From Variovorax sp. YR216 (GTDB taxonomy: Bacteria > Pseudomonadota > Gammaproteobacteria > Burkholderiales > Burkholderiaceae_C), in the NCBI RefSeq assembly GCF_900107745.1, contig NZ_FNRO01000010.1, positions 62,001-126,000 of the forward strand: a stretch of 64,000 bases of DNA, read 5' to 3'. Below are positions 1 through 64,000 of the stretch, in pieces (the first letter of the stretch is position 1; the number at the start of each line of letters is the position of its first letter). The notes under the pieces are model-generated. The model was not told the origin of the DNA. It saw only the letters and a list, made by a program, of their open reading frames with translations, and did no database searches. Both the position numbers and the translations under genes were made by a program.

Positions 1-144
1 GCGGCGCATGTACGCCTCTTCGTCGGCCAGGAAGGCCCGGCGATTGGCTTCCTCGTTGAAGGAAAAGCACATCTTGTTGAGTGCGTAGCCCTTCCTCGCC
101 TGATCGCCGTCGAAGAGCGTGGTGCCGGGAATCGGTGCGTCCAT
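1..144 (-). CDS. ligA: Protocatechuate 4,5-dioxygenase alpha (small) subunit, 5' end only
   Basis: The gene runs off the left edge, so only the first 48 codons are visible. They contain PGTTLFDGDQARKGYALNKM followed by CFSFN and ADEEAYMRR. This is the signature opening of the LigA/PmdA family, which forms the small helical subunit of the extradiol dioxygenase that opens protocatechuate between C4 and C5. The start is the ATG at 144; no other in-frame start fits the family's short N-terminus. A LysR gene diverges from it, and pobA, which makes protocatechuate, lies about 1.5 kb away. Both support a 4-hydroxybenzoate to protocatechuate to 4,5-cleavage route. The catalytic beta subunit would lie outside the window. 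Confidence 0.8.
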   Translation of the reverse strand, partial: MDAPIPGTTLFDGDQARKGYALNKMCFSFNEEANRRAFLADEEAYMRR

Positions 145-174
145 GTCTGTCTCCAGGTATGTGGTGGACTCCAG

Positions 175-195
175 TGTCGGACTTCGATTGCGACA
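175..195. promoter_or_regulatory. Candidate LysR operator between ligA and its divergent regulator
   Basis: A perfect interrupted inverted repeat, TGTCG-N11-CGACA, sits in the 70-bp gap between the divergent starts at 144 and 215. The spacing and dyad resemble the T-N11-A boxes bound by LysR regulators. Assignment to the adjacent LysR protein is inference from position. Confidence 0.4.
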
Positions 196-214
196 AATAA
201 ACAGATGGGTCATC

Positions 215-1129
215 ATGAAACACATGAGCGAAATCGATGAATACAACCTCGACACCCGACTGCTCCGGCTGCTGGTTGCCGTAGTGGAGGCCGGTTCGAT
301 CACCGGCGCCGCGACGCAGCTCGGCGTCACGCAGTCGGCGGTGAGCCATCTGCTGGGGCGCCTGCGGGCCATCGCGGGCGATCCGCTGTTCGTGAAGTCG
401 GGCCGCGGCATCGTGGCGACCGTGCGTGCGGGCGAGCTGGCAGCACAGGCGCGCGAGCTGCTGGCCGACATGGAAGCGTTTGCGCGCGGCGACCGCTTCG
501 AGCCCACCCGATGGCGCATCACCTTCACCATCGCCGCCAACGACTTCCAGCGCGATGTGCTGCTCCCCGCGTTGGCCGCGCGGCTGCGCGCCTTGGCGCC
601 CGGCGTGTCGCTGCGGATCATTCCATCGGACGTGCCGACGCTGGAGATGCTGCGCAGCGGCGGCTGTCATCTCGTGATCAGCCCCCGGCCCCCGGAAGGC
701 GGGGACGTGATGCAGAAGCGGTTGTTCGAGGATCGCTGGCGCGTCTACTACGACCCCGCCGCGCGCGAGGCACCGCAGGGCCGGCGCGACTACCTCGCGG
801 CCGACCACGTCACCGTGGTCTACGAGCCGCGCCGCATGCTCGCGGTCGACGAGGCGCTGGCCGATGCCGGCGTGCAGAGGCGTTTCGCCGTGACGGTGCC
901 CGGGTTCGCCGGCCTGCCGGCCTTCCTGCGCGGCAGCCCGCTGCTGGCCACCGCACCGGCGCGGCTGGGCCAGGGGCTGCTGCGTGAATTCGCGAGCGTC
1001 GCGCCGCCGGTTCCGTGTCCGCCGCTACCGATGTACATGGTGTGGCACCGGCGCTTTCACGAGGACGCCGCGCATCGCTGGATGCGCGCCCTGGTTGAGG
1101 AGGGGGTGCCGTCCAGGCCGAGAAGTTGA
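215..1129 (+). CDS. LysR-family transcriptional regulator, divergent from ligA
   Basis: A 304-residue protein of normal LysR length. The N-terminal winged helix-turn-helix covers roughly residues 10-68, with the recognition region GAATQLGVTQSAVSHLLGRL at about 31-50. A periplasmic-binding-protein-like effector domain follows. The reading frame is open back to 119, but the upstream residues lack family resemblance, so the ATG at 215 (or 224) is preferred. Divergent placement suggests it controls the protocatechuate 4,5-cleavage operon, probably with a ring-cleavage intermediate as co-inducer; that is inference. It converges with the small gene ending at 1132, leaving only 2 bp between them. 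Confidence 0.85.
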   Translation: MKHMSEIDEYNLDTRLLRLLVAVVEAGSITGAATQLGVTQSAVSHLLGRLRAIAGDPLFVKSGRGIVATVRAGELAAQARELLADMEAFARGDRFEPTRWRITFTIAANDFQRDVLLPALAARLRALAPGVSLRIIPSDVPTLEMLRSGGCHLVISPRPPEGGDVMQKRLFEDRWRVYYDPAAREAPQGRRDYLAADHVTVVYEPRRMLAVDEALADAGVQRRFAVTVPGFAGLPAFLRGSPLLATAPARLGQGLLREFASVAPPVPCPPLPMYMVWHRRFHEDAAHRWMRALVEEGVPSRPRS

Positions 1130-1131
1130 GG

Positions 1132-1536
1132 CTATTTGCGCGCGTCCGGCACGACGATGAGGTCGGCGATCAGCGGGCGAATGCGCTCGTCCTGGTAGTA
1201 GCCGCCGTATTCTGTGTACCGCAGGAAGGCTGCGTCGCACGCCTTGCAGGTCCACAGCGAGCACTGGTTGTAGGGGTGCCAGCCCAGCGCGATCGGCGCG
1301 TCGGGAGACCACAGGTGGGTTCCGCCGGGATGGTATTCGTCGAGCCGTTCGGCCGCGTCCTCGGTGCGCAGCGAGCCGACACCGGACAAATGGCCGACCT
1401 GCGTGGCGCCCGAGAGCGACTCCCACGCGGGTCGCCAGAGCGGGGTGCACGCATTGCAACGTGCACGACCCGCCGCACGGGCGGCAAAGTCCCGCACTTC
1501 TTTTTCAGTGAGCGTTTGCGAAGTCATGGCCTGCAT
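1132..1536 (-). CDS. Small Cys-rich protein downstream of pobA, function unknown
   Basis: A protein of 134 residues, or 131 if the ATG at 1527 is used. I do not recognise a named family. It has two CxxC pairs, CNAC near residue 27 and CKAC near residue 97. Between and after them is a run of aromatic and His residues (LGWHPYNQCSLWTCKACD, then RYTEYGGYYQDERIRP). The four Cys could form a zinc-ribbon-like site. It starts 27 bp after the pobA stop on the same strand, so it is probably co-transcribed with pobA. A link to aromatic metabolism is contextual only. Confidence 0.6.
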   Translation of the reverse strand: MQAMTSQTLTEKEVRDFAARAAGRARCNACTPLWRPAWESLSGATQVGHLSGVGSLRTEDAAERLDEYHPGGTHLWSPDAPIALGWHPYNQCSLWTCKACDAAFLRYTEYGGYYQDERIRPLIADLIVVPDARK

Positions 1537-1563
1537 TATTCGCGAGGCCGCATGGGCGGCAAC

Positions 1564-2739
1564 TCAGTCCGCTACGTCTGAGAGCTTCACATACTGCTCG
1601 GCGATCGTTCGCTGCGCCGCCTCGGACTGCGAGATGAACTCCAGCTCGGTCAGCTGCATGCCCCGGTCGAAGGGCGAATGCTCGTTGAAGCGATGCAGCA
1701 GCCCGGTCATGTACGAGGAGTAGCGGATCGTCTTCCAGACACGCAGTCCGCATTCTTCGCTGTAGCGATCGAGCCCCGCGCGCGATCCGCCGGAGAAATA
1801 CGCCGCCATGCCGCGAGCGAGCACGCGTGCGTCCGCGACGGCCATGTTCATGCCCTTGGCGCCGGTCGGCGGAACGATGTGCACCGCATCGCCGGCCAGG
1901 AACAGGTTGCCGTATTGCATCGGGCTGGCGATGAAGGCGCGCAGCTGGGCCATGTCGCGCTGGAAGATTTCGCCTTCCTTCACCTCGGTGCGATCGGTGT
2001 CGAACATGCGGGTGTGCAGCTCGTCCCAGATCTGTGCATCGGACCAGTTCTCGGGCCGGTCCGACGCGGGCACCTGCAGGTACAGCCGCGAGATGCTCAT
2101 CGACCGCCGGCTGCACAGCGCGAAGCCCCGGTCGTGGTTGGTGTAGGTCATGTCGGGGATGGGCGGGGCCTTGACCAGCACGCCGAGCCACGCGAAGTCG
2201 TAGTTCCGGGTGTAGGTGGTGATCACGCCTTCCGGCACGGCTGCGCGGGAGATGCCGTGGAAGCCGTCGCATCCGACGACGAAGGTGCAGTCCAGGGTAC
2301 GGGCCACGCCTTCGTGCTCGTAGTGGACCCGTGGCGACGCAGTTTCGGGGCCCTCGATGCGGACGACTTCCGCATCGAAGATCAACGGATCGCCCTCGGC
2401 CACGCGCGCGCCGATGAGGTCCTTCACGACCTCCTGCTGCCCGTAGATCTTGACGCTGCGGCCGGTCAGGCCTGGCAGGTCGAGATGGATGGTCCGTCCG
2501 CGAAAGCGCATGTCCAGGCCGTTGTCGACCAGACCTTCGCGCATCATCCGCTCGCCCAGCCCGAGGTTGTTCAGCGTGTCGATGGTTCCCGACTCCAGCA
2601 CGCCTGCGCGCACGCGCGCCTCGACATAGGCGCGGCTGCGGGATTCCAGCACGACGGACTCGATGCCGTGCCGCTTCAAGAGGTGGGCCAGGAAAAGGCC
2701 TGCCGGTCCTGCGCCAATGATGGCGACTTGTGTCTTCAT
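1564..2739 (-). CDS. pobA: 4-hydroxybenzoate 3-monooxygenase
   Basis: A 391-residue flavoprotein, within a few residues of characterised PobA enzymes. It hydroxylates 4-hydroxybenzoate to protocatechuate using NADPH and O2. It has an N-terminal FAD fingerprint GAGPAG (residues 9-14), the GCDGFHGISR DG motif, and AGDAVHIVPPTGAKGMN for FAD/pyrophosphate binding. The stretch TNHDRGFALCSRRS keeps residues that, from memory, match the substrate pocket of the Pseudomonas enzyme (Tyr201, Ser212, Arg214). The frame is open for 98 more codons upstream, but GAGAGA lies 7 bp before the ATG at 2739 and homologues begin MKTQV, so the upstream part is excluded. The ATG at 2745 is the alternative start. Confidence 0.93.
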   Translation of the reverse strand: MKTQVAIIGAGPAGLFLAHLLKRHGIESVVLESRSRAYVEARVRAGVLESGTIDTLNNLGLGERMMREGLVDNGLDMRFRGRTIHLDLPGLTGRSVKIYGQQEVVKDLIGARVAEGDPLIFDAEVVRIEGPETASPRVHYEHEGVARTLDCTFVVGCDGFHGISRAAVPEGVITTYTRNYDFAWLGVLVKAPPIPDMTYTNHDRGFALCSRRSMSISRLYLQVPASDRPENWSDAQIWDELHTRMFDTDRTEVKEGEIFQRDMAQLRAFIASPMQYGNLFLAGDAVHIVPPTGAKGMNMAVADARVLARGMAAYFSGGSRAGLDRYSEECGLRVWKTIRYSSYMTGLLHRFNEHSPFDRGMQLTELEFISQSEAAQRTIAEQYVKLSDVAD

Positions 2740-2745
2740 CTTCAT

Positions 2746-3072
2746 TTCTCTCGGTTGTGTTGGTGTTTGGGGCGGATCAGGCCAGCCGGCGCCGTCCGGG
2801 TCGAAGGCGAGCATCGCGGAAGTCTCCCAGTCCCCGGCATGGATGTCGAGAAAGGGGCCGGGCGGCTGCTCCGGCGGCACGCTGAACGGCATCACGCCCG
2901 GATGTGCCAGGTCGATGCCCAGTCGCCGCAGGATGGCTTCGTCGCAGATGAAGCAGGCCTGCGCCGAGGATTCGGCCCTGAGTGCCAACGGAACACCGAC
3001 CGTGGCGGGCCGCCTGCTGATCGAATCGGTCATGGGCGCGATGAACGACGCCCCGGCCGCCGAGGCAGTGCC
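2746..3072 (-). pseudogene. Creatininase-family relic between metE and pobA
   Basis: From the metE stop codon an open frame runs unbroken into pobA. Its upstream part encodes ACFICDEAILRRLGIDLAHP and then LDIHAGDWETSAMLAFDP. HAG-x-x-ETS-x-ML is characteristic of creatininase-family amidohydrolases, where the His and Glu belong to the metal site. Only about 80 residues of the central part of such an enzyme are seen. The N-terminal metal-binding part and everything beyond the motif are missing, and the frame ends inside pobA's leader. I read it as a decayed fragment whose frame happens to fuse with pobA. Family assignment rests on one motif. Confidence 0.4.
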
Positions 3073-5391
3073 TTAGGCGCGCTGGGCCCTCGGGTCAGCC
3101 TTCGCCTCCGGGCGCAGTGCCCTGGCTGCCGACACCATGTTGGCCAGCGCAGGAAGCACCTCGGCCCACTGCCGCGTCTTCAGCCCGCAGTCCGGATTGA
3201 CCCACAGCCGGTGGGCGGGAATGCGTTGCGCGGCCTTGCGCATCAGTTGCTCGATGTGCGCCTGCGTCGGGATGTTCGGCGAGTGGATGTCGTACACGCC
3301 CGGGCCGATCTCGTTCGGGTAGTTGAAGTCGTCGAAGGCGTCGAGCAGTTCCATGTCCGAGCGCGAGGTCTCGATCGTGATCACGTCGGCGTCCATGTCG
3401 GCGATCGACGCGAGGATGTCGTTGAACTCCGAATAGCACATGTGGGTGTGGATCTGCGTCTCGTCGCTCACGCCGTTGGCGGTGATGCGGAACGACTCGA
3501 CCGCCCAGTCCAGGTACTCCTTCCACTGCGCCTTGCGCAGCGGCAGGCCTTCGCGCAGCGCCGCTTCGTCGATCTGGATCACGCGCACGCCTGCGGATTC
3601 GAGATCGAGCACCTCTTCGCGAATGGCGAGCGCCAGTTGCTTGCACGATGCCGAGCGCGGCTGGTCGTCGCGCACGAAGGACCAGTTCAGGATGGTCACC
3701 GGGCCGGTCAGCATGCCCTTCATCGGCTTGCTGGTGAGCGATTGCGCGTAGCGGATCCACTCGACTGTCATCGGGCGCGGGCGGCTGATGTCGCCGAACA
3801 GGATCGGTGGCTTCACGCAGCGCGAGCCATAGGACTGCACCCAGCCGAACTGGCTGAACGCATAGCCTTCGAGCTGTTCGCCGAAGTACTCGACCATGTC
3901 GTTGCGCTCGGCCTCGCCGTGTACGAGCACGTCCAGCCCCAGGGCTTCCTGCTCGCGAACGCTTCGCTGGATCTCGACCTGCATCGCGGACTTGTAGCCT
4001 GCACCGTCCAGTCGGCCCGCCTTGAATTCGCTGCGCGCATGGCGGATCTCGGTGGTCTGCGGAAACGAGCCGATCGTGGTCGTCGGATACAGCGGGAGCT
4101 TCAGCAAGGCCGCCTGCTTCGTGGCGCGGCTGGGGTACGGGCTCTCGCGCTGGCCGAGGTGCTTGCCGATCGCCGCAACGGCCGCCTGAACCGCCGGATT
4201 GTTCACGCGGGGAGAAGCGCGTCGCGCTGCCAGGGCGGCGCGGTTGGCACTGAGCTCCGCCGCGACGGCCCCGCGGCCGTCGCGAAGCGCGGTCGCGAGC
4301 ACCTTCAGTTCGCCGAGCTTCTGCAGCGCGAACGCCAGCCAGGACTTGAGCTCGGCATCGAGCTTGTGCTCGCCGGCCAGGTCCACCGGCACGTGCAGCA
4401 GCGAGCATGACGGCGCGATCCAGAGACGATCGCCCAGCCGCTCTGCGATGGGCTCGAGCCAATCCAGCACCGCCGCCAGGTCGGTCTTCCAGATGTTGCG
4501 GCCGTTGATGACGCCGAGCGACAGCACCTTGTGCGCCGGCAGCATGCCCAAGAGCGGCAGCACGTCGTCGCGGCCGTTGATCGCATCCATGTGCAGGCCG
4601 GCGACCGGCAGGTTCGCGGCCAGGTACTTGTTGTCCTGAAGCTGGCCGAAATAGGTCGCCAGCAGGAGCTTGACGCGGCTGCTCTTGAGATGGTGATACG
4701 CGGTGTTGAACGCATGCTGCCAGGCCGCATCCAGTTCGGTGACGAGCAGCGGCTCGTCGATCTGGACCCATTCCACGCCGCGGCTCGCCAGGGTGTCCAG
4801 CAGTTCCGCGTAGACGGGCAGCAGGCGCGGCAGCAATGCGAGCCTGTCGGAATCGTCCTTGGCCTTGCCGATGCCCAGGTAGGTCACCGGACCGACGATC
4901 ACCGGCTTGGCTTTCACGCCCTGGGCCCGGGCTTCGGCGAGTTGGTCGAGCAGGCGCGATGCGTCGAGCCTGAACTCGGTGTCGGCGGTGAACTCGGGGA
5001 CGATGTAGTGGTAGTTGGTGTCGAACCACTTGGTCATCTCGCCCGCGGCCACGCCGCCGCAGCAGGCGACGTGTGCTTCGGCCGCCTGCGCCGAACGCCC
5101 GCGGGCCACCCGGAAGTAGTTGTCGAGCGCGTCGCCGTGGAACCCTCGCACCCGCTCGGGCAGATGGCCGAGCGTGAAGCTCATGTCGAGCACCTGGTCA
5201 TAGAAAGAGAAGTCGCCCACCGGCACGAGATCGATGCCCTGCTGGTCGTTCCAGTGGCGCTGCCGGAGCCGCGCGCCGAGGTCTTCGAGTTCGTCGCGCG
5301 AGGAGTCCCCCCTCCAGTACGACTCCAGGGCGAACTTCAATTCGCGCCTGGCGCCGATGCGGGGGAATCCGAGGTTGTGAGTGATGGTCAT
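3073..5391 (-). CDS. metE: Cobalamin-independent methionine synthase
   Basis: A 772-residue protein of the usual MetE length. It transfers a methyl group from methyltetrahydropteroyl-triglutamate to homocysteine. The N-terminus [19 protein letters not shown] is diagnostic and fixes the start at 5391 rather than the in-frame ATG at 5406. The C-terminal barrel carries the zinc ligands: His650 and Cys652 in HTHMC, Glu674 in IETSRSD and Cys735 in NPDCGLKT. A MetR-like LysR gene diverges 98 bp away, the classical arrangement in proteobacteria. The shared gap is the expected MetR control region. Confidence 0.95.
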
Positions 5392-5470
5392 CTGCGTCCT
5401 GTGCAAGTCAAGGGCACGGATGCTAGGCGCGACAGTCGATGAAGTAAAATGGTCTTATCTCACGTATCCA

Positions 5471-5483
5471 TGAATGCAGCTCA
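5471..5483. promoter_or_regulatory. Possible MetR-type binding site in the metE-metR gap
   Basis: TGAATGCAGCTCA matches the TGAA-N5-TTCA MetR consensus at 7 of 8 fixed positions. It lies in the divergent gap but only a few bases before the regulator's ATG at 5490, so it may serve autoregulation rather than metE activation. Evidence is the motif and position only. Confidence 0.3.
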
Positions 5484-5489
5484 TACATC

Positions 5490-6380
5490 ATGCTTGAACG
5501 GATGCACCTCTCGATCGTGCAGGAGGTCGAGAAGCAGGGCTCTCTGACTGCCGCCGCCAACGTTCTGTGCGTCACGCAATCGGCGCTCAGTCACAGCATG
5601 AAGAAGCTGGAGCAGCAGCTCGGCACCGACATCTGGCTGCGCGAAGGGCGCAGCCTGAGGCTCACGCAGGCCGGGCAGTACCTGCTGGCGGTGGCCAACC
5701 GCGTGCTGCCGCAACTGGATCTCGCCGAAGAGCGGCTGCGCCAGTTCGCGCAGGGCGAGCGCGGCACGCTGCGCATCGGCATGGAATGCCATCCCTGCTA
5801 CCAGTGGCTGCTCAGGATCGTGTCTCCCTATCTGGCCGCATGGCCCGATGTCGACGTCGACGTGAAGCAGAAATTCCAGTTCGGGGGCATCGGTGCGCTC
5901 TTCGGCTACGAGATCGACCTGCTGGTCACGCCGGACCCCTTGTTCAAGCCGGGGCTGAAGTTCGAGCCGGTGTTCGACTACGAGCAGGTGCTCGTGGTCG
6001 GCCGCAACCACCCGCTGGCCGGCGCCGCCTACCTCAAGCCGAAGCAACTCGCTCAGGAAGTGCTGGTCACCTATCCCGTCGAGACGGACCGCCTGGACAT
6101 CTACAACCAGTTCCTGATGCCTGCCGGCATCAGCCCGAAGCGGCACAAGACCATCGAGACCACGGACATCATGATGCAGATGGTCGCCAGCGGCCGGGGC
6201 GTTGCCGCGCTGCCTCGCTGGCTGGTGGAGGAGTACGCGGAGAGGATGGACGTAGTGCCGGTGCGTCTCGGCCCGCGCGGCATCGCCAAGCACATCTATC
6301 TCGGCGCGCGCGAGACGGAGACGCAGATCGACTATCTCAAGGCATTCGTCGAGATGGCGCGCCGGGGCGCCCGTTCATGA
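5490..6380 (+). CDS. metR: LysR-family regulator of methionine synthesis (MetR type)
   Basis: A 296-residue LysR protein. The helix-turn-helix lies at about residues 3-60 (LTAAANVLCVTQSALSHSMK), followed by a complete effector-binding domain with the MetR-like segment GIGALFGYEIDLLVTPDPL. It is divergent from metE, which is the standard metE/metR layout. MetR activates metE with homocysteine as co-regulator in known systems; transfer of that role here rests on context and overall similarity. The start at 5490 is supported by the immediate MLERMHLSIVQEVEKQGSL opening. Confidence 0.8.
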   Translation: MLERMHLSIVQEVEKQGSLTAAANVLCVTQSALSHSMKKLEQQLGTDIWLREGRSLRLTQAGQYLLAVANRVLPQLDLAEERLRQFAQGERGTLRIGMECHPCYQWLLRIVSPYLAAWPDVDVDVKQKFQFGGIGALFGYEIDLLVTPDPLFKPGLKFEPVFDYEQVLVVGRNHPLAGAAYLKPKQLAQEVLVTYPVETDRLDIYNQFLMPAGISPKRHKTIETTDIMMQMVASGRGVAALPRWLVEEYAERMDVVPVRLGPRGIAKHIYLGARETETQIDYLKAFVEMARRGARS

Positions 6381-6387
6381 CGGGCGT

Positions 6388-7257
6388 TCAGACGTAGCGC
6401 TTCTCGAGCGCGTCCCATTCCGGCTTGCCGACGAGCCGCTGGCGCTCCGCGAAGGGCGTGACCAGGCCGCTCGATTCCTGGACTTCCTTTTCGTCGCGCA
6501 GCACGGTCAAGGCCTTCTGCATGCCGGCGACGGCACCCTGCAGCGCCGCATTCGCGTAGAGGACGATGCCGTAGCCCAGTTCCGCAAGCTGGTCGGCATT
6601 GAAGATCGGCGTGCGGCCGCCGATCACCATGTTCATCAGTTGCGGCTTCGCGAGGCGCCGGGGCAGGGCGCGCACTTCCTCCGCCTCGGTCACGGCCTCG
6701 ACGAACAGGATGTCGGCGCCGGCCTCCGCGAACTTCTGCGCCCGTTCGATCGCCGCCTCGAAGCCCTGCGTGGCGCAGGCGTCGGTGCGGGCCAGGATCA
6801 GCAGGTCGTCGTCCTGGCGCGCATCGACGGCCGCCTTGATCTTGCTGACGGCTTCCTCGGTGGAGATCACCTCCTTGCCGGAGAAATGGCCGCAACGCTT
6901 GGGCGCGACCTGGTCCTCGAACTGGATGCAGTCGGCGCCAGCGCGCTCCAGCGTGCGCACCGTGTGGCGCACGTTCAGCGCGTTGCCGAAGCCGGTGTCG
7001 GCATCGACGATGAGCGGAAGGCTGACCGCATCGCGGATGCGCGCCGTGTGATCGGCAATTTCGGCCAGGCCCATGAAGCCCTGGTCGGGCATGCCGAACC
7101 ACATGTTGGTGACGCCCGCGCCGGTGACGTAGATGGCTTCGAAGCCCAGGTCTTCGATGACGCGTGCAGACAGCGCATTGAAGGCGCCGGGCACCAGCAC
7201 GCCGCGGCGTGCCTCCGCAAGTGCGCGCAGGGTCTTGCGGGTTTGGATGGAGCTCAT
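6388..7257 (-). CDS. Isocitrate lyase/PEP mutase superfamily lyase, methylisocitrate-lyase-like
   Basis: A 289-residue TIM-barrel enzyme of the ICL/PEP-mutase superfamily. The metal-binding strand is DADTGFG (residues 85-91) and the catalytic loop is KRCGH (residues 120-124) with Cys122 as the likely acid/base. It is the last gene of a methylcitrate-cycle set, where a 2-methylisocitrate lyase (PrpB) should cleave 2-methylisocitrate to succinate and pyruvate. The residues around the motifs (MPDQGFMGL, KRCGHFSGKE) look less like classical PrpB than like the dimethylmalate-lyase or carboxyphosphonate-mutase branch, so the exact substrate is open. The start at 7257 has AAGGA 8 bp upstream; the frame extends further but only through the repeat region. 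Confidence 0.8.
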   Translation of the reverse strand: MSSIQTRKTLRALAEARRGVLVPGAFNALSARVIEDLGFEAIYVTGAGVTNMWFGMPDQGFMGLAEIADHTARIRDAVSLPLIVDADTGFGNALNVRHTVRTLERAGADCIQFEDQVAPKRCGHFSGKEVISTEEAVSKIKAAVDARQDDDLLILARTDACATQGFEAAIERAQKFAEAGADILFVEAVTEAEEVRALPRRLAKPQLMNMVIGGRTPIFNADQLAELGYGIVLYANAALQGAVAGMQKALTVLRDEKEVQESSGLVTPFAERQRLVGKPEWDALEKRYV

Positions 7258-7312
7258 TGAGGAGGTCCTTGATGGAACGTTGAGAAATTCAGTGATGCGG
7301 CAGGGGTGCGAG

Positions 7313-7400
7313 GCGAGGACGCCGGGTGGTCCCCTCCGCGAATGTCCCCCGGCTTCGCCTCCTCCTTTATTTCGCTGCGGGGACCACCCGGCATCCTCGC
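7313..7400. repeat. Hairpin repeat, copy 1 (conserved loop segments, variable stem)
   Basis: Two 22-bp arms, 7313-7334 and 7379-7400, are complementary at 21 of 22 positions. They enclose a 44-bp core at 7335-7378. The core begins TCCGCGAATGTCCCCC, has a mini-hairpin GGC-TTC-GCC, and ends TCCTCCTTTATTTCGCTGC. GCGAA near its left end pairs with TTCGC near its right end, continuing the stem. The same core, with different arms, recurs in reverse orientation at 7448-7541. It lies in the 319-bp gap between the receptor gene and the lyase gene, which otherwise holds no gene I can support. Confidence 0.8.
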
Positions 7401-7447
7401 CACGAGAAGCGCTGCGTGGTGCCGGCCGATCGACCACGGCCGTGACG

Positions 7448-7541
7448 GATCGCGACGATGGTGTGCTCTGCGCAGCGAAATAAAGGAGGAGCCCGAAGGG
7501 CGGGGGACATTCGCGGAGCAGAGTACGCCGTCGGCGCGATC
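7448..7541. repeat. Hairpin repeat, copy 2, inverted relative to copy 1
   Basis: Arms 7448-7471 and 7518-7541 pair at 20 of 24 positions, and three of the four mismatches would be G-U wobbles in RNA. The 46-bp core (7472-7517), read in reverse complement, has the same two conserved segments as copy 1. Its internal mini-hairpin is GCCC-TTC-GGGC instead of GGC-TTC-GCC. Both the outer and inner stems differ from copy 1 yet stay self-complementary. The two cores could also pair with each other across the 93 bp between them. Confidence 0.8.
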
Positions 7542-7576
7542 CCACCCCGACGCATGCCCGCGGGTGAGCTTCATCC

Positions 7577-8548
7577 TCAGTCTTCCTTCATACCGGTGGA
7601 CTTCACGACAGCGCCCAGGCGAGCACGTTCCTCATCCACGAACTTGACGAACGATGCGCGCGTGCCGCCGATGGGCTCGATGCCCATGCCCTTCAGACGC
7701 TGCACGGTGGCAGGGTCCTTCATCGCCTTGTCCACCGCCTCGGCCATCTTGTCGAGGATGGCGGGCGGTGTACCGGCCGGTGCATGCACGCCGGCCCAAT
7801 GCGCGATGCGGATATCGTCGAAGCCCTGTTCGACCGCCGTCGACAGTTCCGGATAGGCGGAGATGCGCTGCGTCCACGTGGTGGCCAGAGGCTTGAGCTT
7901 GCCGCTCTTGATGTAGGGCAGCACCACGATGCTGGCCTCCGAGGTCGCGTCGACCTGGTTGCCCAGCACGGCAGTGATCGACTCCGAGCCGCTCTTGTAG
8001 GGCACGACGTCGAGCTTGGCGCCATGGTTCTTCTCGAGCAGGCCTTCGACGAAATGCGGTGTGCTGCCGGTGCCTGCGGTAGCGAAGTGCAATCCCTTGC
8101 CCTTCTTCGATGCGGCGACGAAGTCCTTCAGGTCCTTGTAGGGCGCGTCTGCGGGCGCCACGACGACCGACGGCGCGAGGGCGATCATGGCCACCGGCAC
8201 GAGGTCGCTGTCCTTGTAGGGCACGTTCTTCCGGATCATGCTGTTCGACACCACGCCCGCCGCGCTGATCAGGAAGGTGTAGCCGTCGGGCGCGCTCTTC
8301 GCGACGACGTCCGTGCCGAGCATCGCGCCCGCGCCGGGCTTGTTGTCGACCACCACCGGCTGGCCGAGCGCCTTGGACACGCCATCGGCCGCGGCGCGGC
8401 CCATCAGGTCGTTGGCGCCGCCGGCCGAGAAGGGCACGACGAAATGGATCGGCTTGGTGGGCCACTGCTGGGCCGATGCGGCGCCGGCAAGTGCCATGGC
8501 GGAAAGGGCGACCACCGCTGCGCGGTGTCCGATGCGGGTCTTGTTCAT
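7577..8548 (-). CDS. Tripartite tricarboxylate transporter receptor, Bug/TctC family (methylcitrate cluster, 1)
   Basis: A 323-residue periplasmic solute-binding protein. A Sec signal peptide spans about residues 1-26 (ending AGAASA), followed by the family hallmark WPTKPIHFVVPFSAGGANDL and the APDGYT motif. Bug proteins bind carboxylates and normally hand them to a TctA/TctB permease, which is absent from this window. The start at 8548 has AGGAGA 6 bp upstream; the longer frame to 8599 is unlikely. It is embedded between prpF and the lyase gene on the same strand, so a tricarboxylate or methylcitrate-related ligand is plausible but inferred. Confidence 0.88.
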   Translation of the reverse strand: MNKTRIGHRAAVVALSAMALAGAASAQQWPTKPIHFVVPFSAGGANDLMGRAAADGVSKALGQPVVVDNKPGAGAMLGTDVVAKSAPDGYTFLISAAGVVSNSMIRKNVPYKDSDLVPVAMIALAPSVVVAPADAPYKDLKDFVAASKKGKGLHFATAGTGSTPHFVEGLLEKNHGAKLDVVPYKSGSESITAVLGNQVDATSEASIVVLPYIKSGKLKPLATTWTQRISAYPELSTAVEQGFDDIRIAHWAGVHAPAGTPPAILDKMAEAVDKAMKDPATVQRLKGMGIEPIGGTRASFVKFVDEERARLGAVVKSTGMKED

Positions 8549-8626
8549 GTGGGGTCTCCTGGGATGTGAATAGAACGGCTCAGGGGCGCCATGATGCATG
8601 GTTTCGTCGCGCCTCCGTGTCGGCGT

Positions 8627-9820
8627 TCATCCCGGTACGCGCACCCAGCCTTCCATCAGGACGCGGGCGCTGCGACTCATCAGCGCCTTGGTCACTGTCC
8701 ATTGCCGGCCCTCCTGCCGCGCTTCGGCTCCCACTCTCAGGGTTCCGGAGGGATGTCCGAAGCGGACGGCATGGCGCTCCCCGCCGCCCGCCGCGAGATT
8801 GACGAGCGTGCCGGGGACAGCCGCTGCAGTGCCGATCGCCACAGCCGCCGTGCCCATCATCGCGTGGTGCAGCTGGCCCATGGACAACGCCCGCACGAGC
8901 AGGTCTACATCGGCCGCACGGACCGCCTTGCCACTGGAAGCGACGTAGTCCTGCGGCGGTGCGACGAACGCGACCTTCGGCGTGTGCTGCCGTGTAGCCG
9001 CTTCGGCGACATCCTTGATCAGCCCCATCTTCACTGCGCCCCACGCGCGAATCGTCTCGAAGCGCGCCAGCGCCGCCTTGTCGCCGTTGATCGCACCCTG
9101 CAGTTCAGTGCCCGAGTAGCCGAGGTCCCGCGCGTTCAGGAAGATGGTCGGAATGCCGGCATTGATCAGCGTCGCCTTGAAGGTGCCGACGCCGGGCACC
9201 TCCAGGTCATCGACCAGGTTCCCGGTCGGGAACATGGTGCCGCCATCCTCTCCTTCGTCCGCCGGGTCCATGAACTCCAGCGCGATTTCGGCAGCAGGGA
9301 AGGTCACGCCATCCAGCTCGAAGTCGCCGGTCTCCTGCACTTCGCCGCGGGTGATCGGCACGTGGGCGACGATGGTCTTGCCGATGTTGGCCTGCCAGAT
9401 CCGCACCGTGCACAGGCCATCGCGAGGCACCTTCGCCGGGTCGACCAGGCCGTTGGAGATGGCGAAAGGGCCGACCGCGGCGGACAGGTTGCCGCAATTG
9501 CCGGACCAGTCGATGAAGGCCTTGTCGATGGCAACCTGGCCAAAGAGATAGTCCACGTCGTGCCCGGGCCGCGTGCTCTCGGACAGGATCACGGTCTTGC
9601 TGGTGCTGGACGTCGCGCCGCCCATGCCGTCGATCTGCTTGCCGTAGGGATCGGGGCTGCCGATGACACGCATCAGGAACTGGTCGCGGGCCAGGCCGGG
9701 CCGCTGGGCATCCTCTGGCAGGTCCCGGAGGCGGAAGAACACGCCTTTGCTGGTGCCACCACGCATGTAGGTGGCGGCAACCTTGAACTGGGGTTTGAAA
9801 GCCATCGTGTTTCCGATCAT
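8627..9820 (-). CDS. prpF: 2-methylaconitate cis-trans isomerase (PrpF family)
   Basis: A 397-residue protein, typical for PrpF. PrpF isomerises the 2-methylaconitate made by AcnD so that hydration to 2-methylisocitrate can proceed. Diagnostic sequences are ATYMRGGTSKGVFFRLRDLP near the N-terminus, GSPDPYGKQIDGMGGATSST, and SGNCGNLSAAVGPFAI with the conserved Cys of the diaminopimelate-epimerase-like fold. The ATG at 9820 overlaps the acnD stop by 4 bp (ATGA), indicating translational coupling. A second possible start, MAFKPQF at 9805, matches many homologues better. AcnD plus PrpF is the established alternative to PrpD in the methylcitrate cycle. Confidence 0.92.
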   Translation of the reverse strand: MIGNTMAFKPQFKVAATYMRGGTSKGVFFRLRDLPEDAQRPGLARDQFLMRVIGSPDPYGKQIDGMGGATSSTSKTVILSESTRPGHDVDYLFGQVAIDKAFIDWSGNCGNLSAAVGPFAISNGLVDPAKVPRDGLCTVRIWQANIGKTIVAHVPITRGEVQETGDFELDGVTFPAAEIALEFMDPADEGEDGGTMFPTGNLVDDLEVPGVGTFKATLINAGIPTIFLNARDLGYSGTELQGAINGDKAALARFETIRAWGAVKMGLIKDVAEAATRQHTPKVAFVAPPQDYVASSGKAVRAADVDLLVRALSMGQLHHAMMGTAAVAIGTAAAVPGTLVNLAAGGGERHAVRFGHPSGTLRVGAEARQEGRQWTVTKALMSRSARVLMEGWVRVPG

Positions 9821-12450
9821 GCGGGCTGGGCGGCTGCAGCCAGGAAGTCCTGCGCGAAGCGCTGCAGCACGCCACCGGCCTCATAGACCGAGACTTCCTC
9901 GGCCGTGTCGAGCCGGCAGAGGACCGGCACTCGCACGCTGTCGCCATTGCGGCGGTGGACGACCAGGGTCAACTCGGCGCGCGGCGTGCGCTCGCCAACC
10001 ACGTCGTAGGTTTCGGTGCCGTCCAGGTCGAGCGTGAGCCGGTTGGTGCCCGGCGGGAACTCGAGCGGCAGCACGCCCATGCCGATCAGGTTGGTGCGGT
10101 GGATGCGCTCGAAGCCCTCTGCCACCACCGTCTCGACGCCCGCCAGGCGCACGCCCTTGGCGGCCCAGTCGCGGCTGGAGCCCTGGCCGTAGTCGGCGCC
10201 GGCGATGACGATCAGCGGCTGCCGGCGGTTCAGGTAGGTCTCGATGGCCTCCCACATGCGCACGACCTTGCCTTCGGGCTCGACGCGCGCCAGCGAACCC
10301 TTCTTCACCGCACCGTCGACCACGGCCATCTCGTTGACCAGCTGCGGATTGGCGAAGGTGGCACGCATGGCCGTCAGGTGGTCGCCCCGGTGCGTGGCGT
10401 AGGAGTTGAAGTCCTCCTCGGGGAGGCCCATCTTCGCCAGGTACTCGCCGGCCGCACTGTTCAGGAGGATCGCGTTGGAAGGAGACAGGTGGTCGGTCGT
10501 GATGTTGTCCGGCAGCAGCGCAAGCGGCCGCATGCCGGTGAGCGTGCGCGGGTTGGCGGCCAGCGCGCCCACACCCTCAGTGTCCCAGTAGGGCGGTCGC
10601 CGGATGTAGGTGGACATGGCGCGCCAGTCGTACTGCGGCGCCACGCGCTCGCCGCTGTCGGCGCGGATGGCGAACATCGGTTCGTACACCTGCCGGAATT
10701 GCGAGGGCTTCACGCTGGCAGCGACGATCGCGTCGATCTCCTGGTCGTCGGGCCAGATGTCCTTGAGCCTCACCTCGTTGCCTTGCGGATCGATGCCCAG
10801 CACATCGTGCTCGATGTCGAAGCGGATGGTGCCCGCGATCGCATAGGCCACCACCAGCGGCGGCGAGGCGAGGAATGCCTGCTTGGCGTAGGGATGGATG
10901 CGTCCGTCGAAATTGCGGTTGCCCGACAGCACGGCGGTCGCGTAGAGGTCGCGCTCGATGATCTCCTGCTGGATCCTCGCATCGAGCGCACCGCTCATGC
11001 CGTTGCAGGTCGTGCAGGCGAAGGCGACGATGCCGAAGCCCAACTGCTCGAGTTCGCCGAGCAGCTTCGCCTCCTTCAGGTAGAGCTCGACCGCCCTGGA
11101 ACCCGGCGCGAGCGAACTCTTGACCCAGGGTTTGCGCGAGAGCCCGCGCGCATTCGCGTTGCGTGCGAGCAGGGCGGCGGCGATCACGTTGCGCGGATTG
11201 CTCGTGTTGGTGCAACTCGTGATCGCCGCGATGATCACCGCGCCATCGGGCATCAGCCCCCTGGACTCGTCCGCCTTGCCCGCGAGCAGCTTGGCCTCGT
11301 CGGCGACGCCGCGCTCGGCCAGCGCCGACACCGGCAGCCTGCGATGTGGATTGGAAGGGCCCGCCATGTTGCGCACGACCGTGGAAAGATCGAAGTGCAG
11401 CACGCGCTCGTACTGCGCCGTCTTCAGGTCACCGGCCCAGAAGCCCGCGGTCTTCGCGTAGGTCTCGACGAGCGCCACCTGCGCTTCGTCGCGTCCGGTG
11501 AGCCTGAGGTAGTCGATCGTCTGCCGGTCGATGTAGAACAGTGCCGCGGTCGCGCCGTATTCCGGGCACATGTTGGAGATGGTCGCGCGGTCGCCGATCG
11601 ACAGGCTCTCCGCCCCTTCTCCATGGAACTCGACATAGGCGCCGACCACTTTTTCCTTGCGCAGGAACTCGGTCAGTGCGAGCACGATGTCGGTGGCGGT
11701 GATGCCCGGCTGGCGGCGGCCGGTGAGCTCGACGCCGACGATGTCGGGCAGGCGCATCCATGACGCGCGCCCCAGCATCACGTTCTCGGCTTCCAGTCCG
11801 CCGACGCCCACGGCGATCACGCCCAGCGCATCGACGTGCGGCGTGTGGCTGTCGGTGCCGACGCAGGTGTCGGGGAAGGCCACGCCGTCCTGCACGTAGA
11901 CCACCGGCGACATCTTCTCCAGGTTGATCTGATGCATGATCCCGTTCCCCGCCGGGATCACGTCGACGTTGTCGAAGGCCTTCTTCGTCCATTCGATGAA
12001 GTGGAAGCGGTCTTCGTTGCGGCGGTCCTCGATCTCGCGGTTCTTGCGGAAGGCGTCGGGGTCGAAGCCACCGCACTCCACGGCCAGCGAGTGGTCGACG
12101 ATCAATTGCACCGGCACCACGGGGTTCACCGCGGACGGGTCGCCGCCCTGCGCCGCGATCGCGTCACGCAGGCCGGCCAGATCCACGAGCGCGGTCTGGC
12201 CGAGGATGTCGTGGCAGACCACGCGCACCGGATACCACGGAAAGTCCATGTCGCGGCGCCGTTCGATCAATTGGGTGAGGCAGTCCGCGAGATGCGCCGG
12301 ATCGGCACGACGCACGAGGTTCTCGGCATGGACGCGCGCCGTATAGGGCAGCGTGGCCCACGCACCTGGCCGCAGCGCGTCGACGGCGGCGCGCGCGTCG
12401 TAGAAGTCGAGAGGGGTATTCGGGAGAGGCTGGCGATAGAGATGATTCAT
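9817..12450 (-). CDS. acnD: Fe/S-dependent 2-methylisocitrate dehydratase AcnD
   Basis: An 877-residue aconitase-superfamily enzyme. It dehydrates 2-methylcitrate to 2-methylaconitate in the AcnD/PrpF version of the methylcitrate cycle. The [4Fe-4S] ligands are visible in ITSCTNTSNP and in ACTTCNGMSG. VCHDILGQTALVDLAGLRDA and GTDSHTPHVDALG are strongly AcnD-like. The swivel domain carries GADYGQGSSRDWAAKG. It overlaps prpF by 4 bp and lies 15 bp downstream of a Bug receptor gene. An ordinary aconitase is less likely, given the prpF and prpC neighbours and the absence of a housekeeping context. Confidence 0.92.
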   Translation of the reverse strand: MNHLYRQPLPNTPLDFYDARAAVDALRPGAWATLPYTARVHAENLVRRADPAHLADCLTQLIERRRDMDFPWYPVRVVCHDILGQTALVDLAGLRDAIAAQGGDPSAVNPVVPVQLIVDHSLAVECGGFDPDAFRKNREIEDRRNEDRFHFIEWTKKAFDNVDVIPAGNGIMHQINLEKMSPVVYVQDGVAFPDTCVGTDSHTPHVDALGVIAVGVGGLEAENVMLGRASWMRLPDIVGVELTGRRQPGITATDIVLALTEFLRKEKVVGAYVEFHGEGAESLSIGDRATISNMCPEYGATAALFYIDRQTIDYLRLTGRDEAQVALVETYAKTAGFWAGDLKTAQYERVLHFDLSTVVRNMAGPSNPHRRLPVSALAERGVADEAKLLAGKADESRGLMPDGAVIIAAITSCTNTSNPRNVIAAALLARNANARGLSRKPWVKSSLAPGSRAVELYLKEAKLLGELEQLGFGIVAFACTTCNGMSGALDARIQQEIIERDLYATAVLSGNRNFDGRIHPYAKQAFLASPPLVVAYAIAGTIRFDIEHDVLGIDPQGNEVRLKDIWPDDQEIDAIVAASVKPSQFRQVYEPMFAIRADSGERVAPQYDWRAMSTYIRRPPYWDTEGVGALAANPRTLTGMRPLALLPDNITTDHLSPSNAILLNSAAGEYLAKMGLPEEDFNSYATHRGDHLTAMRATFANPQLVNEMAVVDGAVKKGSLARVEPEGKVVRMWEAIETYLNRRQPLIVIAGADYGQGSSRDWAAKGVRLAGVETVVAEGFERIHRTNLIGMGVLPLEFPPGTNRLTLDLDGTETYDVVGERTPRAELTLVVHRRNGDSVRVPVLCRLDTAEEVSVYEAGGVLQRFAQDFLAAAAQPA

Positions 12451-12465
12451 GGAAATGTGGGGGAC

Positions 12466-13443
12466 TCACTCGGCCTTGATGTTGTTGTCTTTCGCGACCT
12501 TCGCGTAGCGGGGGATCTCGACCTTGATGAGATCGCCGAACTGTTCGGGTGTGCCACCTGCCGGCGATACGCCCGTGGGATCGAGCTGGGCGACCAGCTC
12601 AGGCGCTTTCAGCCCCGTATTGAGTGCACCGTTGATCTTGGCAATCACGGCCGGCGGCACGCCCTTCGGCGCGATCAGCCCATGCCACGCGACGACGTCG
12701 TAGTCGCGCAGCCCGGATTCGGCCACGGACGGAATGTCCGGGTACGCAGGCAGCCGCTGTGCCGTGGTGACGGCCAGTGCGCGCAGTCGTCCCGACTTCA
12801 CGTGGGGCATCAATGCTTCCGTGCCCGCCACCAGCATGTCGACGTTGCCCGCCACCAGGTCGGTTACCGCCGGGCCCGTGCCTTTGTAAGGCACGTGCGT
12901 GGCCTTGACGTTGGCCATGCCGAACATGTATTCGGTGACGATGTGGAGGTGACTGCCGTTGCCGGCGGACGCGAACGTCAGCTTTCCGGGGTTCTGCCGG
13001 CCATAGGCCAGCAGCTCCTGCAGATTGCGGGCCTGCACCTTGGAAGGATTGATGCAGACCACATACGCGCCCTTGGACAGCTGGATCACCGGCGTCATGT
13101 CGGCCACCGGATCGAAGCGCAGCTTGTAGAGCGCCGGGTTGACCGTGTAGCTGCCGGCGATGAGCAGCAGCGTGTAGCCATCGGCCGGCGTGTGCAGCGC
13201 GTATTCGGTTCCGAGCGTGCCGCCGGCGCCGGGCCGGTTGTCGACGATCGCACTCTGGCCCAATCCCTTGCTGAGCAGGTTGGACGCGACCCGCGCGATG
13301 AAGTCCGAACCGCCCCCGGGTGCGAAGGGGCAGACGATGCGAATCGGCTTGCTGGGAAATGCGTCCTGCGCGCGTGCGATCAGCGGCAGGGGCACACCCA
13401 GGCTTGCAATGGCAGCGGAAAACGTGCGGCGGCTCAGCGTCAT
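12466..13443 (-). CDS. Bug/TctC-family solute receptor (methylcitrate cluster, 2)
   Basis: A 325-residue periplasmic binding protein. The N-terminus MTLSRRTFSAAIASLGVPL carries a twin-arginine-like SRRTF motif followed by a hydrophobic stretch ending IARAQ, so export may be by Tat or Sec. Family motifs are FPSKPIRIVCPFAPGGGSDF and PADGYTLL. The ATG at 13443 has GGAG upstream. It sits between prpC and acnD on the same strand, 15 bp from acnD, so a role in taking up a substrate of that pathway is likely but unproven. It is only distantly similar to the other receptor in the cluster, so it is not a recent duplicate. Confidence 0.88.
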   Translation of the reverse strand: MTLSRRTFSAAIASLGVPLPLIARAQDAFPSKPIRIVCPFAPGGGSDFIARVASNLLSKGLGQSAIVDNRPGAGGTLGTEYALHTPADGYTLLLIAGSYTVNPALYKLRFDPVADMTPVIQLSKGAYVVCINPSKVQARNLQELLAYGRQNPGKLTFASAGNGSHLHIVTEYMFGMANVKATHVPYKGTGPAVTDLVAGNVDMLVAGTEALMPHVKSGRLRALAVTTAQRLPAYPDIPSVAESGLRDYDVVAWHGLIAPKGVPPAVIAKINGALNTGLKAPELVAQLDPTGVSPAGGTPEQFGDLIKVEIPRYAKVAKDNNIKAE

Positions 13444-13562
13444 GACTCTGTCTCCAGTGTTGTCGTAGTGAGGCGAGCCGCTCGAGGTGCGGCCCTCTTG
13501 CATGCTAGCCGCCAGCCGCTGTCGTGGTCCAAGCCGTTGATCCGCAAATACCCGCCTTGCGG

Positions 13563-14711
13563 TCACTTGCGCTCGTCGATGCAAACGAACTTCCGATCCT
13601 CGGGGCCGGTGTAGTTGGCGCTCGGGCGGATGATCTTGTTGTCGATCCGCTGCTCGATCACGTGGGCGGCCCAGCCGCTGGTGCGCGCGATGACGAAGAG
13701 CGGCGTGAACATCGCGGTCGGTACGCCCATCAGGTGATAGCTCACCGCGCTGAACCAGTCGAGGTTGGGGAACATCTTCTTGACCTCCCACATGACCGAT
13801 TCCAGCCGCTCGGCGATGTCGAACATCCGGGTCGAGCCAGCCTCGTCCGACAGCCGCTTCGCCACGCCCTTGATGACGACATTGCGCGGATCGCTGACCG
13901 TGTAGACCGGATGCCCGAATCCGATGACCACCTCCCTGGCCTCGACGCGGCGGCGGATGTCGGCCTCGGCCTCGTCGGGGCTGTCGTAGCGCTTCTGGAT
14001 CTCGAACGCGACCTCGTTGGCGCCGCCGTGCTTCGGCCCGCGCAGCGCACCGATCGCACCCGCGATGGCCGAGTACATGTCGCTGCCGGTGCCGGCGATC
14101 ACGCGCGCGGTGAAGGTGCTGGCGTTGAACTCATGCTCCGCATACAGGTTGAGCGAGGTGTGCATCGCGCCGACCCACGCCTGCGAAGGCTTGCGCCCGT
14201 GCAGCAGATGCAGGAAGTGGCCGCCGATCGAGTCGTCGTCGGTCTCGACGTCGATGCGCTTGCCCTGTGTGCTCCAGTGGTACCAGTAGAGCAGCATCGA
14301 GCCGAGCGAGGCCATCAGCCGGTCGGCGATGTCGCGCGCTCCGGCGATGTTGTGGTCGTCCTTCTCGGGCAGGATGCAGCCGAGCGCCGAGACGCCGGTG
14401 CGCATCACGTCCATCGGATGCGCGCTCGCCGGCAGGCGCTCGAGCGCTTCCTTGACGCTCGCCGGCAGGCCGCGCATCGCCTTCAGGCGGTTCTTGTAGG
14501 CGCGCAGCTCGGCCCGCGTGGGCAGCTTGCCATGCACCAGCAGGTGGGCGATCTCTTCGAACTCGCACACCTCGGCGATGTCGAGGATGTCGTAGCCGCG
14601 GTAGTGCAGGTCGTTGCCGCTGCGCCCGACGGTGCACAGCGCGGTGTTGCCCGCGGCGACGCCGGAAAGGGCCACGGATTTCTTCGGCTTGAAGGTCGAG
14701 AGTGTTGTCAT
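13563..14711 (-). CDS. prpC: 2-methylcitrate synthase
   Basis: A 382-residue citrate-synthase-fold enzyme, the short length typical of PrpC. It condenses propionyl-CoA with oxaloacetate. Catalytic His residues appear in KHGGANE and in [14 protein letters not shown], with an Asp in the C-terminal part. The N-terminal [20 protein letters not shown] and [20 protein letters not shown] favour methylcitrate synthase over the larger housekeeping citrate synthase. The start at 14711 is the [12 protein letters not shown] methionine; the frame is open further upstream only through the regulatory gap. It is the first gene of the minus-strand cluster and faces a divergent ScfR-type regulator. Confidence 0.92.
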
Positions 14712-14713
14712 GC

Positions 14714-14805
14714 TTCGCAATTTACGCAGAATGTGGCTCTCGATCCATGACTGAATTGGCGAATCGTTGCGAATGAAATCCGTCGAATATGCGAATGTTG
14801 CGAAT
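14714..14805. promoter_or_regulatory. Operator array of GCGAAT repeats in the prpC-regulator gap
   Basis: Within the 132-bp divergent gap GCGAAT occurs at 14759, 14769, 14791 and 14800, forming two tandem pairs with 9-10 bp between starts. The pairs are about 31-32 bp apart, near three helical turns. TTGCGAA is found at 14767-14773 and 14798-14804, and its reverse complement TTCGCAA at 14714-14720. Relatives of the adjacent regulator (RamB, mycobacterial PrpR) bind TTTGCAAA-like sites from memory, and TTCGCAA is a plausible variant. Binding is inferred from this clustering. Confidence 0.55.
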
Positions 14806-14843
14806 GCACTGGTGTCGGAGCGCGAGTTGTCGGAGGGGCCCGC

Positions 14844-16256
14844 ATGAAGAAAACTTTCATGGGTGTGCGCCTGCGCAGGCTGCGCGCGGAGCGCGGCATG
14901 TCGCAGGTCGCGCTGGCGCATGCGCTGGGCCTGTCGCCCAGCTACCTGAATCAGCTGGAGCAGAACCAGCGTCCGCTCACCGTGGCGGTGCTGCTGAGGA
15001 TCCATCGCGCGCTCGGCATCGACATCCAGCAGTTCTCGGAAGACGAGGAGGCCCGCCTCGTGGCCGGCATGCGCGAAGCGCTCGCGGATGTGCCCGAGCC
15101 GGTCACGCTACCGGAACTGAAAGAAGTCGCCTCGCAGATGCCGGCGCTCGGCCGCGCCCTCGTCGCCCTGCATCGCCGCCATGTCGAGGCGCAGGAGCAA
15201 CTGGAAACGATGGCGATGCGGATGGGCGACGATCGATCCGAGCTCGCGCCGCCGCGCGCCATGCCTTTCGAAGCGGTGCGGGACTTCTTCTTCGCCAACC
15301 AGAACTACTTCGACGACGTCGACCGGCGCGCCGAGGGACTGGCCGGTGAGTCCGGCGCGACCGGTCCGCTGCTGGTGGATTGGCTCATGCAGCGCTTGCT
15401 GCGGCGACACAAGGTGCGCGTGGTCCCCGTCGCGGAAGGGCATGGCGGCAAGCGTCATTTCGATCCCGCAACGCGAACGCTCCGCCTGTCGGCCGCGCTG
15501 GACCCGGCCCAGCAGGTGTTCCAGCTCGCCACGCAGCTCGCCCTGATCGAGCATTCGGCGCTGATCGATTCGCTTGTCGCCGCTCCGCCGTTCGCGGAGG
15601 ATGCGCCATCCCGTCACCTGGCGCGGGTGGGGCTGGCCAACTACTTCGCGGGCGCCTTGCTCCTGCCGTACTCGAAGTTTCTGGAAGCAGCGGAACGGCT
15701 GCGCTATGACATCGACCTGCTCGGGCAGCAGTTCGGCGTGGGCTTCGAGACGGTCTGCCATCGGCTCAGCACCCTGCAGCGACCCGGCGCACCCGGCGTG
15801 CCCTTCTTCTTCGTGCGGGTGGATCGGGCGGGCAACATCTCCAAGCGGCAATCGGCGACGCACTTCCACTTCAGCCGCACCGGCGGCACCTGCCCGCTGT
15901 GGAATGTGTACGAGGCGTTCGTGCAGCCCGGGCGCATCCTTCCCCAGTTGGCGCGCATGCCGGATGGGCGTTCGTATCTCTGGATCGCGCGCACGGTGAC
16001 CAGCCGGCAAGGCGGCTATGGCGCACCGCAAAGGGTGTTCTCGATCGGGCTCGGGTGCGACATCCGGCACGCGCCGCGTCTGGTCTATGCCAAGGGTCTC
16101 GACCTGCGCGATCCGGAATCAGCGACGCCGATCGGGATGGGTTGCAAGGTCTGCGAGCGGATGGATTGCCCGCAGCGGGCGTTTCCCTTCGTCGGCCGGC
16201 CGCTGGATGTCGACGAGAACCAGAGCCGATTCACGCCCTACGGCGTCGCGGATTGA
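14844..16256 (+). CDS. ScfR/PrpR-type transcriptional regulator of the methylcitrate cluster
   Basis: A 470-residue regulator. An XRE-type helix-turn-helix at about residues 8-60 ([20 protein letters not shown]) precedes a long region with the IrrE-like and DUF2083 layout of the short-chain fatty acyl regulators (RamB, mycobacterial PrpR). The C-terminus holds conserved cysteines, GTCPLWN and [17 protein letters not shown]. The mycobacterial PrpR C-terminal region is reported to carry an Fe-S cluster, so a metal or redox site is plausible here. The start is fixed by GGAGG 7 bp before the ATG. It diverges from prpC across the GCGAAT array and probably responds to propionyl-CoA or another acyl-CoA; that is inference from the family. 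Confidence 0.85.
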
Positions 16257-16260
16257 CGAG

Positions 16261-16287
16261 GCCCGCGTGATCGGCGCCTACGCGGGC
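16261..16287. terminator. Possible bidirectional terminator hairpin
   Basis: GCCCGCGT (16261-16268) pairs perfectly with ACGCGGGC (16280-16287) across an 11-base loop between two convergent genes. It overlaps the last codons of the minus-strand GntR gene. There is no T-run on either side, so intrinsic termination is uncertain. Confidence 0.35.
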
Positions 16288-16985
16288 TGAGCGTCTTCGG
16301 CTTCGATGTAGTCGGGGTAGCGCGCGCAGATTTCCGCGACGGCGCTGAGCGTGCCGGAGAGATGCTTGCGCAATGCCTTCTGCGCGCCCGGCGGATCGCC
16401 GCGCTTGATGGCCTGTGCAATCGCGCGATGGTCGCGCAGGATGGCTTCGGTCTTTCCCGCGGTCGGGAGATGCAGGCGGCGCAGGCGGTCCACATGGCCT
16501 GACATGCGGGCCACCGTGTCCCACAGGCCGGCGACGCCGGCGGCCTCGTACATCAGTTGATGAAACCGGCGGTCGGCTTCGACGAAGTCGCCGTACTGCT
16601 GCGCTGCCGCCAATGCGGCCTGGCGGGCGATCTGGGCCTCGAGGTCCTCCACCAACCCGGGCGGCGCCGCTTCGGCGAGCTGATGAACGATCTCCAGCTC
16701 GATCGAACGCCGCAGAAAGTGCGCCTGCCGCGCCGCCGCGAGATCGATGCGGCTCACCAGCGTCGCATGCTGTGGAAAGACGTCGACCAGGCCTTCCTCG
16801 CTCAGCCGGAGCAGGGCCTCGCGCACCGGCGTCTGGCTGACGCCGAAATGCTCCGCCAGTTCCTGCCGGGCCAGCACGGTGCCCGGCTCGAGTTCGAGTG
16901 AAAGGATGGCGTCGCGCAGCTTTTCAAGCACCTGCGGCGCGGCGTGTCGGGAGCGGTCGAGTCGGACTTTCGGAAGGGTGCTCAT
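16278..16985 (-). CDS. GntR-family regulator (FCD/FadR subfamily) of the sugar-acid operon
   Basis: A 235-residue protein. The winged helix-turn-helix (about residues 15-80) contains LARQELAEHFGVSQTPVREA and LVDVFPQHATLVSRID. The all-helical FCD ligand-binding domain follows, with the expected acidic/His metal-site residues in the EADRRFHQLMYEAAG region and in KHLSGTLSA. FCD regulators sense carboxylates and sugar acids. It diverges from a dehydratase operon across a 92-bp gap that carries a perfect 14-bp palindrome, so repression of that operon and autoregulation are likely. The ligand is unknown. Confidence 0.88.
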   Translation of the reverse strand: MSTLPKVRLDRSRHAAPQVLEKLRDAILSLELEPGTVLARQELAEHFGVSQTPVREALLRLSEEGLVDVFPQHATLVSRIDLAAARQAHFLRRSIELEIVHQLAEAAPPGLVEDLEAQIARQAALAAAQQYGDFVEADRRFHQLMYEAAGVAGLWDTVARMSGHVDRLRRLHLPTAGKTEAILRDHRAIAQAIKRGDPPGAQKALRKHLSGTLSAVAEICARYPDYIEAEDAQPA

Positions 16986-17001
16986 CGCCAGGATTCTCGC
17001 A

Positions 17002-17030
17002 TTGACGTACTAATATATTAGTGTTTTAAT
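17002..17030 (+). promoter_or_regulatory. Sigma-70-like promoter of the sugar-acid operon
   Basis: TTGACG at 17002-17007, a 17-bp spacer and TTTAAT at 17025-17030 form a near-consensus sigma-70 promoter reading toward the dehydratase gene at 17078. In DNA this GC-rich the AT-rich block stands out. The spacer is almost filled by the palindrome at 17009-17022. Confidence 0.6.
17009..17022. promoter_or_regulatory. Perfect 14-bp palindromic operator, ACTAATATATTAGT
   Basis: The sequence equals its own reverse complement over all 14 positions and lies between the -35 and -10 elements of the operon promoter. FCD-type GntR regulators bind short AT-rich dyads, so the divergent GntR protein is the obvious ligand. 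Occupancy would block RNA polymerase directly. This is a positional inference. Confidence 0.65.
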
Positions 17031-17077
17031 TCCTTCATCACAACGAGACAAGGCCTGCCCGCACGGCTTTCCCACTC

Positions 17078-18805
<1,728 letters not shown>

Positions 18806-18830
18806 ATCCACAAGCCACGGAGACGAGCCA

Positions 18831-19541
18831 GTGAATCCCAAGACCCGCGAGCTGCTGATGAAGGTCAGCACCGCCACCCTTTGCACCGCGCTGTTCAAGC
18901 GCGGATTGCGCAACCAGTTCATCCAGGACGTGCGCCCGCTCAACGCCGGATTGCCCAACATGGTGGGCGAAGCCTTCACGCTGCGCTACATCCCGGCGCG
19001 CGAAGACCTGAACCCGATCAGCGTGTTCAACGACCGCCAGCATCCGCAGCGGCAGGCCGTCGAGCAGTGCCCGCCGGGCGCGGTGATGGTGATCGACAGC
19101 CGCAAGGATGCGCGCGCCGCATCGGCCGGCGGCATCCTCGTCGCCCGCCTGATGAAGCGCGGCGCGGCCGGCGTGGTGACCGACGGCGGCTTTCGCGACA
19201 GCCCCGACATCGCGAAGTTGCCATTCCCCGCGTACCACAGCCGGCCCAGTGCGCCGACCAATCTCACGCTGCACCAGGCCGTCGACATCAACGTGCCGAT
19301 CGGCTGCGGCGACGCGCCGGTGTGGCCCGGCGACGTGATCGTCGGCGATGCCGAAGGCGTGATCGTGATCCCGTCAGCCATCGCCGACGAGATCGCGGCC
19401 GAGGCCACCGAGATGACCGCGTTCGAGGACTTCGTGCAGGAGAAGGTGCTGGAGGGCCGCTCCATCCTCGGCCTCTATCCGCCCACCGAAGAGCAGTCGC
19501 GCATCGACTTCGCCGCGTGGCGAGAGGCGAAGGGCCGCTAA
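18831..19541 (+). CDS. RraA-like protein, probable aldolase or decarboxylase
   Basis: A 236-residue protein of the RraA/methyltransferase-like fold. The conserved block GILVARLMKRGAAGVVTDGG is followed by FRDSPDI, supplying the Arg-Asp pair found in class II pyruvate aldolases of this family. The start is a GTG at 18831 with GGAG upstream; the first ATG is nine codons later. It follows the dehydratase by 25 bp. In this setting it more likely cleaves or decarboxylates a keto acid than inhibits RNase E. The family annotation 'RNase E inhibitor' would be misleading. Confidence 0.75.
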   Translation: MNPKTRELLMKVSTATLCTALFKRGLRNQFIQDVRPLNAGLPNMVGEAFTLRYIPAREDLNPISVFNDRQHPQRQAVEQCPPGAVMVIDSRKDARAASAGGILVARLMKRGAAGVVTDGGFRDSPDIAKLPFPAYHSRPSAPTNLTLHQAVDINVPIGCGDAPVWPGDVIVGDAEGVIVIPSAIADEIAAEATEMTAFEDFVQEKVLEGRSILGLYPPTEEQSRIDFAAWREAKGR

Positions 19542-19579
19542 AGAGCCCGACAAGACAAGACCACAAAGAGAGACAAGCC

Positions 19580-20563
19580 ATGACCTTCCTTCGCCGCGCG
19601 CTGCTCGCCGCAGCCTGCGCACTGCCGACCCTTGCCTCGCTGCAAGCCCATGCCGCCGACTGGCCCGCCGCCAAGCCGATCACCTACGTGGTGCCTTTCA
19701 CGGCCGGCGGCTCGACCGACATCGTCGGCCGCACGCTCGCCAACAAGATGGCCGAGAACCTCAAGCAGTCGATCGTCATCGACAACCGGCCCGGACAGGC
19801 CGGCGGCGTCGGCGCGGCCTACGTCGCGAAGGCGGCGCCGGACGGCTACACGCTCTTCGGCGGCACCATCAGCACGCACGCGATCAACCCGAGCCTCTAC
19901 AAGAAGCTGCCGTACGACCCGATGAAGGACTTCGAGCCGGTCTCGCTCGTCGCACGGCTGCCCAATGTGCTCATCGTCAATGCGCAGCTCAACGTGAATT
20001 CGGTGGCGGACCTGATCGCGCTGCTCAAGAAGGACGAGACCAAGCGCACGTTCGCGTCTTCGGGTGCGGGCACCTCGACGCATCTTGCGGGCGAGCTCTT
20101 CGCGGACCAGATCGGCGTCAAGCTGACCCACGTTCCATACAAAGGCACGCCGCCCGCGATGACCGATGTGGCCGCCGGCCTCGTGCCTTTCATGTTCGAC
20201 CAGGTGACCGCCGCGATGCCGCTGGTCCAGAGCGGCAAGCTCAAGCTGCTCGCGGTGACCACCAGCAAGCGCATCGCATTGGTGCCGAACCTGCCCACCA
20301 TGATCGAGTCGGGCCTGCCCAACTTCGAGATGTCGTCGTGGCAGGCGGTCTACGTGCCCAAGGGCACGCCGCGCCCGATCGTCAATCGCCTGAACGCCGA
20401 GATCGTCAGCGCGCTCAAGCAGCCGGACGTGCAGGCCAAGCTGCATGACCAGCTTGCGATGGAACTCGTCGGCAGCTCGCCGGAAGAGCTGCGCGACTTC
20501 ATGGCGCGCGAGATCCCGCGCTGGGCCGAACTCGTCAAGAAATCGGGCGCGACCGCCGACTGA
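19580..20563 (+). CDS. Bug/TctC-family solute receptor (sugar-acid operon, 1 of 3)
   Basis: A 327-residue periplasmic binding protein. The signal peptide ends at about residue 26 (SLQAHA). Motifs ITYVVPFTAGGSTDIVG and APDGYTLFGG define the family, and the VDN-like IDNRPGQAGG loop is intact. It is the first of three consecutive receptor genes. They differ throughout, so each may recognise a different acid or they may be old duplicates. No TctA/TctB permease genes accompany them. Confidence 0.88.
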   Translation: MTFLRRALLAAACALPTLASLQAHAADWPAAKPITYVVPFTAGGSTDIVGRTLANKMAENLKQSIVIDNRPGQAGGVGAAYVAKAAPDGYTLFGGTISTHAINPSLYKKLPYDPMKDFEPVSLVARLPNVLIVNAQLNVNSVADLIALLKKDETKRTFASSGAGTSTHLAGELFADQIGVKLTHVPYKGTPPAMTDVAAGLVPFMFDQVTAAMPLVQSGKLKLLAVTTSKRIALVPNLPTMIESGLPNFEMSSWQAVYVPKGTPRPIVNRLNAEIVSALKQPDVQAKLHDQLAMELVGSSPEELRDFMAREIPRWAELVKKSGATAD

Positions 20564-20581
20564 CACTCCAGAAAGGCAAGC

Positions 20582-21574
20582 ATGCAGACAAGCAGATTCG
20601 CGCGTCGGTCGATCGTGGCCCTGGCGCTCGGCACCCTGGGCGCCGCTGTCGCGCCGATGGCTCACGCAGAGGGCAGCTACCCCGAACGCATCGTGACCAT
20701 CGTCGTGCCCTTCTCACCGGGCGGTGGCACCGACATCGCGGCACGCATCCTCGCCACCAAGCTGGGCGAGAAGTTCAAGCAGACCTTCGTGGTCGACAAC
20801 CGCACCGGCGCCGGCGGCATCGTCGGCGCCGAAGCCGTTGCCAAGGCCAAGCCCGACGGCTACACGCTGCTGGTGGGCAACGTGGGCACGCAGGCGATCA
20901 ATCAGTCGCTCTACCCCAAGATGCCTTACGACGCCGACAAGGCGTTCGCGCCGATCTCGCTGTTCGCGGACCTGCCTTTCGCGCTGGTGATCAATCCCAA
21001 GGTGCCCGCGAAGACGCCAAAGGAGCTGGTTGCGCTCGCGAAGGCCGAGCCGGACAAGTACACCTTCGCGAGTTCCGGCAACGGCGGCTCGCCGCATCTC
21101 ACCGCCGAGATCTTCCAGCAGGCCACCGGCGCGAAGCTCAGGCACGTGCCGTACAAGGGCGGCGGACCGGCGATGGCGGACCTCATGGCCGGCCACGTCG
21201 ACATGCTCTTCGCCTCGATCCTCGAAACCTCCAGCTACGTGAAGTCGGGCAAGCTGCGCGCGCTCGCGGTGACGAGCCCGGCGCGGTCGCCCGGCATGCC
21301 CGAAGTGCCGACGCTCGCGGAGCAGGGCATCGCCAATGCCGAATCGGGCTCATGGGTCGCGCTTCTGGCTCCCGCGGGCACGCCGCAGCCGATCATCGAC
21401 AAGCTCTCGGCCGCGGTGAAGGAAGTGGTGTCCCTGCCCGACGTGCGAGACAAGCTCATCGCGCAGGGCGCAACGCCGCGCGGCACCACGCCGGCCGAGC
21501 TGCAGGCCACCATCGATGCCGACAGGGACCGCTATGCGCGCGTGATCAAGGCGCGCAACGTGCACATCGAGTGA
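20582..21574 (+). CDS. Bug/TctC-family solute receptor (sugar-acid operon, 2 of 3)
   Basis: A 330-residue protein with a signal peptide of about 29 residues ending MAHA. The family motifs are VTIVVPFSPGGGTDIAAR and KPDGYTLLVGN. The ligand-binding loop VVDNRTGAGGIVGAE is intact. It follows the first receptor by 18 bp, with an AGAAAGG ribosome site. Its binding-loop residues differ from those of its neighbours. The ligand is unknown; a carboxylate is expected for the family. Confidence 0.88.
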   Translation: MQTSRFARRSIVALALGTLGAAVAPMAHAEGSYPERIVTIVVPFSPGGGTDIAARILATKLGEKFKQTFVVDNRTGAGGIVGAEAVAKAKPDGYTLLVGNVGTQAINQSLYPKMPYDADKAFAPISLFADLPFALVINPKVPAKTPKELVALAKAEPDKYTFASSGNGGSPHLTAEIFQQATGAKLRHVPYKGGGPAMADLMAGHVDMLFASILETSSYVKSGKLRALAVTSPARSPGMPEVPTLAEQGIANAESGSWVALLAPAGTPQPIIDKLSAAVKEVVSLPDVRDKLIAQGATPRGTTPAELQATIDADRDRYARVIKARNVHIE

Positions 21575-21587
21575 CCGGAGAAACCTG

Positions 21588-22562
21588 ATGATCCGTCGCA
21601 GAACGCTCGCGGTCGGGCCCGCGCTTATCGCAACGCTCGCCGCGCTCGGCCTCGCGCAGGCGCAGACCTTCCCGGCCAAGCCGATGACCATCGTCGTGCC
21701 TGCCTCGCCCGGCGGCGCGATCGATCTCGCCGCGCGGCTTATCGGCCAGAAGATGTCGGAGAGCTGGGGCCAGCCGGTGGTGATCGACAACCGGACCGGG
21801 GCGACCGGCATCATCGGCACCGACTTCGTCGCCAAGAGCCCGCCGGACGGACACACGCTCGCCTTGGTCGCGAGCAGCCACGCCATCAATCCGCTGATGG
21901 TGAAGAAGCTGCCCTTCGATACGCAGAAGAGCTTCGAGCCGGTCGTGCAGACGCATGTCGTGCCGCTGGTGCTGGTGGTCGCGCCGTCGTTCCCGGCGAA
22001 GGACCTCAAGGAGCTGATCGCCTACGGCAAGGCCAACCCGGGCAAGCTCTCCTTCGCATCCAGCGGCTCGGGCGGCGCGCCGCATTTTTCCGGCGAGCTG
22101 TTCAAGAGCATGGCCGGCATCGACATGGTGCATGTGCCGTACAAGGGCAGCACCCTCGCGCATCCCGACCTGATGAGCGGCCGCGTCTCGCTGATGTTCG
22201 ACACGCTCGCCGCGGTGAGCACGCAGGTGAAGGCCGGGAAGTTGCGTGCCCTGGCCGTCACGACGTCGAAGCGTGTCGCGATGCTGCCTGATGTGCCGAC
22301 CATGGCCGAAGCGGGTCTGCCCGGCTACGAGACCAGTACCTGGGGCGGTCTGCTCGCGCCTGCCGGCACACCGAAGCCGGTGGTCGCCAAGCTTGCCGCC
22401 GAGACGACGCGCATCCTCGCGCTGCCCGACGTGAAGCAACGGCTGATGGATGCCGGCGTGGAGCCGGTGGGCGGCACGCCCGAGCAGTTCTCCGCCTTCA
22501 TCACGCAGGAAATGGGCAAATGGGCCAAGGTCGCGAAGGAAGCCGGCATCCAGCCCGAATGA
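21588..22562 (+). CDS. Bug/TctC-family solute receptor (sugar-acid operon, 3 of 3)
   Basis: A 324-residue protein with a signal peptide ending LAQAQ near residue 25. The motifs are MTIVVPASPGGAIDLAARL and PPDGHTLALV; the usual DGYT is DGHT here. It starts 13 bp after the second receptor, and its stop codon overlaps a possible ATG for the next gene (ATGA at 22559-22562). It is the last receptor of the triple set. Confidence 0.88.
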   Translation: MIRRRTLAVGPALIATLAALGLAQAQTFPAKPMTIVVPASPGGAIDLAARLIGQKMSESWGQPVVIDNRTGATGIIGTDFVAKSPPDGHTLALVASSHAINPLMVKKLPFDTQKSFEPVVQTHVVPLVLVVAPSFPAKDLKELIAYGKANPGKLSFASSGSGGAPHFSGELFKSMAGIDMVHVPYKGSTLAHPDLMSGRVSLMFDTLAAVSTQVKAGKLRALAVTTSKRVAMLPDVPTMAEAGLPGYETSTWGGLLAPAGTPKPVVAKLAAETTRILALPDVKQRLMDAGVEPVGGTPEQFSAFITQEMGKWAKVAKEAGIQPE

Positions 22563-22588
22563 ATCCGGAACAGAAAGACATCCAGCGC

Positions 22589-23530
22589 ATGACAAAACCC
22601 CGCATCCTCCAGAAGGGCCGCCTGCTGCCGCAACTCGAAAGTGCGCTCGCGCAAGCCTATGACGTGCACGTGCTCGATCCCGACAAGGACAACAGCGCCT
22701 GGCTGGCAGAGCACGGCCACGCGTTCGTCGGCCTGACCAGCTCGGCCCGCTACGGCGCCGAGCGCGCATTGATCGACGCGTTGCCCAACCTGCGCGTGAT
22801 CTCCAGCTTCGGCGTCGGCTACGAGACCATCGACGTGGCTCGTGCGCGCGAGCGCGGCATCCCTGTCGGCTACACGCCGGACGTGCTCAACGACTGCGTG
22901 GCCGACACCGCCTTCGGCCTCCTGATGGACGTGGCGCGCCGCTTCTCGGCGGCCGACCGCTTCGTGCGCCGCGGCGACTGGCTGAAGGGCCAGTACCCGC
23001 TGACCACTCGCATCTCCGGCAAGAAGCTCGGCATCCTCGGCATGGGCCGCATCGGCCGCGTGATCGCGCGGCGTGCCAGCGGCTTCGACATGGAGGTGCG
23101 CTACCACAATCGCCGCGAACTGCAGGGCAGCCCTCATGCCTACGAGGCCACGCTGAAGGGCCTTGCGCGCTGGGCGGACTTCCTCGTGGTCGCGAGCGCG
23201 GGCGGGCCCGAGACGCGCAAGCTGGTCGACGCCGGCGTGCTCGACGCGCTCGGACCGGAGGGCTTCCTCATCAACATCTCGCGCGGCTCGGTGGTCGACG
23301 AGGCGGCCTTGCTCGAAGCGCTGCGCGAGGGCCGCATCGCCGGCGCGGGGCTCGACGTGTTCGAGAAGGAGCCGCAGGTGCCCGAAGCCTTCTTCGCGCT
23401 CGACAACGTGGTGCTGCTGCCGCACGTCGCCAGCGCCACCCGCGAAACCCGTCAGGCGATGGCCGACCTGGTGATCGAGAACCTGCGCAGCTTCTTTGGC
23501 GAGGGCCGGGTGAAGGTCGCCGTCCCTTAA
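22589..23530 (+). CDS. D-isomer 2-hydroxyacid dehydrogenase
   Basis: A 313-residue NAD(P)-dependent enzyme. The Rossmann motif is GILGMGRIGRVIA. The catalytic Arg lies in NISRGSVVDEAAL, the Glu in LDVFEKEPQVP and the His in LLPHVAS. It resembles glyoxylate/hydroxypyruvate reductases, which fits the C2 or C3 products expected from aldolase cleavage of a keto-deoxy sugar acid. The start is taken at MTKPRIL (22589). A coupled ATG at 22559, overlapping the receptor stop, is the alternative and would add ten residues. The gene ends in a 4-bp convergent overlap with the next, minus-strand gene. Confidence 0.85.
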   Translation: MTKPRILQKGRLLPQLESALAQAYDVHVLDPDKDNSAWLAEHGHAFVGLTSSARYGAERALIDALPNLRVISSFGVGYETIDVARARERGIPVGYTPDVLNDCVADTAFGLLMDVARRFSAADRFVRRGDWLKGQYPLTTRISGKKLGILGMGRIGRVIARRASGFDMEVRYHNRRELQGSPHAYEATLKGLARWADFLVVASAGGPETRKLVDAGVLDALGPEGFLINISRGSVVDEAALLEALREGRIAGAGLDVFEKEPQVPEAFFALDNVVLLPHVASATRETRQAMADLVIENLRSFFGEGRVKVAVP

Positions 23531-24495
23531 TCGATCCTGGCCCCGGATTCCTTCACCAGCTTGCCCCAGCGAGCGATGTCATCGCGAATCAGGCTTGAGA
23601 ATTGCTCGGGACTGCTTCCTGTGACGTCAGCACCCTGCGAAATGAGCTTCTGGCGCAAGTCCGACTCCTTGAGCACCTTGTTGATGTCCGCGTTCAGCTT
23701 GGAGACGACATCCTTGGGCAGATTGGCCGGGCCGAGGATGCCGAACCACGTCGTCGACTCGAAGCCCTTGTAGCCGGATTCGGCGACGGTGGGCACCTGC
23801 GGCAGGTCCTGGACGCGCTGCAGGGATGTCACCGCGACGGGGCGCATCTTTCCGCTCTTGATGTGGCCGATCAGCGTCGGCACGGTCGAGATGTACAACT
23901 GAACCTCTCCGCCGATCACGTCTGTCGCCCCTTGGCTGGCACCCTTGTATGGAATGTGCGTGAGCTTGATCCCCGCGGTCTTCTGGAAGGACTCTCCCGC
24001 GAGATGGGACACGGTGCCGTTGCCGGATGAGGCGTAGTTGATGAAGCCCGGCTTGTCTTTCGCTGCCTTGACCACATCGGCGATCGTCTTGTAGGGCGTG
24101 CTCGACCCGGCCACGATCACCAGCGGGGAGCTCGCCACCAGGCTCACCGGCGTGAGGTCCTTGACCGGATCGTAGGGAAGCTTGCTGTACAGCGTCGGGT
24201 TGATCGCGAGATTGCTGGTCTGGCCCAGGACCAGCGTGTAGCCGTCCGGAGCCGCCTTGGCCGCGGCGTCGACGCCGAGATTGCCGCCGGAGCCCGGCTT
24301 GTTGTCGATCACGAAGTTGTATCCGTAGCTGGTGAGCTTGTTCGCAATCTCGCGCGCGATGATGTCCGTGCCGCCGCCTGCAGGGAAGGGCACGATCAGT
24401 CGAATCGGCTTGGAGGGCCAGCCCTGGGCCTGCGCTGCCGAGGTCAGGATGGATGCGGCAGCGAACGCCAGCATGGCGCGACGGGAAGGATGCAT
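23527..24495 (-). CDS. Bug/TctC-family solute receptor, single gene next to an IclR regulator
   Basis: A 322-residue periplasmic receptor. The N-terminus MHPSRRAMLAFAAASILTS has paired arginines before the hydrophobic segment, and cleavage is likely after AAQA near residue 23. Motifs are IRLIVPFPAGGGTDIIAR and APDGYTLVLGQ. It is monocistronic on the minus strand. Its 5' end faces the IclR gene across a 107-bp divergent gap, so that regulator may control it. The ligand is unknown. Confidence 0.88.
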   Translation of the reverse strand: MHPSRRAMLAFAAASILTSAAQAQGWPSKPIRLIVPFPAGGGTDIIAREIANKLTSYGYNFVIDNKPGSGGNLGVDAAAKAAPDGYTLVLGQTSNLAINPTLYSKLPYDPVKDLTPVSLVASSPLVIVAGSSTPYKTIADVVKAAKDKPGFINYASSGNGTVSHLAGESFQKTAGIKLTHIPYKGASQGATDVIGGEVQLYISTVPTLIGHIKSGKMRPVAVTSLQRVQDLPQVPTVAESGYKGFESTTWFGILGPANLPKDVVSKLNADINKVLKESDLRQKLISQGADVTGSSPEQFSSLIRDDIARWGKLVKESGARID

Positions 24496-24537
24496 GAACT
24501 TGTCTCCGATATGCGGCGCCTGAAGTTGGCGCCATGC

Positions 24538-24582
24538 ATGCAACTGTAGAACCCGGTTGCGCCACGTACAATCGCGTTGCAT
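24538..24582. promoter_or_regulatory. Inverted repeat ATGCAAC ... GTTGCAT in the divergent receptor-IclR gap
   Basis: ATGCAAC at 24538-24544 and GTTGCAT at 24576-24582 are exact reverse complements 38 bp apart (start to start). A further GGTTGC lies at 24555-24560 between them. The site is between two divergent starts and is a candidate operator for the IclR protein. The spacing is longer than a simple dimer site would need, so it might represent two half-operators. Confidence 0.3.
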
Positions 24583-24602
24583 ACAGTGAACCGAGGTGCA
24601 AT

Positions 24603-25361
24603 ATGCGCAACGACAGCAAGGACGGGCCGGCCGCGGCGCGCGACGGTGGGGTGATCGCAGTCACCCGGGCACTCTCGCTGATGGAGGCATTTCATGTGGG
24701 CGAGTCCGCTCTCTCGCTCGCAGAACTGAGCCGGCGAGGCGGAATGCACAAGACGACGGTGCTGCGACTTGCGCGCACGCTGGCCCAATCCAACTACATG
24801 GTCCAGACGGACGACGGCCAGTGGCGGCTCGGCCCTGCCGCGGGGTGGCTCGGCGCGCGCTACCAGGCGGGCTTCGATGTCAACAACGTTGTCGAGCCGG
24901 CCCTGCACGAACTGGTCAAGCTGACGGGCGAAAGCTCGTCCTTCTATGTGCGCGAGGGCGACATCCGGTCCTGCGTCGCGCGGGTGGAGGGGCCGCAGTC
25001 GGTGCGGCACAACGTCCGGATCGGAGAGCGCCTTCCGCTGAACCTGGGCGCTCCGGGCCGGGTGATCCTCGCCTTCAGCGGCGCGAAGGGTGAGCCCTAC
25101 GAATCCATCCGTTTGCGCGGCTTCCATATCTCCATGGGGGAGCGTGAGTCCGAGGTGTCGAGCGTTGCGGCGCCGGTGTTCCGGACGAACTGGAATCTGC
25201 TCGGATCGATGTGCATCTCGGGGCCGAGTTCGCGCCTCACGAAGGCGAAGCTTGAAAAGTACGCCAAGAGCGTGGTGCAGGCGGCCAACAAGCTGTCGTA
25301 CGCGCTGGCTGGCGAGCGCTCGGCGGCGACCCCGCCGGTCGTCTCGACGTGGCACCCATGA
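24603..25361 (+). CDS. IclR-family transcriptional regulator
   Basis: A 252-residue protein. The winged helix-turn-helix is at about residues 18-75 (LSLAELSRRGGMHKTTVLRL), and the GAF-like IclR effector domain follows with CVARVEGPQSVRHNVRIGER and LPLNLGAPGRVILAF. The ATG at 24603 is chosen because residues before it lack family similarity. It diverges from a receptor gene and converges, 21 bp away, on the end of the second sugar-acid-like operon. Either could be its target, and IclR regulators often sense aromatic or short carboxylic acids. Confidence 0.87.
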   Translation: MRNDSKDGPAAARDGGVIAVTRALSLMEAFHVGESALSLAELSRRGGMHKTTVLRLARTLAQSNYMVQTDDGQWRLGPAAGWLGARYQAGFDVNNVVEPALHELVKLTGESSSFYVREGDIRSCVARVEGPQSVRHNVRIGERLPLNLGAPGRVILAFSGAKGEPYESIRLRGFHISMGERESEVSSVAAPVFRTNWNLLGSMCISGPSSRLTKAKLEKYAKSVVQAANKLSYALAGERSAATPPVVSTWHP

Positions 25362-25382
25362 CGCAGGGCGCGCGCTGAGATA

Positions 25383-26297
25383 TCAGCGCCTTGCCAAGGG
25401 CAAACCCGAGGCCTCCATTCCGGCGCACAGCACGTGGCCGTGCGTCGAATCGGTGACGAACAGCGTTCGTCGTTCGGGTCCGCCGAAAGCAAGGTTGGTG
25501 ATCGACGCGCCGGGCGGTCCGCGCAACACCTCCACGGGCTCCGCACGCCCGTTGAGCACCCAGACATAACCCAGGCCGGGATTGGCGATCAGCAATCGGC
25601 CTTGCGCATCCACTGCCAGTCCATCGGGGCCGCTCGGGCCGTACGAGGTGAAGAACTGGCCGACCTTCGCAACGCTTCCATCGGGCAGCAAAGGGATGCG
25701 CCACACGCAGTTGCCCCGCGTCACCGCGAGGTACAGCACCTTTTCGTCAGGCGAGAGCGCAACGCCGTTGGGGCTCGGGATGTTGTCCAGCAGGAGATCG
25801 AGCCGGCCGTCGCGCCCAAGCCGGTACAGCCGTCCGGTCGGATCGTGCAGGCCGGTCTGGCCCTGGTCGGTGAAGTAGAGGTTGCCTGAGGCGTCGAACA
25901 CCAGATCATTGACGCCCTTGAACCGTTCGCTGTTGCGGCGCGCAAGGAACGGGGTGACGCGACCGCTTTCCACATCGAGCTGCATCAGGCCGTTCTTGTA
26001 GTCGGTGATGAGCAGCGTGGCCGCGTCGAGGAACTTCATGCCGTTGGGCTCGCCGTCGTACTCGGCCACCAGCGACCACCCGCCCTGCGGGTCGATGCGA
26101 AAGATCCGGCCCCAGGGGATGTCCGTGACGTAGAGGTTGCCGGCATCGTCGAAGACAGGCCCTTCGAGGAAGGAATCGGTCGGCGCGCCGCCGCGATTGG
26201 CATCTGCCCACGCGCTGCGCTCGGGGCGGCGGAAATGACCGGGCATCGCGCTGAACAGGTTCAGTTCGCGGACATGGGGTGGTTGGATGAGAAACAT
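25383..26297 (-). CDS. SMP-30/gluconolactonase-family lactonase
   Basis: A 304-residue six-bladed beta-propeller protein. Metal-site residues of the family are recognisable: Glu in FLEGPVFDD, Asn in FKGVNDLVFD and Asp in GPDGLAVDAQG, with SPNGVALSPDEK between. No signal peptide is evident, so it is cytoplasmic. It would hydrolyse a sugar lactone to the acid, upstream of dehydration or aldol cleavage. It is the last gene of a six-gene minus-strand operon, 14 bp after the amidohydrolase gene. Confidence 0.85.
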   Translation of the reverse strand: MFLIQPPHVRELNLFSAMPGHFRRPERSAWADANRGGAPTDSFLEGPVFDDAGNLYVTDIPWGRIFRIDPQGGWSLVAEYDGEPNGMKFLDAATLLITDYKNGLMQLDVESGRVTPFLARRNSERFKGVNDLVFDASGNLYFTDQGQTGLHDPTGRLYRLGRDGRLDLLLDNIPSPNGVALSPDEKVLYLAVTRGNCVWRIPLLPDGSVAKVGQFFTSYGPSGPDGLAVDAQGRLLIANPGLGYVWVLNGRAEPVEVLRGPPGASITNLAFGGPERRTLFVTDSTHGHVLCAGMEASGLPLARR

Positions 26298-26311
26298 GGG
26301 TGGTGATCTGA

Positions 26312-27196
26312 TCAGGAAACAAAGCCATAGAGCCTTGCAGGGTTGTCGACGAGGATGCGGTCCATCACCGCGTCATCGCCGGAGCACCACATGCCGAGCA
26401 GGGCGACGAGCGCCGTGTCATCCACGGTGCCGGGCGCTTCGGTCGTGTGCGGCCAGTCGCTTCCCCACACCAGGCGATGCGCCGCGGATCGCACCAGCGC
26501 CTGTCCCAAAGGCACCGTGTCCGCGTAGAAAGGTCCTCCGGTCGACGAACGCATGTACGCGCCGGAGAGCTTGACCCAGGTGTTGCCGGACTCGATGAGC
26601 TGCATCAGGACGGCGATGGCCGCAGTCTCCCGGCGTGGATCGATGAGTCCAAGATGATCGATGACCACGGGCACCGGAAGCGCCTTGAGAACAGGGGCAA
26701 GCTCGATCAGGTGCTCCGGACGAATCAGGACCTGGATGTGCCACCCGAGTCGATCCACCTTTGAGGCTAGCGTGGTCAGCATGTCAGGCGTGGTGATGCC
26801 CCAGGACTGCGGCGTCACGAAGTTCACGCGCAAGCCGCAGACGCGATGCGACGCCAGGCGGTCGAGCTCGGCGTCGGACACTTCCTGGTCCACCACCGCA
26901 ACGCCTCGGCCTTCGGAGCCCAACTGCGCGAGCGCATCGAGCGTGCACGCGTTGTCGGTGCCGTAGGTCGAAGGCGTCACCACGACGGCCCGGCTCGTTC
27001 CCAGGCGTTCCTGCAGGTTTCGATAGGCGGAGACCGGCGCATAGGGCGCCTGACGCGTCCAGTGCGGCGAGGGCTCGAACCGCGGATCGAAGATGTGCAT
27101 GTGGCTGTCGCATGCCATCGGCGGGAGCCGGCGCGCAGGCCTTGCCGAACCGCCCGTATATGGCGCCGGCTGCGAAAGCGTGGGCCTCGAGGTCAC
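26312..27196 (-). CDS. Amidohydrolase-family lactonase, 2-pyrone-4,6-dicarboxylate hydrolase (LigI)-like
   Basis: A protein of about 294 residues if the GTG at 27196 is used, 6 bp after the upstream stop; the first good ATG is at 27118 (MACDSHMHIFDPRF). The metal and substrate residues of the LigI/amidohydrolase-2 branch are present: the HxH of CDSHMHIFD, His in VVIDHLG and Asp in WGSDWPH. Members hydrolyse lactones of dicarboxylic acids or sugar acids. The N-terminal Pro-rich leader before CDSH is common in the family and favours the GTG start. Its neighbours, SMP-30 and two receptors, suggest a lactone of an imported acid. Confidence 0.8.
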   Translation of the reverse strand: MTSRPTLSQPAPYTGGSARPARRLPPMACDSHMHIFDPRFEPSPHWTRQAPYAPVSAYRNLQERLGTSRAVVVTPSTYGTDNACTLDALAQLGSEGRGVAVVDQEVSDAELDRLASHRVCGLRVNFVTPQSWGITTPDMLTTLASKVDRLGWHIQVLIRPEHLIELAPVLKALPVPVVIDHLGLIDPRRETAAIAVLMQLIESGNTWVKLSGAYMRSSTGGPFYADTVPLGQALVRSAAHRLVWGSDWPHTTEAPGTVDDTALVALLGMWCSGDDAVMDRILVDNPARLYGFVS

Positions 27197-27201
27197 GGCC
27201 G

Positions 27202-28173
27202 TCAGTCCAGCTTGATGTCGCCCTTGCGAATGACCTCGCCCCACTTCGCGTCCTCCTTCTTGAGGAAGGCCGCGAACTCCTCGGGCGTGGAGCCGACGGG
27301 CTGCGCGCCCAGGTCGCTCAATCGCTTCTGCACCTCGTCCTCCTTCAGGACTTCGACCACGGCACGCTGCAGCTTGTCGGTGATCTCCTTCGGCGTCCTG
27401 GCGGGCAACAACATGCCGTTCCATTCGAAGGCCTCGTAGCCTGGAATGACGGTCTCCGCGACAGTCGGCACATCGGGCAGGCGAGGCGATCGTTTCGGCG
27501 ACGACACGGCCAGCGCACGAAGCTTGCCTGAACTGACGAGCGGGTAGCTTGCGGCCACTGTCGCGAACATGAAGTCGACCTGTCCGCCCATCACATCGGT
27601 GATGGCCGGCCCGCCGCTCTTGTAGGGCACATGGACCATGTCGAGGCCCAGCTTCTGGCGGAACAGCTCCGACGCAAGGCGCTGCACCGTGCCGCTGCCA
27701 CCCGAGGCGAAGTTCACCTTGCCGGGCTGCGCCTTGGACCTGGCGACCAGATCGTTGACCGTCTTGAACGGAGAGTCGGCCTTGACGATCAGTGCATTGG
27801 GCGCGAGCAGCACCAGCGACAACGGCTGCAGGGCGTCCGCGGCGAACGGCATCTTTGGAAAGAGGTGCGGATTGATGGAGTAGGGCGTTGCGTCGTACAG
27901 CACGGTGTAGCCGTCGGGCGCGGCCTTGGCGACGTAGGCAGCGCCAATGGTGCCGCTGGCGCCAGCGCGGTTGTCGACGATCACGGTGGCCCCGAGCTTG
28001 GCGCCCAGCCGCGCGGAAACGACCCGTGCGACCGCATCCGCAGCGCCGCCCGGCGCATAGGGCACGACGACGGTGATGGTCCGATCGGGATACGCAGCGT
28101 GCGCAGCGAAGGCAGCGAGCGCAAGGGCTGCGACGACGGCGCGGCTTGCGAACGAGAACTTGAACGAAGACAT
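27202..28173 (-). CDS. Bug/TctC-family solute receptor (second carboxylate operon, 1)
   Basis: A 323-residue periplasmic receptor. The signal peptide ends at AAHA (about residue 26) before the TVVVPYAPGGAADAVARV and APDGYTVLYD motifs. The ATG at 28173 has GGAA 8 bp upstream; the frame extends to 28215 without support. It ends 5 bp before the amidohydrolase start, indicating co-transcription. Its binding loop VDNRAGASGTIG is intact. Confidence 0.88.
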   Translation of the reverse strand: MSSFKFSFASRAVVAALALAAFAAHAAYPDRTITVVVPYAPGGAADAVARVVSARLGAKLGATVIVDNRAGASGTIGAAYVAKAAPDGYTVLYDATPYSINPHLFPKMPFAADALQPLSLVLLAPNALIVKADSPFKTVNDLVARSKAQPGKVNFASGGSGTVQRLASELFRQKLGLDMVHVPYKSGGPAITDVMGGQVDFMFATVAASYPLVSSGKLRALAVSSPKRSPRLPDVPTVAETVIPGYEAFEWNGMLLPARTPKEITDKLQRAVVEVLKEDEVQKRLSDLGAQPVGSTPEEFAAFLKKEDAKWGEVIRKGDIKLD

Positions 28174-28211
28174 GGTGTGGATTCCGGTTTTAGAAGAGGG
28201 CGGTTCTGTGG

Positions 28212-29210
28212 TCACTCGGCCTTGATGTCGAGCTCATGTGCGAGCTGCCTGTAGCTCTGCACTTCGCGCTGGAGCTGGTCGCCGAATGCGGAGCCGCATA
28301 CGCTCTGCGACTCCATACCCAGACCCTTGAGCTTCTCCTGCGTGGCTGGGGCTTGCGCGAATGCCTGCGCCGTCTTTTGCAGCGTGGCGACAACCTCGGG
28401 CGGCGTGCCCGCCGGCGCAAGCAATCCATACCAGATGTCCGCCCGGTAGCCCTTCACGCCGGCCTCCTCGAACGTGGGCACCTGGGGCAGCAGCGACGAG
28501 CGCTGTGGCGACGCCACGGCGAGGGCGGTCAGCTTGCCGGCCTGGATCTGCGGAAGAACCGAACCCAGCGTGGCGAAGGAGCTGTCCACCTGCCCGCTCA
28601 TCAGGTCCGTGACGACTTGCGCTGCACCCTTGTAAGGGATGTGGTTCATGCGGGTGCCGGTCAGGCGGGTGAACTGCTCGCTCGCGAAGTGGCCCGAGCT
28701 ACCGGTACCGGGCGTTGCGTAGGTGCGCTTGCCGGGCTCGGCCTTCACTTGCTGAAGGAAGGCGGCAACGTTCGGCGTCTTCATCGACGGGCCCACGACG
28801 AGCACCGTCGGACTCACCGCCACCGTGCAAATCGGTACGAAGGAGCGGACGGAATCGAACTTGACCCGCGCGCTGTAGAGCGCCGGGATCATGGTGTGGT
28901 TCGTTGCGCCGACGAGCAGCGTGTAGCCATCGGCAGGTGCACTCGCCACGGCCTCGGCCGCGAGAATCGTGTTGGCGCCCGGCTTGTTGTCGATCACGAA
29001 GGGCTTGCCGAGCGACCGCGCCGCGAAGTCGGCGAAGGCCCGCGCGACCACATCGGTCGGCCCACCGGCCGAGAAGCCGACGATGACTCGCACGGGCTTG
29101 GAGGGGTAGTTGGCCGCATCCGCGTGAGCAAGCGGAATGGCTGCGGCAAACAGTGCCGCAGCCAGGCACGCGTTCCGGCGCGAGGTCGCGGAATGTCTTG
29201 GGTGATGCAT
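28212..29210 (-). CDS. Bug/TctC-family solute receptor (second carboxylate operon, 2)
   Basis: A 332-residue receptor. The long N-terminal leader MHHPRHSATSRRNACLAAAL is followed by a hydrophobic core ending AHADA, and an Arg pair precedes it. Motifs are VRVIVGFSAGGPTDVVARAF, with a Gly replacing the usual Pro, and PADGYTLLVG. GGAG lies 8 bp before the ATG at 29210. It is separated from the next receptor by 38 bp. The two differ through most of their length. Confidence 0.87.
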   Translation of the reverse strand: MHHPRHSATSRRNACLAAALFAAAIPLAHADAANYPSKPVRVIVGFSAGGPTDVVARAFADFAARSLGKPFVIDNKPGANTILAAEAVASAPADGYTLLVGATNHTMIPALYSARVKFDSVRSFVPICTVAVSPTVLVVGPSMKTPNVAAFLQQVKAEPGKRTYATPGTGSSGHFASEQFTRLTGTRMNHIPYKGAAQVVTDLMSGQVDSSFATLGSVLPQIQAGKLTALAVASPQRSSLLPQVPTFEEAGVKGYRADIWYGLLAPAGTPPEVVATLQKTAQAFAQAPATQEKLKGLGMESQSVCGSAFGDQLQREVQSYRQLAHELDIKAE

Positions 29211-29284
29211 GTCTTGTCTCCTACTGGTGCAGCACGAACCTGTCGCGCTGCGCATGTGCGAATCGAGCATCGGTGTTCCCTTGT

Positions 29285-30199
29285 TCAAGCGTGGGCAAGA
29301 ACGGCGAGCAGATTCCGGGCGGCACCGACGCCCATGTTCACGTAGGCATCCGCGGTGACGCCGCCGATGTGCGGGCTCATCACGATGCGTCCCTGCTTCT
29401 GGAAAGGGTGGCCGGCGGCAAGGGGTTCGACCGCGAAGGAGTCCAGGCCGGCACTTGCGACCTGGCCCGACTCCAGCGCGGCGAGCAGCGCGTTCTCGTC
29501 GACCAGTCCGCCACGCGCGGTATTGACGATGATCACGCCCCGCTTGCACTTCGCGAGCGCGGCGGCACTGAGCATGCCGCGGTTGTCGTCGGTGAGCGGG
29601 CAGTGCAGCGACACGACATCCGATTCGCGCCAGATGACTTCAAGGTCCACGACCTTGATGTAGGACGGCACATCCTTCGCGTAGGGGTCGAAGCCGATCA
29701 CGCGCATGCCCATGGCGTCAGCCATCTTTGCGAAGCGTTGGCCGATGGCGCCGAGGCCGATCAGGCCCACCGTCTTGCTGCCGAGCTCGAGGCTCTTGTG
29801 GGTCGCCTTGTCCCAGTGACCGTGGTGCATGCGATCGTTGAGCTCGACCACGGACTTGGCGCAGGCCAGCATGAGCGCGAGCGATTGCTCCGCCACGGCG
29901 GCAGCATTCGCGCCGACCGCTGCCACGACCTCGATGCCGCGCGCCTTGGCTGCCACTCTGTCGATCGTGTCCGTCCCGGTGCCGTGCTTGGCGATGACCT
30001 TCAAAGCAGGCGCTGCGTCCATCATCGCGGCGGTGACCTTCCCATATCGCACGACGATTGCGACGGGGTTGTGTCTCCTGCACAGGGCGATCACGTCCTC
30101 TTCAGTCGGCGACTTGCCTGCGTAGACCATGTCGTAGCCTTCCAGCAATTCGAGAGCCTGTGGCGCGAGATCCGCGCCCGTCACGACGATGACGCTCAC
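29285..30199 (-). CDS. D-isomer 2-hydroxyacid dehydrogenase (second carboxylate operon)
   Basis: A 304-residue enzyme with Rossmann motif GLIGLGAIGQRFA, catalytic Arg in NTARGGLVDENAL and His in SPHIGGVTADA. The start is a GTG at 30199 whose last bases overlap the upstream stop (GTGA), indicating coupling to the RraA-like gene. It is more similar in layout to phosphoglycerate-dehydrogenase-type enzymes than the dehydrogenase at 22.6 kb. Pairing with an RraA-like protein repeats the organisation of the first sugar-acid operon. Confidence 0.85.
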   Translation of the reverse strand: MSVIVVTGADLAPQALELLEGYDMVYAGKSPTEEDVIALCRRHNPVAIVVRYGKVTAAMMDAAPALKVIAKHGTGTDTIDRVAAKARGIEVVAAVGANAAAVAEQSLALMLACAKSVVELNDRMHHGHWDKATHKSLELGSKTVGLIGLGAIGQRFAKMADAMGMRVIGFDPYAKDVPSYIKVVDLEVIWRESDVVSLHCPLTDDNRGMLSAAALAKCKRGVIIVNTARGGLVDENALLAALESGQVASAGLDSFAVEPLAAGHPFQKQGRIVMSPHIGGVTADAYVNMGVGAARNLLAVLAHA

Positions 30200-30882
30200 A
30201 GCGATTCCCCTTCCTCGAGCACGCCGGCGGCACGCAGTGCTGCAGGCAGCCACCTGGAAGCGGTGTCGCCACGGTTGATGGCCTCCTGGCGCGCGGCTTC
30301 GTCCGCCAGCTTCTTGTCGGCGAGGGCCAGCATGGCGGGCGCTTTTGCCCGTTCGATCACGACCACGCCATCGGCGTCGCCGACGATCAAATCGCCCGGA
30401 TTCACCATGGTGCCGCCGGCGGAGATGGTGTGGTTGATGCGACCCGGCACGAACTTCGTCGGCCCGGCGGGGTTGAAGCCCGCGCTGAAGACCGGAAAGC
30501 CAAGCTCCAGCAGATCGAGCTTGTCGCGTATCGCGCCGTCGACGATCACGCCGGCCAGGCCCTGCTTCTTGCAGGCGCTGAGCATCAGCGTCCCCATCAG
30601 GGCGGCGGTCTGGTCACCCTTGCCGTCGATCACCAGGACGTCGCCGGGCCTGGCCAGCGCGATCGCTGCGTGGACCATCAGGTTGTCGCCCGGGCGTACC
30701 TCCACCGTGAAGGCAGGCCCGGCGACGGCCATGCTGTGGTGGACCGGGGCGACTCGGGCATTCATCGTGCCGCGACGGCCTGCGACATCCGCAAGGATGG
30801 CGGCCTGGAATGTCGCCGCCCTGGCGACGACGTCGGCGGATACGCGTTCGAACTCGCGAACGATTTCAGGAAGCTGACTCAT
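30196..30882 (-). CDS. RraA-like protein, probable 4-hydroxy-2-oxo-acid aldolase (HMG/CHA aldolase type)
   Basis: A 228-residue protein of the RraA/pyruvate-aldolase family. The sequence VIDGKGDQTAALMGTLMLSA is followed by GLAGVIVDGAIRDKLDLLEL, where the Arg-Asp of GAIRD and the preceding acidic residues form the divalent-metal site in characterised HMG/CHA aldolases. NPGDLIVGDADGVVVI is also typical. It is the promoter-proximal gene of a six-gene operon with a 2-hydroxyacid dehydrogenase, two receptors and two lactonase-like enzymes. It probably cleaves a 4-hydroxy-2-oxo acid to pyruvate or oxaloacetate. Confidence 0.78.
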   Translation of the reverse strand: MSQLPEIVREFERVSADVVARAATFQAAILADVAGRRGTMNARVAPVHHSMAVAGPAFTVEVRPGDNLMVHAAIALARPGDVLVIDGKGDQTAALMGTLMLSACKKQGLAGVIVDGAIRDKLDLLELGFPVFSAGFNPAGPTKFVPGRINHTISAGGTMVNPGDLIVGDADGVVVIERAKAPAMLALADKKLADEAARQEAINRGDTASRWLPAALRAAGVLEEGESL

Positions 30883-32887
<2,005 letters not shown>

Positions 32888-32929
32888 GGGTGTCGGCTCC
32901 TCGGGGCACGTCGTCGAGGATGGGTTGCA

Positions 32930-33865
32930 TCAGGCGATGTTCGTCGCGTTCACGGCCGCATCCATGTCGGCCACGGAGGCCAGGAAGATGCCGCGCAGCC
33001 AGGTGAGGCCCGGGTCATTGGAGCGGTACTTGTGCCATTGCATCGACTGCCTCATCTCGGGAAACGCGAGCGGCGGCTCGTGCAGCGTCACGGGCAGGCT
33101 GCGAGCCGCCATGCGCGCGAGACGCGAATGCACGGTCGCGATCCGGTCCGTGCCGACCACGAGTCCGGGCGCGGACGCGAAGCTGTAGGTCACGACTTCA
33201 TCGCGTCGGTCGAGACCGTATCGCTCCACCACCCAGCCTTCGAAGGACGTCGGGTGCGTGCTGGCAGGCTGCACGGAGACATGACCGGCGGCCGCGTAGT
33301 GATCGAAGGTGAGTGGTGCATGCGCGTACCTCCCGCGGTTCCACACCACGCAACTGAACGACTCGACGAAGAGCAGCTCCGTGGGGTGGTTGGGCGAGCA
33401 GTAGTCCAGCGGCATCACGAGAAGATCGACTTCGCCGCGTTCGAGCGGCCGCGCCGGTTCCTCGACTTGCGGCCGAAGCGCGAGGCGAACGCGGGGAGCC
33501 TTTGCATGCACCCGCGCGAGCACATGCGGCATCAAGGTCGACAGCGTGAAATCCGAGATGAAGATGCGGAACTCCCGATCGGATTCCGAAGGCACGAACT
33601 CGGGCTGCGTCGCGATCGAGGTGTCCACCCGCACCAGGACATCACGGACTGGGTCGCGCAGGACTTCCGCGCGCGGCGTCAGCTCCATCTTCCTGCCCAC
33701 CTGCACAAGAAGCTCGTCGTCGAAGTAGTCGCGCAGGCGGGAGAGCGCATTGCTCATCGCCGATTGGCTGATGTGCAGCCGCTCCGCCGCCCGGCTGATG
33801 CTCAGGTCGTTGAGCATCGCATCGAGGGCGACCAGCAGATTCAGATCCAGTTTGTTGAAGCGCAT
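32930..33865 (-). CDS. LysR-family regulator of the NodD/NahR type, divergent from the aromatic cluster
   Basis: A 311-residue LysR protein. The opening MRFNKLDLNLLVALDAMLND and helix-turn-helix ISRAAERLHISQSAMSNALS place it in the NodD/NahR/LinR subgroup, whose members respond to aromatic compounds. Effector-domain features such as LPHVLAR-like TLMPHVLARV and SVQPASTHPTSFEGWVVER fit. It diverges from a long catabolic operon beginning at 34088 across a 222-bp gap containing an ATC-N9-GAT site. It is probably the activator of that operon. Confidence 0.87.
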   Translation of the reverse strand: MRFNKLDLNLLVALDAMLNDLSISRAAERLHISQSAMSNALSRLRDYFDDELLVQVGRKMELTPRAEVLRDPVRDVLVRVDTSIATQPEFVPSESDREFRIFISDFTLSTLMPHVLARVHAKAPRVRLALRPQVEEPARPLERGEVDLLVMPLDYCSPNHPTELLFVESFSCVVWNRGRYAHAPLTFDHYAAAGHVSVQPASTHPTSFEGWVVERYGLDRRDEVVTYSFASAPGLVVGTDRIATVHSRLARMAARSLPVTLHEPPLAFPEMRQSMQWHKYRSNDPGLTWLRGIFLASVADMDAAVNATNIA

Positions 33866-33936
33866 GTGAGGGCCTCCCGCGTCGGCGTCGGATGGTACGC
33901 GGCGGCGCGTGACCTAGGGTTAACCCAAAAAGTATT

Positions 33937-33957
33937 TCCGAGATCGATAGCTCGGAT
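33937..33957. promoter_or_regulatory. Nod-box-like operator with dyad symmetry
   Basis: TCCGAG (33937-33942) and CTCGGA (33951-33956) form a perfect inverted repeat with 8 bp between. ATC at 33943-33945 and GAT at 33955-33957 give the ATC-N9-GAT arrangement known for NodD binding. It lies in the gap between the NodD-type regulator and the monooxygenase gene. A second palindrome, GGGTTAACCC, is at 33917-33926. Confidence 0.5.
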
Positions 33958-34087
33958 GGATACAAACAATTTTTCAGGAGCCAGGCGCCTTCCTATTCTC
34001 CCGCCACCTTCAACGAGAGGTGCAGGAGACAAAGGTGGCAACAGCGAGTGCGGCGCGGATCGATAGATCCTGCGCAGGGGATCGGTC

Positions 34088-35200
34088 GTGAGGCGTTTGG
34101 CGATCGCCATCGTCGGCGGCGGAATGGCCGGACTGGCTTGTGGTCTGGCCGCTGCGCGGGCTGGCGCGGACGTCCGCATTCACGAAGCGCAGGCCGTGCC
34201 GGGCGATGTGCCGTCGCATCACGTCGATGTCGTTCCCAACATGCTGCGCGATCTTGTTCGCCTCGGCGTCGGGGACGCATGCGTGCGTGCGGGCTTCCCC
34301 TATCGGCGCGTCACCGCGTTGAGCCAGCGCGGCACACCGCTGCTGTCGCTCGATGCGCCGCGTCTGGCCGGCCCCAGCCATCCTGCCGCCCTCGGGATGG
34401 TGCGGGCAGACCTGCATGCCGTGCTGGCGACCGCCGCGATGCAGGCGGGTGCGTGCCTTCGCTACGGCGTCCACGTCGCGGGACTTGCACAGGACCGATC
34501 GGGTGCGATGAAGGTCCTCGATACCGGCGGCGACGGCATGGTTGCCGATCTCGTGGTGCTCGCGAGCGGCGGGGCCGGCGCGTTGAGGGCGCAGGTGTTC
34601 GGCAGCGAACCGGTGGCGCCCGCTTCCAACGAATGGCTCTACTTTCTGGCAAGGCGCCCCTACGGCCTCGACGAGGCCATCCACGCGGCCACCGGCACCG
34701 GCGAGAGAGTCCATGTCGTGCCGGTGAACAGCTCCATCGTCGGCGTCCGGCTCTCTGCGCGGCGACCGCTGCCCGCGGTGACGCCCGAGAGCGTACGCGC
34801 GGCGATGGCCCGGTTTCCGGGGGCGCTCGGCGCGCTCGCAGAGCACATGGATGCGAGCCAGCCGGTGGTTCGTCGACTGATCCGTCCGGCATTGCTCGAC
34901 GCGCCCTGGACGCGCGGTCGCGTGATGGCTGTTGGTGATTGCGCGCACGCCTTGCCGCCGCACTTCGGCCAGGCCGCTGCCCAGGCCCTCGAAGACGCGA
35001 TCGTCCTGGGTGAGCTTCTGAGACCGGGTCGCGCGCCGGCGGACGTCGCCCAGGCCTGGTTCGAGCGCCGCCATCCGCGTGTGAAGCAGGTGATGTCCAT
35101 CGCGATGCGCGCCGCGCACTGGGACGAGGCGCCGGACATCGACACCGACTTCCTGCGGCTGTCCCGCGAACTCGACGAAGTCGTGCGAACGCCTGCGTAG
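34088..35200 (+). CDS. FAD-dependent aromatic monooxygenase-like protein (first of two in the cluster)
   Basis: A 370-residue group A flavoprotein hydroxylase. The FAD fingerprint is IVGGGMAGLACGL (residues 8-20), and the GD motif GRVMAVGDCAHALPPHFGQA is intact. The middle DG motif, normally G-A-D-G-x-x-S, reads VVLASGGAGALRAQV and lacks the Asp, which is unusual and might affect NAD(P)H or FAD contacts. The start is a GTG at 34088 with a G-rich ribosome site. It is the first gene of the operon divergent from the NodD-type regulator. It probably introduces a hydroxyl group onto the pathway substrate. Confidence 0.8.
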   Translation: MRRLAIAIVGGGMAGLACGLAAARAGADVRIHEAQAVPGDVPSHHVDVVPNMLRDLVRLGVGDACVRAGFPYRRVTALSQRGTPLLSLDAPRLAGPSHPAALGMVRADLHAVLATAAMQAGACLRYGVHVAGLAQDRSGAMKVLDTGGDGMVADLVVLASGGAGALRAQVFGSEPVAPASNEWLYFLARRPYGLDEAIHAATGTGERVHVVPVNSSIVGVRLSARRPLPAVTPESVRAAMARFPGALGALAEHMDASQPVVRRLIRPALLDAPWTRGRVMAVGDCAHALPPHFGQAAAQALEDAIVLGELLRPGRAPADVAQAWFERRHPRVKQVMSIAMRAAHWDEAPDIDTDFLRLSRELDEVVRTPA

Positions 35201-35255
35201 CGACGCCCCGTTCCCCCCAGATCCAACCATGAGTGAGAGAGAGAAAGAGGAGACC

Positions 35256-36923
35256 ATGCCCGACACATTGAATCACCGCCGAAGCCTGCCGCGCCCGAGT
35301 GCGCTGGCTGCCGCCGCGCTGCTCGCCTGCAACGGCAGCCATGCGTTCGAGTTCGACACTGGCAACCCGGACCTGAAGATCCGCTGGGACAACACCGTCA
35401 AGTACAGCGCGGCGCAGCGCCTCGAAGACCGATCGCCCGCGCTGTCCCGGACGATCATCGGCCGCAACGGCATCGTGGGCCCGAACAACATCAACCAGGA
35501 CGACGGCGACAACAACTTCGACAAGGGACTCATCTCCAGCCGCGTGGATCTTCTGAGCGAGCTCGACATGAGCTATCGCAACTGGGGCGCGCGCGTCAGC
35601 GGCGCCGCCTGGTACGACCAGGTCTACAACCGCAATACCGGCAACACCACGCTGACGTCCAACCACGTCCCCCGCTACGAGTTCCCGGACGACACGCGCA
35701 GGCTGATGGGTCGCGATGCCGAGATCCTGGACGCCTTCGTCTACGGCAACTTCGATCTCGGCGAGCGCCCGGCTTCATTCCGCCTGGGGCGTCACACGCT
35801 GCTGTGGGGCGAAAGCCTGTTCTTCGGGGCCAACGGCATTGCCGGCGGGCAGGCGCCGGTGGATCTCATCAAGTTGCTGTCGGTGCCGAACTCGACGTTC
35901 AAGGAAATTGCCCGCCCGACCGGGAAGCTCTCCGGCCAGACGCAGCTGACCGACGCGGTGTCTGTCGGCGCGTACGTCGGCTACGAATGGGACCCGACGC
36001 GATTGATGCCTGTCGGGTCCTACCTCTCCACGAGCGACGCGTTGGGGCCTGGCGCAGAGCGAATCATCGCGGGGACGACCAGCACGTTCATCCGCACGCC
36101 CGACCAGACACCCAAGAACGGCGGGCAGGGTGGCCTGCAACTGCGCTATCGCGCGGACCCCATCGACACGGACTTCGGTCTGTACGCGATCCAGTTCAAC
36201 TCGTACACGCCAAGCAACCTCTACACGACCTTGACCGGCGTTCCGCCGGCAGTGACTCCCTGCTGCTACCGATGGGTCTACCACGAGGGTATTCGTGCCT
36301 TCGGTGCGAGCTTCGCCAAGTCGATCGATCAATGGGGGCTCGCGGGCGAGGTCTCCGTGCGGGACAACATGCCATTGGCGAGTTCGGCTGCCACGGTGCT
36401 GCCGAGCGTGGGCGTGGGCACCACGTTCAGCAACAGCAATCCTGGCTACGCGGTCGGGCGTACCGGCCATGCACAGTTTTCCTGGATCGCCAGCCTGGGC
36501 CCGAGCTTCCTGTCCCGTGAGTCCAGCTTCATGGGCGAAATCGCCTGGAACACGCGGCTGAGCGTGACTGAAGGCGAGCGGTTCCTGAATCCCAATGCCG
36601 ACAAATCGGCGAGTGCCATCCGGGCCGTCTTCGCGCCCACGTATCGCCAGGCGCTTCCCGGACTCGATCTGACGCCCAGCCTGGGTGTCGGGTACACGGC
36701 CGGAAAGTCCTCCGCGCTCGGCCCTGCCTTCGGTCCCGACAAGGGCGGCGACGTGACCATCGGCCTGACGGGTGTCTACCTGAACCGGTGGACCGTGTCG
36801 CTCAACTACGTCCACTACTACGGGCCTGAAGGTTCCACCCTGGACAACAACAGCAACGCCCAATTCATGCAGGCGCTGAAGGACCGCGATTACGTCTCGC
36901 TGTCGGTACGCATCACTTTCTGA
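35256..36923 (+). CDS. DUF1302-family outer-membrane protein
   Basis: A 555-residue protein. After a Pro/Arg-rich start a hydrophobic segment (LAAAALLACNGSHA) forms a signal peptide. The mature part opens FEFDTGNPDLKIRWDNTVKY, the DUF1302 signature, and ends in a C-terminal phenylalanine (SVRITF) as expected for an outer-membrane beta barrel. The ATG at 35256, behind GAGGAGA, is preferred over the ATG at 35229. DUF1302, DUF1329, YCF48-like and RND genes recur together in catabolic clusters for hydrophobic compounds such as steroids, where they are thought to handle uptake or efflux. That role is inferred here. Confidence 0.85.
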   Translation: MPDTLNHRRSLPRPSALAAAALLACNGSHAFEFDTGNPDLKIRWDNTVKYSAAQRLEDRSPALSRTIIGRNGIVGPNNINQDDGDNNFDKGLISSRVDLLSELDMSYRNWGARVSGAAWYDQVYNRNTGNTTLTSNHVPRYEFPDDTRRLMGRDAEILDAFVYGNFDLGERPASFRLGRHTLLWGESLFFGANGIAGGQAPVDLIKLLSVPNSTFKEIARPTGKLSGQTQLTDAVSVGAYVGYEWDPTRLMPVGSYLSTSDALGPGAERIIAGTTSTFIRTPDQTPKNGGQGGLQLRYRADPIDTDFGLYAIQFNSYTPSNLYTTLTGVPPAVTPCCYRWVYHEGIRAFGASFAKSIDQWGLAGEVSVRDNMPLASSAATVLPSVGVGTTFSNSNPGYAVGRTGHAQFSWIASLGPSFLSRESSFMGEIAWNTRLSVTEGERFLNPNADKSASAIRAVFAPTYRQALPGLDLTPSLGVGYTAGKSSALGPAFGPDKGGDVTIGLTGVYLNRWTVSLNYVHYYGPEGSTLDNNSNAQFMQALKDRDYVSLSVRITF

Positions 36924-36944
36924 ATTTTCGACTGGAGACAAGCC

Positions 36945-38294
36945 ATGAAACTGCGCCTGATTGCGCCCCTGACGATCGTCGCTGCGGCGGTCGCAGCCTT
37001 CTCGGCCCACGCGGCCGTGACGGCTAACGAAGCTGCGACGCTGAAAACCAGCCTGACGCCCCTCGGCGGCGAAAAGGCCGGCAACAAGGACGGCAGCATT
37101 CCCGCCTGGTCCGGCGGCCAGACCACGCCCATCGCCGGAGACAAGCCGGGCGGTCGCCGCGGCGATCCATTCAAGGCCGAGAAGCCCCTGTACACGGTGA
37201 CCGCGGCCAACATGGCGCAGCACGCCGACAAGCTGACCGATGGCGTCAAGGCGCTGCTGCTCAAGTACCCGGACTCGTTCCGCCTCGATGTCTACCCGAC
37301 GCATCGCACAGTGGCTGCGCCGCAGTGGGTCTACGACAACACCTTCAAGAATGCGACCCGGGCCCGCATGGACGGGGACATCCCTTCCGGCACCTACGGC
37401 GGCATTCCGTTCCCCGTTCCCAAGAACGGCCTCGAGGCGATGTGGAACCACAAGCTCGCCTGGCGAGGCGCTTCCTGGCAGGCGGACTTCAACCAGTACC
37501 AGATCACGGCAGACGGCAAGGTCGTGCTCACCACGAGCGGCACGATCAAGCAGTCCATGCCCTACTACTACGAAGGCGGGGGACCGGACGAATTCGCCGG
37601 CTACTTCTGGACCGTCAACCTCGTGAACGACGGGCCGCCCATCCGTGCGGGGGAGATGATCGTCGGACGCGAGAACTTCGACGCCGACAAGTCTTCTGCC
37701 TACGTGTACCTGACCGGCCAGCGCCGCGTTCGCAAATTGCCGAACGCCTGCTGCGACACCCCGACGCCGGCCAGTGCGGGCCTGATGTCCTTCGACGAGC
37801 TGAGCGTGTTCTCCGGCCGGACCGACCTGTTCGACTGGAAGCTCGTGGGCAAGAAGGAGATGCTGATCCCCTACAACGAGAACCGCTTCCTGCAGGCAGC
37901 CGATGCGGATCTGATCAAGGGCCAGCATCTGAATCCGGACCATGTGCGATGGGAACTGCACCGGGTCTGGGTCGTGGAAGCCAGTCTGCGCCAGGGCCGC
38001 CGGCACCAGGCGCCCAAGGGCGTGTACTACCTCGACGAAGACAGCTGGCAGGCCATGCTCGGGGATCGCTGGGATGCCAAGGGCCAGCTCTGGAAGACGT
38101 TCTGGGGCTTCAACTACGTGATGCCCGATTTCCCCGGAGCGGTACAGCAGACCTTCGGCTACTACGACCTCCTTTCGGGCCAGGGCTACGTCTCCAACGT
38201 CCTGAACGACAAGGCTTATCACCACAAGCCGACCGCGCGCTGGCCGGAGTCGATCTTCACCGGCGAGGGCCTGGCAGCCCAGGGCGTGCGCTGA
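36945..38294 (+). CDS. DUF1329-family periplasmic protein (LolA/LolB-like)
   Basis: A 449-residue protein with a clear signal peptide (residues 1-23, ending FSAHA). Family sequences include TPLGGEKAGNKDGSIPAW near the start, KNGLEAMWNHKLAWRG and a C-terminal NKAYHHKPTARWPESIF-like end. DUF1329 proteins are predicted to have a LolA-like fold and probably carry a hydrophobic ligand across the periplasm. It lies 21 bp downstream of the DUF1302 gene. One atypical motif is the paired Cys in PNACCDTPTP. Confidence 0.85.
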   Translation: MKLRLIAPLTIVAAAVAAFSAHAAVTANEAATLKTSLTPLGGEKAGNKDGSIPAWSGGQTTPIAGDKPGGRRGDPFKAEKPLYTVTAANMAQHADKLTDGVKALLLKYPDSFRLDVYPTHRTVAAPQWVYDNTFKNATRARMDGDIPSGTYGGIPFPVPKNGLEAMWNHKLAWRGASWQADFNQYQITADGKVVLTTSGTIKQSMPYYYEGGGPDEFAGYFWTVNLVNDGPPIRAGEMIVGRENFDADKSSAYVYLTGQRRVRKLPNACCDTPTPASAGLMSFDELSVFSGRTDLFDWKLVGKKEMLIPYNENRFLQAADADLIKGQHLNPDHVRWELHRVWVVEASLRQGRRHQAPKGVYYLDEDSWQAMLGDRWDAKGQLWKTFWGFNYVMPDFPGAVQQTFGYYDLLSGQGYVSNVLNDKAYHHKPTARWPESIFTGEGLAAQGVR

Positions 38295-38305
38295 AGGAGC
38301 AGGGC

Positions 38306-39349
38306 GTGAAGGGATTCGCTTCCTGGTGGGTGCTCGCGTGCGGGCTGGTGGGTGCGGCGCACGCGGCGCCCGTGGCCGATGCGCTCGATCGGCCGGCCTT
38401 GATGGTGCGCGCGCCTGCGCGCGCTGTTCTCCTGGCCGCGACCGAATGCGGGAGCCGGCTTGTGGCAGTCGGGGAGCGCGGGATCGTCGTGACCTCCGAT
38501 GACGGCGGCGTTCAGTGGCGGCAGTCGCGGGTGCCGGTGTCGGTCACGCTCACCGCAGTGCAATGCCCCGAACCCATGGTGGTCTATGCCACGGGGCACG
38601 GGGGCGTGGTCCTGGCCAGCAGTGATGGGGGTGCGACCTGGTCGCGTCGCCTCGAAGGCCGCAGGGCCGCACAGCTTGCGCTCCACGATGCGCAGGCCAG
38701 CGGCAACGCCAAGGCGGTGCAGGAGGCGCAGCGCCTTGTGGATGATGGCGCCGACAAGCCATTCCTCGATCTGCATTTCTTCGATGCCCGACACGGCCTT
38801 GTCGTGGGTGCCTACGGCCTGGCGTTCTCGACCGAGGACGGCGGCCAGACATGGCAGCCCTGGATGAAGCGCCTGCCCAATCCCAACGGCGCCCACCTGT
38901 ACGCACTGCGGGTGCGTGGCAGTACCTTGCTCGTGGCGGGCGAGCAGGGGCTGGTCCTGCAGTCCACCGATGGAGGGCGCGAGTTCCACCGGCTCGAGGT
39001 TCCCTATCAAGGAAGCTTCTTTACCGCCGAATTGCCGGCGGACCAGGAGATCGTGCTCGCCGGACTGCGCGGCAATGTGTGGCGCAGCACCGATGAAGGC
39101 CGGTCGTGGACGCAACTGCGCACGCCGGCCCCGGTGTCCGTCACGACATCGGCGATGAGTCCGAAAGGAAGACTGCTGCTGGGCAACCAGGCGGGCGCGC
39201 TGCTGAGGGTGTCCGGGGCCGATGTCGTGCCGCTGGAAGCTCCGGCACTGCCCCCACTGAATGCACTGCAGCCTTTGCGCTCCGGCGCCCTGTTGGCGCT
39301 GACCGATCAAGGCCCCGTCGCCGTGCCCATGCCGGAGTCGCGGCCGTGA
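38306..39349 (+). CDS. YCF48-like beta-propeller protein (BNR repeats), exported
   Basis: A 347-residue protein starting with GTG at 38306, which has AAGGAG 6 bp upstream. Residues 1-22 form a signal peptide (WWVLACGLVGAAHAAP). The rest contains repeated blades with S-x-D-x-G-x-x-W motifs: SDDGGVQW, SSDGGATWSR, STEDGGQTWQPW, STDGGREFHR and STDEGRSWTQL. These are the YCF48/photosystem-assembly-factor type propellers. In this gene neighbourhood such proteins sit next to RND exporters and may act as periplasmic partners. Its stop overlaps the GTG start of the next gene by 4 bp. Confidence 0.85.
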   Translation: MKGFASWWVLACGLVGAAHAAPVADALDRPALMVRAPARAVLLAATECGSRLVAVGERGIVVTSDDGGVQWRQSRVPVSVTLTAVQCPEPMVVYATGHGGVVLASSDGGATWSRRLEGRRAAQLALHDAQASGNAKAVQEAQRLVDDGADKPFLDLHFFDARHGLVVGAYGLAFSTEDGGQTWQPWMKRLPNPNGAHLYALRVRGSTLLVAGEQGLVLQSTDGGREFHRLEVPYQGSFFTAELPADQEIVLAGLRGNVWRSTDEGRSWTQLRTPAPVSVTTSAMSPKGRLLLGNQAGALLRVSGADVVPLEAPALPPLNALQPLRSGALLALTDQGPVAVPMPESRP

Positions 39350-41745
39350 AAACCATGACCCAAGACTTCGATCCGCGATCCGGCTCCGCCATCGAGCGGG
39401 CGCTGTTCAATCATCGGTGGCTGGTGCTGCTGCTCTGTGGCATCACCACGATCCTGCTGGGCTGGCAGGCCACGCGCCTTCAGCTCAACGCCAGCTTCGA
39501 GAAGACGATCCCCGCGCAGCACCCCTACATCCGGAACTTCCTCGACCAGCAGAAGGAACTGAGCGGACTCGGCAATGCAGTGCGCATCGCGGTGGCCGCT
39601 CGCCAGGGCTCGATCTACGACGCCGGCTATCTGGAGACGCTTCGGCAGATCAGCGACGAAGTGTTCCTGATCCCGGGTGTCGACCGGATGCGCATGAAGT
39701 CGCTCTGGACGCCTTCTACGCGATGGGTGGGCGTTACGGAAGAGGGGCTGGACGGCGGGCCGGTGATTCCCGATCGCTATGACGGATCGCCCGCGAGCCT
39801 GCAGAAGCTGGCAGCGAACGTCGCGCGTTCGGGCGAGATCGGCCAGCTCGTCGCACGCGATGCGAAATCCACCGTGATCTTCGTGCCGCTGCTGCCGCGC
39901 GATCCGCAGGGGAGGGCGCTGGACTATCGCGATCTGTCCGATCGCCTCGATGCGATCCGTGCCCGGTACGAGGCCCGCGGGGTCGATGTCCACATCACCG
40001 GCTTCGCCAAGATCATGGGCGACCTGATCGCCGGTGTCCGCGCGGTGCTTGCCTTCTTCGCGATCGCAGTGATCATTTCCGCCGCGATGGTGTTCTGGTA
40101 CACGCGCTGCGCCCGCTCGACCTTGCTGGTCGTCGCCGCATCACTCGTCGCGGTCGTATGGCAGCTCGGCATGCTTCCGACGCTGGGCTTCGCGCTCGAT
40201 CCTTATTCGATCCTGGTGCCCTTCCTGGTATTCGCGATCGGCATGAGCCACGGCGCCCAGAAGATGAACGGGATCATGCAGGACATCGGCCGCGGTGCGC
40301 ACAAGCTGGTGGCGGCGCGGTTCACTTTCCGTCGCCTGTTTCTTGCCGGTCTGACGGCGCTCCTCGCCGATGCGGTGGGCTTCGCCGTCTTGCTGGTCAT
40401 CGACATCCAGGTGATCCGGGAGCTCGCGATAGCGGCTTCGCTGGGCGTGGCGGCGCTGATCTTCACGAACCTGATCCTGCTGCCCGTCCTGCTGTCGTAC
40501 ACCGGCGTCAGCGCGAAGGCGGCAGAGCGAAGCCTGCGCAGCGAGGCGGCGGACGCGGCTGGCGCCGATCGCCATCCGATGTGGGCACTGCTGGACCGTT
40601 TCACGCGCAAGCCATGGGCGAGCGTCGCAGTCGTCGTCTCCCTTGTCCTGGGAGGGCTCGGGCTGGCCGTCAGCAGCCAGCTGAAGATCGGCGACCTCGA
40701 CCCCGGCGCGCCGGAGCTGCGTCCCTACAGCCGCTACAACCGCGACGTCGCCTACATGAACGCGAACTACGGCGCATCCAGCGACGTGCTCGCCGTCATG
40801 GCGAAGACCCCGGAAGGGCAGTGCGCGCGCTACGACATCCTGAAGCGCGTGGACGCGCTCGAATGGGAACTGCGCCAGCTCGATGGCGTGGAGACGACTG
40901 CAGCGCTGCCGCTTCTCACGCGCAGGGTCCTGTCGGGCCTGAACGAAGCGAATCCGAAGTGGTACGAGTTCCTGCCGAACCAGGAGATGCTGAACGTGAT
41001 CACGGCCGGCGCGCCGCGCGGTCTCTACAACGAGAGCTGCGGGCTGCTGACGCTCTACGTCTACCTCAAGGACCACAAGGCCGACACATTGGCACGCATC
41101 GTCGCGCATGTCGAAGACTTCGCGCGGGACAACGACTCTGCCGACGTGAAGTTCATGCTCGCCGCGGGCTCGGCCGGCATCGAGGCAGCGACCAACATCG
41201 TGGTGCGCGAAGCGTGGCGCGAGATGCTGCTGCTGGTCTACGCTGCGGTGATCGCCCTGTGCTTCATCACCTTCCGCTCTTGGCGGGCCGTCGTCGTGGC
41301 CGTGCTGCCGCTGGTGCTGACCTCGATCCTGGCCGAGGCGCTCATGGTCGCCCTCGGCATCGGCGTGAAGGTGGCGACCCTGCCGGTGATCGCACTGGGC
41401 GTGGGGATCGGCGTGGACTACGCGCTCTACATCCTGTCCGTCACCCTCGCGCAGATGCGGGAGGGGCGCAGCCTCTCCGACGCCTACTACCACGCGCTTC
41501 GGTTCACCGGCAAGGTCGTGATGCTCACCGGCTCCACGCTGGCCATCGCCGTGGTGACGTGGGTAGCCAGCCCGATCAAGTTCCAGGCGGACATGGGCGT
41601 GCTGCTGGCCTTCATGTTCCTCTGGAACATGTTGGGGGCGCTGGTCCTGATTCCGGCGCTTGGTCATTTCCTGCTGCGGCCCCGGGTGCGCAACGCATCC
41701 GTGGCGCCTGTGGCTGTTGCCGGTTCGGAGGTTCTTGCGAAATGA
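39346..41745 (+). CDS. RND-superfamily (MMPL-type) exporter
   Basis: A 799-residue inner-membrane protein with two repeats. Each has one membrane helix, a large periplasmic domain and a five-helix bundle. Examples are LVLLLCGITTILLGW near residue 27, FFAIAVIISAAMVFWYT and the VIALGVGIGVDYALYILSV segment with the Asp expected of proton-driven RND proteins. The GTG at 39346 is coupled to the previous stop (GTGA) and has GGAG 8 bp upstream; the ATG at 39355 is less well placed. It resembles the exporters found with DUF1302/DUF1329 genes. Substrate and direction of transport are unknown. Confidence 0.87.
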   Translation: MKTMTQDFDPRSGSAIERALFNHRWLVLLLCGITTILLGWQATRLQLNASFEKTIPAQHPYIRNFLDQQKELSGLGNAVRIAVAARQGSIYDAGYLETLRQISDEVFLIPGVDRMRMKSLWTPSTRWVGVTEEGLDGGPVIPDRYDGSPASLQKLAANVARSGEIGQLVARDAKSTVIFVPLLPRDPQGRALDYRDLSDRLDAIRARYEARGVDVHITGFAKIMGDLIAGVRAVLAFFAIAVIISAAMVFWYTRCARSTLLVVAASLVAVVWQLGMLPTLGFALDPYSILVPFLVFAIGMSHGAQKMNGIMQDIGRGAHKLVAARFTFRRLFLAGLTALLADAVGFAVLLVIDIQVIRELAIAASLGVAALIFTNLILLPVLLSYTGVSAKAAERSLRSEAADAAGADRHPMWALLDRFTRKPWASVAVVVSLVLGGLGLAVSSQLKIGDLDPGAPELRPYSRYNRDVAYMNANYGASSDVLAVMAKTPEGQCARYDILKRVDALEWELRQLDGVETTAALPLLTRRVLSGLNEANPKWYEFLPNQEMLNVITAGAPRGLYNESCGLLTLYVYLKDHKADTLARIVAHVEDFARDNDSADVKFMLAAGSAGIEAATNIVVREAWREMLLLVYAAVIALCFITFRSWRAVVVAVLPLVLTSILAEALMVALGIGVKVATLPVIALGVGIGVDYALYILSVTLAQMREGRSLSDAYYHALRFTGKVVMLTGSTLAIAVVTWVASPIKFQADMGVLLAFMFLWNMLGALVLIPALGHFLLRPRVRNASVAPVAVAGSEVLAK

Positions 41746-42674
41746 AATCGATCTTTGGATTCCTGCTGGGCGTCGCGCTCGCGGCCTCTGCGGCTGCGCA
41801 GACGCGCGTCGTCACCCTGGGCACGCAGGGCGGACCCCTGCCTTCGCTGACGCGCAGCCAGCCCGCCAATGCGCTGGTCGTGCGCGACCGCATCTATCTG
41901 GTCGACGCCGGAAACGGGGTCGCGCATCAACTGCTCGCGGCGGGACTCGACCATCGCAAGGTCGAGCGGATCTTCATCACGCACAACCATGACGATCACA
42001 ACGCCGACTGGGGCACGTTGATGGGGCTGCAGTGGAGCACGGGGCGTCGCGCCGAGGTCCATGTGTATGGGCCTGCCGGCACCGAATCGATGCTGCAGGG
42101 ATTCCTGCAGTACTTCGCGCCCAACGCGCGCATCCGGATGGGCGACAGCAAGGCCTATCCAGACCCGCGCGGCTTGTTCCATGCGCACGACATTGCCGGG
42201 CCCGGGCAGATCTACAAGGACGACCTGGTCACCGTGACTGCCGTCGAGAACTGCCACTTCGCCCACGGCACGGACGCCCAGCGGGATGCGCAGGACAAGT
42301 CCTATGCCCTGCGGTTCCAGACGCCGGACCGGGTCGTCGTGTTCAGCGGCGATACGGGGCGCTGTGCGGGACTGGATGCCTTCGCGAAGGACGCGGATGT
42401 GCTGGTGCACGAGGTGATCGACCTGCCCTTGATCGAGAAAGCCATGCGGCGCGAGCTCCCTCCCGAGATGGCGGACGGACTCATGCGGCACATGACGGCG
42501 GAGCACACCACTGCAGAAGACGTCGGGCGCCTCGCCCAGGCGGCGAAGGTCAGGAAGGTCGTTCTCACACACGTCATCCCGGGACGTGACGAACCCGACA
42601 GCGTCTACACGGACGCCGTGAAGAAGCACTACGACGGCCCGGCGGTGGTCGCCCGGGACCTGATGACGTTCTGA
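41742..42674 (+). CDS. Metallo-beta-lactamase-fold hydrolase, exported
   Basis: A 310-residue protein with a signal peptide (residues 1-19, ending SAAAQ). The zinc-binding motif is THNHDDHNADW, with further His/Asp ligands in ENCHFAHG, FSGDTGRC and LTHVIPGRDEP, a layout like RNase Z-type and arylsulfatase-like members. The start overlaps the RND stop by 4 bp (ATGA). A periplasmic lactonase, esterase or sulfatase acting on the incoming compound is possible. The sequence does not show which. Confidence 0.82.
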   Translation: MKSIFGFLLGVALAASAAAQTRVVTLGTQGGPLPSLTRSQPANALVVRDRIYLVDAGNGVAHQLLAAGLDHRKVERIFITHNHDDHNADWGTLMGLQWSTGRRAEVHVYGPAGTESMLQGFLQYFAPNARIRMGDSKAYPDPRGLFHAHDIAGPGQIYKDDLVTVTAVENCHFAHGTDAQRDAQDKSYALRFQTPDRVVVFSGDTGRCAGLDAFAKDADVLVHEVIDLPLIEKAMRRELPPEMADGLMRHMTAEHTTAEDVGRLAQAAKVRKVVLTHVIPGRDEPDSVYTDAVKKHYDGPAVVARDLMTF

Positions 42675-42715
42675 TGCGCGCCGCACTCACCCCAATCCTT
42701 TGAGAAAGCAGTTCC

Positions 42716-43873
42716 ATGTTTCGCTATTTCCCCACCAACTACGTCTGGAACCTCTCGGTCGACCTCGCCATCGAGATGGGCGCGCGCATCGGAGAGATCG
42801 AGGAAATGTGCGCCCCGCTGCAGGAAGCGGCGAAGGCGCCCGATGCTGCCGGCACACGGGCATTTCGCGAGACCTGGCAACGCATGGCGGACAAGCTGTG
42901 CGGCCTTGCCGAAGAGGACGAAGCCCGCGGCCGGCTGTTGTCCGCCGGCGAGAAGTACAACCGCGCGGCCGTGTACCTGCTGACCTGCGAGCGGCTTCAG
43001 GGCCACGGGGCGCCCGGACGTCTTGATCTCTACAAGCGCGAACTGGAGGTCTTCGCCGAAGGCATCCGTCTCTCGCGCGAGAACTGCGAACGCGTGGAGA
43101 TCCCGTACGAGGGAAAACATCTGGCAGGGCTCTATACCCGCGCCGAAGGCGTCGAAGGACCGGCGCCGCTGCTGGTGCAGATCAACGGCCTCGATTCCAC
43201 CAAGGAGATGCTGTACCGGGTGGGCATCCCAGGCTGGCTGGCGAAGCGGGGCGTGTCGTCGTTGTGCGTCGACCAGCCCGGCACGGGCGAGGCGCTGCGC
43301 CTGCACGACATGAAGGCGCGCTACGACAGCGAACACTGGGCCAGCCGGATCGTCGACTGGCTCGAAACCCGCGAGGACGTGGATCCGAAGCGCATCGGCC
43401 TGCAAGGCGTGTCGCTGGGCGGCTACTACTGCCCGCGCGCCGTGTCCTTCGAGCCGCGATTCGCCTGCGGTGCGGTGCTCGGCGCCAACCACGACTGGCG
43501 CGACGTGCAGAAGAAGCGCCTCGCGCGCGAGGGCAACTTGCCGGTGCCGCACTACTGGGACCACGTGCGCTGGGTCTGGGGTGGCGAGGACAACGACGCG
43601 TTCATGCAGATCGCGGAGAAGGTGCATCTCGACGGCATCCTCGATCGCATCAAGGTGCCTTTCCTGGTGACCCATGGCGAGAAGGACTCGCAGATTCCGC
43701 TGCACTGGGCGCAGCGCACCTACGAGCAACTGACCAACAGCCCGAAGCGCGAGCTCAAGGTCTTCACCGACCGCGAAGGCGGCGCGCAGCACGCGAGCTT
43801 CGACAACAGCATCAACGCGGGGCACTACCTCGCGGACTGGGTCGCCGAGACGCTCGGCGGTCGCACGGCCTGA
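42716..43873 (+). CDS. Alpha/beta hydrolase resembling 2,6-dihydropseudooxynicotine hydrolase (C-C hydrolase)
   Basis: A 385-residue hydrolase of the FrsA/DHPON-hydrolase type. A helical N-terminal region of about 130 residues precedes the alpha/beta fold. The nucleophile elbow is LQGVSLGGYY with Ser233. The acid is probably the Asp of GEKDSQIP and the base the His of GGAQHAS. DHPON hydrolase cleaves a C-C bond in a vinylogous acid during nicotine catabolism. Placed beside an extradiol dioxygenase, this enzyme would cleave the ring-fission product. It shows no strong similarity to classical MhpC/BphD meta-cleavage hydrolases. Confidence 0.78.
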   Translation: MFRYFPTNYVWNLSVDLAIEMGARIGEIEEMCAPLQEAAKAPDAAGTRAFRETWQRMADKLCGLAEEDEARGRLLSAGEKYNRAAVYLLTCERLQGHGAPGRLDLYKRELEVFAEGIRLSRENCERVEIPYEGKHLAGLYTRAEGVEGPAPLLVQINGLDSTKEMLYRVGIPGWLAKRGVSSLCVDQPGTGEALRLHDMKARYDSEHWASRIVDWLETREDVDPKRIGLQGVSLGGYYCPRAVSFEPRFACGAVLGANHDWRDVQKKRLAREGNLPVPHYWDHVRWVWGGEDNDAFMQIAEKVHLDGILDRIKVPFLVTHGEKDSQIPLHWAQRTYEQLTNSPKRELKVFTDREGGAQHASFDNSINAGHYLADWVAETLGGRTA

Positions 43874-43893
43874 ATTTCGAGAAAGGAATCAAC

Positions 43894-44838
43894 ATGAAGA
43901 TCATCGGACCCGACGAACTCGTTTTTGGCGTCGACGACGTCGCTGCCTGCACGCAGTATCTGAAGGACTACGGACTCCGGCAGGTATCCGAGCGCCGTTT
44001 CGAGGCGCTGGACGGCACCGGCATTTCCATCGCGCATCGCGACGATGCTGCCTTGCCTCCGGGCCTGGGCACGGCCAGCATGCTTCGCAAGACGATCTAT
44101 GGTTGTGCGGACCAGGCCACCGTGGACGCCATCGCGAGCGAGCTCCAGAAGGACCGCGAAGTGAAGCGCCTGAGTAACGGCGCGATCGAGAGCGAGGACG
44201 ACCTGGGGTTCGTGCTCGGCTTCCAGGTGACGGTTCGACGCCCCCTCCGCCTTTCGGCTGAATTGGTGAACGCACCGGGCGCTGCGCAGCAACGCGGCGT
44301 GAACGCAGTGGCCGTGGACCAGAACGCGCCGGCCTTGCCGCGGACCCTTTCGCATGTCGTGTACTTCGTCCCCGATGCAGCAAAAGCCGAAGCTTTCTAT
44401 GTCGAGCGCCTCGGCTTTGTCTGCACCGATCGCTTCACCGGCGTGGGGCCCTTTCTGCGCCCGGCGGGCACGACGGACCACCATACGCTGTTCATGATCC
44501 AGACGCCGCCGCAGATGAAGGGTTGCGAACACTTCACGTTCCATCTCGGCGGGCCGACGGAGCTGATGCTGGCCGGCAGCCGGTTCGTTGCCAAGGGCTA
44601 TGAATCGTTCTGGGGGCCGGGCCGGCACAAGTTCGGCTCCAACTGGTTCTGGTACTTCAACAGCCCCCTGGGTTGCCATGTCGAGTACGACGCGGACATG
44701 GATCTGCATGACGACCACTGGATCGCGCGGGAAGCCGCCATGGGCGCGGATGCCTCGCAGCTCTTCCTGTTCCAGCACCGCGAGAAGTGGGCGCCCGGTG
44801 GTCCTCCCCCCGGTGCCCGGCATCCGGCAGCGCACTGA
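43894..44838 (+). CDS. Type I extradiol ring-cleavage dioxygenase (two VOC domains)
   Basis: A 314-residue protein made of two vicinal-oxygen-chelate domains. The C-terminal domain has the 2-His-1-Glu iron facial triad at spacings close to BphC: His154 in LSHVVYF, His213 in GCEHFTF and Glu264 in HVEYDADMD. DHHT at 195-198 matches the position of the catalytic second-sphere His of BphC. The N-terminal domain lacks such residues, as is usual. It should open a catechol-like or dihydroxy-heteroaromatic ring. A GAAAGGA ribosome site precedes the ATG by 7 bp. Confidence 0.83.
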   Translation: MKIIGPDELVFGVDDVAACTQYLKDYGLRQVSERRFEALDGTGISIAHRDDAALPPGLGTASMLRKTIYGCADQATVDAIASELQKDREVKRLSNGAIESEDDLGFVLGFQVTVRRPLRLSAELVNAPGAAQQRGVNAVAVDQNAPALPRTLSHVVYFVPDAAKAEAFYVERLGFVCTDRFTGVGPFLRPAGTTDHHTLFMIQTPPQMKGCEHFTFHLGGPTELMLAGSRFVAKGYESFWGPGRHKFGSNWFWYFNSPLGCHVEYDADMDLHDDHWIAREAAMGADASQLFLFQHREKWAPGGPPPGARHPAAH

Positions 44839-44850
44839 TCGTCATTGGCC

Positions 44851-45210
44851 ATGGAGACCGTTCTGCGCCTGTGCATGGCCGACGAACTCCCGGAAGGGAC
44901 GTCTCGCGGCTTCGATCCGATGGGCACGGGCCGCGACACGATGTTCCTGGTCAAGCGCGATGGCCTCCACGCATGGAAGAACGAGTGTCCGCACTGGGCG
45001 AACACCTCGATGGCCTGGCGAAAGGATGCCTTCCTGAATGCCGACGGAACCCGCATCGTGTGCGCGGCCCACGGTGCTCAATTCGACATCGCCACCGGCG
45101 TATGCACGCTCGGGCCCTGTATCGGCCAGACGCTCAAGCGCGTCTCGCTCATTGATCTCGACGACGGCGCTGTGGCCGTCGCTCGTGAAGAACTGGAGAC
45201 AAACACATGA
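44851..45210 (+). CDS. Rieske [2Fe-2S] ferredoxin
   Basis: A 119-residue single-domain Rieske protein. The cluster ligands are Cys46 and His48 (ECPHW) and Cys71 and His74 (VCAAHGAQFD). Length and lack of a catalytic domain mean it is an electron carrier, not an oxygenase. It overlaps the following flavin monooxygenase gene by 4 bp, so the two are translated together. No Rieske oxygenase large subunit or ferredoxin reductase is seen in the window. It may pass electrons to an enzyme encoded elsewhere or work with one of the neighbouring enzymes. The in-frame TTG at 44845 is the alternative start. Confidence 0.85.
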   Translation: METVLRLCMADELPEGTSRGFDPMGTGRDTMFLVKRDGLHAWKNECPHWANTSMAWRKDAFLNADGTRIVCAAHGAQFDIATGVCTLGPCIGQTLKRVSLIDLDDGAVAVAREELETNT

Positions 45211-46325
45211 AGACTCTCATCATCGGCGGCGGATTCTCGGGAATGGCCGCAGCGATCGCGCTTCGCCGCGACAACCACGAGGTCGATCTGGTCGAGATCG
45301 ATCCGGGCTGGCGCTCTTACGGCGCAGGCATCAGCCTGGGGGGCGCCACCTTGCGTGCGCTGCGCGAGCTTGGCGTTCTCGATGCGTTTCTCGAGCAAGG
45401 CTATGCCGGCGACGGCGTGGACATCCATCTGCCGACCGGTCAATTGCTCGCCACGCTTCCGACGCCACGCCTCGCAGGCCCGGATGTTCCGGGAGGCGGC
45501 GCGATCATGCGCCCGGTGCTGGCAAGGATCTTCGCGGACGCAACGCGCGCGGCGGGGGCCGGCGTGCGCCTCGGATGCACATTCAGCGCCGTCTCGCAGG
45601 ACCGCGACGGCGTGGACGTCTCGTTCGATGACGGGAGCAGCCGTCGCTACGACCTGGTGATCGGCGCCGATGGGCTGTATTCCCAGGTGAGGCAGTCGCT
45701 GTTCCCGGACGCGCCGAAGCCGCGCTACATGGGGCAGGCCGTCTGGCGCGCCGTGCTGCCTCGCGCCGCGGAAGTGACGCACGCGATGATGTGGGTCGGC
45801 CCGAAGCTGAAGGCGGGCGTCAATCCGGTCTCGAAGGAAGAGATGTACCTGTTCGTCACTGAGGACCGCGCGGCCAATGACCACGTGGACCCTGGCGACT
45901 TTCCGGCGCTCCTGTCGGGCTTGCTCGCGACGTTTCCAGCGCCGCTCGTCCAGCAACTGCGGGAACAGGTCGGACGCCCGGATGCCCGCATCGTCTACCG
46001 GCCGCTCGAAGGGCTTCTGATGCCACGCCCATGGCATGCGGGCCGGGTCCTGCTTGTCGGCGACGCAGTGCACGCGACGACGCCGCACCTGGCGTCCGGT
46101 GCATGCATCGGCATCGAAGACGCACTGGTGATTGCCGACGAGCTGAGGCGCTCGGGCGACGTGAAGGAGGCGTTCGATGCCTTCGAGGCGCGTCGCTGGG
46201 AGCGATGCCGGATGGTCGTGGAGAACTCGGCGCGCCTCTGCGACATCGAGATCACGGGTGGCGACAAGCAGGAGCACGCCAACATCATGCGTGACAGCCT
46301 GATCGCGTTGGCACAGCCGATCTGA
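45207..46325 (+). CDS. FAD-dependent monooxygenase (salicylate-hydroxylase-like, second in the cluster)
   Basis: A 372-residue group A flavoprotein monooxygenase. All three motifs are intact: LIIGGGFSGMAAAIAL at the N-terminus, DLVIGADGLYSQVR for the DG motif, and GRVLLVGDAVHATTPHLASG for the GD motif. The start overlaps the ferredoxin stop (ATGA). The presence of two such hydroxylases and an extradiol dioxygenase suggests stepwise hydroxylation to a dihydroxy ring before cleavage. The substrate cannot be assigned from sequence alone. Confidence 0.87.
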   Translation: MKTLIIGGGFSGMAAAIALRRDNHEVDLVEIDPGWRSYGAGISLGGATLRALRELGVLDAFLEQGYAGDGVDIHLPTGQLLATLPTPRLAGPDVPGGGAIMRPVLARIFADATRAAGAGVRLGCTFSAVSQDRDGVDVSFDDGSSRRYDLVIGADGLYSQVRQSLFPDAPKPRYMGQAVWRAVLPRAAEVTHAMMWVGPKLKAGVNPVSKEEMYLFVTEDRAANDHVDPGDFPALLSGLLATFPAPLVQQLREQVGRPDARIVYRPLEGLLMPRPWHAGRVLLVGDAVHATTPHLASGACIGIEDALVIADELRRSGDVKEAFDAFEARRWERCRMVVENSARLCDIEITGGDKQEHANIMRDSLIALAQPI

Positions 46326-46345
46326 GCCGTTCGAGCGAGATACCG

Positions 46346-47512
46346 ATGGTCTTGTCCGAACGCTGGAGCGCGCGCGCCGCCCTGATGGTGGCGCATTGCG
46401 CGGGGATGGTCGATCTCGTGGCGCTCCCGATCTGGATCGGCACGTTGATGGCGCACTACCGGTTCGACCCGCAACAGGCGGGCTCGCTGGCCACGTGCTT
46501 TCTGGTCAGCGCGGTGGTGGCGAGTGCGTTCACGGCTCGCCGCTTCGATCGCATCCGGGCGCGCTTCGTTGCTGCTTCCGCCTTCGGGCTCGCAGCGCTC
46601 GCCTTTGCTGCGTGTTCGCAGATGCGTGGCTTCGGTGGGCTCGCGGTCCTGCACGGCATCGGTGGCTTCGCGGCGGGGACAGCCCTGAGCATCACGCACG
46701 GGACCGTCGGGCTGAGCGCCAATCCGCACCGGCTCTTCGGCATCATGGGCACCGGGCTGGGCGTCTTCGCGGTGCTGTTCCTCGCCGCGACGCCGCAGGT
46801 CATCGCGAGCGTGGGCGGCTCGGCGCTCTTTGTCGTCATCGGCGTCGTCATGGGCATCGCGTGCATCGTGACAGCCTGCTTCTTTCCCGACGGGCAGCCG
46901 GAGAGCGCCACGATGCATGCCCGCCGGGGGCCGCTGTCCCGCCAGGTCTGGTTCCCGATCCTCGGCATCTGCTGCATGGCGCTGACGCAGGCCATGGTCT
47001 TCGCCTTTCTGGAACGGATGGGTGCGCAGCGGGGCTTCGATCCGGCGTCCGTGAATCTCCTCCTGATCGCGCTGGGTCTCATCAATCTGGCGCCGGGATT
47101 GCTTGCCGCGATGCTCCAGCGCAGGCTCGATGCGCGCAAGGTACTGCTCGCCGGCGCGACCCTGCAGTGCCTGCTGGCGCTTGTGCTGGCCTGGAGCAGC
47201 ACCTTCGTGCCCTATGCGGGCGCGGGCGCGGTGTTCGTGGCCGTCATGATCTTCACGCACACCTTCTGCTTCGGTCTGCTCGCACGCCTGGACCCATCAG
47301 GGCGCGCCGTGGCCGCGACGCCTGCGATGTTGATGGTCGGTTCCGCCATCGGCCCCCTCCTCGGCGGCACGCTGGTGAAGGGATTCGGCTACGGCGCGCT
47401 GGGCGTCGCCGCACTCGCGATCGACCTTGCTGCGCTGGCCTTGTTCGTGCGCGTCGGGAGAACGCCTGATGGGTTTACCCCTGAGGTCCTGAACGCTGGC
47501 GTTGATATATAA
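46346..47512 (+). CDS. MFS transporter
   Basis: A 388-residue integral membrane protein with about twelve hydrophobic segments. The start LVALPIWIGTLMAHYRFDPQ and the cytoplasmic-loop-type segment TARRFDRIRARFVAA are typical of drug- or metabolite-type MFS proteins of the YbfB/arabinose-efflux-like group. It is the last gene of the block, 20 bp after the second monooxygenase. It probably imports the pathway substrate across the inner membrane, but export cannot be excluded. Confidence 0.82.
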   Translation: MVLSERWSARAALMVAHCAGMVDLVALPIWIGTLMAHYRFDPQQAGSLATCFLVSAVVASAFTARRFDRIRARFVAASAFGLAALAFAACSQMRGFGGLAVLHGIGGFAAGTALSITHGTVGLSANPHRLFGIMGTGLGVFAVLFLAATPQVIASVGGSALFVVIGVVMGIACIVTACFFPDGQPESATMHARRGPLSRQVWFPILGICCMALTQAMVFAFLERMGAQRGFDPASVNLLLIALGLINLAPGLLAAMLQRRLDARKVLLAGATLQCLLALVLAWSSTFVPYAGAGAVFVAVMIFTHTFCFGLLARLDPSGRAVAATPAMLMVGSAIGPLLGGTLVKGFGYGALGVAALAIDLAALALFVRVGRTPDGFTPEVLNAGVDI

Positions 47513-47550
47513 ACACGGCCATTCGCAACTCCGGTTCTGCCCACGCTGTC

Positions 47551-48282
47551 ATGCATTGCGCCCAGTGCGGTACGTTGAATGGACCCACGCTTGCACTCTG
47601 TTCGAGCTGCGGCATCGGCATCAGAAGAGAACCCACCGTTTGGCGCGGCAGCGGGCCGCGACCCAGCCTGCTGGGCACGCTCGACCACCCGCGCGAGACG
47701 CGCGAAGGCCTGCGGGAGCTCTACGCCGCGGCGGTCGGAACGAAGAACAGTGACCACTATCTCGCGAAGTTCGCGCTCTTCGATCACGAGCGCAGGACAT
47801 CGGCGGGCTGGCACTGGCCGGCTTTCTTCGTCACCTTCGCCTGGCTCGTCCACAGGAAGATGTGGGGCAAGGCAGCGCTCTACTTCCTGCTTCCCTACGT
47901 GGTGTTCGTGCCTGTGGTCCTGTTGGGCCCGACCATGCCCTTGGCGGTTGCGATCGGCTGCTTCGCGTATCTGCTGGGCATCTTCATCCTGCCGCCGCTT
48001 CTCGCCGACGCGACCTATTACCGGCATTGCGAGCGGGTGATCGAGCACGCGCGGGCGGTCAACCGCAGCCAGGAAGGGCAACTCGTCCTGGTTGCGCGCG
48101 AGGGCGGCACGAGCGGCATCGTGCCGTTCATCGTCGGTCTGGTCGCGATCGCGATGCTGGCGGGCACGGTGTCCGCCGTCGCGCTGCCGGCCTATCAGGA
48201 CTACACCGCGCGAATGAAGGCGAAGCAGGTGGCCATCGCCGGCGATCCTCAATCGGCTGGACGCGTCTCGACCGCTGACTAA
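47551..48282 (+). CDS. Zinc-ribbon plus DUF2628 membrane protein with pilin-like C-terminus
   Basis: A 243-residue protein. Residues 3-20 hold two CxxC pairs (CAQC and CSSC), a zinc-ribbon. A DUF2628-type segment follows (HERRTSAGWHWPAFFVTFAW), with hydrophobic helices LYFLLPYVVFVPVV and LAVAIGCFAYLLGIFILP. The C-terminal third has one more helix running into AVALPAYQDYTARMKAKQ, which closely matches the N-terminal helix of type IV pilins (usually AIALPAYQDYT). The pilin leader and the Gly-Phe cleavage site are missing. No function is known. Confidence 0.7.
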   Translation: MHCAQCGTLNGPTLALCSSCGIGIRREPTVWRGSGPRPSLLGTLDHPRETREGLRELYAAAVGTKNSDHYLAKFALFDHERRTSAGWHWPAFFVTFAWLVHRKMWGKAALYFLLPYVVFVPVVLLGPTMPLAVAIGCFAYLLGIFILPPLLADATYYRHCERVIEHARAVNRSQEGQLVLVAREGGTSGIVPFIVGLVAIAMLAGTVSAVALPAYQDYTARMKAKQVAIAGDPQSAGRVSTAD

Positions 48283-48324
48283 GATCGCGCTTCGAACGAC
48301 ACGCCCCCGGGCGAAGGAGCCGAA

Positions 48325-49092
48325 GTGAACGCAAAGCGATCCGTCTTTCTGGTGCTGGGGTCGATGCTGCTGTCCCTGTCCGCCGCGGCGGCGGGGATCG
48401 AAGGGCCGACCTGGCGCCTCACCAGCGTCCAGGGGCTGGATGCAAGCCTCCTTCCCACCGGCCCGCAGTCGGTCACGGCCAGGTTCGAAGGTGGGCGGGT
48501 TTCCGGCTTCTCGGGCTGCAACCGCTTCTTCGGCTCCTACACCCTGAAGCAGCCGGATCGCCTCGTGATCGGCCGCCTCGCCGGTTCGATGATGGCCTGC
48601 GGCGGCAACGCGATGAAGGTGGAGGGCGCGGTGCACAAGGCGATGGCCGGCACCTTCCGTCCCGTGCTGAGCGGCGACGGCCTCACGCTGCTGTCGACGC
48701 GCGGGGACGAACCGGTGATGACCTTCAAGGCCGAGCCGAAGCCCAGCCTGGTCGGCCTGCGCTCCAACGTGACCGGCTTCAACAACGGCAGGCAGGCGGT
48801 GGTCAGCCCGATGATCGACACCGCGATCTCGATGTCCTTCGGCGACGGCATCGTGAAGGGCTTCAGCGGGTGCAACACCTTCCGCGCCAGCTACACCGTG
48901 GACGGCAACCGCATCGCGGTCGGGGCGATCGCAACCACGCGCAGGACCTGCGCCGATGCAGTGATGCAGCAGGAGCAACAGTTCCTCGCCGCGCTCAAGT
49001 CGACGACCACCTGGGACTTCAGCGGCGCACTGCTGGACATGCATCGCCCCGACGGCGAGCGCACGGTGACGGGGACGCGCGAAGCCGGCTGA
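48325..49092 (+). CDS. Exported protein with two META (HslJ-like) domains
   Basis: A 255-residue protein. The GTG start at 48325 has AAGGAG 6 bp upstream and is followed by a signal peptide ending SAAAAG near residue 23. Two META domains follow, each with the hallmark G-F-S-G-C-N: VSGFSGCNRFFGSY (first) and VKGFSGCNTFRASY (second). HslJ is linked to novobiocin and heat-shock phenotypes in E. coli, and many META proteins have undefined envelope roles. It is downstream of the DUF2628 gene by 42 bp. Confidence 0.83.
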   Translation: MNAKRSVFLVLGSMLLSLSAAAAGIEGPTWRLTSVQGLDASLLPTGPQSVTARFEGGRVSGFSGCNRFFGSYTLKQPDRLVIGRLAGSMMACGGNAMKVEGAVHKAMAGTFRPVLSGDGLTLLSTRGDEPVMTFKAEPKPSLVGLRSNVTGFNNGRQAVVSPMIDTAISMSFGDGIVKGFSGCNTFRASYTVDGNRIAVGAIATTRRTCADAVMQQEQQFLAALKSTTTWDFSGALLDMHRPDGERTVTGTREAG

Positions 49093-49166
49093 CGGTCGAT
49101 CCCGCGGTCTCCCTCAGATGGTGGATGACGCACCGCGGCGCCTGTCTCCAAATCGCGGCTCGACCT

Positions 49167-49982
49167 ATGAATTCAAACGACGTCGCACATTTCTGGGAGG
49201 CCAATGCGGACGCCTGGACGCGTCTCGCCCGGCTGGGCGTGGATGTGTTCCGCGACATGCTGAACAGCCCGGCCTTCTTCGGCATGCTGCCGCCCGTGAC
49301 CGGCCTGGCGGGGCTCGACGTGGGCTGCGGCGAAGGGACCAACACGCGCCAGCTCGCGCGGCTCGGCGCGCGGATGTCGGCGGTCGACATTGCGCCGACC
49401 TTCGTGCGCAATGCGCGCGATGCCGAGGCGGCCGATCCGCTGGGCATCGAGTACCGCGTCGGCGACGGCATGGCGCTGCCCTTTGCCGCGCGCTCGTTCG
49501 ATTTCGTGACGGCCTTCATGTCGCTGATGGACATGCCGGACCCGGTGCGGGCCTTGCACGAAGCGAGCCGTGTCTTGCGGCCCGGCGGCTTCCTGCAGTT
49601 CTCGATTCTTCACCCGTGCTTCGCGCCCCCGCACCGCGAAGTGGTGCGCGACGCGAACGGCAGGGCGCGGGCGATCGAGATCGGCGGCTACTTCGAATCG
49701 ACGGAAGGCCGGGTGGACACCTGGTGGTTCTCGACGCTGAAGCCCGAGGAGCGCGACCGGATCGCGCCTTTCAGGACGCCCATCTTCCATCGCACGCTGA
49801 GCGAGTGGTTCGACATCGTGCTCGGCGCGGGGCTGCACATCGACAAGATCGCGGAGCCCACGGCGGGAACCGGTTCGAGACATGCGGACGCGGTGGTCGA
49901 CGACACGCGGATTGCGCCGCTGTCGCTGCACATCCGGGCAACCAAGCGCAGGGTGCGTCGCCGCAAGTCCACCATCGCTTGA
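49167..49982 (+). CDS. SAM-dependent methyltransferase (class I)
   Basis: A 271-residue protein. SAM-binding motif I is LAGLDVGCGEGTNTRQLA, motif II is MSAVDIAP, and LRPGGFLQFSILHPC is the post-motif typical of UbiE/BioC-like enzymes. The basic C-terminus (TKRRVRRRKSTIA) is unusual and could contact nucleic acid or membrane. The start at 49167 gives MNSNDVAHFWEANADAW, a standard opening for this group. The substrate is unknown and the neighbours give no pathway hint. Confidence 0.78.
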   Translation: MNSNDVAHFWEANADAWTRLARLGVDVFRDMLNSPAFFGMLPPVTGLAGLDVGCGEGTNTRQLARLGARMSAVDIAPTFVRNARDAEAADPLGIEYRVGDGMALPFAARSFDFVTAFMSLMDMPDPVRALHEASRVLRPGGFLQFSILHPCFAPPHREVVRDANGRARAIEIGGYFESTEGRVDTWWFSTLKPEERDRIAPFRTPIFHRTLSEWFDIVLGAGLHIDKIAEPTAGTGSRHADAVVDDTRIAPLSLHIRATKRRVRRRKSTIA

Positions 49983-50208
49983 CAGGCGGGTGCGGCACCA
50001 GCGCGGCCGAGACGGGGAGCGCGGCGCCCTCGTGCGTCAAGCCCGCTGCCTGCGCCTGCATGTAGAACCTTGGCACTCTGCTGCAGCGCTCCATGTCCCG
50101 GACGCTGCGGGATTCCACCAAGGTTGCGCTCGCACACACGCGGCGCATACTGGCGGCAGACCCGCGAAGCCTTCCCCCGGGGCAACGGGCGGCATCCAGG
50201 AGACCGCA

Positions 50209-52038
50209 TTGCAGCGAACCAACATTGCCAACCCGGCCTATTTCCACAAGGTCGTCGATTGCCAGTACGCCTGTCCCGCGCACACCCCCGTCCCCGAATA
50301 CATACGGTTGATCGCGCAGCGCCGCTATGACGACGCCTACATGATCAACTGGGCCTCCAACGTCTTCCCCGGCATCCTCGGCCGGACCTGCGACAGGCCC
50401 TGCGAGCCCGCATGCCGACGGGGGCGGGTGGAGGAAAGCAATTCGAAAGACCCCGAGCCGGTGGCCATCTGCCGGCTCAAGCGCGTGACGGCCGACATGA
50501 AGAACGACGTGCGCGCGCGCATGCCGAAGGTCGAGCCGAGCAATGGCAAGCGCATCGCCTGCGTGGGCGCGGGACCGGCCTCGCTGACCGTCGCGCGCGA
50601 CCTCGCGCCGCTGGGCTACGAGGTCACGGTGTTCGATGGCGAAGCCAAGGCGGGCGGCTTCATCCGCACCCAGATCCCGCGCTTCCGCTTGCCAGAATCG
50701 GTGATCGACGAGGAGACGGGCTACATCCTCGACCTCGGCGTGACCTTCCGCGCCGGCGAGCGCATCGATTCGATGAAGGCGCTCGCGGCCCAGGGCTGGG
50801 ACGCGATCTTCGTCGGCTGCGGCGCACCGCGCGGGCGTGACCTCGACGTGCCCGGGCGCAAGGAAGCGGCCGAACGCATCCACATCGGCATCGACTGGCT
50901 GGCCTCCGTGTCGTTCGGCCACGTCACGACCATCGGCAAGCGGGTGATCGTGCTCGGCGGCGGCAACACCGCGATGGACTGCTGCCGTTCGGCGCGCCGG
51001 CTCGGTGGCACCGACGTGAAGGTCATCGTGCGCAGCGGCTTCGAGGAGATGAAGGCGTCGCCGTGGGAGAAGGAAGACGCGCAGCACGAGGGCATCCCGA
51101 TCATCAACTACCACGTGCCGAAGGAATTCGTGCACGAAGACGGCAGGCTCACCGGCATGCGCTTCGAGATCGTGCGCGCCGAGTATGACGACCAGGGCAA
51201 CCGCAAGCTGGTTCCGACCGGCCAGCCCGATGCCTTCTTCGAGTGCGACGAAGTGCTGGTGGCGGTGGGGCAGGAGAACGCCTTCCCGTGGATCGAACGC
51301 GACTGCGGCATCGAGTTCGACAAGTGGGGCCTGCCCAGGCTCGAGAAGAGCAGCTTCCAGTCGACGCTGCCGAACGTCTTCTTCGGCGGCGATGCGGCCT
51401 TTGGTCCGAAGAACATCATCGAGGCGGTGGCGCATGGGCACGAGGCGGCGGTGTCGATCGACAAGCTGCTGCACGGTGAGCCGGTGACGCATCGACCCGC
51501 GCCGATGACCAATCTGATCTCGCAGAAGATGGGCATCCACGAGTGGAGCTACGACAACGACACCTCGAACGACCTGCGCTACAAGGTCCCGTGGGAAAAG
51601 GCGGAGAAGGCGCTCGCGAGCATCCGCGTGGAGGTCGAGCTTGGCTTCGACGCGGCCACCGCGTTCAAGGAAGCGCAGCGCTGCCTCAACTGCGACGTGC
51701 AGACCGTGTTCACCGAGACCGCGTGCATCGAGTGCGATGCCTGCGTGGACATCTGCCCGATGGACTGCATCACCTTCACCACCAACGGCGACGAGGCCGA
51801 GTTGCGTGAGCGGCTGAAGGCGCCGGCACTCAACCTTGCGCAGGACCTGTATGTGTCCGGCGGCCTGAAGACCGGCCGCGTGATGGTCAAGGACGAGGAC
51901 GTCTGCCTGCACTGCGGCCTGTGCGCCGAACGTTGCCCGACGGGTGCCTGGGACATGCAGAAGTTCCTCCTGAAGACCACGCCCGCAGGCCCGAAGGCGC
52001 GTGAGAAGCGCGCTACGCCTGAGGGGGTAGCCGCATGA
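50209..52038 (+). CDS. korC: GltD-like flavoprotein with ferredoxin domains, electron-transfer subunit of the 2-oxoacid oxidoreductase
   Basis: A 609-residue fusion. Residues 18-69 hold a GltD-type Fe-S domain (Cys18, 22, 61, 65, 69). A tandem nucleotide-binding flavoprotein follows (CVGAGPASLTVARD and VIVLGGGNTAMDC). The C-terminus has two 4Fe-4S ferredoxin motifs, CIECDACVDICP (from 506) and CLHCGLCAERCP (from 566). The start is a TTG at 50209, chosen because AGGAG lies 6 bp before it and homologous sequence begins just after. It overlaps korA by 4 bp. It matches the NAD(P)-linking subunit known from the Azoarcus 2-oxoglutarate:NADP+ oxidoreductase. Confidence 0.83.
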   Translation: MQRTNIANPAYFHKVVDCQYACPAHTPVPEYIRLIAQRRYDDAYMINWASNVFPGILGRTCDRPCEPACRRGRVEESNSKDPEPVAICRLKRVTADMKNDVRARMPKVEPSNGKRIACVGAGPASLTVARDLAPLGYEVTVFDGEAKAGGFIRTQIPRFRLPESVIDEETGYILDLGVTFRAGERIDSMKALAAQGWDAIFVGCGAPRGRDLDVPGRKEAAERIHIGIDWLASVSFGHVTTIGKRVIVLGGGNTAMDCCRSARRLGGTDVKVIVRSGFEEMKASPWEKEDAQHEGIPIINYHVPKEFVHEDGRLTGMRFEIVRAEYDDQGNRKLVPTGQPDAFFECDEVLVAVGQENAFPWIERDCGIEFDKWGLPRLEKSSFQSTLPNVFFGGDAAFGPKNIIEAVAHGHEAAVSIDKLLHGEPVTHRPAPMTNLISQKMGIHEWSYDNDTSNDLRYKVPWEKAEKALASIRVEVELGFDAATAFKEAQRCLNCDVQTVFTETACIECDACVDICPMDCITFTTNGDEAELRERLKAPALNLAQDLYVSGGLKTGRVMVKDEDVCLHCGLCAERCPTGAWDMQKFLLKTTPAGPKAREKRATPEGVAA

Positions 52039-53879
52039 GCGCAACGCTTCCGCCCAAGGGCATCGTGCGGCAGATCGAGGCCGTCAACGACTTCGTCATC
52101 AAGTTCGCCAACGTCAATGGCTCGGGCTCGGCGTCGGCCAACGAGCTGTTCGCCAAGGCCATCCTGCGCATGGGCGTGCCGGTGAGCCCGCGCAACATCT
52201 TCCCGAGCAACATCCAGGGCCTGCCGACCTGGTACGAGGTGCGTGTGACCGAGGGGGGCCACCTGGGCAGGCGCGGCGGCACCGACATGATGGTCGCGAT
52301 GAATCCGCAGACCTGGGACGCCGACGTGGCCGAACTGGCGCCCGGCGGCTACTTGTTCTACGACAGCACGCGCGCGCTGCCGCCTTCGAAGTTCCGCGAC
52401 GACATCCGCGTCATCGGCATGCCGCTGACCGAGATCTGCAATGTGGTCTACCAGGACCCGCGGCAGCGGCAGCTCTTCAAGAACATCGTCTACGTGGGCG
52501 CGCTTGCGGTGCTGCTGGGCATCGAGCCCGAAGTGGTCGAGAAGCTCTTCGGCGAGCAGTACAAGGGCAAGGAGCGCTTGCTCGCCTCCAACGTGCAGGC
52601 CCTGCACCTGGGATGCGACTTCGCGCGCGAGCACCTGCGCGAGCCGGTCGGGCTCAAGGTGCGGCGCGCGGACAAGGTGGGCGACCGCATCTTCGTGGAC
52701 GGCAACAGCGCCGCCGCGCTGGGCTGCGTGTACGGCGGCGCGACAGTGGCGGCGTGGTATCCGATCACGCCTTCGTCGTCGGTGGCGGAGGCCTTCCAGA
52801 AGTACTGCTCGAAGTTCCGCGTCGATGCCGCGACCGGCCAGCAGCGTTTCGCGATCGTGCAGGCGGAGGACGAGATCGCTTCGATCGGCATGGTGGTCGG
52901 CGCGGGCTGGAACGGCGCGCGCGCCTTCACCGCGACCTCGGGGCCGGGCATTTCGCTGATGAGCGAGTTCATCGGCCTTGCGTATTTCGCGGAGATCCCG
53001 GTCACGCTCATCAACGTGCAGCGCGGCGGCCCGTCGACCGGCATGCCGACGCGCACGCAGCAGGCCGACATCCTCGCGTGCGCCTATGCCTCGCATGGCG
53101 ACACCAAGCATGTGCTGCTGTTCCCCGAGGATCCGCACGAGTGCTTCGAGCATGCGGCGGCCGCGCTCGACCTGGCGGACCGGCTGCAGACGCCGGTGTT
53201 CGTGATGACCGATCTCGACATCGGCATGAACCAGCGCCTGTGCGCGCCCTTCGCCTGGGACGACAGCCGCGCCTATGACCGCGGCAAGGTGATGACCGCC
53301 GAAGAGCTGGAAGCCGGCCGCGACTTCGGCCGCTACAAGGACGTGGACGGCGATGGCATCCCGTGGCGCACGCTGCCCGGCACGCATCCGACCAAGGGCA
53401 GCTACTTCACGCGCGGCACCACACGCGATGCGTACGCGCGCTATTCCGAGCGAGGTCCGGACTACATCTACAACATGGAACGGCTGCTGCGGAAGTTCAA
53501 GACCGCCGCCTCGCTGGTGCCTCAGCCGGTGGTGCGGCTGGCGGCCGAGAAGACGCCGCTCGGCGTGATCTATTTCGGCTCGACCAGCCCGGCCATGCAC
53601 GAGGCGCTCGAGTCCCTGCAGGGGCGGGGCATTCATCTCGACGCGATGCGGCTGCGAGCATTTCCGTTTCCGGACAGCGTCGCGCGGTTCCTCTCGCAGC
53701 ACGAGCGGGTGTTCGTGGTCGAGCAGAACCGCGACGCGCAGATGCACAGCCTGCTGGTCAACGAGCTCGACGTCGATCCGGCGCGGCTGGTGCGCGTGCT
53801 GCATTTCGACGGCACGCCGATCACGGCGCGGTTCATCACCGACACCATTTCCAAGCGCGTGAACCAGGAGCGTGCATGA
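52035..53879 (+). CDS. korA: 2-oxoacid:acceptor oxidoreductase, fused gamma-alpha subunit
   Basis: A 614-residue protein. An N-terminal gamma domain (GSGSASANELFAKAILRMG) is fused to the pyrimidine-binding alpha domain with GATVAAWYPITPSSSVAEAF and a C-terminal transketolase-like domain (FFVVEQNRDAQ-like VFVVEQNRDAQMHSLL). This is the KorA architecture for 2-oxoglutarate:ferredoxin oxidoreductases, which oxidatively decarboxylate 2-oxoglutarate to succinyl-CoA. It is coupled to korC and korB by ATGA overlaps on both sides. A different 2-oxoacid substrate cannot be excluded. Confidence 0.88.
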   Translation: MSATLPPKGIVRQIEAVNDFVIKFANVNGSGSASANELFAKAILRMGVPVSPRNIFPSNIQGLPTWYEVRVTEGGHLGRRGGTDMMVAMNPQTWDADVAELAPGGYLFYDSTRALPPSKFRDDIRVIGMPLTEICNVVYQDPRQRQLFKNIVYVGALAVLLGIEPEVVEKLFGEQYKGKERLLASNVQALHLGCDFAREHLREPVGLKVRRADKVGDRIFVDGNSAAALGCVYGGATVAAWYPITPSSSVAEAFQKYCSKFRVDAATGQQRFAIVQAEDEIASIGMVVGAGWNGARAFTATSGPGISLMSEFIGLAYFAEIPVTLINVQRGGPSTGMPTRTQQADILACAYASHGDTKHVLLFPEDPHECFEHAAAALDLADRLQTPVFVMTDLDIGMNQRLCAPFAWDDSRAYDRGKVMTAEELEAGRDFGRYKDVDGDGIPWRTLPGTHPTKGSYFTRGTTRDAYARYSERGPDYIYNMERLLRKFKTAASLVPQPVVRLAAEKTPLGVIYFGSTSPAMHEALESLQGRGIHLDAMRLRAFPFPDSVARFLSQHERVFVVEQNRDAQMHSLLVNELDVDPARLVRVLHFDGTPITARFITDTISKRVNQERA

Positions 53880-54931
53880 CCTACATCGCCAAGCCGCGGA
53901 TGCACCATCCGACCCTTGCCACCAACAAGGTGGGCTACACGCGGCGTGACTACGAAGGAAAGATCTCCACGCTGTGCGCGGGCTGCGGGCACGATTCGAT
54001 CTCGGCGTCGATCATCGAGGCCTGCTGGGAGCTGGACATCGAGCCGCATCGCGTCGCGAAGCTCTCGGGCATCGGCTGCAGCTCGAAGACGCCGGACTAC
54101 TTCCTCGGTGCCTCGCACGGCTTCAACACGGTGCACGGGCGCATGCCCAGCGTGCTGACCGGTGCCAACCTCGCCAATCGCGACCTGTTGTACCTCGGCG
54201 TGTCGGGCGACGGGGATTCGGCCTCCATCGGGCTCGGCCAGTTCGCGCATGCCATGCGGCGCGGGGTGCGCATGGCCTACATCGTCGAGAACAACGGGGT
54301 CTACGGGCTCACCAAGGGCCAGTTCTCCGCCACCGCCGACCAGGGCTCGAAGAGCAAGAAGGGCGTGGTCAACACCGACAGCCCGGTGGATCTGGCGGCG
54401 ATGGCGCTGCAGCTCGGCGCGACCTACGTGGGGCGCGGCTTCTCGGGCAACAAGGCGCAGCTCGTGCCGCTGATCAAGGGCGCGATCAGCCACAGCGGCG
54501 CGGCGTTCATCGATGTCATCAGCCCCTGCGTGGCCTTCAACAACCATCCGGGCAGCACCAAGAGCTACGACTATGTGCGCGAGCACAACGAGGCGGTCAG
54601 CCGCATCGACTTCATCGGCACGCATGACGAGATCAAGGTGGACATGGCGCCGGGCGAGGTGATGGACGTGCGCCAGCACGACGGCACGCTGCTGCGCCTG
54701 CGCAGCCTGCATCCGGACTACAACCCGGCCGACCGCTACGCCGCGATGGCGCACATGCAGAAGCACCAGGAGATGGGCGAGATCGTGACCGGGCTGCTGT
54801 ACGTCGATCCTCTCGCGACCGACCTGCACACGGCGCTCAACACCGTCGAGCGCCCGCTCAATACGCTCGGCCCCGCCGAGCTGTGCCCCGGCGCGCAGGC
54901 GCTGGAGCGGCTCAACGCCACCTTGCGTTAA
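53876..54931 (+). CDS. korB: 2-oxoacid:acceptor oxidoreductase, beta (TPP-binding) subunit
   Basis: A 351-residue protein. The thiamine-diphosphate motif runs from SGDGDSASIGLGQFAHAM to VENNGVYGL, i.e. GDG then NN with normal spacing. Fe-S cysteines occur in TLCAGCGHDS and GIGCSSK. The region YDYVREHNEAVSRIDFI is typical of 2-oxoglutarate oxidoreductase beta subunits. Its start overlaps the korA stop by 4 bp. Together the three genes form one operon whose product would reduce ferredoxin or NADP while making an acyl-CoA. Confidence 0.9.
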   Translation: MTYIAKPRMHHPTLATNKVGYTRRDYEGKISTLCAGCGHDSISASIIEACWELDIEPHRVAKLSGIGCSSKTPDYFLGASHGFNTVHGRMPSVLTGANLANRDLLYLGVSGDGDSASIGLGQFAHAMRRGVRMAYIVENNGVYGLTKGQFSATADQGSKSKKGVVNTDSPVDLAAMALQLGATYVGRGFSGNKAQLVPLIKGAISHSGAAFIDVISPCVAFNNHPGSTKSYDYVREHNEAVSRIDFIGTHDEIKVDMAPGEVMDVRQHDGTLLRLRSLHPDYNPADRYAAMAHMQKHQEMGEIVTGLLYVDPLATDLHTALNTVERPLNTLGPAELCPGAQALERLNATLR

Positions 54932-54980
54932 GCGGGCGTCGGTCGCAACATAGCGTGCTTCCCAACGGAGGGGGCGGTCC

Positions 54981-55418
54981 ATGGCAGAACGTACGGTTTT
55001 CCAGTCCATCTCGCGCAAGCACGTGACCAGCCTGGCGCCGACGGCCACGGTGCGCGACGCCGCCTGCGTGATGACGCGGGCCAACTGCGGCAGCGTGCTT
55101 GTCATGGAGCCGCCCGACAGCATTCTGGGCATTCTCACGGAGCGCGATCTGATGACCCGCGTGCTCGCGCGCGGACTCGATCCGGACGCCACCAGCGTGC
55201 GCGCGGTCATGACACCCAATCCGATCTGTGTCACACCGGAAACATTGGTGTCCGATGCTGTCGTGCTGATGCTCGAACGCGGTTTCCGTCACCTGCCGTT
55301 GGTGTCAGGAACGAAGGTGCTCGGCGTGTTCTCCGTGCGCGATGCGCTGCCGCGCGAAATTGGTGCGGCGTTGAGCCAGACCGAGTTCAACGAGCAGGTG
55401 AACGACGTGCTGGGCTGA
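54981..55418 (+). CDS. Two-CBS-domain protein
   Basis: A 145-residue protein made only of a tandem CBS pair. The first covers about residues 8-66 (VRDAACVMTRANCGSVLVME, ILTERDLMTRVLARGLD) and the second about 75-130 (MTPNPICVTPETLVSDAVVL, GFRHLPLVSG). CBS pairs bind adenine nucleotides and regulate partner proteins. It follows korB by 49 bp on the same strand and might respond to energy state, but that link is only positional. Confidence 0.85.
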   Translation: MAERTVFQSISRKHVTSLAPTATVRDAACVMTRANCGSVLVMEPPDSILGILTERDLMTRVLARGLDPDATSVRAVMTPNPICVTPETLVSDAVVLMLERGFRHLPLVSGTKVLGVFSVRDALPREIGAALSQTEFNEQVNDVLG

Positions 55419-55437
55419 GCCCGGGCGCATCCGCTCC

Positions 55438-55453
55438 GGCCGCCTTCGCGGCC
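55438..55453 (+). terminator. Hairpin after the CBS gene
   Basis: GGCCGC and GCGGCC form a perfect 6-bp stem with a CTTC loop, 20 bp after the stop codon at 55418. There is no T-run after it, so it may be a weak or Rho-assisted terminator. Confidence 0.35.
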
Positions 55454-55492
55454 CTCCCGATCTCCCGAAATAGACGTTCGTTCCGTCCGGAA

Positions 55493-55510
55493 AGGGGCGT
55501 GCGCGCCCCT
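55493..55510. terminator. Second GC hairpin downstream of the CBS gene
   Basis: AGGGGCG (55493-55499) and CGCCCCT (55504-55510) form a perfect 7-bp stem with a TGCG tetraloop. A T-run (TTTTTT) appears only about 25 bp later. It may be a terminator or simply a stable hairpin in the gap. Confidence 0.3.
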
Positions 55511-55643
55511 GGATTCAGGGTTTCTACCGGCAATTTTTTGGATCGCCCGACCCTAAAAACGGTGCTTTGCGGGAACGCCTGCACCTCCTAAATTTCGGTC
55601 ACGCCACACGGCAGACGACCCGAATCCACAAACCAGGAACCCC

Positions 55644-55850
55644 GTCACGAACCACTCTTGCGACCCCGCACGCCGCCGCCTGCTCAAGACCTCGATTGCC
55701 GCTGGCGGCCTGGCGGCCGGGGGCTTTCTCTCGATCGACGCGCTGGCCCACGGCAAGACGCGCATCAACATGCAGTTCGGCTGGATTCCGAGCGTGAACC
55801 AGGTCGGCGAGATCGTCGCGAAGCGCCTGGGCTTCTACGAGCAGGAGGGC
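55644..55850 (+). pseudogene. Truncated ABC-transporter substrate-binding protein (nitrate/sulfonate/taurine type)
   Basis: In one frame the sequence reads ARRRLLKTSIAAGGLAAGGF, then LSIDALAHGKTRINMQFGWI and PSVNQVGEIVAKRLGFYEQE. This is a twin-arginine-like leader and the first 30 or so mature residues of a periplasmic binding protein of the SsuA/TauA/NMT1 group. Similarity stops at about 55850, where a hairpin-rich repeat begins. The expected start lies behind AGGA, but the codon there is GTC (55644-55646), as if a GTG had mutated. No remaining part of the gene, nor permease or ATPase genes, is seen. I read it as a decayed fragment. Confidence 0.6.
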
Positions 55851-55900
55851 CCCTCCGGGGGGCAACCCCGGCGGCCCGGCCAAGCCGGTTCCGCGGGGTT
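55848..55900. repeat. Hairpin-rich repeat-like element at the truncation point
   Basis: Two hairpins lie side by side: GCCCC-TCC-GGGG just after 55848, and a longer nested one from 55864 to 55900. The latter has an outer stem AACCCCG/CGGGGTT and an inner stem CCGGC-CAA-GCCGG. The block separates the broken binding-protein gene from the 3' end of the toxin gene, and could act as a terminator for it. It looks like the short palindromic repeats scattered in related genomes, but only one copy is in this window, so repeat status is inferred. Confidence 0.45.
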
Positions 55901-55942
55901 CCTGGTCTTGGGTGTGCCGGTTCATGTGCCGCGCCTCGCGCG

Positions 55943-56599
55943 TCAGTGCGGCCGGCCCTTCGTGGCCTTCTTCTTCGTCGCGTCGAAGGCGGCCGCCACC
56001 ACCGGCTTGGCCCATTGCGGGACCTGGTCGAGCGCGATGTGGGAGACGATCTGCCCGCCCTCCATGTGCAGCACCAGCACGGGCTGCGGCTTGATGCCGG
56101 CCTTGGGGTCGCCGTCGATGCTGTTGTCGTACACGCGCAGGCTGGCGAGGTGCGGCAGCAGGCGGATGAGGTTCGCGCGGCTGCTGACGTAGCGCGCGCG
56201 GATCTTGTCTTCGGGAATGTCGTGGCCGCCGGCGATCACCCGTTCCTTCACGCGCTCGACGTGCTTCTCGGGCGAGGCCAGCCCGGCGTACCAGACGTGG
56301 ACCTGCGCGCCCTTGCGCGCGCCGGCGAGCAGCATGTCCGGCAGGGTGCGCGCGCCCAGCGTGGTCTCGAAAGCGAAATTGAGGCCGTCGGCCAGCGCGC
56401 GTTCGAGGCCGGCGCGGCCCATTTCCCAGGCCTGTGCATTGGCCGTTTCCTGCGTGAGCGCGGGATTGGCGTCCAGCAGCGTGCGCGCCGCGAGATCGGG
56501 ATTGAAGTAGGGGACCTTGCGCGCCTGGAGCGCCGCGCCGCCGATGCTGCTCTTGCCGGCGCCGTTGACGCCCGCGAGAACGAAGATGCGCGCGGCCAT
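55943..56599 (-). CDS. Zeta-toxin-family kinase (toxin component)
   Basis: A 218-residue P-loop protein. The Walker A motif is AGVNGAGKSS (residues 9-18). FNPDLAARTLLDANP and FAFETTLGARTLPDMLL supply the Asp/Glu and Thr residues typical of Zeta/PezT-like enzymes, which phosphorylate UDP-N-acetylglucosamine. VKERVIAGGHDIPEDKIRAR is the conserved lid with its arginines. It starts 10 bp after the stop of a Phd/YefM-like gene, so antitoxin and toxin form one unit. Zeta toxins are usually paired with epsilon or PezA, so this partner is atypical. The basic C-terminus (TKKKATKGRPH) is also notable. Confidence 0.8.
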   Translation of the reverse strand: MAARIFVLAGVNGAGKSSIGGAALQARKVPYFNPDLAARTLLDANPALTQETANAQAWEMGRAGLERALADGLNFAFETTLGARTLPDMLLAGARKGAQVHVWYAGLASPEKHVERVKERVIAGGHDIPEDKIRARYVSSRANLIRLLPHLASLRVYDNSIDGDPKAGIKPQPVLVLHMEGGQIVSHIALDQVPQWAKPVVAAAFDATKKKATKGRPH

Positions 56600-56609
56600 T
56601 ACCTGGGGA

Positions 56610-56981
56610 TCACCTCTTGGCGGACTTGCCGCGGCCCGCGGCGCGGACCGCCGCCTTGCCCAGTTCGGCCGGGGACATCGCGAAGGCGTCTTCCATTGCC
56701 GCGGCGGCTTCGTCGCCCTGCATGCGGGCGAACATGTCGTCGAACTGCCGGGTGAGCGCGTCGAGGTCGGGTTCGGCCGCCTGTTCGAGCGCGAGGTAGC
56801 GGTCGATCGACATCAGCACCATGGCCGGCTCGTCGTGGCGGGTGACGACCACCGCGCCGTGCGTCATGACGGCGCTGGTGACCTTCTGCATCCCGGCGAC
56901 CAGATTGGTGGCCGAGACGGCCGGCAGACCGCGCGTGAAACGGTCGATGGCTTCGGGACGCGAAATGCTGGGGCTGGACAT
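56610..56981 (-). CDS. Phd/YefM-type antitoxin
   Basis: A 123-residue protein. The N-terminal half (VSATNLVAGMQKVTSAVMTH, then GAVVVTRHDEPAMVLMSIDR) is the Phd/YefM DNA-binding fold that autoregulates toxin-antitoxin operons. The C-terminal half is helical and acidic, then basic, as expected for a toxin-binding tail. GGAG lies 7 bp before the ATG at 56981. It precedes the Zeta-type toxin on the same strand and has a repeat-rich operator just upstream. Antitoxin assignment rests on the fold and the pairing. Confidence 0.75.
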   Translation of the reverse strand: MSSPSISRPEAIDRFTRGLPAVSATNLVAGMQKVTSAVMTHGAVVVTRHDEPAMVLMSIDRYLALEQAAEPDLDALTRQFDDMFARMQGDEAAAAMEDAFAMSPAELGKAAVRAAGRGKSAKR

Positions 56982-57007
56982 GGCGGGCTCCGGTGGATCT
57001 CCAATAC

Positions 57008-57059
57008 GGCCATTTTGGCTATTTTGGCCGATTTGGGGATTCTAGCCATTTTGCCCATA
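57008..57059. promoter_or_regulatory. Repeat-rich operator/promoter of the toxin-antitoxin operon
   Basis: Four related blocks lie within 52 bp: CATTTTGG at 57011, TATTTTGG at 57020, GATTTGGGG at 57030 and CATTTTGC at 57047. The stretch 57008-57029 begins GGCCA and ends TGGCC, giving partial dyad symmetry. It contains GCCA-TTT-TGGC, a perfect inverted repeat. The AT-rich block contrasts with the surroundings and lies 27-78 bp upstream of the antitoxin ATG. Phd-family antitoxins bind such palindromes. Confidence 0.55.
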
Positions 57060-57093
57060 TGAAGTGGCCGCGACCCACCCATGGCCCCGCGGC

Positions 57094-57504
57094 TCAGAGC
57101 AGCTCGAAGCTGATGTCCTGGGCGCCTTCCCAGAGCACTTTCTTGCCCAGCGCGCGAAGGTTTTCCTTGCCCTCGACGATCGTCAGGAAGTGGTTGCCCG
57201 CGAGCTGGCCCATCTTGCTGGCGAAGCTGCAGCTTCCGTAGGCCAGGATGATCTCGGTCTCGCTGTAGCCGCCCGGGTAGAAGAGGATGTCGCCGACCGA
57301 CGGGTGGCTGGTGTGGTTCTCGAAGCCGACGCCGAGCTGGAATTCGCCCAGCGGAATCCAGCAGCCTTCGCCGCTCCATCGGACGTGGATGATCTTCTGC
57401 CTGTAGGGCAGCAGCTTGAGGAACGCTTCGACGGTCTGGGGCGCCTCGGGATTCGTCTCCGCGACGAAGCGGAAGCCCGCGGCCTGGATGCCAATTCTTG
57501 CCAT
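57094..57504 (-). CDS. DUF3830-family protein (cyclophilin-like fold)
   Basis: A 136-residue protein from the ATG at 57504. Its hallmark is FLKLLPYRQKIIHVRWSGEG, then CWIPLG, GFENHTSHP and MGQLAGNHFLTIVEGKENL. The DUF3830 family is predicted to have a cyclophilin-like fold and is often linked to hydantoin- or carboxylate-utilisation genes, but its role is not established. The frame stays open to 57594, though only the part from MARIGIQAAGF matches. It is the only gene between the toxin-antitoxin operon and the LysE gene. Confidence 0.78.
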   Translation of the reverse strand: MARIGIQAAGFRFVAETNPEAPQTVEAFLKLLPYRQKIIHVRWSGEGCWIPLGEFQLGVGFENHTSHPSVGDILFYPGGYSETEIILAYGSCSFASKMGQLAGNHFLTIVEGKENLRALGKKVLWEGAQDISFELL

Positions 57505-57661
57505 GGATGTGTGTGTCCGGAAAGTTGAAAGGATCAGTGAAGCAGCTGGCTCAGGGAGAGCCGGGTGCGCTCGTGCTTCGGGTGGGTTGACCATCTCGGG
57601 GTCGGCAGGGGCTTCGCGGCAGGACGGGGCCCGGCCTGAACCCCGGCTGACCGGGGCGTAT

Positions 57662-58273
57662 TCAGCCGCGCAGCGGCAGGGCGACCCCGATCGCCACGAA
57701 CACCCCGCCGCAGGCCTGGTTGAAGCGCCGCCCGACCTTGCGCAGCCACGGGCTGATGCGGTGCGCCATGCTGGCGATCAGCAGCTCGGTGGCGATCTCG
57801 ATCGCCGCGAAGGTCCCGGCCATGACCAGGAATTGCACCCAGAGGCTGCGTGCCGGATCGATGAACTGCGGCAGGAAGGCGGCGAAGAAGAGGATCCCCT
57901 TCGGGTTCGTGAGCGCCGACAGCGCGCCCTGCCCGAACAGGGAGCGCCCCGAGCGCGACTCGACCGGTGCGCTGGCCTCGATGCCGATCGGCGGTGCGCG
58001 CCACACCTGGATCCCGAGCCAGACGAGGTAGGCCCCGCCCAGCCACTTCATGACCGTGAGCCAGGTCAGCGACGCCTTGAGCAGCGCGCCGATGCCGAAC
58101 ATCGACAGCGCGATCACGATCACGAAGCCCGACGCCCCGCCGAAGATGGTGTAGAGCGTCTTGCGGCGCCCGTGCAGCGCGCCGTGCGTCAGCGCCAGCA
58201 GGCCGTTGGGACCGGGGGACAGCGACAGCCCGATCGCCGCCGCCAGGTAGATGAGCCAGGTGTGGAGAGTCAT
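57662..58273 (-). CDS. LysE/RhtB-family exporter
   Basis: A 203-residue membrane protein with about six hydrophobic helices. The LysE signature is IGLSLSPGPNGLLALTHGAL near the N-terminus, and ALTNPKGILFFAAFLPQFID is the second conserved block. Members export amino acids or related small molecules. The substrate is not evident. Its start overlaps the stop of the small upstream gene by 4 bp (ATGA at 58270-58273), so the two are probably co-translated. Confidence 0.88.
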   Translation of the reverse strand: MTLHTWLIYLAAAIGLSLSPGPNGLLALTHGALHGRRKTLYTIFGGASGFVIVIALSMFGIGALLKASLTWLTVMKWLGGAYLVWLGIQVWRAPPIGIEASAPVESRSGRSLFGQGALSALTNPKGILFFAAFLPQFIDPARSLWVQFLVMAGTFAAIEIATELLIASMAHRISPWLRKVGRRFNQACGGVFVAIGVALPLRG

Positions 58274-58548
58274 GATTCCGAATGCTCGGGGGCGCCGCCG
58301 CGGCGGTCAAGCGTGAGCTCCTCGATGACGCGAATGCGGCCGACCACCAGCTCGTCGATTTCCAGCCGCCGGATTCGGGCCCGGCCCACCGCGAGCCGGC
58401 CGATGGCCAGGGCGCCGATCGCCAGGGCACTGACGGCCACGACGCCGATGGCGATCGAGCCCAGCGCAGCAGTGCCGATGGCGTGCGCACCTGTCGCGGT
58501 GGCTGGCGTCGTCCGGACCCGCAGGGACTTGGAGTGCATCCATTTCAT
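58270..58548 (-). CDS. Small protein with Gly-repeat motif (AIG-type), function unknown
   Basis: A 92-residue protein. The middle is a run of pentad-like repeats, SIAIGVVAVSALAIGALAIG then RLAVGRARIRRLEIDELVVG, in which I/V/L-x-x-G or A-I-G alternate. Such periodicity suggests a beta-helix or a membrane-associated repeat. The N-terminus is basic (MKWMHSKSLRVRT) and the C-terminus acidic. It is coupled to the lysE-like gene by a 4-bp overlap. I do not recognise a characterised family. Confidence 0.55.
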   Translation of the reverse strand: MKWMHSKSLRVRTTPATATGAHAIGTAALGSIAIGVVAVSALAIGALAIGRLAVGRARIRRLEIDELVVGRIRVIEELTLDRRGGAPEHSES

Positions 58549-58671
58549 CGCGCGGACTGTGCCACAGCTTGCTCCAAGGCTGCATTCACCCCATACTTTC
58601 AGATCGGCCGCCGCTTCCTTCTCGGAAGAGGCACGCCGCCATGCTCAAGCAAGAACAAGAGGGATTGAGCA

Positions 58672-61008
58672 ATGACGCCTCCGGTAACCAGCGGTCCGGC
58701 CCCTCGGAAGCCGGTGCCGCCTGTCAAGGTGTTCATCGTGGGCGGCGGCATGGCCGGCCTGGCGGCCGCATGGCAGCTCCAGAAGCGCAACGAGTCGCTC
58801 AAAAGAAAGCACGAGAAGGGGCGTTGCCTCGACCAGGGCGGATACGCCATCCAGGTCTTCGAGGCGAGCTGGCGACTCGGTGGCAAGGGGGCGTCGGGAC
58901 GCGATGCGTTCGGTCGGATCCACGAGCACGGCCTGCACGTCTGGCTGGGCTTCTACGAAAACGCCTTCAGGATGATGCGCGATTGCTACGCGCAGGCGAA
59001 GACCTTGGAAATGGGTCCCGAGGCCAACCGCGGAAGCACCCTGCCGCATGCCTCCATCGACGAGGCCTTCATCCCCGAGCAGCACATCGGCATTGCATCG
59101 AAGAACCGCGCAGGCCGGTTCGAGGCATGGACCGGCTACCTGCCGCCGATGGAAGGCCTGCCCGGGACGCGTACCAAGCCGGGCGAGAACCCGTTCACGC
59201 TCGCGGCCTACCTGGCGCGCGCGATGGCCCTGACCCGCGCCCTGATCGTGAGCCTGATCGCAGAGCCGGCGCGCGAACCGCGGCCCGGCGAGCCCCGGCC
59301 CGATGGGCAGCAGGGCATCGACGAGGCGGTCGAGCTCAATCTCGATGCCGATCCGCTGAGCTCGCCGTCCGCCACGCTGGAGCGCCTGACCAACTCGCTG
59401 CGCAACGCGGTGCTCGTGGCCTCGGCGATGCTCCTGCAGGGCGTGACGATCATGGAGGTCTGGCTGCGCGAGTTCGACACCGGGCAGCAGTGGAACTCCA
59501 GGGTGCTGGATTTCATGGATGCGCTCGCGGCGGCGCTGCGCCGCCGGCTGTCCGAGATCACGAGCATCGACGAGCATGTGCGCCGCAAGACCGAGATCAT
59601 CGACCTGGTCATCACCGTCTCCGTCGGCCTCTACCGCGATCGGGTGCTGTTCAACAAGCAGGGGCTCGACAGCATCAACGGCATCGACTGCCGCGAATGG
59701 CTGCTGAACCACGGCGCGACGAGGACCTCGGTGGATTCGCCTTTCATCACCGGCCTCTACGACCTGGCCTTCTGCTACGAGGACGGCGACCGGTCCAGGC
59801 CGGCGCTGGCCGCAGGCCAGGCGCTGCGCGGTGTGCTGCGCATGTTCTTCACCTACCGCGGGTCGCTCTTCTGGCGCATGGGCTCGGGCATGGGCGATGC
59901 CGTCTTTGCACCGCTCTACCGGGTGCTGCTGCGCGGTGGCGTCAGGTTCCATATGAAGCACGTCCTCAGCGAGGTCGAGTTCTGCGAGGACTTGAAGCCC
60001 GGCAGCGCGGACAACCGGGTCGTCGGGCTGCGTTTCAAATACCCCGTGGCGGCTGGCGGAGATCCGCTCTTTCCTGAGAGCCGGGATGCGCTCGACCCGA
60101 CCGGGTGCTGGCCCGAAGATGATCCCGTTCCTCCCGATGCGCAGGAGGCCGAACTCTGCTGCGGGCCGGACGACTTCGACGCGGTTGTCTTCGCGATGGG
60201 CGTCGATGACTTCGTCGCGGTGTGCAGCCGCGAGCCGCAGAACCCGAGGGCACGGATGCTCTTCAAGACCCTGCCGGAGTGGGCGCGCATGCGCGATGCC
60301 GTCAAGACGGTCGGCACGCGGGCCGCGCAGGTGTGGCTGAACACCGATGCCAGCACCTTCGGATGGGCGCGCGAACCCGCGATCCTTTCGGGGCTCGATC
60401 CGCCGTTCGAGACATGGGCCGACATGACCCACACGCTCGCGGCCGAGTTCGCCTGGCGGGAGCGGATGGGCATGGGTTCGCCACCGGCAACCGATCGTTT
60501 GGTGCACTATTTCTGCGGAGTTCTGCCGGAGGAACAGATCCGTGCGGCCGAGCGGGATGCCCTCGGCACGCCCGCGGCGCCTGGACAAGCAAACGCCGAC
60601 AAAACCCAGCAGCAGGTGGAAACCGCGCTCAACCAGCGCCTGCAGAAGGACCTGTACGCCACCCTCGATGATGGCATGCGCGCCTTCTGGCCCCAGCTCG
60701 CCAGACCCTCGGCAGAGGGGCTGCAGCAGTACCTGGCCGTGGGACCGACCGGCGTGGCCCAGGCGCCCTTCGTGCAGGCGAACTTCCATGGCTCGCAGCG
60801 CTTCACGCTGTCGCTGCCCGGCTCGCTCGAAAAGCGGATCTCGCCGCTCGACTACTCGGTGGTCAACATGACCATCGCGGGCGAGTGGACCGCTTGCGGC
60901 TTCGAGGAAAGCTGCGTCGAAGCCGCCGTCATGTCCGGCATGCTGGCCGCGCACGCGATCTGTGGCTTCCCCAAACTCAACGACATCGTGGGGTACGACC
61001 ACCCATGA
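58672..61008 (+). CDS. Large FAD-dependent oxidoreductase, phytoene-desaturase/HpnE-like
   Basis: A 778-residue flavoprotein, longer than typical phytoene desaturases (about 450-500). The FAD motif is VFIVGGGMAGLAAAWQLQ (residues 20-37). EHGLHVWLGFYENAF (85-99) is the EHGLH(I/V)-x-x-G-x-Y-x-N motif of plant-type desaturases and squalene-associated HpnE. The C-terminal FAD contact is MTIAGEWTACGFEESCVEAA. A large insertion (about 120-330) of helical, charged sequence has no match I recognise. The start is the ATG at 58672. It overlaps the next gene by 4 bp and is followed by a prenyl synthase, so it may desaturate or oxidise an isoprenoid. Confidence 0.72.
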   Translation: MTPPVTSGPAPRKPVPPVKVFIVGGGMAGLAAAWQLQKRNESLKRKHEKGRCLDQGGYAIQVFEASWRLGGKGASGRDAFGRIHEHGLHVWLGFYENAFRMMRDCYAQAKTLEMGPEANRGSTLPHASIDEAFIPEQHIGIASKNRAGRFEAWTGYLPPMEGLPGTRTKPGENPFTLAAYLARAMALTRALIVSLIAEPAREPRPGEPRPDGQQGIDEAVELNLDADPLSSPSATLERLTNSLRNAVLVASAMLLQGVTIMEVWLREFDTGQQWNSRVLDFMDALAAALRRRLSEITSIDEHVRRKTEIIDLVITVSVGLYRDRVLFNKQGLDSINGIDCREWLLNHGATRTSVDSPFITGLYDLAFCYEDGDRSRPALAAGQALRGVLRMFFTYRGSLFWRMGSGMGDAVFAPLYRVLLRGGVRFHMKHVLSEVEFCEDLKPGSADNRVVGLRFKYPVAAGGDPLFPESRDALDPTGCWPEDDPVPPDAQEAELCCGPDDFDAVVFAMGVDDFVAVCSREPQNPRARMLFKTLPEWARMRDAVKTVGTRAAQVWLNTDASTFGWAREPAILSGLDPPFETWADMTHTLAAEFAWRERMGMGSPPATDRLVHYFCGVLPEEQIRAAERDALGTPAAPGQANADKTQQQVETALNQRLQKDLYATLDDGMRAFWPQLARPSAEGLQQYLAVGPTGVAQAPFVQANFHGSQRFTLSLPGSLEKRISPLDYSVVNMTIAGEWTACGFEESCVEAAVMSGMLAAHAICGFPKLNDIVGYDHP

Positions 61009-61826
61009 ACGAGACGCAGACACCCGCACAGCCAAGCCGTCCATGGGCGCGGACCGCGCCCCGGCGAACCGCACCGGACCGCGGCCCGGGCGGCTACTAC
61101 CGCGCCGCCGCCGGCGAAAGCGGTACCGGCGCGTACTACGGCGTTCCGCTGCGCACCGCGGAGGAGACCGCCGTCTCCGCGGTGCGAGCCGCGTATCGCG
61201 TCGCGGATGCGCAGATGGAGCGCGGCGCGCGCATCGCGCGATCGCTTCGCGAGGCGTCGGTCCGGCAGGGCGCGGGCGAACCGGCCGAAACGCTGGATGC
61301 GGGCGAACGGCTTGCCCGCAAGGCCTTGCTCGCCGGCGTCGAATGGCTGGAGACGCTGGCAGCCCAGCCCGGCAGCCCGGTCAAGCGGGTGCTCGCGGCC
61401 GAATACCGGTGGATCGGCGCGGCGCTGGGCATCGTTCCTGGAGACGGCGCCGGTGCGGCAGCGCCTTCCAAACCGGCGCCATCGCCGGCCGCGCAGTCCG
61501 ACGTACAGGAACCGCCGGTGCGGCACGCCGCACGTCCGATGGGGCCGACGGTCAAGATCAGGCATAAGGAGGGCTCGGCGTTCAGAGCCGTGTCGATCGT
61601 GCGATGGGACGTGTCGCCCGCGTTCGTCAAGGCCAGTGAAACCAAGCTGCGCTTCTTCGGTGAGACCAACCCGTCAGCGAACGAGATCGAAGGCACGCTC
61701 TGCATGGAGGATGACGGGCCGGTCATGACGCTCACCACGCTCACCAGCCATGCGCCCGGTCGCTGGAAGAGCGCGCTGTGCACCGCGGACGGCACCCAGT
61801 TCGGCATCGTGGAGATCGAGCTCTAG
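61005..61826 (+). CDS. Uncharacterised protein of the isoprenoid cluster
   Basis: A 273-residue protein that I do not recognise. A disordered, Pro/Arg-rich start leads to GGYYRAAAGESGTGAYYGVP and an Ala/Arg-rich helical region (AVSAVRAAYRVADAQMERGA). A Pro/Ala linker around residues 150-170 follows. A beta-rich C-terminal domain begins near 185 (MGPTVKIRHKEGSAFRAVSI) and ends FGIVEIEL. No signal peptide or membrane segment is evident. It is coupled to the flavoprotein gene by ATGA and ends 16 bp before the prenyl synthase gene, so it is probably a dedicated partner, perhaps a scaffold or substrate carrier. Confidence 0.6.
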   Translation: MNETQTPAQPSRPWARTAPRRTAPDRGPGGYYRAAAGESGTGAYYGVPLRTAEETAVSAVRAAYRVADAQMERGARIARSLREASVRQGAGEPAETLDAGERLARKALLAGVEWLETLAAQPGSPVKRVLAAEYRWIGAALGIVPGDGAGAAAPSKPAPSPAAQSDVQEPPVRHAARPMGPTVKIRHKEGSAFRAVSIVRWDVSPAFVKASETKLRFFGETNPSANEIEGTLCMEDDGPVMTLTTLTSHAPGRWKSALCTADGTQFGIVEIEL

Positions 61827-61842
61827 GGCTCGAGGAAAGACC

Positions 61843-62892
61843 ATGCGACGCGACGACATTCCTGCCTCCGGCACCCGCGAACCGCTGGTGGACGAACTGC
61901 TGTCGGAATACGGCGCGATCACGCGCGAAGCGCTGCACGCGCATCTGCGCGGGCAGGAGGAGCGCCCCTATCTCGATGCGCTGCTGCGCGACTATCCGAT
62001 GCGCGGCGGCAAGATGCTGCGCTCCACGCTCTGCATCGCCGCCGCACGCGCCTTCGGCGCCGAGATGGAGGACGCCGTGCCGAGCGCGGTCGCGATCGAG
62101 CTGATGCACAACGCGCTCCTGATCCATGACGACATCCAGGACGCCAGCGAGCAGCGCCGAGGCCGGCCGACGCTGCACATGCTGCATGGCGTGCCGCTCG
62201 CGCTGAATGCGGGGGACGCGCTGAGCCTTTTGAGCGTGCGTCCGCTCAAGGACAACACCATGCGGCTCGGCCCGATGCTGGCGCGACGCATCCTCGAGGA
62301 GACCGAGCACGTCGCCTGGGAGACCACCGAGGGCCAGGCGCTGGAGCTCGGCTGGCGGCGCGACAACCGCGTGGACATCACCGAGGACGACTACCTGCTG
62401 ATGGTGCTGAAGAAGACCTGCTGGCTGACGACGATCCATCCCCTGCGGCTCGGCGGACTGATCGGCACGCGCGGCAAGGAGCCGCTGGACCGGCTCTTCA
62501 CCTTCGGCTTCCTGCTCGGCGCGACCTTCCAGATCCAGGACGATGTGCTCAACCTGGAGGCACACGCGCGCTACGGCAAGGAGCAGGACGGCGACCTCGC
62601 CGAGGGCAAGCGCACGTTGATGGTGATCGAGGCTCTGCGGCGCAGCGACGGCGCGGAACGCGACCGCGCGATTGAGCTCTTGCAGCAGCCCGTGCGCGGC
62701 GAGGCTGACGTGCAATGGCTGCATCGCTGGATCGAGCGGCACGAGGCGCTCGACTACGCGCGCAGCGCGGCGCGCGCGCTGGCCGGTGCGGCGCGCTACG
62801 AGTACGAGAAGACCTTCGCCCACCTGCCGGATTCGAAGGACCGCCGCTTCCTGTGGGAGATCATTCCCTGGACGCTGGACCGCGTGCATTGA
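61843..62892 (+). CDS. Polyprenyl (geranylgeranyl-diphosphate-like) synthase
   Basis: A 349-residue trans-prenyltransferase. The GGK-x-x-R motif is at 55-60. The first aspartate-rich motif is DDIQD (96-100). The second is FQIQDDVLNL (229-238), with Asn in place of the final Asp, as in eukaryotic-type GGPP synthases. The KT pair (191-192) and GDLAEGKRT follow family order. A GAGGAAAG ribosome site precedes the ATG at 61843. It would lengthen an allylic diphosphate such as FPP. Chain length cannot be fixed from sequence. Confidence 0.85.
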   Translation: MRRDDIPASGTREPLVDELLSEYGAITREALHAHLRGQEERPYLDALLRDYPMRGGKMLRSTLCIAAARAFGAEMEDAVPSAVAIELMHNALLIHDDIQDASEQRRGRPTLHMLHGVPLALNAGDALSLLSVRPLKDNTMRLGPMLARRILEETEHVAWETTEGQALELGWRRDNRVDITEDDYLLMVLKKTCWLTTIHPLRLGGLIGTRGKEPLDRLFTFGFLLGATFQIQDDVLNLEAHARYGKEQDGDLAEGKRTLMVIEALRRSDGAERDRAIELLQQPVRGEADVQWLHRWIERHEALDYARSAARALAGAARYEYEKTFAHLPDSKDRRFLWEIIPWTLDRVH

Positions 62893-62908
62893 CCGATGGA
62901 GTGCCGAC

Positions 62909-64000
62909 ATGACCCCACGAGTTCTGCTCTATGGCGCGACCGGCTACTCAGGCAGGCTGATCGCGGAGGAGGCGGCGAGACGATGGGGCAACATGGCCAG
63001 TCCGACGCGAAGCGCGCAGCTCGTCCTGGGCGCGCGAAACGCGACCGAGCTGGGGCGCCTGTGCAGGAAGTTGAAGCTCGAAGGCCTGGAGCTTGCGCTC
63101 GACAACCGGACCACAGTCGTGAGGGCGCTTTCGGGCTTTCAGCTCGTCATCAATGCGGCGGGGCCTTTCGCGTTGACCGCCGAGCGTCTGGCCAAGTCCG
63201 CGCTCGATGCGAGGTGCCACTACGTGGACATCACCGGCGAGACCGATGTCTACCGGCGCCTCGATGATCTTGGATTCATCGCCTACCAGCGCCGACTCGT
63301 GGTCGTGTGCGGCGCGGGCGAGGTGTCCGCTGCGAGTGACGTTCTTGTCGACGGCGCGTTGCAGGAGCTAAAGCGCAAGGGAAATCTGAATCCTTCGGAG
63401 GTGGGCGCGATCCGGATCGCGGTGCCGCGCCTGGAGGCACAGTCGCGCGGCAGTGCGCGCACCGCGATACGCTGGGTGCGCGAGCAGGTGCCGGTGGCGC
63501 GCGCAAGCTCGGCAGACCCCAAGCAGCCCTATGCCCGCTTGCAGCACGTTCCGATCGGGCAGCTCGAACGCAGCTTCGACTTCGGCGGAAAGAAGGGACG
63601 GTGCATCGCATCGGGCGTCGCGCTCATCGACGTGATGAGCGCAATGCGGACCGCCAGGCGCCGAGAGGTCGTTGCACGCACGATCGAGGTGTACATGGCA
63701 ATGAACGCGGTCGAGCGTTCGTCCTACCAATGGGCCGCGATCGCATCGCCCTGGCTCAACCTGCCATTGCCGCTGCGATGGAGCGAGATGTTGGCGGACC
63801 AGCTGCCCGAAGGCCCCTCGCCAAGAGAACGCGAGCGCGATCGCCACACCGTGCTGCTCGAGATCGAGGACGCCCGCCTCCAGACCGTGATCGACTGGCA
63901 GCTCGACACGCCGAACTGTTACGACTTCACGGCCCGAAGCGTGGTGGCGGTTGCGAAGAGGATCCTGTGCGCGACGGCGGACGAGATCGATGCGTCGTTG
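62909..64000 (+). CDS. Saccharopine-dehydrogenase-like NADP-binding reductase (trans-acting enoyl reductase type), 3' end missing
   Basis: At least 364 residues; the gene runs off the right edge with no stop. The N-terminus is a Rossmann domain with YGATGYSGRLIAEEA (residues 8-22). ALSGFQLVINAAGPF and the CHYVDITGETDVY motif are typical of the saccharopine-dehydrogenase-like reductases that include mycobacterial trans-acting enoyl reductases. GGAG lies 8 bp before the ATG. It follows the prenyl synthase by 16 bp. It may saturate or modify the isoprenoid or lipid product of this cluster. Confidence 0.75.
   Translation, partial: MTPRVLLYGATGYSGRLIAEEAARRWGNMASPTRSAQLVLGARNATELGRLCRKLKLEGLELALDNRTTVVRALSGFQLVINAAGPFALTAERLAKSALDARCHYVDITGETDVYRRLDDLGFIAYQRRLVVVCGAGEVSAASDVLVDGALQELKRKGNLNPSEVGAIRIAVPRLEAQSRGSARTAIRWVREQVPVARASSADPKQPYARLQHVPIGQLERSFDFGGKKGRCIASGVALIDVMSAMRTARRREVVARTIEVYMAMNAVERSSYQWAAIASPWLNLPLPLRWSEMLADQLPEGPSPRERERDRHTVLLEIEDARLQTVIDWQLDTPNCYDFTARSVVAVAKRILCATADEIDASL

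Follow-up and report, generated by a model that had tools for sequence, protein, structure and literature searches.

The stretch of Variovorax sp. DNA analysed here (64,000 nucleotides, referred to as the window) contains a repeat of roughly 250 bases, built from two ~90-nt hairpins placed in inverted orientation around a ~45-nt spacer. On balance we favour the interpretation that this repeat belongs to the REP/BIME kind of mobile element, dispersed and non-autonomous, and that its folded single strand is what is recognised. The original prediction described two copies, at 7313-7400 and 7448-7541, that share two segments, and both copies and both segments are present there. The predicted span of 7313-7541 does hold the two hairpins, while the element itself reaches slightly farther, to about 7300-7552; its ends were taken from the genus profile and read by eye. 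The block 7303-7550 (query 404-651) is found again in many genomes of the genus. The features of the window copy are as follows.

7300..7552, no strand: whole element, two inverted hairpins bounded by short, imperfect terminal inverted repeats
7300..7310, + strand: left end, a degenerate form of the genus terminal motif TGTTCRGGGCGCG (profile, by eye)
7311..7402, - strand: hairpin A, whose G-rich, best-folding strand is the - strand (covariance model R1, 97.9 bits, E 1.2e-21)
7338..7350, + strand: 5' part of the core of A, GCGAATGTCCCCC, with stem GCGAA and internal loop; conserved columns
7351..7359, + strand: apical mini-hairpin of A, GGC-TTC-GCC
7360..7375, + strand: 3' part of the core of A, TCCTCCTTTATTTCGC, with internal loop and stem TTCGC
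7403..7447, no strand: spacer between A and B, weakly conserved (33 Variovorax units)
7448..7541, + strand: hairpin B, whose G-rich, best-folding strand is the + strand (R1, 89.2 bits, E 1.7e-19)
7475..7490, - strand: core of B, TCCTCCTTTATTTCGC
7491..7501, - strand: apical mini-hairpin of B, GCCC-TTC-GGGC
7502..7514, - strand: core of B, GCGAATGTCCCCC
7542..7552, - strand: right end, the inverted counterpart of the left terminal motif (profile, by eye)

The outer stem of each hairpin spans 22-24 positions; above it come a small internal mismatch (TCC/TGC) and a GCGAA/TTCGC stem, topped by an asymmetric internal loop, TGTCCCCC / TCCTCCTTTAT, and by the variable apical mini-hairpin. The change of the mini-hairpin between copies and the extension of both stems by GCGAA/TTCGC had been read correctly from the sequence, as had the complementarity of the arms, at 21/22 positions in copy 1 and at 20/24 plus three G-U pairs on the + strand in copy 2. 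When the 3' arm was shuffled with its composition kept, the pairing value of neither copy was reached in 20,000 trials. Allowing up to three mismatches, TCCTCCTTTATTTCGC occurs twice in the window versus 0.07 expected; GCGAATGTCCCCC alone, at up to two mismatches, returns the same two matches only, with 3.3 expected, which is no more than chance. The outer arms of the two copies had been called unrelated. Their sequences do differ, but the window arms still agree at 10/22 positions on each side and the genus consensuses of the A and B arms both hold a GGGTAC-like stretch near the core, so that the arms may be diverged relatives. Relative to dinucleotide shuffles, DNA folding gave z values of -6.4 and -8.0 for hairpin A and of -2.9 (1/200 shuffles as good) and -6.0 for hairpin B, and RNA folding of the window hairpins gave -5.4 to -8.5. 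The RNA fold of hairpin B reaches -55.2 kcal/mol on the + strand versus -42.1 kcal/mol on the - strand.

The element is flanked on its left by a PEP mutase/isocitrate lyase family gene (6388-7257, -) and on its right by a TctC gene (7577-8599, -). Overlapping open reading frames cross the hairpins on both strands within 7303-7545 (for example 7306-7647 on + and 6388-7545 on -), and automatic annotation may stretch genes into such elements.

Covariation of the stems and the strand that folds

The proposal had been that selection or copying acts on the folded form, in a mobile palindromic repeat or a structured RNA, with many intergenic copies carrying covarying arms as the check. Such copies were found with the exact core and with the covariance model, and their stems change and yet pair, which supports the proposal that the fold is what is maintained. 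Alignment A1 comprises 54 hairpins, 45 from other taxa and nine from Variovorax. Standard pairs make up 86.1% of A1, a percentage raised by the choice of copies with at least 17/27 arm positions paired, and 31/35 pairs are changed on both sides. Relative to shuffle controls, a comparison that related sequences inflate, A1 has 486 compensatory cells versus 140, and further pair types separate less (89 versus 82, reached by 24/500 shuffles). Slid controls, which keep the relatedness but favour a structure derived from these sequences, gave covariation scores of 0.088-0.122 versus 0.622 for A1. Before the pairing cut, 57 non-Variovorax copies had a mean of 21.8/27 arm positions paired versus 13.8 for taxon-mixed arms.

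Across genera the 32-bp stem varies on both sides and the internal loop TGTCCCCC / TCCTCCTTTAT is nearly fixed. The core stem changes pairwise (GCGAA/TTCGC, GCGAC/GTCGC, GCGGC/GCCGC). A further core variant, GCTCA with ACTTCGC, has two pairs replaced; on our reading the G-rich strand would carry tandem G.A pairs in their place. Beside the core of three loci (L028, L032 and L072), the base of the left arm is replaced by GCAGCGAA, GCGGCGAA or GGAGCGAA before GCGAATG. These replacements nearly match the other side inverted, as template switching within the hairpin might produce.

The deviations from standard pairing fall largely on one strand. With the two mismatch positions beside the core left out, the C-rich strand of A1 holds 99 A.C versus 12 G.T, and an A.C on the C-rich strand is a G.U on the G-rich strand. 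Read as the G strand, A1 rises from 86.1 to 90.8% standard pairs. Wobble is more frequent on the G strand in 42/54 aligned hairpins and on the other strand in four, with eight ties. Counted as distinct events (taxon, position, context), A.C outnumbers G.T by 127 to 28, and does so in 16/19 taxon labels (one tie, two opposite), several of which hold one or two copies. Among Variovorax copies, which are related, the C-rich strand has 351 A.C versus 19 G.T, about 18 to 1. Four of the five arm deviations in the window obey this G-strand rule: the sole deviation of copy 1 is A.C on the + strand, that is, G.U on its G-rich (-) strand, and of the four in copy 2, three read as G.U on its G-rich (+) strand, the fourth being mismatched on both strands.

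Arm energies were compared with a neutral loop joining the arms and a margin of 0.5 kcal/mol, in 209 copies (155 from Variovorax) after 9/218 copies with poor arms had been left out. With RNA parameters the G-strand arms fold better in 204/209 copies and the C-strand arms in two; with DNA parameters the G strand is favoured 193 to 1. When identical arms were merged and three core-adjacent positions dropped, the G strand was favoured in 168/183, with three opposite and 12 within 0.5 kcal/mol. Together with the wobble counts this is good evidence that the constraint acts on a single strand and not on a cruciform. In each unit the inverted arrangement makes both folding strands run outward, away from the spacer. 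The folded molecule may be RNA or single-stranded DNA, both being possible, and the strand-specific wobble could be given by an RNA role as well as by folded single-stranded DNA. Apical loops of the UNCG and GNA types were counted for what they might say about RNA versus DNA; among 68 distinct mini-hairpin strings (one empty), 35 have TNCG on the C-rich strand, six GNA, one both and 26 neither, counts that do not decide.

One inverted unit and its distribution

The two hairpins are one repeated unit in inverted arrangement. Using R1, a covariance model from 54 hairpins, we scanned 70 loci, all pre-selected as hairpin holders (26 from the family survey, 34 named loci from other taxa and ten from Variovorax). 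An inverted pair, + then -, was found in 54/70; 15 loci hold a single hairpin, some of them near a contig end, and one holds a direct pair (L041, Lysobacteraceae). A single local duplication is excluded by the inverted pairs in these 54 loci from many genera, and an origin by chance or by one such duplication can be set aside with near certainty given the copies elsewhere. The spacer measures 35-75 nt in 30/35 inverted pairs inspected and 15, 146, 173, 274 and 651 nt in the other five. Counted by core pattern, with some loci overlapping, 82 of 88 adjacent core pairs run + then - (81 within 130 nt), five run ++ and one -+; two of the ++ pairs lie within 130 nt, with 70-109 nt between cores.

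In the Variovorax profile, conservation extends to ~39 nt beyond the core, and each side ends in a TGTTCRGGGCGCG-like motif. Identity among 33 Variovorax units is 0.76-0.90 in the arms, 0.69-0.74 in the spacers and 0.56-0.59 in the flanks, compared with 0.57 for shuffled spacers. In a Xylophilus locus (L064, 4500-5500; also L197), hairpins A and B lie 651 nt apart around an open reading frame of ~130 codons, which came from a search for a gene-carrying version, made by looking for hairpin pairs spaced more widely, and may be cargo or just a neighbouring gene.

The family survey used R1 with strict filters and at most 13 candidates scored per genome, and gave matches in 136/299 genomes and 75/141 genera. 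Across the class R1 matched 4/369 genomes; two belong to this family and the other two to a single further family, probably Xanthomonadaceae/Lysobacteraceae by the names of the collection matches. The window's own genome has four exact-core matches and five R1 hits; within the genus, the number of exact-core copies in a genome varies from 0 to 136. The exact core was found in 25/61 genomes; all 25 belong to the 37 from the genus, and none of the 24 from other families of the order has it. A collection scan with the exact core returned at least 120 stretches, and the matches listed come from Variovorax, Ramlibacter, Hydrogenophaga, Pseudorhodoferax, Xylophilus, Rhodoferax and unplaced Burkholderiales, and also from Lysobacter, Stenotrophomonas and a Stagnimonas MAG; core conservation of these copies is partly by construction, since they were found by the exact core pattern.

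We considered whether the element is plasmid or phage cargo and rejected this: copies occur in three Variovorax plasmid records, of 1.2-1.3 Mb, no phage record matched, and no IMG/VR contig carried the exact core pattern. A search of window positions 6500-8500 with Rfam 15 at E up to 1 gave ten matches, all to miRNA models and far below gathering score, and seven loci from other genera gave none; hairpin copies yield such chance hits to RNA families. The repeat is abundant, absent from Rfam and present in many genomes of one large bacterial family.

Dispersal, loss and the proposed mode of movement

Orthologous sites were found in full, partly deleted and empty states, which fit dispersal and loss. 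The genes that flank the window element overlap by 4 bp to lie 112 bp apart in at least 19/60 other genomes of the genus, and being so close they leave no room for a full unit; the other 41 genomes are uninformative at this site. Two aligned empty sites of the window copy differ from it in more than the element. At five sites compared in seven related strains, full units, single hairpins, remnants or nothing were found where the site could be placed. We also compared two strains, G004 and G065, that are 92.8% identical over 170 kb aligned. Seven sites lie in 800 kb of one strain, and five of them could be placed in the other. Three of the five have no intact hairpin in the second strain, one through a deletion that joins core A to core B, one through a deletion from core A to the outer arm of B, and one with no trace of the element. 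At a fourth site each strain retains a different hairpin. At the fifth both strains keep both hairpins, with a core partly duplicated in G065, and the spacer differs much more than the hairpins do, which may be explained by exchange between copies. No clean insertion between near-identical strains was seen among the few sites compared, and no target site duplication was seen by eye in the units inspected.

Several smaller observations concern individual copies. At L251 (G065:C1 near 5542047), most of one core is tandemly duplicated in G065 relative to G004. Four solo hairpins (L029, L054, L106 and L130) consist of the left arm of B and the left end of A with the middle missing, an outcome that resembles the core-to-core deletion in G065 near 5404004. 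Homogenisation within genomes appeared strong in one strain, whose copies had been picked among the best scores; it is not claimed, because 33 units unpicked by arm sequence gave a modest within-genome excess.

Similar to REP, BIME and REPIN sequences, the element forms dispersed intergenic palindromes and inverted doublets with compensatory stem changes and a patchy copy number. It differs from them in having hairpins of ~90 nt whose internal loop, close to the top, is nearly fixed, and in that arms of different genera share little sequence. As defined in one report, a REP has a GTAG/GTGG head beside a short palindrome of about 20-35 nt (PMC2817692). A GTRG head was not seen here, the Variovorax end profile giving TGTTCRGGGCGCG and the other genera being read by eye.

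Mobilisation by a RAYT in the strict REP/REPIN sense would account for the inverted doublets, the intergenic sites and the patchy copy number, and the transposase class examined, Y1 (Y1_Tnp, PF01797), is present in 58/61 Variovorax genomes, 57 with exactly one copy and one with two. The Variovorax gene looks single-copy and vertically kept. Across the family, however, Y1 was found in 103/136 element-positive and 119/163 negative genomes (p 0.60), which is no association in a test whose power is low because Y1 is common. No Y1 hit was found in 33/136 positive genomes, including G104 (0 candidates), and no R1 hit lies within 1.5 kb of ten Variovorax Y1 genes (~3.3 kb loci, e.g. L185-L194). With the long hairpins and the head motif not seen, we regard RAYT mobilisation as improbable; family co-occurrence and the Y1 locus searches do not support it. 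The element works like REP/BIME, and membership in the RAYT-REP systems is not supported by the Y1 tests.

For the REP/BIME-like element that we favour, the following course is suggested. The outward-pointing G-rich strand, folded and single-stranded, would be recognised by a putative trans-acting factor responding to the fixed internal loop and to stem shape, not to stem sequence. Arms could then drift while staying paired, because such a factor would ignore their sequence. Both ends would be processed symmetrically when the unit moves, copies would swap segments with each other, and they would decay through internal deletions, as seen in a few sites. A more specific version is put forward tentatively, at clearly lower confidence: the hairpins would be the ends of a mobile element, a putative mobility enzyme or RNA partner would read the fixed internal loop on the folded single strand and ignore the stem, and each lineage could replace its arm sequences entirely without halting the element's movement. 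This would make it a selfish, fold-defined element outside the RAYT systems, in Burkholderiales and, by names, in Xanthomonadaceae. The questions posed by the repeat are which factor recognises the fold, and whether the folded molecule is RNA or single-stranded DNA.

Other mobile systems offer partial parallels. A DDE-type miniature transposon has terminal inverted repeats, to which the short TGTTCRGGGCGCG-like ends on both sides of the Variovorax unit correspond. For IS200/IS605 ends and integron attC sites the substrate is strand-specific folded single-stranded DNA, with structure counting over sequence. The likeness of our element to these is one of mechanism, by analogy, and no such enzyme is linked to it. 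ERIC, NEMIS/Correia and RUP are short, non-coding, mobile-like foldable elements that form sequence-conserved families. In our element, by contrast, stems vary freely in sequence around a fixed loop, a distinction at the level of general features. These three families are named in PMC3110155.

Gene context, a possible RNA role and published repeats

RNA pairing would be expected to produce a wobble excess like that in Variovorax, about 18 to 1. An alternative explanation, possible but clearly less probable in our estimate than the mobile element, is a structured RNA at transcript ends, acting as a bidirectional 3'-end protector or as a binding site in mRNA. Given the outward arrangement, the last hairpin reached from either direction of transcription would be the G-rich, best-folding form, and on our reading G.A pairs on the G strand flank core pairs and sometimes replace them. 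With neighbours called by a simple ORF rule, 74/123 sites were scored and compared with 333 background gaps. The element sites are mostly tandem (42) or convergent (24), and fewer lie between divergent genes (8/74) than in the background (74/333, with 187 tandem and 72 convergent). The weak conservation of the spacer argues against such an RNA, as do the solo hairpins, which have no clear orientation to genes: among the 26/31 scored, nine run with both neighbours, six against both, and seven and four are mixed. An RNA role set by gene orientation was rejected on the lack of clear bias in these solo hairpins. The internal loop of the G strand also holds a Shine-Dalgarno-like AAAGGAGGA, which we take as a resemblance only.

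Among open-licence PMC papers, the nearest printed description noticed is that of the Beta-proteobacterial repeat element, BRE (Hot et al. 2011). According to that paper, BRE is ~90 bp long with a GC content of 69%, usually intergenic, with conserved partial copies of 40-60 bp, occurs in Bordetella and Comamonadaceae, and forms a VNTR of tandem units separated by few bases or none (PMC3110155). Our element could belong to BRE or to the unplaced Burkholderiales-1 motif, or be closely related to either, in which case the family would be partly known; we consider this rather unlikely. It is favoured by the shared size, GC-richness, usually intergenic position, Comamonadaceae hosts and suspected mobility (PMC3110155), and by the listing of Burkholderiales-1 without an Rfam accession in PMC2864571. 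Against it, BRE units are described as tandem, whereas here the units are inverted pairs and 5/88 adjacent core pairs are direct, two within 130 nt. Neither 'hairpin' nor 'inverted' appears in the main text on BRE (PMC3110155). This comparison is one of printed descriptions; BRE may be related to the hairpin family, and Burkholderiales-1 is a further candidate. The strand-sided wobble, carried by the G-rich strand, is new in this analysis, and the copies offer naturally occurring compensatory changes in which the strand is already labelled.
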